Origin: Nephromyces sp. MM_2019
Lineage: Eukaryota; Apicomplexa; Aconoidasida; Nephromycida
Direction: 5' to 3'
NCBI GenBank assembly: GCA_015657535.1
Contig: JADHZB010001966.1
Location: 1-64,000 of the forward strand
DNA: 64,000 nucleotides
Shown here: piece by piece, positions 1 through 64,000 of the stretch
How positions within the stretch are numbered: position 1 is the stretch's first letter
Layout of the letters: each line of letters opens with the position of its first letter
The notes under the pieces: generated by a model
What the model was told of the DNA's origin: nothing
Database searches by the model: none
The model's input: only the letters and a program-made list of their open reading frames with translations
Translations under genes and position numbers: made by a program

Positions 1-324
1 TATATATATATATTTATATACACACTACATATTCATTCCATTCTTATCTACACATACCCTTATATTCACTCCTTATAATTTTTACCATTATATTTGGACT
101 AGAAGTTATATATAAACAAATTTTATATTAAAGTCCATTTTTAACAATTTAAGATATTTACCGTACTGTAAACATATCTGCGCACACTGTATACATTGTA
201 TTTTGTACACATACTTTATACACAAAAATGTCATATGAATATGTTTAAAGGATTCTCTTATTTTAAGGAGAAAATATTCTCTTTTCCTCAATACGTATAA
301 CACAAATACATTTTTTATATTCAG
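1..324. other. Non-coding left edge
   Basis: AT-rich sequence opening with a short (TA)n run. I see no convincing exon. It ends in a pyrimidine-rich tract and CAG that looks like the acceptor for the first exon of the next gene, so this is probably intron sequence. The upstream exons would then lie outside the window. Confidence 0.5.
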
Positions 325-3300
325 TGGGCCTTTGGACCGTATACTTGAAACAGATTGCAGTTCACCTTTACACATTTATATAGATAAATCTGGTTTCTGG
401 CTGTACACACATGCACCACTAGATGTATTCCGCCTAATATTTACACACCTCGAAACTGCCAAAGCAACTGAGTATATTCCATTTATTATACACACTTTCA
501 TAATGAGTAAAAATTTGATATTAAGATATGTTGATCAACTTACAAATAATTTGCTTCGTTTAAGGAGGTGGCCATCTTGGTGTTATATAACATTGAAAGC
601 TGAAGAAAGTGAACGTTTTGAAAAATTAAATTTTCTTGACAAATCAAATTTCTTGGGTGGATCATATCCTATTTATAACATACCTCCATTTTCTCTACCT
701 ACACACCCACTACCTAATCCACCAGAGTGTATGTGTGATTTTTGTGAGGGTTACTATTCTTCAGATAATACACTAATTAAGGATGAGGGTGTGCACAAGG
801 ATTTTTTAGAAGATTTCAAACCTCAAGAGGAATCATCATACACATATAACACATATATACCTAATAAACGCAAGCCTTTTGTAACAAATTCACTCACTTA
901 CATACAGTCTCCATCAACCTATGTACTAAATGAGAGAAATGTTGCAGTCCTTATTTATGTACTTGAAGAAGATTATCTGTGTGCACAAATAAATAATATT
1001 GCCTTGTATGTACACAATTGTAATGAAGTTGAAAATTTTTTAAAAGGTATTGAAGTACCTTCCACAAATGATTACATTATTTCAGAAACAGAAATACCTA
1101 GTGAACCTCCATACCTCTGTTTTCGTGAAATTAACAAATTCAAACAACTTGGTGATCAAATTACCTTCTTACTAATTAACCGTTTACTAATTCCTATCCG
1201 TAACTCCTTTCTAAAATTGTAAGTCAATCTCATAATATTTTCAATTTTATAAATTCAAGTCTTATGGTTCTAAATTTCACCATTTTCTATTCTAAATTTA
1301 ACCATTTTAAACATCACAGTTAAATTTCACTATTTCAAATAAAATTTGTAAACATGAGTAGTAAATATCTTTGTGAATCGTAATTTAATTAAAATAGAGC
1401 TTACTTATTAACATGTACTGTATGAACTTTTACATCTTTGCAATGACTTGTTGTTCATAAGTAATTATATATTGATTATTTTTTAATATACTATATGTAT
1501 TTATTATGTGTTTATAATTTCAAATAGCATCAATACACATTTTATCAATCATATCCATAACTTAACTTATCTGACTTCCTTGATTTAGGACACATCTTTT
1601 TCAACTTGATTTGGATGATATTTTACCTACTCTAACATCTATATCCTTTGGTAGCATCCCATCTATTCATCATCGACTACTCCCTTTCAGCTTTGATTCT
1701 GCAATAGCTCTGATAATTGATCAAATTATCTTACTTTACACACATCTTCTACTAAATAGTGTTTTTCCGAGGTATTTTTTAAATACAAATAATCTGTGTG
1801 AAATATAGATTTATATTCAGTTATAAAGTTTTATATATTAAAGTCTGCTTGAATAAAAACCAATTGTTCTATAAATAATTTAACTTTGCTACAATTATAC
1901 TTATAAAAACATTTTTTTTAAATATTACTTTTACAGAGAATTAATCACAAAAAATCTTTCCAGGCAGCTAGCTCGTAAAATTTCAATCCATCAAACTCAA
2001 TTTATTACACACTTTATTAAATATATAAATCTAAATAAAATCATTGACAAATTACGTATCCTCACACATTTTGAGCACTTCCTTTCAATCTCTTCAACAT
2101 CACAACTTCAAATTTTTTGTATACAATTACTCAATTCACATTCAACCATGTTTGATAATCAAACCATAGAACGACTCCTGTCTATGAGGCCTGATTTGAG
2201 CTCGTGAGTTATAAATAATTAATTTTTATAGTTAATAGTATATAGATAAGTTTACAAACTATACTTGTCTTTTGGATAGATAATTCAATACACAATCTTT
2301 CTAGAATAACTAAAAGAAATTATTTTCTTTTGAATTAATAAACAAATCTTAACCTAATTTTTTCAACAATTTTAGCTCCACCGTTTATTATACTATTTAA
2401 AATGAGTATAAATTTATTCTATGTATCATAACTGTATAAATTTCCACAATTCATCATAATCAGTTTAACCAAAAAAGAAATAAGAGAATGCTATACTAAG
2501 CAAACGAGGCATCAACAACATATATCTTATCAAACTAATGATCATGTTTTTTGGGACGACGATGCATACCTCAAAGCTATGTCAGCACTTTCTTTTTTAA
2601 TTGATGCAGTAGAAGAAAAGAGGTATATACATATTTATATTTGTGACCTTAAATTTTTTTTTGAACATTCATAAAGAAATATTTTTGTATTCAAATATGT
2701 TCATTTGTTATATATGGCAGCACCACTATTGATGGAAAACCACTTGACGATTTTATGGAATTAGATCTTTCAACTCTGAATAGTTAGTATTCATACACAC
2801 AATAATTACTTATTAACTTTATCTTATTTAATATTATAAAGTTTACACTTATAGGAAAATATCTTATTATCAAATTTATTTACAACACACAATTGGAAAT
2901 TGTTTACACCTTATAATGATAATACCCATATTTTTCTTTTTATGGGTCATATAATTCTTGTTTCTTTTACTTTCTTCTATTCTATATAGTATTTGATTGT
3001 AAATTTAAGATAAAATAAACTTTTCTAATTGTTATAATTACCTATAGCAACCAAGGATATTTTGGAAGTCATTGAACCTGATAATAATATTCTCCAATGT
3101 CCGACACCTAATGAAAGCACACCAAATAATTTTTCCTTGGATGACCCCTTAAACACTTTCCCTCCAACCATGAAATTACCTCCACAACTATCTACGATAT
3201 TCTTATCCTTATCTAAACAAGATAACATCAACCCTCTTATAGCAAAGTTTAATCAGTCTATAAATCACTCTATCTCTTACTTCAGTGACCTTGTACAAAC

Positions 3301-5690
3301 ACAACCTACTGAAAACCTCAAGAAATATTTACCTTCCATAATAAGCACCCCTAGCTCAAACATTAACAAGAATTCAGAAATGATCAATAATGACAATGAT
3401 TTGGATATGAATCTTGATTTTGCTTCTGTTAACTTGAAATTTGATTCGATTCTAGATAGCAACTCAATCAATTTCAATAGTACAGATAAAGAAAACCATA
3501 TTGAATACAACAATCGCCAAGATGATAACACTCCGAGCCATCAAAAATTAACAGAATTTATGAATTATAACAATGAAGAACGTGAAGAATTCAATAAGTC
3601 TAAGCAAAAGGTTAGATGCCAAGAACCACCAGAGATTAATTTATTCGAAATCGATCAAATTGTTCAGGATCCTGGTTCAGTAGATATATCCTCTTTCGTT
3701 TCGAATATTACACAAACTAATAATTTTGAAGAAAAAGATGCATTTGAACAAAATTGTAATACAACGAATTTAATTGAAAGTTATTGTGAGAACAGATTTA
3801 TTGAAACTCCTATGATTCTTGAGAGCCCTACAAACATCTTTTCACCTCCGTTGCGTGTTAGTTTTGATCCTTTACATATTGATAAAGAAGGTGATTTAAC
3901 CCCAGTTTATTCCGCTTTCTCGGTGCCACTTGAAACATCTCCTAACTTACACACTGACGATGATTCAAACTCAGAGAACCTAAAAGAAATGAATTTTCTT
4001 ACATTTACTCCAATTCAAATCGAAAATAATATAGAAATGTCTTCAATAGCTCCAGAAGATGTCACCCTGCCTGACAAAATTTATTCATCTATAGATTCAG
4101 AATATGAAAATGATGAACAAGAAATCATTTGGGATGCATCTTGTGGTCAATTTTCAGAAGAACCATCTTTTGTTCGATTATTTAAAAGAATTCCTTATCC
4201 ACTAATAGTAAGACTCTTCTATTATGACACTTATCCTTTTGAATCCATATTAGACTAGTTCATTAGTATTAGTGCTCTTAATACCTTACCTATAGATAAA
4301 CCCTATCAATAACTTTGTCATCCAAACCAGGCTACCAAGCAAGGAATTCTATATAAGTACACCAACTTTCCAATCGGTATTAACAGTGCAATATATTCAA
4401 GTTCAAAACATAACATTAGTAACCACCCATCCAAACTATCTTTCGACTGGCACAGATTATTTTTTTGTTTACAGCCTCCCTTTTTATTCTATTATACATT
4501 ACCTTTGCAATCATCTAAAACCACTACAAACAATTCACCTATACAGTATGAAGGTTGCATATGGTTAAAAAGCATTGAGCAAATAAAAAAATCAGAAACT
4601 AAGAGAAAACTTTCGAATTCTCATTGGCAAGTAAAAGATGAAAACAACAACAAAACCCTCAATTACATATCCTTCAACAGTGAAAGAAATGAAGAACTTG
4701 CTCAAGACATTGCCCTTGATGATTGGGGTTACTCCTTCGACTTGGTAATAACTTAATTACATTAATCCTGAGATCCTTGAACCTATGTTGTTTGCTACTA
4801 ATTTAATTTCCCAATCTTGATGACTAAATAAAACTTTACAATTGATAATGTGATGTTGTTTCTAAATTAATTGAAACATTCTTTAATTTTAATTTTATGA
4901 TACAAAAAAGATGGAACTTTCAAATATTTTCCTAAACCAGATATTTAAAGAACACCTACAATTACATCATGTTAAGCTATGTACTCCCAATGAAAATGAA
5001 TTCAATGATTGGTTTAGCTATCTATATGAAGGAATAAATAAGTCAAATACGCATTCTCATAACTCAGCAAAGCATCCTTTCTCTACGGCTAAAATAATTA
5101 CAAAGCCTGGTAAAACGGTTACAAAAACACAAGATAACACCACAGCCATTTCATGCACAACCACTTCCGATTCATTTAACATTTCTAAGACTGAAAAGCC
5201 ATCCCTTCTTAGCAGTCCCTTATTTTACTTTTACAATGGTTATCTAAATAATCGATTGGGATCATTTTACTATGACGAATTCTCCTTAGAAGCTCATCAA
5301 AGCCCTGGAGAAAATACTTCTAACTCATGGGCTAAAGAGATTGCTAGAGCTTTTTACACATTTTTGTTTCCTGATACTGATTTAGATAATCCACGTTTTT
5401 CTGAACCATATAGTATACCTCCAATGAAGACATTCAAAGCCGACTTTGGTAACGAATGTTTATCAAAGAGCGAATATGATAATGGACCAATCGATATAGA
5501 AAATTGTGATGAAGAAAATTATATAATTATAAATCATTTAGATGTTCCCACCATCCAGATAGAAAATAATTCATTCTATAAAGATTCTTGCCCATCATTG
5601 AGTCGCTCAGAATATCTTAAAAGGTTAAATTATGACAAATTGCTAAAAAGACAAGCTTATTTCTCTTCAATGTGTGGAATAAAACTTTAG
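325..5690 (+). CDS. Large multi-exon protein, possible gamma-tubulin complex component (5' incomplete)
   Basis: Eight exons join in consistent phase: 325-1218, 1589-1771, 1937-2203, 2464-2622, 2721-2782, 3048-4207, 4331-4744 and 4911-5690, giving about 1300 residues. The first exon starts after an acceptor and has no ATG, so the N-terminus is off the window. Exons 2 to 4 are helical, and a stretch reading KIIDKLRILTHFEHFLSI resembles the GCP/Spc97-Spc98 segment where helices lead to 'LR.y.l...gdf'. That resemblance is weak and is my only clue to function. In GCPs this would mean microtubule nucleation with gamma-tubulin. The 3048-4207 exon is a roughly 390-residue Asn/Ser/Asp-rich, probably disordered insertion. 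The 4208-4330 intron is inferred because it removes two in-frame stops with a GTAAGA donor and keeps phase 0. The last junction (4744/4911) is also phase 0 but weaker, so 4911-5690 could be a separate gene starting at its ATG. Confidence 0.5.
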
Positions 5691-6152
5691 TACAGTAAAT
5701 TAAACTTTATATCGCATTTTAAGGTAAGGACTAAATTACTATTAAAGTGAATCATTTTTTTTTATAATTTATAATTGATCCTCATCATATATTCTAATTA
5801 TTGGTGGAGTATTGAATTGGTTTTCATATCTGATATAACTAATAGGTTATATCCGAGAAAGTTACTTTTTTATATTTCATAATAAAGAACGTGTCTTACA
5901 CTTTACAGCATATAAGTTTTTGTTTAAGTCATCTTAAATCTCTTTTTTTAACCTTTGTACATGAAAGGGAATTGTCAAAAACTCGCTAAAATTATATTTT
6001 CTTCAATTACTTATTTCATGTTATCGATCGGTAGGACTTCCCAATATACTGAATTATTACAAGGCAACAAATATTATATTATCTAGTAAGGTAACCTATA
6101 AAAACTTTATTAAAAAGTTTTATCATATCGAAATTTAACATTGAAAGGCAAT
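5691..6152. other. Convergent intergenic spacer
   Basis: AT-rich sequence between two genes that converge on it. I see no ORF, RNA gene or repeat. It probably carries both 3' ends. Confidence 0.5.
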
Positions 6153-8830
6153 TTAAATTAGGGTATAACTAACCTCTAAGTCTTCTTCACGCCTAGAAGA
6201 ATTATTTAGAAAGCCCTTGTTAATATCTTCTTGAGCTTGACGTGAGTAATAAATCCACAACAAAAAGAGAATCACAGCCCCAAAAGCAGAGCTTATTGCA
6301 ATAATTAACATAACTGAAAGAGGATTAATAAATATTCAAGTCTAAAAGGATATCTAGAATTTCAAAAAAGCAATATCAGAGATTCTTAAGCTGTATACTT
6401 TCGAGTAAATAATATTGAATTAGAAATTACCGAATTTCCAAGTTTGACATGTGTACTGTATAGAGCTTAAGGCAGTCACCGACCATAAAATAGAGACTGG
6501 ATCACGAAAGTCATAAAATTGAAAAATTGTACAACACTTTAAGTGTCTCATGAGATTGAATAACTTTTTGTGTAAGAATCATTTTACATCTATAATTAAA
6601 TGAAACTAAGAAATATGAGTACACTAACCAAACACCATAAAAAGGACAAAGCGATGAGTGATTGTGCTCGCCTCATGCCGCTCAGGAAAATCTCTAAAAT
6701 CAAAGTTTTTTATTCAAAGTCAGATATAGTTAGTCATTTTGTTGCCAAGAAACAACTCAGTTTTTTTAATAGAACTAATAGTGAAAGGATAATGAATTTT
6801 TGTTTTAGGTTAATCGTTTTAAATCACAAAGTAGAAGTAGCTTGTTTCTCTAACATTGGCGGTTGAAGAGACACTAAGAGTGAGATAGTTCCTAAAAATG
6901 GGAATTTCAATCCCATGTGTAAGCTCACAATAACAAAAGTCAAAGAAGAAATCAGAATGATTACATAAGCCTGAAAAGAAGCAAATAAGCTCAATATCAT
7001 CAGGGATGTTTTCGAAAACAAAATTAAAATTAGAAATAATATTGAATTTATGCATTATGAACATAATAAATTTAAAAAATTTTTTAATCTTATTCTCAGT
7101 TTACATGAGCATCCTTCCCATAATAAGATATGAAAATAGAAGATATTAATATTTGTGGAAGGTCTTCAATAAACCTTAGTAGTAATGAAAAAGTTATCAG
7201 TAACTTTTCAAACATAATGAGTGCCTGAAAATAGATGCAAAAACCATAATAGTTTTCACTGAAATCAAAACTTAACATATATCATTTATTTATACTCAAT
7301 TAATTGGAAATTATAAAAAAATTTTAATTGTTTACTTCAGGATAGCTTTGACCCGATTCTCGAATCTGATTGAATACTAAAAAGGGACAGAATAGCCTGG
7401 AGTCTGAATAAAATATCAGAACCTCAAATCAAAAGTTAATTCTAGCAATGAATTATAAATTCCTTTGAAGCTAATACTGTCTAATAATTTGAGGTGGTAT
7501 ACTAACGTTTCCCTTCAATGCGATTATAAATTAAAAACCTTCTAAGCATATAAGCCGAGAATGAAGTTATCCAAATAGTGCATAACCAAAGGAGAGTGAA
7601 TTGTGGTATTGTTTCATTAACACGTGTAGGTGCGAATGCAACTCGAAGAATAAAGATCAAGTCTGAATAAAGCAAAAATTTCAGCCTTTTTAATACTAGA
7701 TTAAAACCAATTTGATATTCTGATCAGTTTGAAATTACCGTTAATGTAGTCGAGATGTTTTATTACTTCTAAAAGTGTTAATCTTGCTTGTTTGGAACGA
7801 ATAGTATCTACTCTCCAATAATCTGCTATCATTTCCAAGACATAACTCATTAGCTCTTCATCATTAAAAGCTTTGGTATCATCGTCAATTAAAAGCTGGA
7901 AATAAAACTCAAGCCTTATTTATATTTATTAACCAACCAATATTTATCATAGTTAAAACTCTACTAGATTGTAATACAATATAACTGCTACACACCTCAT
8001 CTCAAATTTAAACTAAAAAGTAGACGAACTCACAAATTCACTTTTTAGATTCTATTATTTGATTATATATATAAAAGTTGGCAAGCACCTAAATTACCTC
8101 ATTTATGTTGTTGTTTACATCTGGGAGAGGTTGGTAAGAGTATACTGAAATTTCGTCAGAATGATTAATAGAGCTCATTCTTTCAACAAAGCTGAAAAAC
8201 AAACTTCCTTTGTGTTTTTTAGTTTTTCTTGAAATTTAGTAAATGTTTCACCTCAGCTGTTCAGCATTTTCAATCTCCAGGATTTTTAAAATATCTTCAA
8301 TGGGATTTGACTTGATTTCTTCAGGTTGCCTAACGTTCCTACATGTGGTGCCTATTACACTCATAAATCCACGTTTTAAATATTCGGTTCTCAAAATTTA
8401 GTATGGATTCTAAAAGATATGTTTCCCTTATTATTTATTTCTAGATTCTAATAAAAATACATAATAATACCTAATATATAAAATTTTCGATAATAAGTAT
8501 TTGAGTCTTGAGTAAACTCGGGAATCTTTGATAATACACTTAATAGCAAATTTCATAAAAATTAAAGTTTGTTAATAAATATTGATTATATTTGTTATTA
8601 TTATCTATCTCATAAAATCATTTACCAGGTTTTGTATCGAATGATTCATGGTGAATCTTAAGTCTTTCTATCTCACATGGGTTTTTTACAGCTTTGAAAG
8701 GTTGCCGGCCATGGTGAGTATAGTCTGGCTCTTCATTTTTTAATTGAAGGTATTCAGAATTTCCAATAATGGAAGTTTTGGTAATACCTTCTAAGGATTT
8801 AGTAAAAGCATCTACCAAAGGGACAGCCAT
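6153..8830 (-). CDS. Polytopic membrane protein with cytosolic N-terminal domain, unknown function
   Basis: About ten exons run right to left from an ATG at 8830. Those I could place are 8618-8830, 8252-8351, 8098-8191, 7739-7895, 7507-7662, 7336-7403, about 7103-7232, about 6830-6972, about 6640-6700, about 6435-6575 and 6153-6315. The first four exons encode a soluble region of roughly 170 residues, including ADYWRVDTIRSKQARLTLLE. The rest encodes about six hydrophobic segments, one per exon in places. A loop reads FIEDLPQILISS, recalling the 'ED-PQ' turn of XK-like and some channel-like proteins, but this is not enough for a family call. The C-terminus is a final TM helix (FGAVILFLLWIYYS) followed by a charged tail. 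The junctions agree in phase, although the 6640-6700 exon is tentative. I do not recognise the protein. Confidence 0.6.
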
Positions 8831-10171
8831 ATCTTTGAAATGTTCATAAAGTCTTAATCATTAAAACAAATCAATTAAATAAATTATAGCTAACTTTAAA
8901 GCATTTTATTTATAGCACTTTATTGTAGTTCTTTTTATGAACATGTTATAATTTATTTGTATGTGTTTATACTCATCCCTGTGGGCATGAATAGAAAATA
9001 CTGGCCATATGAGGAATTTTAGCATTAAATTGCGATTTGAAGCTAGTAAGATTACTAACAAAAATTGAAAAGTTTATAAATACTAGGTAGATAACCCAAC
9101 CTATATGTTATAACAAAATGGACAGAACACATTTTACTCTTGATCTGTGAAGTGCTTGCTACTACTCAAGATAATAATTAAGCTTAGTAGAAGAAAATTA
9201 TTTTATAAAATTTAACTTCCGGAAAAATTCCAATTTCCAAGCAGATATTTTTTGATTTGATTATCTGGTATCTATGCTCAAATCATCTAACATTAGCAAC
9301 CATCAATTAAAAAAGTCCACCTGGTTTAATGTGGGTAAAATTTGAAATGTCAACTATGTCAAATTGCTCCTCTTATAAAATACTTTTGAATGACATAAAA
9401 TTGTTTTCAAAAAGCTAGCTTGGATAACTATTAACTAATGCTTGTTTATCTACGAGTCTTATTTTCTAGTGATCTCTTCGTTGTTACAAAAGATTACAAA
9501 AGCGGGCTTTTATAAGTCATTTTTCTTTTTATCTCTAACTTCCAAGGTATTTATAAAAGTTATATTGTAGGGTTTTTCCACACACAACTTCATCTTATTC
9601 AATTGATAATATTCTAATACTTGAGGACTGTATATTATTTGATTTATTTAAAATTCTACTCATCAGTTTGAAATTAAAGTTGTGAAACCGTACAATAGTG
9701 AAACTTCTGAAACTTAGAACATTCACATTCATCTTAAATTGTTTGAGCTAAATAAAATCAATAAGTATTAAAAAGTAGTTCAAGATTAAAAGAGAATTAT
9801 TCTGTAGGATTCAATTTAAACCTTTTAAAATTTTATTTCAAGCTAGGATACTTATAATTTTGATAGTTAATAGTATATTACATAATTAAAGAAAGTGTTC
9901 AAATGTGTCTTTCAGGATTATGATTAAGTTCTAGAAAGAAAGAAAATATCAATAGAAAACTCGTAAAACTAAATGTAATGCATGTGTATTAGTGTATCTT
10001 GTGGCTATTAGCTTGGGCTATTTATCAATATTTCGAATTGTTCCAGTTCTTGTAACCTACTCAGTTATAAATTAAAAACATTAACATGTCTTCAGGTTTT
10101 GTGGGGATTGAGCTATTTTGTTATAATTTTCTCCATAAAAAAGCTGGTGTATCCTATAATAAAGGGAGAAA
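8831..10171. other. Intergenic region upstream of the membrane-protein gene
   Basis: AT-rich sequence containing the 3' flank of bL17 and the presumed promoter of the minus-strand gene at 8830. No exon or repeat was recognised. Confidence 0.45.
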
Positions 10172-11184
10172 TTAAACCAGTTCAAGTATCGCCATCTCAG
10201 CAGAGTCACCTTTTCTTGCATGAGGTAATCTTTTTACCCGGCAATAGCCCGATTTTCTCAATGCATACTTATCCTGGGCCTTCAAATCAATTAAAAAGAC
10301 GATCAGGATTTTTATTTGTAAACCGAATTTTAGGTATTAAATATATAAAGTATGCAAAAGTGGGACTAATAATTAAATCTTGGTTAAGTATTTATTATTT
10401 TATCAAGCTGTAAAAAGCCACCCATATAGATAAATTTTCTATAGTTTTACCTTTTTAAAAATCGCATAAATTAATGATTTTTCATAAATCCATGCATGTG
10501 CTTGACGGAATGAATGTAAATCACCCTTTTTTGCTAATGAAATCATATGATCAATCCATTTCCTGGCAGCTTTAGCCTTGGTTGTAGTGGTTATTATGGT
10601 TCCATGTTTTAATACCTAATTAAAACATTGGTTTAGCTAAATAATGAAAAATATGAATAGTACTGATCAAGTTCTTTACAATTGTTGACTGAGTTATTTT
10701 TGGTTGTTTTATGGCATAATCAGATTTGTTCTAAAATGAAAACTATTTGGGTATGTTTCAATCTCGTTTTCTTAGACTAGATAAAAGGTTTGTAAAGTCA
10801 AATAGATTTAGTAGGTGTTAGTTTAAAGTCTTAAAAGGAATTATAAATCCATTGAAGTATCATTCTCAATAAGTTAAGCATTAAGCAACCTATATAATCT
10901 TAGTAAATTATTTAAGGTACCTGGGTGGTCAGATTTCTCAGCAGGGCTTTTCTTTGTGATGTAGGACGGTTAAGTTTTGCAAAGGTAGATGGTCGGTGGG
11001 CAGCATTAAGTACAGATATTTTCCAATTGGAATTAAAGTATTTTTTGTTGGTAGGATTGAGAAATGAATGTGTTCTAGGTATATAAATGATTGATAGGAG
11101 GTTTAAGATTCCGAAAAGAATCATAAGAAAACATAAACTCCCAAAGAAGCTGTGGCTTTTCTTCCAGTAATCAGAGCTAGGCAT
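10172..11184 (-). CDS. 50S ribosomal protein bL17, apicoplast-targeted
   Basis: Three exons (10921-11184, 10451-10615, 10172-10273) join in phase 0 to give about 176 residues. The core matches bacterial-type L17: RKALLRNLTTQ, then KAARKWIDHMISLAKKGDLH, then a C-terminus with GYCRVKRLPHARKGDSAEMA before ILELV. bL17 sits near the peptide exit of the large subunit and is absent from eukaryotic cytosolic ribosomes, so this copy must serve an organelle. The 60 to 70 residue N-terminal extension has a strongly hydrophobic stretch at about residues 13-35, followed by a basic Asn/Lys/Ser-rich segment. That is the signal-plus-transit layout of apicoplast proteins. The start is the only ATG giving this leader. 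A mitochondrial protein is the alternative, but a signal-type hydrophobic core argues against it. Confidence 0.88.
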
Positions 11185-13032
11185 AATCCAGATTACTTTG
11201 TGATTTTATAGTCTTTAGAAGCCTAATAAAGTTTTCTTTTAGTTTAAACCAAGTATATTTTGCTGTTAATTCCCAACTGAAACTAAACTTTTTCCAAAAG
11301 GAGTATGCAAGCAAGATTGGGTGGGTGCTTTTTATTTGTACATATCAATTTCAAATTTGACATGTGTCTATCAATTTTAAATTAGTTTATCTTAAATGAA
11401 TAAATACAACTTAGTCAAAAAAAGAATAACTGGGATTTTGTGAATCTAACTGATTTTAAGTGAGTTATCACTTAATATTATTACAATTTTGTGTGTAGTG
11501 GCTTAAGTAGTCTCAAAGCCCTTAAGCTGCAAGTTTTTTGTTCGGCTGTTGAATGTATCCCAAGTTTTTCAAGTTACAATTTGAAATCTAATTTGAAATA
11601 CTCTATGCCTTAAAAGGAATTGATTATACAGTAGCTTGCTACTACCCTTTTCCTATTGAGCCATTTAATTTTTTATGTGAGAATAAAAAACCTTTCCTGT
11701 GCTAAATATTAGCTATAATCCCATAAGGACTAAAATCTTTGTGACAAACATCTCTAGAGTACAAATTAAATAAAATTTTATTTAAATCATTTTCAGTTTG
11801 GGCTAAAGTTGATATTATCAACAGTAAATGCTTTTAATATTTCCTTTGATTTTTCTCATTCCAAGCCTTGAGCATATATAAGTATATATATGTCTTTGGT
11901 ATAATGTATACTCACACTTTGATGAATTTTTTTTTACTGAAAGACTAAAACTAATTTTACATATAAAAGCAATAGAAAAAATTAGATAAAAGCTAATTCA
12001 ATAAAAACTGAGTGGAAATTTTCAAATACAATATTATATATTAACCAGCTTATTTATGCGTAGATTGCAAGAATAGTCAACATTGATTTGAATGACTTAT
12101 TATTTTCTTAGGAGTATTTATAGGAGCAGTTAATCTAATTAAAAAATTAACTAGTTTCTCCAAAGAATTAAAATTCTTATTGAAAGTCTTGGCTTAAACT
12201 TTAGTATAGCTCTTCAAGAAATGTAAAAATAATAGAATTGCAAAATATTTGAATATATCTTAACGATATTCCTAAATTAATCCTGGTTCCAATAATTGTA
12301 CTGAAGTTTTATTATCACCAAGTGTAATGTTTGATATTCCATTGATAATCATTAAGTTTACTTCCAAGGGAACGCTTGGAAATTATAGTCGCACATTAGT
12401 TAATGACATAATATTACGAAATAAGTTCAATGAAAATGTGAGCAAAATATTTTTTCTTAAAATTCACTTAATTTAAGAATAGAATAAAAATTATTTATAT
12501 TTATCACTTTCAATTTTACTCATCGTTACGATTTTAAATTATATCTCTTCATTTCATCTTGGAATGCACTTGATTAGTGGTTTAAAAAAAACCAAATAAA
12601 ACTTTTAGTCATTGGTGGGCATGTAAAGCTGTCTTTTGAGTTTATAATCGATTATGTCTTCAATTTTTTTGATTTTGATATAAAAATGGTCCTGTCTAAG
12701 ACAACTAAGCAGATTTACACCTCTCTCTCTTCTTAAGCTTCAGTTTTAACCTTGAATAATTAATTAAATCACTCCTTGAAATTGACATCAAATACTCCAT
12801 TGACTAAAACGATAATTTTTTTTAATTTAATGTAGACTGAACGCAAAGATTTATGAGATTGTCATAGAAAATTTTTGCCGGACTTAATATGACTATTTTT
12901 ATCTTCGACTAACACAAGCATTTACTTATTATTAATTGACTAACTTCTGTGTCACACAAATAGTTTAAATAGCTGACATAATCGTACTCCAAAAAGAATA
13001 AGGACCATAATAATGCTTCAGGTCATGCTAAA
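11185..13032. other. Divergent intergenic region
   Basis: AT-rich spacer between the divergently transcribed bL17 and subtilisin genes, so it should hold both promoters. A CTCTCTCTCTTCTTAAG tract lies near 12721. No coding signal was found. Confidence 0.45.
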
Positions 13033-16000
13033 ATGATTTTAAAGCTGTCCTTAATGATCACATTGCTATTATACAACATAAATGATCGAAATTTTATTTT
13101 GGGAATCGACTTGAGTAAAACTCCGTTGAGCCCTTATCTTATTGAGGAAAAAATTAATTCTCAAAAGGTTAGGAACTTGCAAAATCTCAAAGAAAATTTA
13201 TTATACGAGAGGCCAAAATCACAAGATATTTTTAAAGATGCTAAGGATTTCCACGTATCAAAGAAGCCAACCGAAGCTTATAACTCTGGGTTGTACAAAC
13301 AACCAGAAAGTGTAGGGCAATTAACTGCTTATAATGATGTAATTTCAGATCGTAAAAAGTTAACTTTCATAGTACCTAAAGGGAAAACTATGACAGAATC
13401 AATCACATTTTATGCACCAAATACAAATATTGATAAATTAGCACTTCGAACCATAATCGACCCCGATACTATTAAGCAATCTACCCATAGTAATAAAGAT
13501 CCAACAGAAAAAAACACAGAATCCCTCCCAGAAATTCCTTCCACACCACCATATCAGACAAGCACTACAACTAAGGCACCAAATAAGCCACCCTCATCAA
13601 CATTTTCTTACTTTGATAAAGTGCTGTCAAATATTTTTCCTATATATTTCAAAAAGAGTAGTATGAATGAAATTCTAAACTCACAAAGTCAAGCTAAAGA
13701 GCCTAAAAGTTCTGAATATAATAGAAAGTTAAAGGATGATCAAAGGTTATTTACTCCTTTATTAAGTTGGATCAATTCAAGTTGGGAATCTTTAAAATAT
13801 TGGATCCAAAATGGTTTTGCTTATCTAAACACCTCAGCTCTACTTCCTACCTATAAAGAGCCTATTGAGGGGAACTTTACAGATCCAGGTATGTCATATT
13901 TAGTACCAAAACTAAAACATTTAACAATCGTGAACTATTTACCACAGAGATATTTGATACAATAAATGATCAATCGAGAGACGACACTGTAATTTATTCA
14001 AATAGATTATTAATTGGATGGATTTGTAGAGAAAACCAAGAAGACCTCACTCATAACGATGATATAGCTAATTATTTCACTAAAATCCCACATACCAGAG
14101 CAACTAGGAGTTCATCTGACAAGGATCCTGAGATATCCTTGCTTTTCGGTATTGAATCAGAAAATAAAAATGGATCACATAAAACAAACAAAGTTGAAGA
14201 TACTTCCCTACCCTCTCACAAAAGTCCACACAGTGCTATCAGGGCGGAAATTTTAGAGTTCTTTGGAGAGGAAAACATCGTTTCATTCAGGAATATTTAT
14301 ACGAGGAAAAAGCACAAAGCTAATTCTGCAATTAAAAGTGGTCAATTTTGTAGCGTTGACCTTATAATCCTCAAAGAAGACTTGTTTACACCTGAAGACT
14401 TTCTCACTGAAAGCGACTATGATTGTAATCTAGAGGTAGCTCATAAAACACTGAAAACTTTTGTATCCCATTTTTCATGCCCAAAGTATAAAGAAGATAT
14501 TCTATTCATTTTCCCTGATGCTCCCATAAAATCAACCTCCAAAGACAATTTCTTAAGCATGTCTGATAATAAATTAACTGAGAGATTATTGCAATCTAGT
14601 TCTATGGAACCTTTACAATATCAACAATGGTTTCTTAACACTCCTTCTGAACCTTGTACAGGAGCTAACTGTTTTTTAAGTGGACAAAGCAACACCCAAT
14701 CATACGGAATAGATGTATACTCTGCCTGGGAAACATTAAAAGAGGGAGGGCAAAAAGTTCTTGTGGCTATAATAGACACTGGGGTAAATTACCTCCATAA
14801 GGATCTTAAATCATCTATCTGGGTAAATCAAGCAGAGCTTAATGGTATAGCAGGTTACGACGACGATGGAAATGGTTACATTGATGACCTTTATGGATGG
14901 AATTTCATAAATGAGAATAATAATCCCATGGATGACAATGGCCATGGAAGCCATATTGCAGGTACTTTTTACTAAGTTGAATCACCTTATTGCCCAGGGG
15001 GCATGTGCTTTTTAAATACCTTTTTATTAAATAATCTATACACTCTGGTGTAAACGAAAATTCGTATTAGATACTTTTCTTGACACCATAGAATTTTTCA
15101 TTAAAATCTATTAATATAGTTAGTTAGCTTGTTATCAATAAATCCACTTCTATAGGTATTATCGGGGCTAATTCAAACAATAAAGAAGGCGTCGCCGGAA
15201 TTTGCCAAAGTAGCCAGATTATGGCATTGAAGATTTTGGATAGAAATGGTGATGGAGATATATCTTCTGCTGTACCTGCTATTCAATATGCAATAGACAA
15301 TGGAGCTCAAATCATATCTAATTCTTGGGGTGGTTTGGCTAGCTCTTCGCGAAACACAATATTAGGGAAGCTACTTGAAAAAATGGTAGATTATTCTGAT
15401 AGCAGTGTGTTTATTATGGCTTCTGGAAATGATGGCAGGAACATAACTAAAGAACACTTTTATCCAGCTTCAATTAAGCGAGACTGGTCATTAACTGTTG
15501 GTGCTAACAGCAAAGATGGATCCATACCACAGTGGTCTAACTCAGGAGTCCAAAATGTACACCTAACTGCCCCCGGAAATAAAATCACATCAACTTGGAA
15601 AGGATCATCTTACACAATATCTTCAGGTACATCAATGGCAGCACCTATGGCAACTGGTGTTAGTTGTTTGATCCTTAATCAATACCCTAAGCTCAAGCCA
15701 CAACAAGTGGTAGACATTATGATTGAGTCGACAACATCCATGCCATCTCATGCAGAGCAAACCATAACATCAGGACTACTAAATGCTTATAATTCTTTGA
15801 AAATTTCACCCTACTACTTTTTCACCCTTAGTGAGCATGAATTAAGCTTGAGCAAATCTACTAATGGAGTTGTAAACCCTAAGAGCTTTGAAATTACAGT
15901 TGAGTCTGATAATCTCCCTTTAGGAGTTTATCGGGGATTGATTGAGTTTAGCTATCTTCCTGATAGTTATTTAGATCCACCTCTTTTTTTATTTGACTAT

Positions 16001-16081
16001 GGAAACAAGACCACAGCTTACATAGTTGTTGAGATGCACATAGTAGAAGACTACATAACTCCGCAACTATACACAGAATAG
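13033..16081 (+). CDS. Subtilisin-like serine protease (S8, SUB family)
   Basis: Three exons, 13033-13888, 13948-14961 and 15156-16081, give about 931 residues. The 59-nt first intron is needed to join the frames and uses GTATGT...CACAG. The N-terminus has a hydrophobic signal peptide (LSLMITLLLYNI), then a long Ser/Thr/Lys-rich pro-region. The catalytic residues are all present: Asp about 562 in AIIDTG, His about 618 in NGHGSHIAG, oxyanion Asn about 715 in ASGNDG, and Ser about 783 in SGTSMAAPMATG. The sequence around Asp-His, including YDDDGNGYIDDLYGWNFI, is typical of apicomplexan SUB1-type enzymes. These mature in the secretory pathway and process surface or vacuolar proteins during egress and invasion. 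About 100 residues follow the catalytic domain, with no terminal TM helix, so the enzyme looks soluble. Which SUB paralogue this is cannot be settled by eye. Confidence 0.92.
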
Positions 16082-17323
16082 ATCATTAGAATAAACTGTA
16101 ATCGATAAACGTAACCAAGGATTATTAAAATTAAGTATATTATTACATTATACAAAATAGGCGCCAACCTAAAAATGTTGTATCAAAATTTTCTCAGATT
16201 TAACTAGTTTCTTGTTCATAGCATATCATCTTCAATCTGTCGTTTATGTGTATTTATCAATGGATCATTATTTTCAAACTGCTTGTACTTGTAAATTTTT
16301 TATTTTTTAAAAATTTCATTTTTAATAAGGTATCTTTTTAAATTTTTTTATGTTACTTTAAACAATTTAATAGTTTTTAAAACATTTTTCCATAAATCTA
16401 AAAACTTCAATTGCAATTTCATTTCCAGGCGCCAGGAACTGTGGATTTATTAGATTAATACACATTCTGTGTATAATTTATTTCTCACTTTGATATTTAT
16501 TTTGGAATTTTTAAATCATTGTTTATTTGGTGTAGATGAATCAATAAAAGGCTGAAATCCCTGTAATTTAGTATAAAATGTGAACACCCCTGACATGGGC
16601 GATTGTTGGCATTCCAATTTAATAATAAATATTAACATTCAATGGCAATAATGGGGATTCATAAAACTCGTCTATAAAAGAATATGAATAACTTAGTTGT
16701 ATTAATGAAGCAAACTATGCTTCAAAAAATCACAAGCCCCGTGTTTAAAACGAGTGAATATTAGACATAAATTTATTATACTCATAAAAATTTTTTTTGG
16801 ATTGCAGGATTTGGCTAAACTTGAAGAATTCTAAAAGTACTATATGAATACAATTCCTCCAAAAAATAAGCCTCAGCAATTCGAAAGATAGTAAAGTGTG
16901 CAGAATTCATTTCATTTAAATGAAATTAAATTAATTTGTCATCAAGTGAGATAGCTAGCTACGAGCCCTTTTAGAACGGTAAATCAACAGCTCTTTCTCA
17001 GCTTAATAGTTAATTTTTAAGCAGTCAATCTAAGTGGAATGAATTATGTGTTAATAAGACAAATGAGATTATTCCTTATATTTTACATTTCCAAAAATTG
17101 AATAAACAATGAAAAGAAAACTATTAACGACTGATCACTGATCTATAATAATAATCATTGCTTCTACACTCACATATAAATGTAAATTGAGCTGGTCTAC
17201 CTCTGCTCTGAATCTGAAGGTGCTTCAGTGTGTCTTTTCTCCCTTTTTTGAATAAGATTAGACTCACCTCTAATTAATTATTTATATAGCTTTCATAATT
17301 TTATTGTATACAAGTCTGACACA
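16082..17323. other. Intergenic region
   Basis: AT-rich sequence between two plus-strand genes. It should hold the subtilisin 3' end and the NudC promoter. Nothing else was recognised. Confidence 0.45.
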
Positions 17324-19641
17324 ATGCAAGATGAATCTGCCCCACCTATTGAACTTCTCAGAACAGTAAATCTCGGAGGTATGTTTGAAACTGCTATAAA
17401 ATTTATAATTCTACATTAACAATTTCTGAATATTGAAGCTGATTTGTCCTGAATGCTTATCGAATCAATAAGTATTGAACATAAAACAAAAGTTGTGCAT
17501 AATGATTTGAGCTACATTATTCCAAGTTTTTTTAAATGTCTTAATTGAATTTTTAATAGATCTAACTTAGCTCTTAATTTCTAATTTTTTATGTCCATTA
17601 AAAGAATGAACTTAAAACGTTTAATAGAGCAGCTTGGCTAAACATTATATGGAGTAATTCAAATTAAATTGCTTTGAAGTTGACAAATACCTAAATTATT
17701 CAAAAAATTTTAATGAATTACATGGACACTTTTCCTTCAAAGTTAATAAGTATTAATACAATATTACATTTTTCTATGCATGTATATTTATGGTAGTTTT
17801 GTAACGCCAAGCATAATATCAAATAATATATAATCATAGAGCTCTTCATCTTATCATCACTTTTATTAGTTTTATTTGACACTAATCAATTTTAACTTAC
17901 CAAGGAAAGTTATTGCTATGAAGTCCTAAAATATATTTTAAAATTACTTTTTACCCAGAAACAACCTATGAATGGATGCAAACTATAGATGAGGTACATT
18001 TTTATACAAGACTACCAAAATGTTACACTTCTAAGCATATGGATATAAAAATTGAGCCTCATTATTTAAATGTTGGAGATAAATCAAAAAACACATTTTT
18101 TGAGGTACCAAACCAAAGCTTATCACTAATATAAAAAACTTTATCAGCACGATCTTGTCATGTAAATAGATATATAAGACTTTAAAAATAATTCTATTGT
18201 CCGAAGTACTTAATTTAGAAATCAATTATAACAACTAAAATAATTATAAATATTTAGAAAACAGAATTTACAAAAATCTTTAGACACTAATAGCTCTAAT
18301 GCAACAATTACTCCCTTTACATCTATATTGGGAATAGATTGCTGATTCAAAATATAATTTGTATTGATAGCTTTAAGTAGCTATAAAAGCTTAGGAATTG
18401 AGTTCAATTCATTCATATCAACATTAGAAATTCAAATAACTTCTCCAACTCTCATTGATACAACCTCAAATTTTATTAACTAGCTACAAATCGCTTATTA
18501 TAACATAATTCTCTCATCTCGTAGGGAAAACTTTTTTCAGTTATTGATAAGGAGAACAGCTTTTGGATGATAGGTATGGTAATTTTGAAATAAATTAATT
18601 GTAACGCCTGTACTTATTTTTTGAAATAGAGGATGGCACCCTTCATATTCTTTTGAGTAAGGTGAAACGCGCGGAGATATGGGCAAGCCCCATAATTGGA
18701 CATGACACTCTGGATCCAATTACGCATGTTAGGCAGAAATTAAATATAGAATATATAAGCATTGCCAAGATTTTCTAAATAGGCATATTACGATCAGGAA
18801 TTTAATAAACTATATTTTTAGCTACCTTCTGATTAGGCAAATTGTTTTATAAAATTTTTCCTAGCATCAATTTGATTACATAAAATTTAGCCTAATCACA
18901 CTCAATTTAGAATGAAGTGATACTGACAAAAATCAAAGTAATAGGCTCCTCTTGGTTTAAGAAACTGAGCTTCTTATGTCTCCAAGAGAGCCATTTAACG
19001 AATTATTAGCAGAGTAATATTCTTTGAAGCTTTAGGATAAGCCTATTATATTCATTTTTAAAATTATCGGTTTTAAATCTACAACAAAATAAGATTAGTA
19101 TGCAATTTTATTATGGGTAGTTTTCAAAATTATTAAATTAGTTTCATAAAATCCATCTTGCACTAAATAATTAAACAACATCGTTTAATCTTGTTTTGAA
19201 CTTCTTCCTTATGTTATATACCAGGAAAAAATCAAGAAGCGCATTATGCTAGAAAGATTCCAAAGTGAGGTATGGAGAGACTTCAGTAACATTTTTAATG
19301 TTTTCAACAAAATTAAATTTAGCTATTAAGATGGTTTAAAATACATGATCAGTAACCAAAATTATCTTAATTATTATTTAATTAGATATGAGCTAAAATA
19401 TAATTCAATTATTTTCACAGCACCCAGGTTTTGATTTCTCTGGAGCACAATTTTCGGGTGATGGACTAGATATAAAGATTAGCTTAATTTAATGCATTTG
19501 AACAGGGTTTTTTAGAGAAGCAACGCTTAGAATATTACTTTTTTAATTTAAGCAATCAATATCTCTACAACTTATGTTTTTTCAGGTCAGGCCCCAGATC
19601 CTAGATCCTTTCTAGGTGGAGTCTCTTATGATTCACTTTAA
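17324..19641 (+). CDS. NudC/CS-domain protein (NUDCD2-like)
   Basis: Seven exons (17324-17378, 17959-18104, 18525-18573, 18630-18727, 19225-19269, 19421-19457, 19586-19641) splice in exact phase to about 161 residues, close to NUDCD2 in length. The CS (p23-like) domain starts with YEWMQTIDEVHFYTRLPK and runs through GKLFSVIDKENSFWMIEDG and a final beta-strand. The C-terminal helix reads RIMLERFQSEHPGFDFSGAQ, a signature of NUDCD2 proteins. Family members are cytosolic HSP90 co-chaperones linked to dynein/LIS1 and to folding of beta-propeller clients. Because no exon exceeds 150 bp, the gene is easily missed by ORF calling. Confidence 0.88.
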
Positions 19642-20626
19642 AAAATTTCTTCCATAAGCCCCAAGGAAATTAATTTATTTTCAGCCTAACCACCAATAAC
19701 ATGCAATCACTAAATAAATTATTGTGTTGCGATAAAATTGCAAGTAATAGGGTTCAAATTTAGGTTTGTGATTATTTTCGATAAAATTTAATTCACTAAG
19801 AATAATATAATCTTAAAAACCTCGAAGAATATTTTCAACCTATTTAGTAAATCTTGTTCTAAGGGGTTATTTAAATAGAAAACATACATTGATTTAATAT
19901 ATTGTAATAATCCAAAAACACCTTGATTTTTTATATAATTGTTAAATTCTTTTTCAATAAAATGGAAATTGACTATTTATATACACTGAAAATTAAGTTT
20001 ATCGAACACAACAAGAGTTCTTAAATTTTAGAATACTTCAAACCTGAATTATCTAAATGAGCCAATATCATTTACTCTTGAAATTGATATCCAAATATTA
20101 ATAAATTTTATATTTTGATTTTAAATCTGTTATTAAACTCAAAATGGTAAACTTTTTCGAAAAAGTTTTTAATTCAATTGAAGTTGAGTGTGTATTTATA
20201 ATGTAAATTGAAAGATACAGGCAAATGTTTTGGTATGTTAAATATTATAGATTAAAATCATAAGGTGACAGGAGGATCACTGATTTCAATAGGGTCTACC
20301 ACACCTATTTTAAGAGTTTATTCGAAAATATAAAAAAGATAAGTTCTTCAAAGCAAATAAATTATCGATTCATATATTTGTAAATATACACAGTATATGA
20401 ATAGAATATTCTGATGATGATTCACATACAAGTGATAATTGATATAAAAGTGTTTTTAACAAAAATTGATTGAGTTCACGAGGTAATAAGTAGCTAAATA
20501 GTTTGGTAAGTACAAGAAAAACATTAAAATTAAATAGTCTGCAGGCTCAAATAAAGAAATTTTCAATAAATAAGCATGTGTAAAGAATTTTGTTTTGAAA
20601 ACCAGACAAATGAAGGAATTATTAAC
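19642..20626. other. Convergent intergenic spacer
   Basis: AT-rich spacer between two gene 3' ends. No coding signal or repeat was noted. Confidence 0.45.
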
Positions 20627-23600
20627 TTATGACATACCAAGATCTAAGCCAAGTGATTCAGTTACGTTTTTGGTGAAGAAAAACGTTCCACAAAAAAGAA
20701 GAATACTTTGCTCTTTTGCAGCTTGAAGGAGTATGAGATGGACTAACCTTTCAAAATTATCTAAAACAATATTTTGCATAATCAATATAAATTGTTGTCA
20801 TAGAATTTTTCATATGTTATTTATACACATAATCATTTAAACAAATTAATAGCCTTGCAATTTACGAGGAATCTCTAAGTTTATAAATATTCAAATCTAT
20901 AAGTATCTCATAGACTCTAGAGGCTTTTAAAGTCATAAGGAAAAAATATCGTTATAACAAAAAATTTTTAAAACGTAGAGAAATCTTATAGGTCACAATC
21001 AATTTTAATACCTGATTTATATATTTCCTCTTTATTGGTGATATTTGATTGGACTTGGGAAAATGAGTTTGTAAGAAACTCCATACCACTTGTAAAAGCT
21101 TCTTTCACACTAGCAAAATAATTATATAAACAATGGCTAAATGAAAAGAATCTAAAAATATCTTATAAGAGAAATATCAATCACAAATATGAAGTTAAAA
21201 TCTATTCTGAATCTATAAAAACTGAGTATATTTATCAAGCACGTAAATGTAATAAAATGTACATAAATAGGTAAAGGATCCAAGTATTATTAATGAAATT
21301 TTTAAGTTACTCGCTATTTTGAAGTATAGGAAGCTCTTTGAAAAAAGTTTCATAATCCTTTAATCTCATATGATTACAGGTTAGGAAGTGGATACCCTGA
21401 AAAATAATATGTATTTAAAAATGTGAACGAGTTAGCTAGTATGATAATTGAAGAATAAACAGTAACTCAAGCCAATATAATTCCAAAGTATATAAAGATA
21501 TATGGGATTGTGACTCGAATCAATAATATATAAATTCAAGGATGTAAAACTACAAATTGATAAAGTTATATGCTATAATATTTATCTGTGTGTTTCCAAT
21601 TAATTATTAATGATTTTAAGATCAATATAATTGCATGTTATCATGTACGCATTGTATTTATAATATATATGTCAAATATAGTATATCTACACAAATGGTA
21701 TAAATATAAAGTTTGGAAACCAATTCAGAATTAAGATTTGTAGATGTTTCTATATTTTTGCAAGGGATTTACGCTTATAGTAGAAAATTTTGTCTATGTA
21801 AAATAAAAACATGCATATCTAGTAAATTATAAAGTACTGTTGCAGGGTGGTTAAAAAATTAAAAAGAAATCTTATAATCATCGATTAATACTAAAATATC
21901 TTATGAACTATTAAGGTAAAATGAAATCACATACTGTGTTACTCACCATAAGCCTATTGTTTTCTGGAAATGAGAAATAATTCAAAAGAGGTAGGAATAA
22001 ATCAAGAGTTCTATTTTGAGATTGAGAAACACATATACGTATTGGATATCCAGGAAAACGGTGACCAATGTCCTAAAAAAATAAAATTTTGTATATAATC
22101 GCATAAAAGGATTAATTTATTTTATAATTCTAATTATATAAAAGGTATTAATAGGCTCAGATTTTGCCATTGCAAAGAAATGTCGATTGACAAGCTCTAT
22201 TTCTATAATAAGCTAAAAATTAATAGACTTGCTAAAATCTTTGTTTTATAAAAAGTACAAGAAATTCTCAAAACACCCAATTACCTGACAGAGTCGTTCT
22301 AGGGCAGTTTCATTATGACCCACATCTATTATAATTTGAAAGGGTAATGTTGAAGGGCTTAGAAAGGATGGAAATTTTTTTAAGCAATATTTTAATGATT
22401 GTGTAATCTCGGAATTTGAAAGAAGATGAAAACGAAGGGGTGGCTTGGCCATCAAGCCATTATTTAAAAGTGAATTTGGCATCTCTATGTTAAGGGCCTT
22501 TTCTATAGTCATCCTAAGAGTTTAAATGATTTTAAAATTCAGATTTATGAGTTGAGGGCTGTATATACAAAAATAAATCCAGATACCAAGAAAAATTGAC
22601 AAGGTGCTTGTGTGAAACATGTAAGCTAAGTATTTGTGTAATAATTACTAAGAGAAGATAAATGTTAATTTGGTATAGGAAAAATTTGTATAAAATTTGA
22701 GTTTTAAGCTCTTAAATTCAAAAAGTTTTAAGTCATAGAAAATATTCATCGTGAAATATAATTGGCATATAACTAACTGGCTTATTTTTTGATTTTCTTC
22801 GTCAAATGTTAGCCCACGTGGGTCAGATTGAACTTGGTATATTGGACAGTTCAAATCCTTCGCCTTTTTAAAAATAGCAGGAAATTGTGTAACAGTTGGT
22901 CCTAAAATGACAGGGCAGCCTTCCTTAAAAATACCCGACTTTTCAATTGCTATTTCTTCCAAAGTGTTACCCAAAACAGGAATGTGATCATTTCCTATAA
23001 ATTTATTTGGGAATTAAAAACGAATATGGAACCATGTTATATTTCTTATTTGCTAATAAATGTGAAAATGTTCTGATAAAACTGTTGAAGTTAAGTTATT
23101 TAATACAACATTGGACATATTCATCTATTAGTAGTTTAGGTTGGTTATTCAGTGTACTTTTATCACCTATAGAAGTGATGACAGTAGCTCTTGGAGATTC
23201 AATTATGTTTGTTGCATCTAAACGTCCGCCGATACCGACTTCAATAATTGCCCAGTCAACCTTATTTTTGGAAAAATAATTGAAAGCAATTTGAGTGCAT
23301 ACCTAAATACACAAAAACATAATTTTATGAAAGACAAAAATCTTAGTTTTAATAAAAACAATAACTAAGTGAAATTAATTATTTGCAATTCGTTAAGCTC
23401 AAATTGTGTTTCGCTGTGTCATGTAAATATAAGTTCATATTGTGAAAGTAAAGTAATGAAATCAATGGATATAGGGAAAAAAGATTGAATAAAAGTGATA
23501 AAGGGTAATGTTATCGCATTTAGTAAATAGTTTTAATGGCAATTATAGAAAAAAAGAAGTAGAATAGTGGAAATTCCATTTAAATATTATGTTCGAATTA

Positions 23601-24846
23601 AAAATAAGAATTATTTTATATCTGATACAAATTTTAAGTTATATAAAATGCTACAAAACGAATCGGTATATATAACGTTTCGTATAGGTAAGAATGTGTC
23701 AGTAAAAATACAATTATTGAAGCTTATAGTTAGGATAATGTAAACAAAAGAGTTACAATAATAACAACTAATTATATTGTGTATTTACTATTTTTTTGCC
23801 AATCAAGCTCGGTTGTTATAGAATAATTATCCTATTGAGCTGTTTATCAAAGTTTTGTTATTCTTAAAATCTAGTATTACCTCAAAAAATGTTGGCTCTA
23901 TTTTATGAACTGCGGCAATGTTAAAAACTTCTTGTATTTGATCAATCAACTCTTGCTCATCAATCATTGTATTACCAATTAAAAAGCGCTCACGAAATGA
24001 GAGTATGTGCGGTGAAGTGAAAGAGCCTACCTTGTAACCTAGAATATTAATGTTTCATAAAAAATTAATAATTTGGAAAAGTGTGTATAAATGAATTTTT
24101 TGTAAAGTAGGCTTCAATCAAATTATAATCGTATGATATTTCAATTTATGCTCGAATTCAATCGAAAACTATTTGGAAGGACACTAATTTTAAATAAATA
24201 AATTAATTGAATTAAGCTTATAATTGACAGTAATAAAAGTTAGTCAGTGAAGTTCATTATTTATATTCTCTAGTTAGCTCTATATGATGGGATTTAAAGA
24301 TAGGAATATAGAAAGAATTAAACTTTGAAATACTGAGTAATCTGGAAAAAAAGACATAATAACTAAAATCTAGGTAGTAGTCTTAGGTCGTACTTAATGA
24401 ACGAGTACTTTTTTACTATGGAAAGCAAAGTTAAGTGTAACAGCACAGTTTTCAGCTACGATACAAAGCAATTCAAGCACTCAAAAATATAGAAATTAAC
24501 ATCTCAAATTTCGGCTCAATTCCATACCTAGGAGTTGTAAGCATTTTGCTAGCTTAGTAACAACTGAGCCTTTCCCATTAGTACCAGTCACATGGATAAT
24601 ATTATAGTCTTTATGTGGGTTGTTGAAATGTGCGGCCAATTGGAGGCTATTAGAGAGATCTAATTTACCTCTCTTAAAACGATTGAGTTGTTCAAGGGTA
24701 TGGATATATGAGTGGGTAGAACGTGAAGAGCTCATTAAGGGCCAAATTGATAAGGAAAGTGTCATTAGTCGGTTATTAGATGTAATTGAAAATTTAGATG
24801 AAGCTCCATAAATAAGTTTCTTGTAAGTATTAAATTGTCTAAACAT
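20627..24846 (-). CDS. folC: Folylpolyglutamate synthase / dihydrofolate synthase (FolC family)
   Basis: About ten exons, including 24528-24846, 23881-24038, 23167-23302, 22778-22994 and 22285-22513, then shorter ones near 22140-22212, 21955-22072, 21310-21396, 21012-21112 and 20627-20755. The enzyme adds glutamate to dihydropteroate or folates using ATP. The P-loop reads HVTGTNGKGSV. The next exon has VGSFTSPHILSFRERF, followed by DWAIIEVGIGGRLDATN and an IGNDHIPVLGNTLEEIA metal/ATP motif with IEKSGIFK. The C-terminal Mur-ligase-type domain starts at IIDVGHNETALERL, where most homologues have DGAHNP, and is divergent. The protein ends with LLFCGTFFFTKNV. In apicomplexans one bifunctional enzyme usually does both reactions. 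The 48 to 50 residue N-terminal leader could be a targeting sequence. The later exon borders are less certain than the first five. Confidence 0.88.
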
Positions 24847-26655
24847 CCTGCCAGTATATGGAAGCTTTAGATTAGGATAAAACTTCCTATTCTTGGTAAC
24901 TCACTTGTCAGATGGTTTTAATTATGGTGTATTGGATGTGTAGTAATAGGTAGATTTACAAAGATGTTAAAGGTCATAGCCTTTTTAATAGACAAGAATC
25001 ATCGTTTTTCCAATTATATATATATATAACCATAAAATTAAATAAACGAGGTGCTTATCCCCTTGAATTTGATTAAATCTATATTAGAGTAATATAATAT
25101 AATGAAGTAGCACTTGGTAGATAGTGTTGAGGTATGGGAATACTTGTATGTCATTTTTCTAGCTTTATTGTTTGTTTTATCTTTATGTATATAATAAACA
25201 ATGTAAATCAAGCTTTTGGCTCCATTAATATTTTATTAAATTCTTATTTTAAATAATTATTTAGTAAATCAAAAACACACAAAACCTCATTTCAATTCTA
25301 TCTTATCAAGTTTTTTATATCCTTCTATAAGGTATAATAAATAGAGCTCTGATTGAACAGAAAAGAGCATATCGCAAATAGACTCAATATCCACAAGAGA
25401 AATTTCACATATGTAACCAAATATTTTCTAATTTTTGTTGGATTTTAAGCTTTGAGGGTGTAACAATTTAAGATTAAGTCTCAAAATGAAAAATTTGCGA
25501 TTCATTTGAGTCTGTTAAATTAGCACATTTGCACAATCTTGAAAGTCTTTAAAGAAAGAGGATAGCAATGGTTGTAATTAATTAAATTCAACTCAAATTA
25601 TGATAATTATAAAGAGTTACAAAAATTAAATTTTACTGCAAAAATTAAGCACGAAAATAAAGGTAAAATCCGCATACTAAGTGTTGTGTGTACATATTAT
25701 AATCCTTAAGTACTGTTGAGAATGTATCAAGCAGTTTCCAATTTTCAATAATTAATAAATACTAGAATTAGATTTTAAACCCTTTATATGTATCAACCAA
25801 TATACAGTGAAACTAAACAATTGTTTCATTTCACGAGATTTATTATTCAACAGCCAAATTTTTTCTAAAAAAAGCCTAAATTATTCAGGCACTGGGGAAA
25901 ATTAGTCTCTAGAGAAATAAACATTATTACCAATGAAATCATTTATCGTATCTTTTATTATACTTTTAAAAGTTAGGGCCCCTTATTCTCAAATAGGTCT
26001 TTTCTAGCCTGTTAGTGTTGCCATTAAAAATCGCTTCAAAGAGTAGCCTAATTATGTTATTACAACGAATTAACACAATTGTATAAAGATCAAGTGTCCT
26101 AATTTCCATTAGGTGTTTCAATGTTTAATTCAAAAGATTAGTGGTGCAGCAGCACTTTATTGTGGAATATTCATTGTACTAATAATTCCAGGCATACGGT
26201 CAGTCAGGCTGAGTAACATTGATTAATTTTAAAAAACCTATTCATACAGGACCACAGGTAAAAGCAGCAAGCACTAATTAGACCTAGACAAATAATTAAC
26301 CTCCATATAGCTTAACTAATTTCACCATTACCACGGGTAAACTGAATTTTAGGTTAGTGAGACTAGTGTGGGATAGTTTTCTTTACGTAAGTTTAAACAA
26401 GTGTTCATGACAATTAACCCATAACTTTACATTTTACAATCATTAGATAACCAATAAGAGACACTTTTTATTCGTAAACATCCAAATTTTTAGTAATTAA
26501 TATACTTATAGCTTTTTTTTAGGACTATAACTGAAACCATAAATATTCTTCCATCATATTAGAAGGAAGGTGAATTAAAAATTCGAGGCCCACTTACTAC
26601 ATTCTCTCAATCATTTAATTTTACTGCTCACAAATCATAACACAACTACCTAAAA
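24847..26655. other. Divergent intergenic region
   Basis: Spacer between divergent genes, expected to hold both promoters. A (TA)n run lies at about 25017-25028. No exon was recognised. Confidence 0.45.
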
Positions 26656-28511
26656 ATGTATAATTGGCGCCACAACAAAGTTGTCATGTACATAGAGAAT
26701 AACTCTATGGTTGTTTGGTATATTGTTAGAGCATTAACTGCACTGAGCTCACTGTTCTATATATGCTCTGGATGTATTGCATTATTTGAGCAAAATTCAA
26801 CATACTCACTAAGGATTTTAGGTATTTACGTTGCTGCCTTGGGTATCCTCTGCTTTTTCTTGGACTTCTCACCCTATACATTTTCATTTTTGGTAATTTA
26901 TCTACCACTAATAGGTAAAGTTTCAAACCCAATTTTACTTAATTATCAATTGAAATGAACTGATAATAAATTATGCCGGTTATTAAGATTTTTGTAGCAT
27001 TTCCTTGAAGTTCATTTATTTACATTTATTATATAAATTTTTATTTCATAAATTGAGTAATTCTGCTTGACTAACAGATACAGGCTGAAAATTTAACTTT
27101 TTGAGTTTTATTTACATTGAAATTTACACTAAAACTTCATGAAACATAAAACACAATAATCAGATTTGTATTAATTATGTATTATTCGCTATCATTTTGA
27201 ACATTATTGAAGCATTGCTTAACAGATTTACTGGTGAAATTTTGAATCACCTCAACCAATCGTCGTCCCTTTTATTTTATATATTTCAAAGCATGTTGTC
27301 TAAGCTTGGCTAAATTTATCTAAATTGATAATAATCTTTTTAATAAGAACTTTTGTTGATTAATGCAATTTTTTGTTATTTTCTAAATCTAGGCGAACAC
27401 AGCTTCAGAGGATTCTTTCATATAGGGTAAACATTACTCACGTTTTTACAACTATCTTTATTGCAACTCAATTCAATCTAAATACATATACAAATATACT
27501 CATAAGTAACAAACACTTTTAGTTTTTTCAATGGATTTTCTTGGATTGATAATTGTTTCATATTCAATTTCATCATTATTCTTTGAATATTTTACACAGA
27601 TTGGGATTACTTTCTTTGGGTGATGAATTTCTATGGGTTGGTAAAACTGCTGGATCTATTTTGATTATTCTTGGCATATTTGAGTATGTTGGATACATTT
27701 AGACTCATGTCTTTTATTTATAATTTTATTCACTCCGATATTAGTGTAAATATCTTTTATGATTTGTATATTTGACTTTCGTATGTTTATTTATTTATTA
27801 TTCTTTCGAAATTAATTAAATGATATTATATATATATAAATATCTAAGTCGAAAAGATCCAAAGATTCAGAAAACTTTTAAAATAGCCATTTAGTTTGGC
27901 TTACCTATATAGCATCTTTTCTTTAGAATATCACACTCAGTCAATCGATCATATGCCTATATAGTCATAAATTGTATGAATATTCCAAAGAAAAACTACT
28001 TTTGAGAATATAGTATTATAAATATAATTCAACACACTACTTTGCATGCATTAATCCCTTTCAATTTATTTAAGCCTTGTGATCCGATACTTATGGCCTC
28101 AATTGTCACCAAAGTAAGCTTGTATTTTTTGTTTTTATTATTTGCAATTTTATTTATATATTCAAAAAACTTTATGATATACTGCTGGAAATTTAATTAA
28201 AAATTAAATCCTCAATAATCTCACAACAGCTATGAACCATCTTATGACGAAGAATTCCCTGTTTATCCTGAGTAAGCCCTTATTTACTTCACATACTTAT
28301 CTCGTCAATCAAATCACAAACTCCCAACAATGCTAATGCATATTTTAAATGTGAATTTGAATTGTCACATTCCACAAGCTTATATAAAGCACTGCATAAA
28401 CCAATTCAAGTTCAGAACATATTAAACCTACATCATCCTATATTTATTCCTAGGTACTCCAATCCCGTAGAAAATCCAACTAGAACTAATACATATGGTG
28501 AAATACCATGA
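26656..28511 (+). CDS. Small four-helix membrane protein, COPI-associated/TVP15-like
   Basis: Five exons (26656-26914, 27393-27426, 27600-27683, 28230-28271, 28454-28511) join in phase to about 158 residues. There are four hydrophobic helices in roughly the first 120 residues. They read around LSSLFYICSGCIALF, LGIYVAALGILCFFLDF, FSFLVIYLPLIG and a last helix ending IILGIFDY. A GRGlfyi-like step appears as HSFRGFFHIGLG. This layout fits the COPI-associated/TVP15 group of Golgi and vesicle membrane proteins, an assignment from pattern only. The tail after the last helix is short and Tyr/Pro/Glu-rich (YEPSYDEEFPVYPEYSNP), and could hold sorting motifs. The first ATG is followed by a second in-frame ATG 10 codons later, which could be the true start. 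Confidence 0.65.
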
Positions 28512-29163
28512 ACTTTATAATAAGCTAACCCATTTTACAGTTAAAGCACTCCAAACCTCATTCAATTTAATATATGATACTCACACATCTCTTCAAGGCG
28601 ATACATTCTTAATCTTAACAAATAAATTCTTTCCACTTTTTCATGTTATTGTAAATCATCTTAATAAAGTATAAGTATTATGTTATAATATGAAATCGTT
28701 ACTTTTTATTATAAATTCTAACAAACTGACTTTAAAAATTTCCAATACAAGTAAAGGTATTAAACTTTATTCCTTTTAGCAATCCAAAAATGATCAGCTA
28801 GTAATTTAAAAATTTTTGAGGCCAAAGCTGCCAACTTATACCCCCAATATCTACATTTAAAGCTTCATTTGTTACTAGTTTAATTATAAATAAAAATATT
28901 GATAAAATTGTTGAAATAGACAACATTTTGCGTATGTTTTAGAGTATTTTTTTTTTATAACTTTTTACGAATTCAAAGAATATCGTTGATAAAACTTATT
29001 TTTGATCCAAGTCTTTCTACCTAGTTAATTAACAAACCAAAGTTGCTTTTTGCATTTGAAAATAAGATTCAAAGAAAAACTTTTTAGATTTAATTTTGAA
29101 GGGTCTATCTGCAGATCATATAATGAACAGGAGAATTATACCGTAATACATCAATGAAATTGC
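28512..29163. other. Convergent intergenic spacer
   Basis: AT-rich spacer between two 3' ends, with a T9 run near 28949. No coding signal. Confidence 0.45.
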
Positions 29164-32100
29164 TTAAATATCAATGGACATAATTTTCTCATGTAAATGC
29201 TGAAGGGTTTTAGAAGAGTTTGGAACCTTTTGGATGCCCTCAAATAATTTGCTAAGGATTTCACGATCAGCAAACTTGCTCAAAGACTCGATCAAATATA
29301 TTGCACTATCCTAGAAGGAATACACATATAAATTAAAGCCTTTATTTTACATTTTTTAAAAAATGTAATTTATTATAATTTGATTACAAGAAAATAATAG
29401 TTTATATCAAATGATAACTCATAGCCAATTTGTCTATTCAGACTCGTAACATAGCTCTAGAATGACTATAAAGTCACAAAATTATAATATTATAGCTTTT
29501 ACAATAAACAACATGGAGAGATAAATATCAGCATCAATTGCTGTAATTTTGAAGGTTTCAACAACAATTCATTGTTTGAGCAGCAAGCAAAGCTATCAAT
29601 AAGTTTATTGCGATTTAGTAAGACTTGTTCTCAAAAATTTTCAAAACTTGGGTTTTGGATATAGATATTTATCAAATTAAATCCAAAATTCTTTTAAATT
29701 TTAAATTTGCAATACATCTATCTATTTTTTTCAAAATGTTTTAAAGTTGTAAATAGGGGATGTAAATTTTTAGGAACACACTACAAGTAGCACCAAATTT
29801 TGAGAATTAAAGAGCTTCATTTTATTTACATATATATAAATATAGTCAAACGATTTAATAGCTTCTAACCAGTAATTTATCTGACTCCAATAAAATCAAG
29901 GCAAGATAAGCCTGTATTTCTTCCTTAAAGGGATTTAAAATATAAGCCTTGATCAGTGAATCGCAGGCAGAATCGTGTCTATTTGTGTAAAATTGAGTTT
30001 TACCCAATTCAAACCAACCAATTGAAGACGGGTGACGATGTGCAAAAGCAATAAAGTGTGAGTATGCCGTTTCATAGTCTCTACAAGTTAAATCAAAATG
30101 TAAAGATAAGCAAAACTACAATCTAAATGTTAAATTCTCAAATTATTTATTTCTATAGGCTATAAAGTATATAAGTAGGTATTAAAATATTTACAATAAG
30201 CAAGGCGAGCAATAAATTTAGAGTCAATCTTATGGGATTGTCAATTCTTCATACTTAATATTATTGTGTAAAATTCCCATTTGATAATGAAATAGAAGTT
30301 TTTCTTTGTCATCAAGCTTAGGAAAACATTGAGACCAATAACTTATAGCCAATGCTATGTCATTTGAAAGAAAATGTGCCTTGGCTAACTCTTGAAGTAC
30401 ATTTTTAGAGGAGGGGCTCAGTGATTTGAGAGTTTTGTTGGCTTTATGAAAATCTTGTAAAATAAAAAGTTACGACTTTATTTTTAATACTAAATGTGGT
30501 TTATTGCCATATAATTTTTTATAATAAAACTGTGTTGAACTAGTAATAACTACCTTCTTAAATGTGTTGATCTACAGTCTTAAATTAGTATATCTCATAA
30601 ACTACGGGTGGTGAAATTAAACAAGAACTTCTGAGTGAGTAGAATCATACTTTTATAAACTAGATTATTTTATCATAATTTTATTTGAGTAATTAAAACG
30701 CTTTTTCACAGCTATGAATGATTACTGAGTGTTAAGTAGCATTTATTTGTTACACAATTGTTAGCTGAAGCAGATATTATTTTGGTAGCAATAAATGTTT
30801 TTATTTTTTGATTTTAATTTTAGTAGTTACCTGATAGCCCCATATAAACCTTTGACAATCGAACCTTCATTGCCTCTGATTCGAGAAAATCTTGAACAAA
30901 AAATGTCTTAGACTTAATCTCGAAAATTCTTAGGGCCAATTCATGTAATTCTAACTCTAGCAACTTATCTATAACATCAATGTATGTGATATCAACCTAA
31001 AAAGTACACCACAGGTTTTGATTAATTATATTATAGTTAGTCTGGTAAATCTACAAGACTATCTTAACACTAGGCTAAATGAGCACTAAATTATCAAATT
31101 TGTTACAATCATAGTTGTCTTGGATGAGCTCTAAATTAGCTCTTAGTTTCACTTATTTCATTTTCTTAATTTTTCTTAAAGATTTTTACTGGAAATATCT
31201 TTTTCAGCACTTCTTTATTAGATATGCAAATGTATTTGCTGCATTAAGTTATAAAGTATTGCCTTAAGGAGGTATAAAAAGTTGTAAAAACTTGGTCAAA
31301 ATATAATTAAATACTTAAACAATATTAAGCTAATTGAACATAATACACTAACCTTGTTGTGCCTTGTCTCATGATCTCCTTGTGGAAATGCGATGCTTAA
31401 TTCATTAAATGAATTGTAATATCTACCATAATACGCAGAAATTTGTTGAAATTCTTCTAGCTTTTCAAAATCTGCTCAGGATATTCAAAGGTAAAGCGAT
31501 TTACTCCAAAACATTACGTGATTCTTTAGCCTTACGACTGGTGCGCAAATTATTCTCTAAAATCCAAAGGTACAACTATCTTAAACCTACCCTATATTTC
31601 TAGTGAAAATCTATTAAAGACTATCTTATTCACAATATATAAAAAAATTTGTAAATAATTTTGTTAGATTTTACGTCCAGGTTACGTAAAGGGTAGTGTG
31701 ATGATTTAAGAATATCTTATTCAATATAAAATTCAAAAATGAGGCTCTAATTCGAAGCTCAGGAATGATTTCTTACAGGGTCTTATTGTTCTAAGATTGA
31801 AAGCTAAAATTAGTGTAAGGTCAAACATTTGAATTTAAAAGAAATTATAAAAACTGCTCATTTTACCTGGGACATAATAATAATTATTGGTTTGAAAAGC
31901 TAAATTATGATATTTCTCACTACTGAGCTCATATCCTTGTAAGAAATAAATTAAAGAAAGGCATAGGCAACATAAAGCATCATCTTTCCACTTTTGATGG
32001 ATGTATTCGAAACATTGCGTAGCTTCAAACAGTTCATTGTTGGACCATAGATAAAAGCTCCATAAATGTATGATCACTATTTCATCCTACAATTTAAGTG

Positions 32101-35100
32101 CATAAAGGTGGAACACATGAGTAGGCAAATTTTTTCTAGCAAGTTAATTTTTCAAATTAATATAATATTTAGGATATTTGTGTAAAATTGGAAATTATCT
32201 TGGCTTAAATGGGTTTAGTCGATCTCAATGATAGTATATGTTGACTTTAGCTACAATCAGTATCCTACAAAACTCGAAGCATTTTAGGTATTAATTAATA
32301 ATAGAACATAAAAATTGTTTCAATTAATAGTTATATTTCGCCTCCTTACTAGTTGTTTTGGGATTAAATAGCAAATAAAAAGCATAAAGTTTGAACACAT
32401 GAGTAGTAATTACTGCCTAATATAGGAATTTAACCTGTGAAGATTTACATAACTTTAAGCCTTTAGATACGTTATTTGAAACATCACTTTTGGGTCTTTT
32501 GGAGATAATATTCAGTTTTATTAGTTGAATATAATCTTTGGTATCCAACTCATTACGTAAATTAATTGACTTTTCCATATAAATAGAAGCCTGCGAAAAG
32601 TCCTTAGTGAAGCATGCTTCATCAGAGAGCCTTAAAAGCATTGCCCATTCAAGCTCCATATCTCCATTTTGGTTTTTATCAATTTCCCATAAAGATTGGG
32701 CCAGTTTTAGCTTTTCTTTCCTAAATGTATTCAGCAGTTAATTTGTTTTCAAACTTAATCCAATAAAATATTTAAAATATTGCAGTAAGTAAATAAAAGA
32801 GAAAAATAACTAGTGGTTTTCATTTATAGCCATTACCCAGAGTCAACAATCGTGGCTCTATTAATGTTTCAAGCTACAATAATACCATTATATAACAATT
32901 TTTGTTAGTAGTAGTAAATTCAGAGCTTTATAAGTTAAGTCCCTGGCTTACTAAGTGAAGCAGTTCGGAGCAAATAGTAGGTAGATTGAAAATTTTATTT
33001 CGAGATTCGAAAAATACATAGATTATGTTTATCTTACATCCCAATTCTAAAGTCATCAATTCTATAGAAAGCACGATATATTTGAAATTAAAGACTAAAG
33101 CTGTAGACTGATTTATGAGAGCCCAGAAGTTAAAGGAAATCAGGTTGTATACATATTAATATGTCTAGCAAATAAATATATTAAAAGCAAACATACTCTA
33201 AAACTTTTTCGACATGGTTATGGCACAGGTCCATGATATCCATATAAATTTGGTTAAGAACGTTTCCATGTATTTTAGCGTCGGTGCTAGTATTAAGGTG
33301 ATTTTTGTTTTGAACATAACTATAGTTGTCATTAATCATTTCCCCAATATAAGTAATCTAAAAGATAACATAGAAAATGATGCCACAAAACCCTATTTTT
33401 ATAAATGGGGAAATATAAAATTATTCAATGTATGCAAAAGATTACAGTGCTGATGTAATTTCAAATACTTAGAGATGCATTAACAAATTATAAAGATCAT
33501 GGCTCGACCAAAAATTAATAATTCGGCTTTGTTGTATATTAATTTGTGGCAGAACAAGCTAGAATTAAACATTAAGTAAGATTATTTGATCAACAACAAA
33601 TTTCATTCCAATAAATTGAGTAGCTAATTTTAAGATGCTCTAAACTGCTAAAGTAAAGTATCAGGTTTGAACAACAAAGGGAAGGCTTTGGAGTAAATTC
33701 TTAAAATTTTAACTGATTCAAAATAATATTCATGGACATACAATTGAGTTTTCGATTTTCAAGGACAATTCATCATATGATCCATTTTCTTTAAGACAAT
33801 TTATAAAATATTCTTCTTGTGCTTCAAAAGAATGGCGTGCTTCCAATTCTTTTATTCTTGATGTGTATTGTTGGAACATTTCGCCATGAAGCTCTGATAA
33901 TAATCTAGATAACAAATCCATTATGTCAATTATCCTGTGAAGGTAGCAATACCTAACTCAGGGCAATTTAGCTAACATTATAATTGTTATTCTGATTCAT
34001 GTAAGCGTCGAATAGCCAAATTTTACTAGAATAAGTGATATGTAAGCAAGCCTACTCGCCACAAGTCATATGTACCTTGTAAATGATTCACCATGGACTA
34101 CTCCTGGTGACGACGTTTGATCTACAGTAGTAGCTATAGGTAAGCATTCCACGAAGCTGGGATGTTTTAATTGACTTATTTCTATAGTATAGTACAGTAA
34201 GTACCTTTTAAACACTGCATTTGTTTAAATATAGTTTAAAAAGTTTCACCCCTCTCAAATCTTATAGTTAGGTTGATTTCTCCAACATTGAGAGCTTGCT
34301 TCGAATGGATTGAGGGCTTATCTAATAGTTTCTCTACATTAGCTTCACTCTCAACCCAGGGTGAGTATTGCTCAATTCTAACTTTAAACATGTGCTCTGT
34401 TAAAAGATCTTTTATTTTTTTTTAACTTCCAATTCAAGTAAACGGTAATCATATTTTTGAGTTAACAAATTTAAAGTGTTTCATTATGAAACTTTTAAGA
34501 AATTTAAAATTAAGACTAAAACTGTAGCAAATATTAGAGATTTTTAAATGCTTTAAAAAATACAAGTCATTATTTAAACAAAGTTTATGGAAAAGATTTA
34601 GTAGATACTGCTGCTCACCTTTTAAAAAGGGCTCTTTTTCAAAAATACTTAAATCCAGGGGCCCTCGAAAATATTGACTCTTTGAGAAAGAAGCAAGCTG
34701 CTCAATTTCTCTTAATTTCTGATTCGAAATTGTGGAACTATTGTTATTCTAGTAGAATCCTCGTAACAGAGGGTGAAAACTATAATATAAATGTTTCAAA
34801 AACTACGGAATAAATTTTGAAATCTAAAAGTAAGTTTTAATTCATTTTGTAGCATAATCTTTTCTTCGGAGTTGGAATCTACATATTCAAATCTATTTTG
34901 GATATTTCCTTACCTCTGATGTAAAGGCATTGTGTCTTAATCAAAAATGAAATTAGTGGACAATGGTAAATTTCCTAACCTGGGTTATTTTTTCCACCTT
35001 CATCCACTTTATTGGCTCTAGCACTCAAATACAAGTGAAATATATCCTTATTCTTTATTGCTCCAAATAACTTTTCCATTTTCTATATATGAAGTAAATA

Positions 35101-37705
35101 AATCGAGACTAATTTTTCTATAAACCCTAAGTTTTACAGTTATCTTAAATATGAAATCATTTTAACAAAGTGACTGAAACATATAAAAAAATGAAGTTTA
35201 TTTTTAAGTCTATTTCTAAAAATTCCATGTTATAGAAATTTAGGTCATAATTTTATTTTTATCAAAGCTGGCAAACATCTCTTGAAACTAACTGGCTTAT
35301 TTAAGAAAAATTTATTTTCATTTCCTTTCCAATTTATACTTTTCAATGTTGATTGATCATCCAAATTATGTCTTTCCTTGCTTTCTTTTGGATCTATTAA
35401 GTTTAAATCAACCAAAAAATTAGTCTGTTTAGGTATTGAGGTTTTTTTAAAGGATTGAAATTAGTGAATGAGTTCAAGATTAAAACATGATTTTGTTATG
35501 AAACTCCATATAAATATGAGTTCGAAAACACTTAAAATTTTATGTAAATTGCTTATTAACCTTCAAGTGATAGTTTGCCGTCTTCAAAAATAATTATTCC
35601 CAAAAATCCAAGCTAAAATGTTGTAAACCAAAATTAAAACGCGTTTTTTATTTTCGGAAATTTTAGAAAAACATTACTTTCTTTAATAAATAAACTTATA
35701 AAAAGCTATAAATTAAGTGACGCTAAAGTGATCATTATAACTCACCCTATATCTCAAACCATCCAAGATTTCTTTTTTATTTTTCAAGTTCATTGGTATA
35801 GTGAAGCCTTCAGCACCCAGTAACTATATTTTTGTATATGAAACAAATCTAAACGATTTTAGTCAAATTTATAAAAAAAACCCTAGGTAACTAAAAAAAT
35901 TCAGGTATTAAATTTATAAGATCTAGTTGCAACGTTTAAGCTTATTTACACTTCTTATGAAATAAATTTTGAGAAACTACAATTTTAGCTACTTATCGCC
36001 ATCAACTCACCTTGACACACATAATGTTCCATTCATCTCGGTCCTCTGGGGGAATTAATGCTTTGTCAACTTCGATTTTATAACTAATGTTTATTTTACT
36101 ATTCTTTTTATCATTTTCTTTTGCTATAAAAATTCATTTCAAAACTTTTCATTAATTGAAGTTTTCAACTTCCAGTAGGCAAAATTAGATGGCTATTTCT
36201 GCATAATTTTTACTAGTAAAATAAAACAATTACGCCCAATTCAAATAATCTAAACTCATGGCAAAAAGTAAGTTTGGTAAGCTTTCAATAATTGTATAAC
36301 TTTACGGCTGAGAATGTCTCATTTAATAATTCTATCTTATGATCTTAATATATTTATTGAAATTTAACTGAAACACTTGCGATTCTGATTAATCACCGAA
36401 CGTTACATAGTATCTATATTTTTATCTTAACAGCATGAAAAGTAGAGATTGATTGCCTATAAAGCATGTAAACTCATTAATAAATTGAAGGTGATAATAT
36501 TGTTCTATATATGCCAGATTTTATTATTGTTTTGCATTTTTTTTACTATCTTAAATATAGTTGAGTCTACATCGAATACCAAATTCATTGTTTAGGTAAA
36601 TAGAAACATGCTTATAAGAATAATTTTATTCTTATCTAGATTTTAGTTGACATGCTACAATTCATTTAGTCTCACCACTAGATTTATGAATTATAAAGGT
36701 AAATGATCCTGCTAACTCCCTCTGATCTTGTAGCAAAGGGATTAGTGAAAAACTATCCCTAGCAATGACATCATCGTTGTTAGGGTCAATAATTTTCAAA
36801 TTTGCGTCTTCAGTGCATATTTGTTCAATTAACTGTGGTGCTAGAGAAGTAAATTATATAAATTATAGATTTCTAAACTAGGATATGATATGAAATGTTA
36901 TCACCCTGAAATTTTATCATATATATACATACACACATACACCACCACAGGGAAGTTGCATTCATCAGAAACGCTAATAATAAGAAGTCAATAAATATGA
37001 AAAATAAATTTTCTTAAAAGTAATCCCCGACTGGAATTTTTTTAATAGATGGGTTTCACAGTTTGAAACAGCAACTCTAAATGTTTTGTAATGATAGCTT
37101 AATCATCATCAAATTTTGATTTTAGTAAGAATAAATTAGTTTTCACTAACAGCCAAATCGATAATTTGAAAAAGAGTTTATAATTTGTTATCATCGTTAT
37201 ATATGATTTTGAAATTTTTTCAACAGGAGATACTTAAATTGTCTATTCATTCTATACATTTTTACTTACTATTGATAGATATAAGCATTTGGTTTTGATT
37301 AAAAGTATATAAATTCGATTTTTTAAAGCCTTTCATGGCACAAGATGTTACAACGAAAGGAAGGCATCCTATTTGAACAATTTCAGGGAAACTTTATGGA
37401 AAATATTGTAAAATAAGTAAATATTGAAACATCTGAATGAATACTTAGATCATTAACCTAGCTCCAAAAATTCCTTACCATCAAAGGTCGCAATACTTTG
37501 TATTGTAGCATCATTTTCAGATGATATTTCGACCTAATAATTAAAAGAAGTACTAAAAATTAAAAAGTAATTCCTCCTAATTTCTATGAAATTAAACAAG
37601 TCTTAAAATAATAATTCAAACAAGATAGTCTAAAAAAATCTTATGCTAAAATTTTGGATTTACCTCAAATTGCCATGAAGTTTCATATCCTCGGCTTTGA
37701 TTCAT
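29164..37705 (-). CDS. Cilia- and flagella-associated protein 70-like (CFAP70)
   Basis: This is a long gene of about 20 short exons, starting at ATG 37705 and ending at TAA 29164. The N-terminal part contains a C2-like region ending DSFSLIPLLQDQRELAGSF, matching the 'G.avvDLLPLL.gq' segment of CFAP70. It is followed by an EWNIM exon and GPLDLSIFEKEPF. The middle exon at 33730-33921 has YFINCLKENGSYDELSLKIE, the 'LN.sGeY..fKeqLk' signature before the TPR half. The C-terminal exons encode TPR helices such as GWFELGKTQFYTNRHDSACD and AYLALILLESD, ending at EKIMSID. CFAP70 is an axonemal protein at the base of outer dynein arms. Its presence implies a flagellated stage, presumably microgametes. 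Not every exon border could be fixed. Confidence 0.72.
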
Positions 37706-39174
37706 AGTAGATTTTTATGATTTCTGACTATTAAACTTTAAGCAACAACTTCTAGGATAAACTTTGATAAAGATAGAAACCTACCTACTAAATTTAACAC
37801 ACAATCAGATCACATTCTGTTTTTAATCTGATTCATTTGTTTAAACTGTTTCGAATACTAAACTATAGTAACATAATGATAAGTTAATGATATGGACACT
37901 AGGCACTCAAAAAATGTTAAACCTATTAGTTAAGAAGAAAACTCGAAGCTTCAGGGTAAATAAAAATATGGTGCTCCCAGGTTACTCCTTAATGAAAATG
38001 TTTGATCCTATAATTTAATCCTTCATTATTAGAATTGAAAAAGGAAGATTTGTTTTGCTATAACAAAAATCTAAATATTATTTTGAATTATGAGGAATTT
38101 ATAATGCTTATTTCTCGTTATAAAATATATTAATCTAATTGTTGATCTTGTTTTTTTTATTCAAGCTATCTGAGAACCTGCAAAAAATGTCATACAAATT
38201 GACAGAAACATTACCTAATTAAAGACATTGATAGGCTTAAAATTTTACTGGAAGCATCGATACCAATAAAAAAAATTAAGAAAAATTTACTCTAACGGAT
38301 CTTGATTGAAGATATAATAAATTTATTTATTGTTCAATTACTTTAATTTCCTTAAAACCTCTTGTTATTTATCATTAAAGGTGTTTGTTAGCTAAAAAGC
38401 AAATTATTGATTATTTGGTAACAATAATAATATAGATCTATATATGCACAATTCAAAGAAAATTTTATTTAGAAAGGCTTCATTAGGAGCAATTTTTTCC
38501 CTTTGAAATGTCGTTTCATCTGTGTCGTAAAATGTTTTAAGCCTGCAAGTCTAATTGTGCTCATCTAACAAATTGAGACTCTAGATAAATTTCTTGAACC
38601 TAAGTTTTCCAAGCTTAAATGCGCAAATTAGTTTAGACATCACATGAAGGTCTTTTATTAGTCTATGTCAAGTTTAGATAAATAATCACACTTGACTTAT
38701 AGAGTGAAATTAGATTCAGAGTTATAAAAATTAGCGAGGTAGTTTGAAATTGGAATTTCTCCATTAGTTATACAACCTTAAACTAACGCATGACATTTAA
38801 AAAAATCCCCATTTAAGAATAAAAAGAGTCTAGCACATATTTCTGCAGTTCCTGGAAAGTTTACTACTTTATATGTTATTGTGAGCATAAGTATAATAAT
38901 TTTAACAATTGCCAACAATGTCGGAATTATAAATTTAAAAGAGCTTTGCAAAGAGTAAGTTTCATGATAATTGCCAATATTCACAAAAAGATTCTATTTT
39001 CACAATTCAGTTCAGAGGTGATCAATCTTAATTTTTAAAGGTATTCTTCCTATTGAAGAAGGTGTCCTGAGATAATAAGGAAGAATTTAGTCTTCTAATA
39101 TTTTATACTGTCCAGTCGCATAGAATTTAGGATTAATCAGGTCTTGTAGAAATATTAAAAAAATACTTATCAAA
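37706..39174. other. Divergent intergenic region
   Basis: Probable shared promoter region between CFAP70 and the NIPA gene. It includes a 68-codon minus-strand ORF (38778-38984) with one hydrophobic stretch but no other support, which I do not call as a gene. Confidence 0.4.
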
Positions 39175-42100
39175 ATGAGTGCTATTTTTGGTTGGAATCC
39201 AATAATTGGGTTAACCCTTGGTATTATTTTGACTTTAATCGGCTCAATTATGATGGCTGGGGGATCTACCTATATGAAAGTGGGGATAAATATGGAGTCT
39301 GAAAAGCAACAGAGGTTAGTAACCTACCCCTATTACGAACCAAACTGGTGGATCGGATTTGTATGTAAGAAAACCTGTTAATTGAGTGATTTCGAGAAAG
39401 TTACACGCTACTCATTATTTATTACGATATTCATTTATAAAGCTATTAGGCTTGTCCTTAGCTCAAAAAATTTATATTTTAATAAATATTTAAGGCTTTT
39501 ATTTTTAATGTAAGTAACTAAATTCTTATTTTCAGTTTATATTTTGGGCTCCACTCTACATGTAGCAGCTTTAGGCTTTGCACCTGCAAGTGTCTTAGCG
39601 CCTATGAATTCAATTGGCTTGATTGTTAATGCAATCTTAGCTTCGGTGATTAAGAAAATTATTTTTTCATTGAATTAGTGTGATTTTACCTAATAAATCT
39701 ATTATCAGGCAATTCTAAAAGAATCATTTGGTACAGTAGATATCATATCTACATCAGGTACGGCTATAGGGGTGACCTTTTGTGCTCTTGCATCATTTTT
39801 CACTGATGGCTTGGGACAAAACTCATCGGTTAGATATATAAATTTAGCACCTATGTTTAAAAATTATTAAAAAAATTTTCTAATCTTGAATTTCTTGTTA
39901 TTAAATGAATTTTAAGCCTGATGACGAGGTATTGCACTGTATGGCAAGTTGGAGGAAGCCTTGGTATCTTATATATTTGGTAATTGGTGGAATTAGTGGA
40001 CTAATAATCGTCATATTTGTTGAGATAAAAGAAAATGACTTCCTGGAGGATGACTCTTTTACCAATGAAAATTTGATAAACCTTGGTGAACTAAGTTATA
40101 ATAAGTGAGAGCCTTGATATAGTATTGTGAAATCTAGTCAGAAACTCATTTAATTTAAAAATAAAATACAACTAATTATAAACAGAAAATGAGAGTTCTT
40201 AAATTTTAGAAAATGTGTAGCATGCTACAATTCCTTGTTCATAAAATACAATCGGAACTTTTTTTGGATAAAAGATATCATAACTATAGTCTAATTTTTT
40301 TTTTTAAAATAGGAAAAATAGGCGTTGCTATAGCACATGGGAAAACATTTATTATGTCAATTTTGCTGTTAGGTTGAATAGTAACTCTATACAAGTACCT
40401 GTTTCAAAACCAGTAAATGTGAAATATTCTCCTGGATCTTTTCCGAGACAAATTGGTGAGCTATTTTTACAATAAGAAGCCATGCTTAATATCGATTGAT
40501 TAACTATGCTATTTATTCTGACTTTTAGGTATATCTTATGGATATCTAGCTGGTTTGATTGGTGCCCAGTGTGTTCTACAATTGAAAGAAATCGTTTCAT
40601 GTTTGGAGGTAAGTGGATAAAATATTGAGGCTATGTCAAATCTGTTTTAAGTATAAAATACCCTTTTGAAACCTGAAATTTCTCTTATTTCTCTTATTGG
40701 TCATTAAACTGTGCAATTTCTGTAGAAAACAATCGAGGGAGATTATACAATCTTCTATGAACCTGCAAGCTATCTGCTTACAATTTTTCTTCTCCTTTCC
40801 GTTTGGTTACAAGTAATTCAAAGCATAATTTTAAGTAAATTTTGGTTATAAAATAGATCAATATCAAGTATTTTCATGTTCTAATTTTCATAGATAAACC
40901 AAGCATAATCATTGATTAATTTATTCAAATTAATATATAGATATATTACCTCAACCTGGGACTAGCTAGGGGAGATTCAACGTATGTTGTGCCAACCTAT
41001 TATGTAGTTTGGACAGTGTTTGGAACCTTTGGTGGTAAATTTCATTGTGGATTATAGATTTTAATTGTTGATCAAAATTTGAATTCTATAATACAATGAT
41101 CAACCGGCATTAGTTAGATAAACTAGAAATTTTGACTAGATGGTCTAATCATAAATTTCAATAAATATTTCAAGCAATTCCAACTCGTACTATTATTATT
41201 CTAACCAAGATTAGATTTTTACATACACTATTTGTGTTAAGGATTTGCAAAATTTGATGAATATCAAGGTTATAGTCCTGCAGCAACCATCTTGTTTTCA
41301 ATAGGCCTAGCCATGACAGTCTTATGCGTTGCAATTCTTGCAATCCAAGAAATGCTATACTTGTAAGTAAATCTATGTACTAAGTACTACGCATTAGAGA
41401 GCAATATTTCAATTTTGAAAACACCTTGATATTTTCTATTAAGTCAAAGGGATAGTTTGGTATATCCTGTGATTAAAGTTTAATTGAAAGCTTTTCCTAC
41501 TTTATATGCCAGCTTTCAAACACCTGAATAATTGTAATATTACAGGAGGCGCTTTGTCGATGAAAAAGTACCTGAGATGCCTGATGAGCTTATGGATTTG
41601 GTAATATATAAAAAAAAATTATATATTCCACTCTAGAGATAAAAGGGAAAGTGGAAGTAGAGATTCTTGAATTTTAAAAGTTAATGCGTTGCTTTGATGG
41701 ATGTATAGGCTACTCAAGACTTAGTAGATCAGCAAATGAAAAAAAAAGTAACATTTGGTATGGGCTTATTCCAGTTTTCGCTACTTGGTAGAACAGTTGG
41801 GCGGAAACGATACAAAAATTGTAAGCTCATTGTGAATATCTTACAATTCAAATAAACTTAAAATATGATAATTTATAAGAAGACTTTGCCAAAATGGAAT
41901 TGTTTTTGTATAGTGTATAGAATGATTAGGAGGATAAGGAGTACAGCATCTGATACTGCCATTGAAGATCGTGACATAGATATATCAATTGATAATAATA
42001 GATATATAGGAACCCATACAGTCCCTCATAGTTTGAGGTTCAGCCAGCAACCAAGGAATAATTCCAATAAACTTGTAATTGAAAATACTGATTTAGTTTA

Positions 42101-42265
42101 AGAATATGTACTCGAAATTTTTATGAATCTAATATAATATGTACTATTTTACCACTAATTATCTATATTAATCCTTAAATTAGAGTATGAATAGGTTGAC
42201 AATTATTGTGCCTTCAACAGGAATTGCCTAAAGATCGTCGTTATGTGCCTTTGGAGGATCAATAA
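39175..42265 (+). CDS. NIPA-family magnesium transporter
   Basis: About twelve exons. The first is 39175-39364, with later ones at about 39537-39649, 39710-39828, 39916-40105, 40313-40540, 40532-40610, 40725-40809 and 40943-41034. Helices ending in GWNPIIGLTLGIILTLIGSI open the protein. The family core follows as VAALGFAPASVLAPMNSIGL, AILKESFGTVDIISTSGTAI, YGYLAGLIGAQCVLQLK and DSTYVVPTYYVVWTVFGT, matching DUF803/NIPA motifs. An Asp/Glu-rich loop plus SPGSFPRQIG sits between the fourth and fifth helix groups, and the C-terminal tail is Arg- and Asp-rich and soluble. NIPA proteins are nine-helix carriers of Mg2+ at the plasma membrane or endosomes. The donor at 39365 (GTAAGA, leaving one base) is chosen because the alternative at 39361 breaks the frame. 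Confidence 0.87.
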
Positions 42266-42731
42266 AATGAACTAGATAATGCTTGAAGATACCAATGAAA
42301 TCAATGGAAAAAAATCTAAGCAATGCTAGATTATTTTATTCAGGGATAAAATATTAGTTTAGAAATTTTTTAAACTTTAAGGCGATTTGTGTCAATATGA
42401 AATTTGTATGCCATATTGTTATGTTACACTTAAGGCAAAAGCTCTATTTTAAAGAAATAATAACCCTTGTTGGAAACTTCATAGAATTGATTCAAGTGTT
42501 ATTAATTGTAAATATATTAGTTTGAGCATTGAAAAGTAAGCAATTAAATTTTATATGGATATATTATTAAAATTTTGTAATTGCTGGTTCTTAGTATTTT
42601 ACAAGATTTGTTGATTTAATCTAGAGATTCTACTGAATTTCCGTTTAAAAAATTGATGTCTAGCTTAACACTAGTTTTTTATAGTTAAACTCACTTTATA
42701 TTGAATGGATTTAGAAAATGCATGTTTGTTA
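42266..42731. other. Convergent intergenic spacer
   Basis: AT-rich spacer between two 3' ends. Nothing recognised. Confidence 0.45.
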
Positions 42732-44885
42732 TCAATAATCAGTTTGAAATAGGGAGGTGTTCTTATTGTGGTACACATATCTTTTTGGGATTACATTTTT
42801 AGAACTGTCATCAGGATTGAACTTTCCAACTACTTTGTCGAATGTACGTGGTTGTAGGAGCAGACATTGGCCACCAGCTCTTATGATCATTCTTGCAGCA
42901 GATTTTGTGAAGGAGTGAGCCTTTAAAATAAAGTAATAAAGCTTTGTAAAATACTTAGTTGAAATTAATTTTATTGTTACCTTTACAATAAGATTTTTAG
43001 GTAAAGTATCATCTGATTTAATATCTCTATTTTTTATAGAATTTCCTACAACCTAAAATTAAGTGTTAAGTTGTTTCAAGTATAATGAAATTGGTTTAAA
43101 AATGTAATAATAATATAAACAAGGTTTCAGGTTAGTCACATGTTAAACGCAAAATTGTTTAAAGAGATATCACTCCTTCAAACATTTTGATTATTGAAAA
43201 TCAGGACTTGTGGTGTTACATTATGAAAGAAGCTAATCCAAACCTTTATAGGGTGATTCCTCTTATATTTCCCTAATTTAACTCCATAAAAGTCAAGTGT
43301 GTCCCAGTCAACAGTGGCATTTTCAGGGGCAAATTTTAGTTTGTCAACAGGGATCAACTCGTATCTAAGTCGATTGAATCTATGCCCAGGTCCAAGAGGT
43401 CTACCCGTGAATTTTGGTAACCTTCTATATAAGGGAGATTGACCTCCTTCAAAACCTTAATAATGATTGGAGTGAATTAGTTTTAGCATGGATTGAATTA
43501 TAAATGAAACTTAAAGATATACGAGAGTCAGATGCCAGTATTTGAGAAAAATTATTCTACAAAAAAGTATGTTATAAAATCCTTTTGCTAATAAATTATA
43601 TAAAAGTCTCTTGGAAGGTAAGTCATGAATACAAAAATAGTATATCTTAGATAAATAATGAAAGACCTATTCGCATTGAGCCACCAGTGCGTGACCTTTG
43701 TCCATTTAAACCACGACCAGAGCTACCGCCTTTGGTTGAACTAACACCTCGACCAACTCTTCGTGACTTTTTACGATTGAGAGAAGGTAGGTTATCACCT
43801 CTGTAAAATTCTTCACCTTGGAAGCGCCCTTCGCCGACTTCTGTAAACTAAGCATAGAGGTGTCAATGAATTGTGTATTCGAGCTCTTTTTTAGAACGTA
43901 AAGTTAAATATTTATTAATAAAGTCAAGAAAATGTAATTACAAACGCAATTTTATTATTTTACATTCCAAACGTAGTGAGGTTTGGTCTCGTATATTTCT
44001 CCGTTTGAAAGCCGCTGAATTGCGTGTGGCCAGTCATCAACGGTCCAATCCCAAGCCCATATTTCTCCTTCGTCATCAGTTTCATTATCTAAAATATAGA
44101 GAATAATAACATTCCTTACAAATCAGATTCTTGAGTTCACCTCTAAATAATTCAAATTGAAATTCTTCTGTAATCCTAGTACGGATATCATTCAATTGTT
44201 GCCGAAGAGGTAATAGATTTTGATTTTTTTCTTCAAATGATAATTGGTGATTTAGACTTATTTCTTCCACCTGTTCATATAATTCCTTAGATTCTTGATT
44301 AATCCTAAAAAAGTAATGTATAAATCAATATATGAGCTCAAACTTTCTCTATAGAACTCTTAATGTATTTAAATATACAAACAAATGTGGTAAACAAATG
44401 AATGAAGTTTCATAAATAAGGGAAATAATGCTGTAGAGGTTGAGTTTTTACTTGATTCTCCAATTTCTATGGTTGTTAATTAAACTTTCCGGGAATTGAT
44501 TATTATATTCCTTATTCTAGAAAGTAAAATATTAGCGAATAGAATTAAAAATTAAATAACTTTTGGAACTTTAAAGCTAGTTCATGAATAGATTAAACCT
44601 GGATTGATTCCAGCATTATTTTCCAATGTTTACCTCTTTCTTCTAGCTTACTATTTTTGTTAGCAACCACAATGCCCTTTAGATCATTCGGTAAATAATT
44701 GCTCGGTTTCAGTCTTCCATCCATTTTTGAGAAGAAAATCTCATTCTCTATGGGAAAGTGAACAGTGATATAAAAATTATTTGGTTCCTTGAATTACTAT
44801 ATGTGGTGTCACCAGGGGTTTTCTTAACATAGTCCATAGCATCTTGAAAAGAATCAGGTATGGGAGCTCTTAGAGCAACTCGTAC
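42732..44885 (-). CDS. Organellar ribosomal protein uL15 with long N-terminal extension
   Basis: Exons read right to left through about 44800-44885, 44600-44745, 44458-44518, 44150-44308, 43985-44095, 43680-43855, about 43260-43455, about 42985-43070 and 42732-42915. The C-terminal 200 residues are a bacterial-type L15. They contain NLPSLNRKKSRRVGRGVSS then GGSSGRGLNGQRSRTGGSMR, next GFEGGQSPLYRRLPK, and finally AHSFTKSAARMIIRAGGQ, the conserved 'AH.FS.SA...IE.AGG' end. It should be a large-subunit protein of the mitochondrial or apicoplast ribosome. Upstream lie more than 200 residues of helical, Glu/Gln/Asn-rich sequence, including a Trp-rich patch (EIWAWDWTVDDWPHAI), in the same frame through phase-matched introns. 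The true first exon was not found, so the targeting signal is unknown. Confidence 0.82.
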
Positions 44886-45130
44886 CTATGGAAAATGTTT
44901 GATAATTATTGAGATGCTTAATGAATTATGAAGCTATGAAATTGTTAGCTAGGGATAGCTTTTATAAAGTTAATAATATTTTATGAGTTCTTGCATTAAA
45001 AGTCATAGTTATAATTATTGCAAATTTTTTATATTACATTTCTGTGCGGATATTTGGAATGAGATAGGAATGCTGAGCTAAAAAAGGGTCCATAGGAAAA
45101 TGCAAAATAAACAAGTAATGTTAGCATCAG

Positions 45131-45905
45131 GCATTTCCGCAACTTTGCTCAAGATGCCTTTGAATTTGAGTATTTAGGTGAAAACGTTAGAGAATTTGGC
45201 AAGATTTATGAAGTATGTATTATTGATTCAAAAATGTGTTAAACTGGTTTTGTTTTTTAGCCTCTGTTATAAATAAATCATAAAATTGTTTATGGAAATA
45301 ATTGTTAGATGTTTATTAAAAAGTCATCCTAGTGAACCAAAGGTTGAAAGGTCACTTAACAAAAAATTCATAACTTTATATCGTTTGAGCTTTGATTTTT
45401 ATAAAGGCTTACACCTATATAGCATATTGTGATGCCGAGTTCAATGCATTGATTGGAGTATGTGATGTTCAAATGCAACAATTTATACCTAAATTTATTT
45501 TCAATATTTATAGTGTTTGTAAAATTTTAGTTTTCTAGTATTGTTTAATTATGTTTTCTTGTGTAAACTTTTTATCCCTTGCATTTTAAAAATTTCAAAT
45601 GTGTTTAAAACTAAGTGCATGGCTTAAATCATAATTCCTTTAGAATTAAATTAGAATAACAAGTAATACAAAGTAAAATAAAGCTTTAAATATTTAAATT
45701 TATCAAAATTTTGGGCTTAAGAGTGCTTTTCAATTCTTGAATTATTCATTATAGAGAATTTATCAGGTTGTGTTAATATACAATTTCTGCCAAAAGTCTA
45801 AAAACATTAACTAAAATACACAAGATTAAGTTTTTCTTGGTTGTTTATTATTTAGGGTTGATAATAATTTAGGTTTATGAATTCCTTGTAGTAAGATTGA
45901 GTTAA
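45131..45905 (+). CDS. Candidate small gene, unknown function (5' exon not found)
   Basis: Three phase-matched plus-strand exons: 45131-45212, 45407-45457 and 45873-45905. They read NFAQDAFEFEYLGENVREFG, then AYTYIAYCDAEFNALIG, then VYEFLVVRLS and a stop. Acceptors (ATCAG, ATAAAG, TTTAG) and GTATGT donors are present at both internal junctions, and the phase is 0 at both. The peptide looks like real protein (acidic and aromatic, with no low-complexity sequence), but I recognise no family. No ATG exon with a matching phase was found between this and uL15, so the 5' end is missing from the model. It would end just beside the Argonaute stop, tail to tail. Confidence 0.35.
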
Positions 45906-48900
45906 GTCCAATACATATTACTGTATTTTAACCATGGATTGCATACATTAGAGGCTGCTATACATATCATTGTCGAGTCTGAAAAAAAAGAATGTAAAAA
46001 TTATAATTATAGGGTTATAATAACTGAAACAAAAATATTGATTAACCTTGTGTAGTATTGTTGTCTGTCAATTTTTGTAAATCAATCTTGAGTGATTTTT
46101 CTAAAGATGCTCCTGATAAATAATAATCAAGATTAATGTTAGATATGTGCGTCAAAGTTTATCTTCAATAAAAAAGTGTACTTGTGGTGTTTTAAATGGT
46201 AATGTGCATATAAAAACTTTTATAATCCATAATGGATTGTAAGTTAGAGATAGAACAAAAAGAGTTTCGATCAGATTGGTCACTTACTTATGGATCCTCT
46301 ATATCTTGAGGCAGCAACATCTGCTGCCTTTATAGGTGCTGGAATTGATATTGCAGATGTACATCTGTATAAAAAATATAGTTATCTTAATTAGATATAG
46401 AAATGTAGAATGAGATCATATTTATAATTAACCTTCCCCAAAGGTAACAAAGACTGTTTGCTAAAGCTGCAGCTTTATATTTGGATAAATTTAAATCATT
46501 TTCAATTATAAAGTAATGTATAGATGAAAGTGTTCCAATTCGTCCTGAAATAAATTTTAAAAAATTCATAAATCCCAAGGATTGATAAATATTCGATAAA
46601 GTATTAACCAGTATGTGCCTGGACATAAAAGTTTTGCCATGGTGTAGATTCTATCACGTCATCAAGTACGGCAAATCCAGGAGGTGGTGATTGATCCTGG
46701 GATTAATAGCAGTTAAATTGATTTTATAGATGATAATAGTCGTTAACAATTCGTTAAAAATATAAATAGTGCAATAAGATTTTGATGCAGTGAAAGTAAA
46801 TAGCTTTTATGACGAGTGATAGCTTCAAAACTAGGTAATAAGAAACAACTAACAGCATCATGAGCGAAAAAGCGCTTCCCATGTCTTTTTACTGCGACTA
46901 AACATACGATTTTGGGGCTGACAATTCGTTAACAAAATAAGATAGTATTAAAAAATGAAATCATTTTTGAAAAGTAGGCTACGTTGTCTTAGAGTGACTT
47001 CTGAGAGCTGCTTTGAGTTTAGGGATTTCATTAATGGCGATATCTTCTATTTGACTAGTAGAGACACCATCTCTAAGGTATATGACTTTCGAAGGAGGAT
47101 TCACTATACCATTTTTTCGTCTCGCCTTTAATATATGGTCAATGGCACCTCTAAAAATTTATTGAGAAGAAAATTGAAAAATTTAAATGAACTCTCTTAA
47201 CTTACTCGAAATCTTCTATAATTTCCGTTTTAGGAGCCTGGGCTTTGCAAAAGTTTGCATGTACTGTAAACGAATCATCAATTGATCCAACCTGGAGTAT
47301 TTGAAATAGAAATTTAATAGATATAACTTATGTAGCTGCCACAAACTTACTAATGAACAAATTGATGGTGCGATTGCTTTGTTACCAAAATAAGTAACGT
47401 CAGCTCCGAGGATTAATGTGCTATAATCGGTTCCAACAATACGACTAAAAATTGAACCACTGCCATCATTAATGTCAATTTTATTGTTCGTACCACCTAA
47501 TTTGAGGTTTACTTTCAAAGCTAAATTACTCCAGTACATCTCTATATTTCTAGAGGATTTTCTTAACGACTCCATACAAATGCATTGTGTTGGATAAAAA
47601 GGATCTGTGATAGCTTTAAGATCTTCCTTCATTCCAAAGGGGAATTTGTAAGGTATAAAGATAATTATAAGGTCTATTCGAGAGCTTGACAGTTCTTCTA
47701 AGAACCTCTTGATACCTCTAGGATTTATAGGATCATTTCGGCTACCTGTTATAACGTTTGATCCTTTGTTTTCTAATCTTATGTCTAGTCTTGACATGGC
47801 AGACAGAAATTCGTTAGTATATTGTTTCGACTCATTAGTCATGTGGATGAAAGCCACACTCCCTGAGCGTGGCTTAAGTAGTTTTGTGTTTTTAAGGTTC
47901 CAAGAAGCCTTGCCATCTGTGTTGACTTTTCGGTTGTATATCATGTTTGGGTGTGGTAATATTTCTGCATCAATTTCTTTCATTCTATTAGATGTTTTTA
48001 ATTTTAGGGGGCCCGAACGATTAAGTAAAATGTCATTGTTACAAGAATTGATGTAGCTAATTCTTTGTGAAGGAGACAAAGCCAGACGTTTCATAAGCTC
48101 CTCCTTTGTTGCTTCACTAAGGTTTTTTATTCTTTGGGCAGGAACTTGGCACACCCCTACAGGTAATAAGATTGGTCTTTTTGGTCGCCCTACATTTATT
48201 AAAGGCTCGTAAGCCTTAACATCCCATTCTGGGTATGTTTCTTGAAAAAAACTATAAACTGTGTATTTTTTTCCATCTCTATTTTCAAACTCAACTTCCG
48301 GTGAATCAGCAAGAAATTCACTTATCTCGCGCATTTTATATAATCTAGATTCGGGTCTATGTTTTGCCTCTATATTGATGGATAAACCTTTAAACTCAGA
48401 GTTTAAAAACCTGAGATATTTCTGTAAGAAATAATTTCCACCACTTTCTGTAGTAAAGTCAAAATTTGCTGATTCTTTAAGTTTTTGGTGTATCAGTTCT
48501 TGCATGAAACCTTTTAAAGTATTAGATCTGTGAGAGATTGTAAGTAATTTTTTTTTAAATAAAATAAATATGCTAATTGTAAATGGATCAATCTTTAAAA
48601 TCGGGAGTGTAACAATCTTTCTTTTGAAATTAACTCAAGCTCAAATTATAAATAAGTAAAATCCAAAAGATAAATAAAAAAAATTGTTAAAATGAATAGT
48701 ATGCCTAAATAAAATATCAATGAGTAGTTAGTCTAACCCTATTCCAATGACTCCAGTCATATCACGATAGACACCAAGTTCGACTTTGGAGCTAGAATCT
48801 TTGTATTGTATAAAATGTTGTGACATACCATACCATAACCTGTATGGTTCGATTCTTAAACTCTCCCAATATTTTGGAGAGTCGTAAAAAAATCTGCTTT

Positions 48901-49803
48901 TTAGTAGTTGATTCCAGCTGTAAATAGTTAGGAAAAACATATTTTTTTAGTCTTAATATTCGAATTCTAAATAATCTATATCAAAAAAATATGTTTACCC
49001 TTTGTTTGATGTCTCTTGGTTTAGAACAAATTGCATAAATTGTTTATACAAAGGACTTTGCAATTCACTTTCTTTGAGCATATCAACCTGATTCGTAAAA
49101 ATTATGGACATCGATTGTCTTCCTAATACAAACTCTTCAGCAGAGTATATTTTATTAGAAATCATAAGTGATTGTCCATCATATGCGAAAAATTGGTTTG
49201 GCTTGTTAGATTTCCATTTCTTAAAATAATAAAGCCTTATCTCTTCATTTGCGAGTTTGTCTTCTCTCCCTTCATATAGAAACGTCACATTATGTAAATA
49301 AAAAGGTGTATTACTTAGCCATTCTGTGCTAATTGTCAAGGGAAATATATTAACTCTGGCCTTGTAGGGGCCAGGTCTAACCGAAAGACTGTATTCACCT
49401 GAGCAAACAAGGCCGTAGAGTTGCGTTTGTTATGAAACCTTGCATAATCGTGTTCAAATAAATCAATAGATTATAATAAATAATAGTTCGGCATTAGTAG
49501 GTTATATTGGTTGTAGGGTACTTTGGTATAGTCATTAAAGGGCATGCTAAAGGTTAAATGAATTTATATGGATTATAGAGATTAAAGAGGTTTGTTACTT
49601 ATACTTTGTCCTGATGATTGGTGTCTATTGGAGTACTTGGTAGGTCCCAAAAAGGCATTCTTTTTAGGGCCCCTTTTGTAGTCGGGCCTTGCTTTTCCCG
49701 AAATTTCTTCTTTTTGGTTATAGTGCCCACTTCCTCTGCCACTGTGTTCATCGTGATACAGGGGGTCTCTACGATCCCCACGAGAGTTTAAACGGTAAGG
49801 CAT
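45902..49803 (-). CDS. Argonaute (PAZ-PIWI), catalytic tetrad intact
   Basis: The exons found are 49599-49803, 48999-49398, 48738-48917, 47351-48527, 47216-47291, 46983-47150, about 46810-46925, 46627-46690, about 46437-46560, 46275-46365, about 46045-46115 and a final one ending near 45902 or 45948. Together they give roughly 900 residues. The N-terminus is basic with scattered RG pairs (SGRGSGHY, KRGPKK). The N and linker domains follow, then PAZ (YTVYSFFQETYP and LLPVGVCQVPAQRI), MID, and PIWI starting LGGTNNK. The slicer tetrad is readable: Asp in LGADVTY, Glu in TEIIEDF, Asp in LRDGVS, and His in SSIHYF. It binds guide small RNA and could cut target RNA. The end is ambiguous: the phase-consistent frame runs to 45902, while another frame gives LDNDMYSSL, more like an Argonaute tail, stopping at 45948. 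Confidence 0.93.
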
Positions 49804-51593
49804 AATTAAAATTAAAGTTTATATGATCTATTTGTCTAATGTAATGTGTAGACTTTTTGGGTTGAGTTGTTTAAAAAATCAAGTACTTAAGTGTTTTATA
49901 TAAATGAACTTTGCAAAGTGCTAGTTCAAAATGATCTGTTTTAAATTATGATGGATCATATATATTTCACGAGTTCAATAGTATTAAATCAGTCAATTAT
50001 ATAGCAAATATTAAAAAAGAATAATAAAACTTTTTCAGAAGAGCTTAAATAAGAGTCCTAAACAATATAAAATAAAAGCAGGGGCATAGAGCAAAAAATT
50101 TTGAAAAAGTGGGAACAAGTCATTATTAATTAAAAAACAACTGTCTACAAGTCTTGTATAAACTAGTGTGGTTGTCGTGACTTAGGCTTTTGTATTCACA
50201 ATTAATTTTAACATTTTGAGAACATAGGTGCATTAGCTCGCGTAGTATTTCTACATGCTTTAACTCAAATCGAAGGGTTTTTGAAATAAAAAATATATTA
50301 GTCCTGAGTATATAAAAGCCTCAGACTGCCTTTGATTTAGCAGAGATAATTATTAGACCTTTAGAGCCATCAATTGTGCATCTTTTTAATGTTCAAAATT
50401 ATAATCTCGAGAGCTCTGAAAGAAATACTCAATAAATTAATTAAAGCACAAAATATAAAAACAACATTAACTGCGAGAAACATATCCTTACAGTTATTGC
50501 CAAAATTGAGTATAACCAAACTTTTCGATAAGGAAAACTAAGAAAGCACCTATAATTAGGCAAGACTACAATAACAGTGGTGCTTACAATCCAAAAAGTA
50601 ACAACACTTGACTGCTAAATCTTTCAGCAGCTTAGTGCTCACCTGTGTGGCATTACCCTTAATTGGTATTTGGGGCTTTATTGAAAAGCAGATCAGGATG
50701 ATCTCACAAGTTTTTCAACTATTCTAAACAAAGCATCATGTTTTGTGATTTAATTGTCACCTTTCATTATAATTTTTAAATATAAAGCTCGAACTTCAAT
50801 CCTACGAAAATTAAATTGATCCTATTTAATTGATTAGTAACTTCAAAGACGCTAACTTTTGTTTAAACAAAATGTTGGCTTATGAAGTATTGTAATCCTT
50901 ATTTCAAAGTAAAATGTGATATAACAGTCAAACACGATTTTGAAATTTAGAATCTTTAAACAATTGCTAAGACTTAAACTGAAATGTGTATTGCAACAAA
51001 GACATCTCATGTCTCCATATCCAAATTTGTAATGATTTCCTAAATCATAGAGAATTAATTTTTGAAAAAAAACTTATGAATGTTCGTTAATTAATAAGAT
51101 GTGTGGCAAATTGTAATGAATTCACCGATTAACTGAGTTAATATATAGCAATTTTTTGATAGTAGAATTAGCACCATTATGCAAGTAATCTTGAGTTCTA
51201 AATTGATTTTACATCAAATAAGAAAATGTCTCAAATCTTATAAGCTTATAAATACAAAAAGATCTACACTATATTAACATCTTTAATCTACATACTATAC
51301 TTAACAGTATCTTAATATAAAATTCTATCCTCTCGTAATTTAACTATTAACTATGCTTGAGTATAATAGATCAATAATTTTTCGGAAATTTAAGGCTTGT
51401 AGAAAAAAGTCTCTAAAGCTAAATTTTAAATTGTAATTTAAAAAATTCAATTCATAACATCCTTAGTAACAAATTAGCTCTAACCTTGAACCTAATCTAT
51501 CTCATTTCCTTATTTCAAATCAAAGGACTTTTATATATAGTAAAGGTTCTGTTAAATTTCATATTTTTCCTTATAAATAACCAAGCTGTTACA
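49804..51593. other. Divergent intergenic region
   Basis: AT-rich spacer between the divergent Argonaute and FCP1-like genes. No coding signal. Both promoters should lie here. Confidence 0.45.
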
Positions 51594-54500
51594 ATGAATA
51601 TCAATGAAAGAAACGCAGTAGACTTTCCTGGTCATTACTGCTCATCAGCCTTTTCTAAGCTTTCAAATGGTCAAGTTAACTTACCAGGTTATAATAGCAA
51701 TCTTACTTCTTTGTATATAAATCTAACGTGAGTCTTATATCTAGCAGTTCAAGAAACAGCAAACTCTGCTCCCATTAATCAAATGCAGCCTCCATCGTAT
51801 GTTACCAATAGCACTGAGAATTCAATCAAGTAAAATTTTACAAAACTTTATTGAATTAAAAAACAAAATTTACTGTATGCGTATCAATGATCTAATAGTA
51901 ATGCTCAAGGTATGAACAAGACTAGCTATGAGGTCAGTGAAGTGAGCTTCTCCTGTTAAATTTTGTTCTTCCCTATAAATAATTTTTTTCCCAAGACAAA
52001 CTTGCAACAAAATGGTACAAAATTTCATGAAATTTTTCACCAATACTGTTTGGAAAATTTTGAGTCAATGTAGGTAGTGTTACTAAAGTGAAATTCTTTT
52101 AGTCACGAATTTAAATTATTACTCAGGCTTCCAATTTCTGATGAAATATATCAAATTTTTAAGGATATCAACAATCATATAAACCACTACCCTAAAAAGT
52201 AACAAACTAGATATTGAAATTGCTTTAATTAAATTAGGTTTAATTTTATTAAAAATTTAGTATTCCAAAGATTACCATCGTTAAGAATGATCCAAAACCT
52301 ACCTTATTGGTGGATTTTGACTGTATAAGTAAAACTGGAATAAACTTCGATGATATAAAAAAGGATACTTCATTAAACATGGGAATACAAACAAAAATGG
52401 ATCAAAATAAAAGGGTTTGTAATCAAAATTTTCAGTAAGTTGTGAATCAATTTAAACATTGTTTTGTTTTTAGTTTGTAAATTATTTGAGGCCATTTATT
52501 CCTGAATTCGTTCATATGGTTTCAATGAATTATGAGGTGGTAAGTATTACGATTATTTTAAATAAAGATTGTGATTCATTTATCTGTTTGTTAGATATTT
52601 GTTGCAGACTATAAGAAATACGCACGCTTTGGTATGGATATAGGAATTAAGGTTTAAAAATATAGTGGTCTTTTTTGCCCTTTCCTTTAAATTTAGGTGA
52701 ACAAATATTCAATTCTCTTGCTAACTACACCAGTCAAAACATACAATTTTGCCACATTGATGTTGATCCATCCCCATCTGAAATGGAATCCGATAATGAT
52801 GTGAGATATTAGAATCAAATTTGCTTAAATAAAATTGATTGACCCCTATGCCATAGGTAATTAGAGTTGAACATTTGATTGAAAGAGATCCAAAACGAAC
52901 AATTTTGATGAGCTGTAACATAATAAAATTTTCACATGTTATGGAAAACCTTCTTTTCATAAAAGTGAGATTGTTTCACTGTTTTAAATTTGAAAACGAT
53001 TTTTATTTTATTGCAGCCTCATAATCAAGAAGTAGATGAAACTGATGCTTCTGAAATGTTGGATATACTACCAAAACTTGCAAAAATCAGTAAGAAAGAG
53101 AATATAATAGAAATTTTAGCTAAAGATTGCAAGTTTATAGGGCTCATAAAAAGTATTAACAATTCATCAAAATCCCAACCAAATGTAAAGTATGTAGAAT
53201 CAAATTATCAAGAGACAGAAAAAAATTCACAATATAATAGTTCAATGTTAAAAACCAGTGATACTTCTAATTCCGAAACATACGAAGAACCTGTAATCAA
53301 TCAAAATAGGTTTGACTTTGCTCAAAATGAGCATCCTCATTCCAATGAATTTACTAGCCAAGATAAAGATGGCTATAATGTAGACAATAGACCAATTAAA
53401 ATTGAAGCCGCTGATACTATGCCTCAAATAACATCATATTGCAATGAAATATGTGCAAATAACGAAAAAAATATTTTAGATCCCTCTGATGATCCAACTA
53501 ATCAACTTAGATCTGCTAATGATAAAAAAGATGTAAATTTATATAATGATAAATATGAAAAAGTAGGAACAAATGTTAACCCAACTTTAATATTACCTAA
53601 GACAGAGCATCCTGATAGTCAGGGGATTCCTAATTTTAATTATGAATTGAATTCTGAAACGTTGGGAAGGAATGTTAGCTACCCAAATAATATACTCTAT
53701 GATGATGAAACTGTTAGGATGAACCAAAGAAGAAATTCAACTTTTACATTTAAATCAGAATGTGGTTATCAGATGCCAAATTATATGCAGAATCCTTATG
53801 GATCTAATTTGAATGGCAACTTTTCACAAAAGTATATTAACCAAGCACCTAATCCAAATGAACGGATGAGATCTCAAATGGGTAACGAAGCAATGGCCTA
53901 TCCGAATGAATATTTTCATATGCGAAATGCACCTCATCCTCAGCAATTTAGAAAATATTATGTTAACAATTATGAAATTGAAAGTGGTCTAGCACCACAT
54001 AATTGGCGAGGAGTTGCAAAAGTACCAGTTGGGCAATGGGCATATAACGTTTCTCCAAGGATTTCTCAACTTATCCCTCAACCAGTGAATCAAACATTTC
54101 CTCAACCAGTGAATCAAACAGTTCCTCAACCAGTGAATCAAACTTTTCCTCAACCAGTGAATCAAACATTTCCTCTACCAGGAAATCAACCCACTGTTCA
54201 ATCAGGGTCTCAGTCTATCCCTCAATCATATCCTCAACCTGTTCTTTCACCAAGGATTCAGCCCGTTCCACAAGCAGGGTTGCAGACTGTGCCTCAAGCT
54301 GTATATAGATCCTATAGACCAACGATTTCATCTAATTTGGCTCCCAATACAGAACAGCCACACACAACATTAAGGTCTCGTACTAGATCTCTAGAGAGTA
54401 TAGCGGAAAGTCAGATGCAATTCCAGAATGTAAATAATACCAATCTTCAAAGGTCTCTAACTAATGTTAACTCAAGGATTGGAACTACGATCGATTCTAA

Positions 54501-54831
54501 TTATGCGAAAAGCAGAAATGAAAACGAGTTATCAAATAATAATTGTCACCCTGAAACTTCCTTTCAAAAAAATCAAATCTTAAAGTCACAAGGCTTCAAT
54601 TTTCATAATCATTCTAACAAATTTTCTGAGAGGCAAACTAGTGTAGGTGAAAACCAGGGATATAAACTTTTTAATGAAGCAGCAGTGAAATCTGATCCTT
54701 ATTATTACCACCGATCCAGCTCAAATAAGTTAAAATTGAATAGTATGCCATACACAAAACAAAGGCAAATGGTTAACGAATTTGAATCTAACTATCCCCC
54801 ACGGACACATTCAGACTCAGATTACCAATGA
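51594..54831 (+). CDS. FCP1/TIM50-like HAD-domain protein with Asn/Gln-rich tail
   Basis: About ten exons begin at ATG 51594. The first intron is 51688-51744 (57 nt), chosen because it alone restores phase. The last exon is 53014-54831. The region coded by 52261-53100 resembles an FCP1 homology domain: LLVDFDCISKTG stands where the DxDx(T/V) nucleophile motif belongs, then LRPFIPEFVHMVSMNYE, IFVADYKKYARFG, VEHLIERDPKRTILM, and DASEMLDILPKLAKI, which resembles 'D.eLl.LlPfL..i'. Such domains are Ser/Thr phosphatases of RNA polymerase II or inactive TIM50-type scaffolds. Here the catalytic pair reads D-F-D-C-I and the second half is divergent, so activity is uncertain. The rest of the protein, about 550 residues, is Asn/Gln/Ser-rich and probably disordered, with a Pro-Gln repeat tract. 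Confidence 0.6.
54076..54171 (+). repeat. In-frame 24-bp tandem repeat (PQPVNQTF units)
   Basis: Four near-identical 24-bp units encode the octapeptide PQPVNQTF (one unit has V for F). Degenerate units follow to about 54300 (PGNQP, IPQSYPQP, VPQAGLQT). The unit length keeps the reading frame, so copy number can vary without breaking the protein. Confidence 0.9.
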
Positions 54832-55126
54832 TATTTGTAAAAGATTCTGTATTGAAATAATTAGATAGTTATTTATCTATTAAGTAATATTTCAGGTATA
54901 AACTTGTAGCTATTTTCAAAAACAAACTAATTGTATTTGTAAAATGGAAAAATAATTCTCAATATAATCATTGAATCATAAAAGACCAGTTTTTGTGGAA
55001 AAGTTTGCTGGGAAGTTATTTTTTTGTAGCTACATTAAAAATCTAGAATTAATGTTTTAACTATTTGATTTATGAAAATAAAATTTCTAAACAAATTAGC
55101 TTAAGATTAGACAAGTCTATTTCGAA

Positions 55127-55752
55127 ATGCTAAGGACAGATTTGTTGCCATTGTTTGTTTTCTCAACATTGATTATGCTGAGTCACCTAATTGCTTTAAG
55201 AAGCCGAAATGATTTCAGTGATGGAGAATATAGATTTCGAGATTCAAAACCGAGTAATTTTTATGAATTCGAATCAAAATCCCTAAAATCTCACCATTTA
55301 AATGGTTAGTAATTTGCTTTCATCGATTAGTGGTAGTGTGTTTATGATCTAACTCTTTTAAATTTGTGATAGAAATTTTTAGCTTTTTGCCTGGATATAA
55401 ATGGAAAAATCTTGATCTAGTTGTTGCAGACAGTAGTTCTGTTACCTATATTCCAGTGAGTAAGAATGTTTTTGGTCAAGTGATAATAATCAAAAAAGGA
55501 AACTGTGAAGTTAGTAAATCATGCCTATTCCTAAACAATCACTTAAAACCTAATCTGTAAGATTCAAAATGTTGGAACTAATCCCAAAACGTAAGTATAA
55601 ATAGATTGGCTTAAAAATTCTTCATAGAAACTTTAGAGTAATACTCAATATAGGTTCAGAGGGACCAGTCATCCTTCATATGGCTAGGAATAGGAGTGAT
55701 ACTAGTCGTATACAAGTATAAAATGTCTTGTATAATTCAACACTCTATTTAG
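55127..55752 (+). CDS. Putative secretory or type I membrane protein, unknown
   Basis: Starts at ATG 55127 with a clear signal peptide (LLPLFVFSTLIMLSHLIA). Exon 1 ends 55304 (GTTAGT). Exon 2 starts 55373 and reads EIFSFLPGYKWKNLDLVVAD and FGQVIIIKKGNCEV. A third exon from 55654 can be read in phase 0 as SSFIWLGIGVILVVYKYK, a possible C-terminal TM helix, if exon 2 ends at the strong GTGAGTAAG donor near 55460 or at GTTAGT near 55514. Another frame of the same exon gives EGPVILHMARNRSDTSRIQ and would lead on into the next exons. I cannot choose between these by eye. No family was recognised. Confidence 0.45.
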
Positions 55753-56072
55753 TGTTGTGTACTGTTAGATCAATGACATAGCAGGGACTCTTGTGGGTGA
55801 TGTAAAGAACCAAAATTATAATAATTAAAATGTAAAACTTAGAGCATAAAGAACTATCAAAGCTATAATATAAATAGGAGGAATAATATAGTGGGTGATC
55901 TTGGTGATACTCTAAATGGGTAAAAATTATTTGATCTAGTTATCCTAGAAAAAAAATCCTATTAGAATTTTATTAATTGCACAAGTTTCTAAATTTGACA
56001 TTCATAAGGCTGGTTGGTTTTTAAAATTTTGTAAATTGCTTTATAGTGATTCCCTTTTAAGACCAAATAGTT

Positions 56073-56351
56073 CCGCAAGCAATGGGAAAAATACTGGCTC
56101 CCCGAAGCTTTAACAAATCAGGATTATTTATTAAAGTAAAGATTTTTATAAAAATTTTTCTTATCTTCAGATTTGATATCTTCATAGATATATAAAAAGC
56201 TCGAGGTATATAATGTAGGAGACTCGCCTAGAACTTTTTTGGCGAATTTCGCAAAGGATGGCCCAACACGTATAAAAATCACCCCTCATATTTTAGAAAC
56301 TAGCCAAATAATTATTTATAATTGCGGTACACTTTTAGGGCCTGTACAATA
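56073..56351 (+). CDS. Exons of a lumenal-type protein, weak TRAP-beta resemblance
   Basis: Two phase-0 exons, 56073-56134 and 56192-56351, read AMGKILAPRSFNKSGLFIK, then YKKLEVYNVGDSPRTFLANF and ITPHILETSQIIIYNCGTL, ending in TAG. The pairing of 'ilA.rs.n...' with 'l.vyNVGdspa' recalls the translocon-associated protein beta subunit, but the match is short and the expected C-terminal TM helix is not seen. It may be the 3' part of the gene starting at 55127, whose signal peptide it would need, or a separate gene with an unseen start. Confidence 0.35.
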
Positions 56352-57537
56352 GTATACCAAATATAAAATTCGAATTGATTGAGATATTTAAATAGTTATT
56401 ATAAATAAGGCTCAAAGATTCTTAAAGATTTTCATGAAATACAAGTCATTAAGCACAAGATTTAATATTTGTTAAACTCTGTCCTTGTTCGTAAAAGATA
56501 AAGGAAATTTAAATCTATATGTAGGCAGATTCTTTGCATATATTACTCATCATAATATGAGAGCTCAGAATTTGTTGTAATTAAGCCCGAGGAGAAAGAT
56601 ATAATTTAATATTCTCAAACTATGAATCACATCAAAAAACTTTATATCAAATATAGTTTTAGATTTAATGATTTCATTAGTTTTGGAACGTGATCTATAA
56701 AAGTTTAATGTCATAACTAAAATGGCTAGGGTATCAATCAAATTGCCATTAATCTGATTGTCCAAAATTGTTTTTTTAAGAGATGTATGAAAAGTTGGTA
56801 AAGATATAACTCTAAAATATTTGCAAAATTGATTTTTTTGAGCTTAAGCGCTTGTAAAAACGGAGTGTTTTTAAAGCCAGTTTTGTATTTATAACTATCA
56901 AGCCGAAAATAATTAACTTTAAGTTCGAGAGACCAATTAACCCAGCATTACTGCCTTTTTATTTAACAACTCTTTCAAAAGTGGATTCTATATTCATCGA
57001 ATTAATTACAAATACTTTTCAAAACCCATTTTATCAATAGAAAAGTGCAGGTATTAAAAGTATAAGCTCATGGGCAGTTTTCTTACTTAAGAAAACACTT
57101 ATAACCTTTTGTTTTTACTTTGATAGGCATGAATCCAAAAACAGGCATACATAACAAATGCATATGAAATCATCTAGCAACAGATTTAAAGATTAACCCA
57201 TAGATCCTACCNCCCCCCACTTACCTTCTGTTAGACATTTAAACATGTATATAAATTTAGCCTATGTATTCTAAAGTTTCTTCTTTTTGCATAATTTCTT
57301 TCGTCACATATTCTTTTACTGTATGCAATTAGAGTTATATACTTGGTCAAAGAGATTTTATCCTGAATTAGATGGCTTTAAGTGTAGACACATAAACTTA
57401 GCTTGCTGGATAATCTTTATAATTATTTGTTTCTTCTTCTAACTTGATCAAAGTTAGTACACTGAGTTTTAAATCTTTACAACCAATTCTGTTTCTTTAA
57501 CCAGTTAATAACAGAAAACACTTTCTTATTCTTGAAA
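56352..57537. other. Intergenic region upstream of RPS9
   Basis: AT-rich, becoming T/C-rich near the RPS9 start, as expected for a ribosomal-protein promoter and 5' leader. It contains the only ambiguous base of the window (N at 57212) inside a C-run. Confidence 0.45.
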
Positions 57538-58841
57538 ATGGTAAAATCATACAGATCACGCACAAAAACTGCCCGTAACCCCAAACGTCCTTTTGAGAAG
57601 GTAAACCAAAACTTTTCAATTCGAATAAGAATAAACTAACATTCTTTACCGTGAGAATCTCTCTCATATCTTCCATTATATAATACTGGCTTTAAGAACT
57701 TGTAACAATACTCTTTTTACACTATCTTCCCCTAAGAGGATACACTTATTAATCTTCCTTATATGTAAATAATTAGTATTCTGTAAGAATAAAATTCAAA
57801 CCATTCTCAGTAAGTTCTTGATAAGCAGTAAAATATCTCCAATGGTAGCTGTTTTGTTTTTAAGAATTGTAGAATAGATTTTTTTTAAGATTAAATCCAC
57901 TTTCTTAACTAGGGAAGATACATATAAATATCAATTGACACATAGAATCCCAGATATGTAAGCACAACATTTTCAACCTATTCGAATCTTAACTTATGTC
58001 AGGAACGTCTTGACCAAGAGCTTAAAGTCATTGGCGAGTATGGCTTGAAAAATAAGAGGGAAGTATGGAGGTATGCAATTCATATTATAGTAGCTACTTA
58101 ATATCCCAATATTTAGGCATTATTAAAGAAATACATTTCTAAGAGTTAAAATTAATCTCATTAATGATTTTTATTACAGAGTTCAATATGCATTAGCAAA
58201 AATCCGAACAGCTGCCCGAGAATTATTAACATTGGATGAGAAAGATCCAAGAAGAACTTTCCAAGGTATAAATTTGCTCGCAAATCTAGCTATAAACACA
58301 GCATAGAGCTAACAAATTTGAAACTTATAAAATTTTTAAAAACAACAACACAACTAATTGTTAATTCTAAGTATATTCAAATTAATCACTGAATAAGCTC
58401 GATGCAATTTCGAGGTTTATTTTTATTTTTGAACATAACTTAACATTTTTATTAATTCCTCGATTTTTCACAGGCACTGCTCTTCTAAGACGTATGGCTC
58501 GTCTCGGCCTTCTCTCAGAAAGTGAACAGAAATTGGATTATGTCCTTGGTCTAACAGCTTATAAATTTATGGATCGACGCTTACAAACTAAAGTGTTCCG
58601 TCTGGGTCTAGCAAAATCTATTCATCACGCACGTGTACTCATTCGCCAACGTCATATCCGTGTCAACTCACATATTGTCGATATTCCATCCTTTATGGTT
58701 CGTTTGGATAGTGAAAAACATGTTTTATTCGCAACTACATCAGCCTTTGGTGGTGGCAAACCAGGACGTACCAGAAGAAAAACTATTAAACGACTGGCAA
58801 AGGGTGGTAACGCTGATGATGACAATGATGCAGATGAATAA
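57538..58841 (+). CDS. RPS9: 40S ribosomal protein S9 (uS4)
   Basis: Four exons (57538-57600, 58003-58070, 58180-58265, 58474-58841) give exactly 194 residues, the usual eukaryotic length. The sequence follows eukaryotic S9 throughout: [43 protein letters not shown], the S4 RNA-binding domain with [20 protein letters not shown] and [20 protein letters not shown], then [11 protein letters not shown]. It belongs to the cytosolic small subunit and is important for decoding fidelity and early 18S assembly. The C-terminus is unusually acidic (ADDDNDADE). The start is the ATG in GAAAATGG, which gives the normal N-terminus. Confidence 0.98.
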
Positions 58842-59124
58842 CTGCTTTACAATCTGTTTTTAGAATCGTTTACTAATTATTATTTTCAACTTACTGAAAT
58901 ATTTGATAACAAACTATATTTTCTCAACAACTTAAATATGATTAAAATATTTTAATAAGCCATTAATAAGCAAATAAGATATTAGTTAAAAAGTTGGTAT
59001 TTTAGGGGGGGGGGATGAGTTTTAAATGTAAGTTTAAAAAAATAACATTTCATGATAAGAATTATTTCAAATAAATATTATTTGTTTTAAGAAAAAAATA
59101 AATTGAGTTATGGTTATTTGGAGA
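58842..59124. other. Convergent spacer with G10 run
   Basis: Short spacer between the 3' ends of RPS9 and V-ATPase subunit F. It holds a run of ten G at 59005-59014, striking in such an AT-rich genome. Confidence 0.6.
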
Positions 59125-60141
59125 TCAGTGTTCAGGTATAACTCCTCCAAAGAACATTTTTACTCGTTGCATCACCGAGTCCTATCAAATATGTATAACG
59201 CAGAATAATATATAAATATGGATAGTAAAAGTTTATTTACAAAATGTAAATTTTTATGAAAGTAGTGTACAAATAAATCTGTTGATAATATAATTCTTGT
59301 GAAAATTAACAGAAAATGAAATTAATAGGCAAATTTGTTAATACAAATTAGGGAAAGGTATATATAGTGGATTAGATATAATTTCACCTTATTGGGGTCA
59401 TAGGGCTTATCCTTGCTTGGAAGTTCGAGAATGGTAGGTATAATACTTGTGTGTAGATCAACAATAGTTCTAATTTCATCCGCAATCTGATAAATGTAGA
59501 TTTTATTTCAGATGTATTATCCTATATGTATTCTACTATTAGTCGAAGAGTAGAAGTCTAGGTTTCTTTTAATTTAAAATGTACTTTCTGAAAAATCGTA
59601 GCTTTATATATATTTAGTGTGTCTATGTATGCAAGCTTTACATATTGATTTATAAGGATGATGCCTGTATCACGTCTTTCCACAAAATCTTTGAAAGCAT
59701 TCTCGATTTCACTTGTTTTTGTTTCTAAATAAGGGGGATGTATTATCGTAAATTTATTATATTAGTATGTCATTAGTTGTCAAAAACACTAAGATTATAA
59801 TTTCCAGTACTTTGATCAACAACTAGAAAATTTGTGTTGCCTAAAGCGTCTCTCATCCCAGTTCCTGTGAGGAGGAAGCCGGTAACTGTATCCTATAATC
59901 AGAAAATAAAAGTGTGTAGTTTAATGAAGTTTAAATTAGTCAAGGCAAAAGGATGAGTCATAAAGCATATATCTCACAGTAATTCAAATACCAACTTATT
60001 ATAGCAGTAAATTCGCTTCAATATTGGAAAAAGTTTTTATCACGAGCATATCAATGTCTAGGACATTGAACTGCTAACCTCATCTCCAATGACACAGACT
60101 TTTAAGTCTGTTCCCCCCTGTATGTTATCCTTTTTAACCAT
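59125..60141 (-). CDS. V-type proton ATPase subunit F
   Basis: Five exons start at ATG 60141: 60079-60141, about 59819-59892, about 59636-59729, about 59388-59490 and 59125-59172. They read in phase: LKVCVIGDE, then DTVTGFLLTGTGMRDALGNT and NFLVVDQ, then KTSEIENAFKDFVERRDTGI, then IADEIRTIVDLH and PTILELPSKDKPYDPNK, and finally DSVMQRVKMFFG. This is the complete small subunit F (Vma7 type, about 120 residues), a central-stalk component coupling ATP hydrolysis in V1 to proton pumping. It acts on acidic compartments and, in apicomplexans, also at the plasma membrane. Confidence 0.94.
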
Positions 60142-62399
60142 TATAAAATAAAGCTTTAAAAGGAAGGTAATGGTTTTAAGATTTAGATTTAAGATGTATC
60201 AAATTCGAAGCAAAAAGCAGTAAAGCAATGCTTTATTACAAATGCCGACGAATCTAATATTGCTTTTCAGTGGAAGTTGATAGTAAAGAGTGGCGCCAAT
60301 TTGAAATTTTCAAGGATTGCTTGGTCCTATAAGATTGATATTGGTAGCTCAGTGTAGATTGGAAATCTTCCGATAAAAGAGTGTATGAAATAATTTTTAA
60401 ATTGTTATATAACGCATTTATTGTCAGAATGACATAGTAATTCAGTGCAAATGCAGTGAAAAGTAAATTTGTGTGTACCAATTTTTTTAGGTAATCCTCG
60501 AGTTCTTATTGGTTTCGAGAGAAAGGCTAAAACATTAGAAGATGCGATGCTATAGATTTAAAAGTTTTGATAAAAATTTGCAAGAAGCATGTGGGTTGAT
60601 TTTCAATCAATTCTTTTGGCCTGGCTTGAAAACAATTCCGACTATGTTATAACATTAAAAAATTCTCTATGTGATATTGATCTATGAAACAATCAACACA
60701 AGTTGAAGCAAATAACCTCGCTTATAAGTTATTAACAATACTTTTTTAGATTCCTTTTTCAAAATTATCTTAAAATAAGCTCAACAAAAATATCATTGTG
60801 TAGAATTTGTGTAAATCAGACAAGTTTATTGAGACGAACTAATTTTTCCTCTATTAAACTCTACTGAAGTTTTTCAAAGAGCTTCTTGCTCAATTAAAAA
60901 TTACTATTTATACGCTAAATATACAACGAACAATTACAAGTACACCTCCGATTACACCAACCCTTTCACACACTTTCATATAGTTGGGTGTTGTACGTTT
61001 ATTAATTAAATACTTTGTATAACTAGGCATATTTAAAGCTTTATGGTTAACTAATAATTCTAAATGTTAGCTGTAAAAAAACTTTACAATGCCAAAAATT
61101 TTTGCGACACAAAACCAGACTTGAACACACTCACTCAACAAATAAGCAAAGCCTACAAACCAAGTTAAAATTTACTACCTAACACACACTAGATGCACTA
61201 AGCAATTTTTCTTCCATAAATACACAATCATAGCCACCCAACCAATATAAGATACAATGGTTAGGCCAAACTGTTAACTCCTCAAAAAATTATTGCTACG
61301 CTCGGCTACAAAACTAAAACAAATACGTGACTAACAAACATGCTGACCAATTAGTAAACAAAATTTAAACGTAGCAAATGTATACCTCCACACAACTTGT
61401 AAAAACCTTGAAAGTTGTTTCGAATAAAATATATCTGATATAGATAAGCCAAAATATGCCTCAAAACAGATTGCAGAAACTTTTACTTAATTATCAAAGT
61501 TATAAATTAAAACAACAATGCTTAATTAACCTAACAAAATAAATACAATAATTGACCTGATTGAACCCTCAATCCTAAATAACACCTCAATCTTGCACAA
61601 TGGCTATTATCAGTTCAAATTCTTTTGGATATTTTTATTTCTGACTTTGGTACCAAATGAGTAATTTTAAACTGTAGCGATTCTATAATTACTGTTTTAC
61701 CATAGACACTTTGTTAGACTTCTACACAAACTCAAACGCTTTTAAATTTAAAAGAAAATGTAAATTTAATTATCCTATTTAAGCTTGCTCACAACTCATA
61801 ATACTTTAATTAACTTGTAAGCTAAATCCATGATTAATTGGGAAAAATTTGTCTTTAGTAATTTACATTATGAATATGTTAAAATCTAGTTTAGATTTGA
61901 GAACTAGTTCTAAAAAGTGAAGATACATTTTGATCTTAATGGCTTATAATTAAAAAATTGAAACATTGGCAGAGAAATGTCTCCTATATTTTAAAAACAT
62001 AGCTTTAATAAGTCTTAATAAGAGCAAAAAAAATGTTTCCCTGAGCTTTATTAGGGTGTTGTCACTTTTCTTTTATGGAAATAACCCAGTTGCCTTATTT
62101 AGATATAAATGATTTTTATACAAGTTGTAATAAGTGATAAATAAAATTCTAATCAAATAGATTAATACATGAATACGGAGCCTATTGACAAAAAGTCAGA
62201 AATTTTAGATTATATGATAATTAAAGGTTATATTTCCAAATAGATTTTAATCTTTAAACAACGGATGCAAAGTGCTCAAAATTGCCCATTATTGTATACA
62301 AATGTCCTACTACTTTAGGGATTAATTTTTAGCAGTATTCAGAGAATGTGGGCGGTTGCTCTATTGAGTTAAACAATGGTATATAAGTTTTCAACTCGA
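60142..62399. other. Long intergenic region with A/C-skewed block
   Basis: No gene was recognised. Between about 60880 and 61420 the plus strand becomes visibly A- and C-rich and G-poor, unlike the flanks. No ORF of note and no RNA fold could be established by eye. Confidence 0.4.
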
Positions 62400-63110
62400 A
62401 GATGATGATATTATTCTTATAATTGGATATTATTTACTCCTTTAGCTCCTCTTTTTATTTTTGTATAAGCGTATGAATATGTGAACTTACCTAATCCTCT
62501 TTCTCCTATAGTTAAGATAAATTCCTCATTTTGAGCAAATTCTAGTATTTGTTCTTGATTTATACCATCAACTTTAACATTTTTAATAAATGATTTAATG
62601 TATTAGGGTCTCCTTTCTTAATAGCATCAATAATTTTTAGTCTACTCTCTAATGAGATAGAAAGGTAAGCGCTTTTCAAATCAAAAACAACTTCAAAACC
62701 ATTGATAATATCTAGAGACACTACTTTATCTTCTTTTGTTAACCGAATAGCATTAATTACAAAAGTTTTACTTGATTTGAAAAGTCTTAAATCCTGCACC
62801 TGAAATCTGATGATCTTCCCCAGTCTTGTAGAAACTATAACATGATTTTCTTCTGGTGCTGTTTTAACATCAACTAACTCTTTTTTTTTCAACTCCAATT
62901 GCTATTTTTCCAATAAAAGGAATATTAACGAAATCTAAAATGCTATTACGCTTTGCTTGTCTATTAGATGTTAAAAACACCAAAGATAAATGCTTAAGAG
63001 AGCTAACATTTCTAGATAAAGACATTATAGTAGCAATTTTCTCATTCTCTTGAGAGAACTGTATCATGTTTGCAATATGTTTTCCCTTATGTTTTATCAG
63101 ACAATAAAAA
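62400..63110 (-). pseudogene. gyrA: Bacterial DNA gyrase subunit A, C-terminal fragment, frame-broken
   Basis: Read right to left across three frames, this is the second half of the GyrA beta-pinwheel, the DNA-wrapping domain of bacterial gyrase. The first frame has KGKHIANMIQF and LDFVNIPFIGKIAI. After a break at a T9 run (62881-62889) comes VIVSTRLGKIIRFQVQDLRL and DKVVSLDI. After another break near 62580 comes VDGINQEQILEFAQNEEF, then ILTIGERGLGKF, ending at a stop at 62417. The pattern (GKIAI, then LATklGK.iRF, then LAeNE.fiLTvtE.GyGK) is that of alphaproteobacterial, and especially Rickettsiales, gyrase. There are no introns and no N-terminal half. It lies directly against the HscA fragment on the same strand. 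A nucleus-encoded apicoplast gyrase is the alternative, but the frameshifts and truncation argue against it. Confidence 0.8.
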
Positions 63111-63540
63111 TTTTTTTACCTCTCTAATTTTTAATATAGCATCTAACTTAGCTCTGTGGAGCAATGTTTGATTGTAATCTAACTTAGCCTTCTGATAAGA
63201 ATTATCCAACACATCATTTATCATTTTTTTACTCAAATCTTTTAAAATATTAATTCCACGAGATATAAAATTTGCAACATTATTCTTATCCTTAGCACTA
63301 AAATATAACATACCATTAACATCCACATGAAAAGTAATTTCTATCTTCACTTGGCCTGCAAATTTGGGTTCTAAATTGGATAACCCACAAAAAACTAAAA
63401 AGATACAATCTTTAGCAAATTCTCTCTCCTTGTAAAATTTTAATTTTTATCGCAATCTGATTATCTATAAATGTAGTAAATTCTTTTGTCACAAAATAAG
63501 GCAGAGGAGTGTTTCTCAAAATAATTTTCTTTAATTTTTG
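63087..63540 (-). pseudogene. hscA: Bacterial HscA (Fe-S assembly Hsp70), C-terminal fragment, frame-broken
   Basis: Two frames contain the substrate-binding domain of an Hsp70. The first has IILRNTPLP, EFTTFIDNQ and ILQGER. It breaks at a shortened GA repeat near 63420 and resumes as EFAKDC, then FAGQVKIEITFHVDVNGML, FSAKDK and NSYQKAKLDYNQTLLHRAKL. The 'EFTTf.DNQ', 'QGERE...DC' and 'I.ITF.VD.NGmL' features fit HscA rather than DnaK or mitochondrial Hsp70, and HscA serves ISC iron-sulfur assembly. The ATPase domain is missing and the C-terminal lid is cut where the GyrA-like sequence begins. No introns are seen. The resemblance is best to alphaproteobacterial HscA, judged from family knowledge without a search. 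Confidence 0.78.
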
Positions 63541-64000
63541 ATGATGCTTTGTTTGTAGGATATTTTCCATGATTATTACAAGATTTGCTCAAGTACATTC
63601 ACAAGGGGTTGTTTCAATGAGAATTACATGGAGCATTATATAATAGATTTAAACTAGCACAGGGTTTGTGTCTAATCATAAAAAATAAAATTCAATTTAA
63701 AATTTGAATTTTTGCTAAATAAATAAATGTAAAATCTCTCATAAAATGGCAAATGTGCCAATTTTTCGATTTTTACGCTTAGTCAAATTAAACTCAAAGT
63801 TTATGATACAATGTTTTTCCTTTGAGCCATGCTATAATTAAAATCTAGCTCTTCCACTCTAAATAACTTTAATAGCATGAAGTAGCCTTTTTAACTTGTT
63901 TATTCTAACATGTATCATTATGAGCTGCTAGGATTTGGTACGAATTTCTAGAATAAAGCAACTGACCCCTGACCAACTTATTAAACGTGAAATTAAATAA
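63541..64000. other. Right edge, no recognised gene
   Basis: AT-rich. If the HscA fragment were longer, its ATPase domain would lie here on the minus strand, but I could not read any Hsp70 ATPase motif. A short inverted repeat (GGCAAATGTGCC) lies near 63748. Confidence 0.35.

Follow-up and report, generated by a model that had tools for sequence, protein, structure and literature searches.

Nuclei are known to acquire DNA from symbionts and organelles, as in numts and in Wolbachia inserts, the latter consisting of Rickettsiales symbiont DNA in arthropod and nematode nuclei and being mostly non-functional. The available part of one account describes numts as products of end joining at double-strand breaks, in which microhomology may or may not be involved (PMC2820518). 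The locus reported here would be like numts and nupts, as that text presents them, in consisting of short genome fragments of bacterial derivation that were end-joined at breaks and then decayed, whereas the donor is an organelle there and probably a bacterial symbiont here. For Wolbachia, PMC6469114 deals with Formica exsecta. Such nuclear inserts share with our locus the apparent presence of Rickettsiales symbiont DNA within a host nucleus, and differ in that the host here is a single-celled apicomplexan, the donor lineage is a different one, within Rickettsiaceae, and the fragments measure tens to hundreds of bases.

Bacterial endosymbionts in Apicomplexa are described, in the part of PMC7737231 available to us, as unknown outside Nephromycidae. 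The same text characterizes the alphaproteobacterial endosymbionts of Nephromyces and Cardiosporidium as vertically transmitted Rickettsiaceae with a reduced, AT-rich genome of about 1 Mb; it treats the living symbiont, and nuclear copies are not met in that part of the work. Titles and abstract openings in the open-licence PMC literature yielded no earlier report of nuclear bacterial-symbiont DNA in Apicomplexa. We analysed a window of 64,000 nucleotides from a Nephromyces sp. MM_2019 contig, together with the remainder of that contig, the host assembly and the genome of a related symbiont, starting from an initial annotation that had recognized a decayed pair of HscA and GyrA fragments near the end of the window.

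Three symbiont-like fragments in a host contig

The larger of the two HscA pieces, 119 residues long, had a single relative in a scan of 84,980 genomes of bacteria and archaea, 'MAG: Rickettsia sp. isolate MM_Alph2018' (89% identity over residues 7-117), and the plasmid collection searched gave no match. This MAG (11 contigs, 995,540 bases, GC 0.258) was compared in full with the 95,416-base host contig. With window positions 60000-64000 as a DNA query, five matches to the MAG were obtained, three of them strong and mutually abutting; the other two (E 8e-5 and 2.8e-4) were weak and were taken as noise. In this DNA comparison the three strong matches delimit a symbiont-derived mosaic at window positions 62427-63590, composed as follows:

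62427-63090, minus strand: gyrA fragment, about residues 602-826 of 902 (92.05% identity, 667 columns, 958 bits), aligned at the DNA level to MAG contig C10:83024-83690
63091: gyrA/hscA junction, with no more than one filler base and without clear microhomology when the host and both symbiont loci are set side by side
63092-63528, minus strand: hscA fragment, about residues 396-542 of 590 (92.48% identity, 439 columns, 641 bits), aligned at the DNA level to MAG contig C4:121581-122019
63529: hscA/gltX junction, at most one filler base
63530-63590, plus strand: gltX fragment, 22 bases from the start of the gene preceded by a leader of 39 bases (93.4%, 61 columns, 89.7 bits), aligned at the DNA level to MAG contig C10:146982-147041

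Symbiont gene names other than gyrA and hscA are readings of translations rather than results of family searches; gltX is thus presumed, from its translation, to be glutamyl-tRNA synthetase. As a control for chance, the reversed symbiont genome was compared with contig positions 1-84,000 with the low-complexity filter on, the last 11 kb of the contig being left out of this control as simple repeats. The best match of the reversed genome reached 47.3 bits, compared with 958, 641 and 89.7 bits for the three fragments, and all remaining MAG matches in the same 84,000 bases, also with the filter on, stayed at or below 48.2 bits. A chance origin of the three matches is excluded. Matches of up to 150 bits between the last 11 kb of the contig and symbiont contig C8, seen with the filter off, were set aside as simple repeats.

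In the MAG, the counterparts of the three fragments are intact, open genes at separate loci. The gene order around hscA was read as valS-hscB-hscA-fdx, and gyrA does not occur within 10 kb of it; gyrA and gltX lie on a different contig from hscA, about 63 kb from each other. Since the fragments derive from three separate places, gyrA and hscA are not a gene pair, and this element of the initial annotation is to be abandoned. Its two fragments are both there, on the minus strand, adjacent and frame-broken as it had described, as confirmed by profile matches and DNA comparison; the third piece, the gltX start at 63530-63590, had been missed. Both inner junctions look blunt, with at most one filler base each and without long homology; no clear microhomology was seen at the four ends, and no obvious target-site duplication at the outer ends of the insert. 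This scrambled, blunt concatenation resembles what would be expected of pieces caught in a double-strand break. A single copy of the insert is present in the 48.3-Mb host assembly.

Profile and protein searches point to the same assignments. In NCBIfam, HscA models recognize two stretches, 63087-63446 (E 8.7e-18) and 63412-63588 (E 3.1e-12), while those for GyrA recognize three frames that overlap one another in 62417-63115 (E 1.7e-5, 4.6e-8 and 3.6e-7), with scores far under the full-length cut-offs because the genes are present only in pieces. Support from Pfam is weaker, with E 5.2e-7 and 3.6e-4 for HSP70 and E 1.9e-4, 0.04 and 0.11 for the gyrase A C-terminal repeat. The GyrA pieces share 78%, 84% and 88% identity with a MAG protein named DNA topoisomerase subunit A [Rickettsia sp.]. 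When the corresponding part of symbiont GyrA was compared with 5.8 billion proteins, the 26 matches listed were headed by the MAG's own protein (100%), followed by one at 60% and then by values of at most 40%; to the second-ranked protein of that list the GyrA pieces are 52%, 47% and 63% identical. For the HscA pieces, identity is 89% and 87% with the HscA of the MAG, no higher than 43% with the host Hsp70 frames compared, and 38% and 44% with symbiont DnaK. A whole-genome search for gyrA returned the insert (two rows) and a weak match on host contig C861, nothing else; the latter falls in another frame, and the long frame at that place has no visible gyrase features. An Hsp70 match with stops on host contig C1036, considered as a second bacterial HscA, proved to be an intron-containing, eukaryotic-looking Hsp70 relative.

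On DNA identity, the donor appears to be a relative (92%) of this one sequenced Rickettsiaceae symbiont. We take the 'MM' of MM_Alph2018 to stand, probably, for Molgula manhattensis, the tunicate that Nephromyces inhabits, in parallel with the taxon name Nephromyces sp. MM_2019; the taxonomy lists both Nephromyces sp. MM_2019 and MMRI. The alphaproteobacterial symbionts of Nephromyces and Cardiosporidium are on average 47.6% identical in amino acids (PMC7737231), and a donor at 92% therefore points to the lineage that yielded MM_Alph2018. If the MAG is the Nephromyces symbiont, that of Cardiosporidium would be too distant to have served as donor.

Chromosomal setting

The host contig is 95.4 kb long and continues for 31.4 kb past the window and 31.8 kb past the insert. 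The following genes were recognized around the insert:

58386-58838, plus strand: uS4-type ribosomal protein gene in the left flank (Pfam S4, E 1.8e-13)
contig positions 67225-69027: DNMT2-like gene in the right flank (E 1.2e-24)
right of the DNMT2-like gene: ubiquitin-like frame (E 2.2e-4, short of the curated cut-off)
near contig position 84-85 kb: histone hairpin-binding protein (SLBP-like) gene (E 1.2e-22)

In the assembly, the insert is embedded between eukaryotic genes on both sides. The contig contains one N at 57,212 and a run of 2,500 from 90,001, and is therefore scaffolded; no N occurs from 57,213 to 90,000, so no scaffold gap touches the insert. A comparison of GC across the junction, proposed earlier as a check, gave no contrast (0.278 in the insert, 0.26 in each flank). 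The DNMT2-like gene carries a long extra C-terminal part, and its best match is from Chromera velia (45% identity, with 29% of the query aligned), followed by a protist transcript and then by fungi, animals and plants.

Decay and age of the insert

Length changes that are not a multiple of three number three in the coding pieces, affecting both, and one in the gltX leader; in part these could be sequencing errors. Relative to the MAG, the gyrA fragment has 50 substitutions (25 synonymous, 25 nonsynonymous) and the hscA fragment 31 (15 synonymous, 16 nonsynonymous), so that 41/81 are nonsynonymous, and in neither piece does a substitution create a stop. Random placement predicts 11.6 synonymous changes in gyrA and 7.9 in hscA, and the observed values were reached in 0/2000 and 2/2000 placements, respectively. 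This synonymous excess suggests that the divergence accumulated partly in the bacterium, under selection and ahead of the transfer, and partly later, the pieces apparently combining constrained with unconstrained change. Judging from the synonymous excess and the zero stops made by substitution, a large share of the 8% divergence may be older than the transfer. The number of post-transfer substitutions among the 81 runs from 48 to 26 if omega in the symbiont was 0.05 to 0.2, and would be about 6 at an omega of 0.3 and about 50 at 0.03. The post-transfer share hinges on omega, and the dating of the insert is therefore loose.

Further symbiont-like fragments in the host assembly

The host assembly was queried with symbiont DNA in the form of five 20-kb stretches, together 100 kb or 10% of the 995.5-kb genome; two were selected for containing hscA and gyrA, three arbitrarily. 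Thirteen matches resulted, of which two belong to this insert, four to probable other inserts, three are undecided, three fall in the 16S rRNA gene and one in a host Hsp70 gene. The probable other inserts are:

C329:42358-42550: 72% DNA identity over 193 bases; 42% amino-acid identity over 67 columns, two stops
C540:11521-11831: 73% DNA identity over 311 bases; 46% amino-acid identity, six internal stops
C1059:39487-39652: 89% identity over 166 bases, to a symbiont gene read as 5-formyltetrahydrofolate cyclo-ligase
C1117:105914-105978: 92% identity over 65 bases, to a symbiont gene read as ybeY

All four are probably further inserts, two at 89-92% and two at 72-73% with stops, and those on C1059 and C1117 are probably recent. 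These last two contigs extend to at least 39.6 and at least 106 kb, and the 20-kb query matched only the short stretches given. The older, decayed match on C329 has as its counterpart a symbiont membrane-protein gene read as TraX-like, and that of C540 we take to be the symbiont arginyl-tRNA synthetase gene. Matches on C784 (77% over 86 bases), C173 (71% over 197) and C487 (76% over about 80) were not counted as inserts because they are short or lie in conserved genes. Two matches on C1009 and one on C1084 fall in the 16S rRNA gene, for which organelle or other rRNA is an equally likely source, and were likewise not counted; the match on C1084 (6427-6521, 96 bases, 90% identity to symbiont 16S rRNA) may represent an insert or another rRNA. 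The match on C211, considered as an insert, is a host Hsp70 gene. A crude extrapolation from the four events gives some forty fragments expected genome-wide. No long symbiont match was found in the host assembly with the 100 kb of queries, and for the 10% tested the symbiont is therefore seemingly not part of the assembly.

Origin of the insert

We consider it highly probable that fragments of a Rickettsiaceae symbiont were captured by a nephromycid nucleus, joined at a break and have been decaying there. The initial annotation had likewise proposed endosymbiont DNA captured by an apicomplexan nucleus and decaying, and the 92% donor match, the eukaryotic flanks and the broken frames leave this as the best reading. 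Pieces of the symbiont genome would have reached the nucleus of a nephromycid host, most likely Nephromyces, and at least three of them, from separate parts of the symbiont chromosome, would have been ligated end to end into one double-strand break between the uS4-type gene and the DNMT2-like gene. The donor strain would already have differed from the sequenced strain, and the nonsynonymous and frame-shifting changes in the insert would, in the likely order of events, have been gained later. Probably without function, the insert would have drifted since its insertion, and the host genome would contain several symbiont inserts, this one among them, that differ in age.

The host encodes candidate proteins for such joining. 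Two strong Ku-domain matches were detected in the assembly (C935:53181-53726, E 1.2e-23; C279:2940-3518, E 2.0e-21), and a third (C1036:22487-22840) is weak and contains stops. Classical end joining (C-NHEJ) is described, in the available part of PMC6635534, as retained by Toxoplasma and Neospora and as lost from Plasmodium, Cryptosporidium and Theileria. Given its Ku genes, our host therefore seems to have kept this pathway, unlike Plasmodium and Theileria, and a nephromycid with Ku would thus be equipped to join free symbiont DNA into a break. The presence of host Ku proteins makes end joining at a chromosome break a likely route, and the joining was probably Ku-dependent.

Symbiont DNA could also have been placed in a nuclear contig by chimeric library molecules or by misassembly, and the initial annotation had named a join to a symbiont contig as its main alternative. 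We judge such an artefact improbable, even with a contig that is scaffolded (N at 57,212 and from 90,001) and junctions that are known from the assembly alone. Four gapless joins, two outer and two inner, of three scattered fragments would be needed, and eukaryotic genes stand on both sides of the insert with no adjacent gap. The pieces are frame-broken, whereas the symbiont genes are open; no long symbiont match accompanies them in the assembly, with 100 kb of symbiont queries; and other contigs carry further short fragments that appear differently aged. A prior joining of the three pieces in the donor strain, as a rearranged pseudogene region that moved as one, is less probable still: the MAG is only a 92% relative of that strain, which favours the idea, but it has the genes intact at separate loci, and the inner junctions are blunt like those of end-joined fragments.

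HscA is a member of the Hsp70 family, and apicomplexans can hold a gyrase for the apicoplast, and the pieces might on these grounds be sought in the apicoplast, the mitochondrion or old nuclear genes for organelle proteins. Placement with apicoplast or mitochondrial homologues was the outcome that the initial annotation had set beforehand against its own reading. What was found is 92% DNA identity to one symbiont, a level at which an organelle origin is already refuted, and HscA pieces at 87-89% to symbiont HscA against no more than 43% to any host Hsp70 frame compared, while the genome-wide gyrA search added to the insert only the weak C861 match in another frame. We attach almost no credence to this origin. 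Capture of symbiont fragments by the nephromycid nucleus thus stands as the preferred reading, and nuclear copies of this kind would demonstrate, for Nephromycidae, that DNA of symbionts enters the nucleus and is joined into chromosomes. On balance we lean towards a wider picture, in which dozens of symbiont fragments, from about 92% to 71% identity, would reflect recurrent arrival of symbiont DNA in the nucleus through a Ku-based end joining that was lost in Plasmodium and Theileria, leaving a datable fossil record of the bacteria of each host lineage and representing an early stage of organelle-type gene flow. Such inserts could reveal which of several types of symbiont each uncultured host lineage carries or carried, and provide relative dates, and the Ku genes, found in a Plasmodium-related group, bear on the timing of the loss of classical end joining.

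Features of the host genome

The urate oxidase family is represented in the assembly by eight matches on three contigs (C548, C1090 and C1018; best E 6.0e-28), in accordance with the available part of PMC6320678, in which urate oxidase among apicomplexans is reported for Nephromyces and Cardiosporidium. Malate synthase, by contrast, is reported for Nephromyces but not Cardiosporidium (PMC7737231). The three uricase loci differ in form, one being a single frame of 364 residues, another spread over four matches and the third containing stops. Host GC averaged 31.7% over 165 kb sampled, with loci between 0.27 and 0.43. Three uricase loci together with this spread of GC indicate that the assembly may mix several host species, a matter on which the Hsp70 comparison gave no decision. 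Elsewhere in the window, a minus-strand frame at 47219-48634 carries PAZ (E 9.6e-9) and Piwi (E 3.4e-9) domains and is Argonaute-like; RNA interference may therefore exist in the host apicomplexan.
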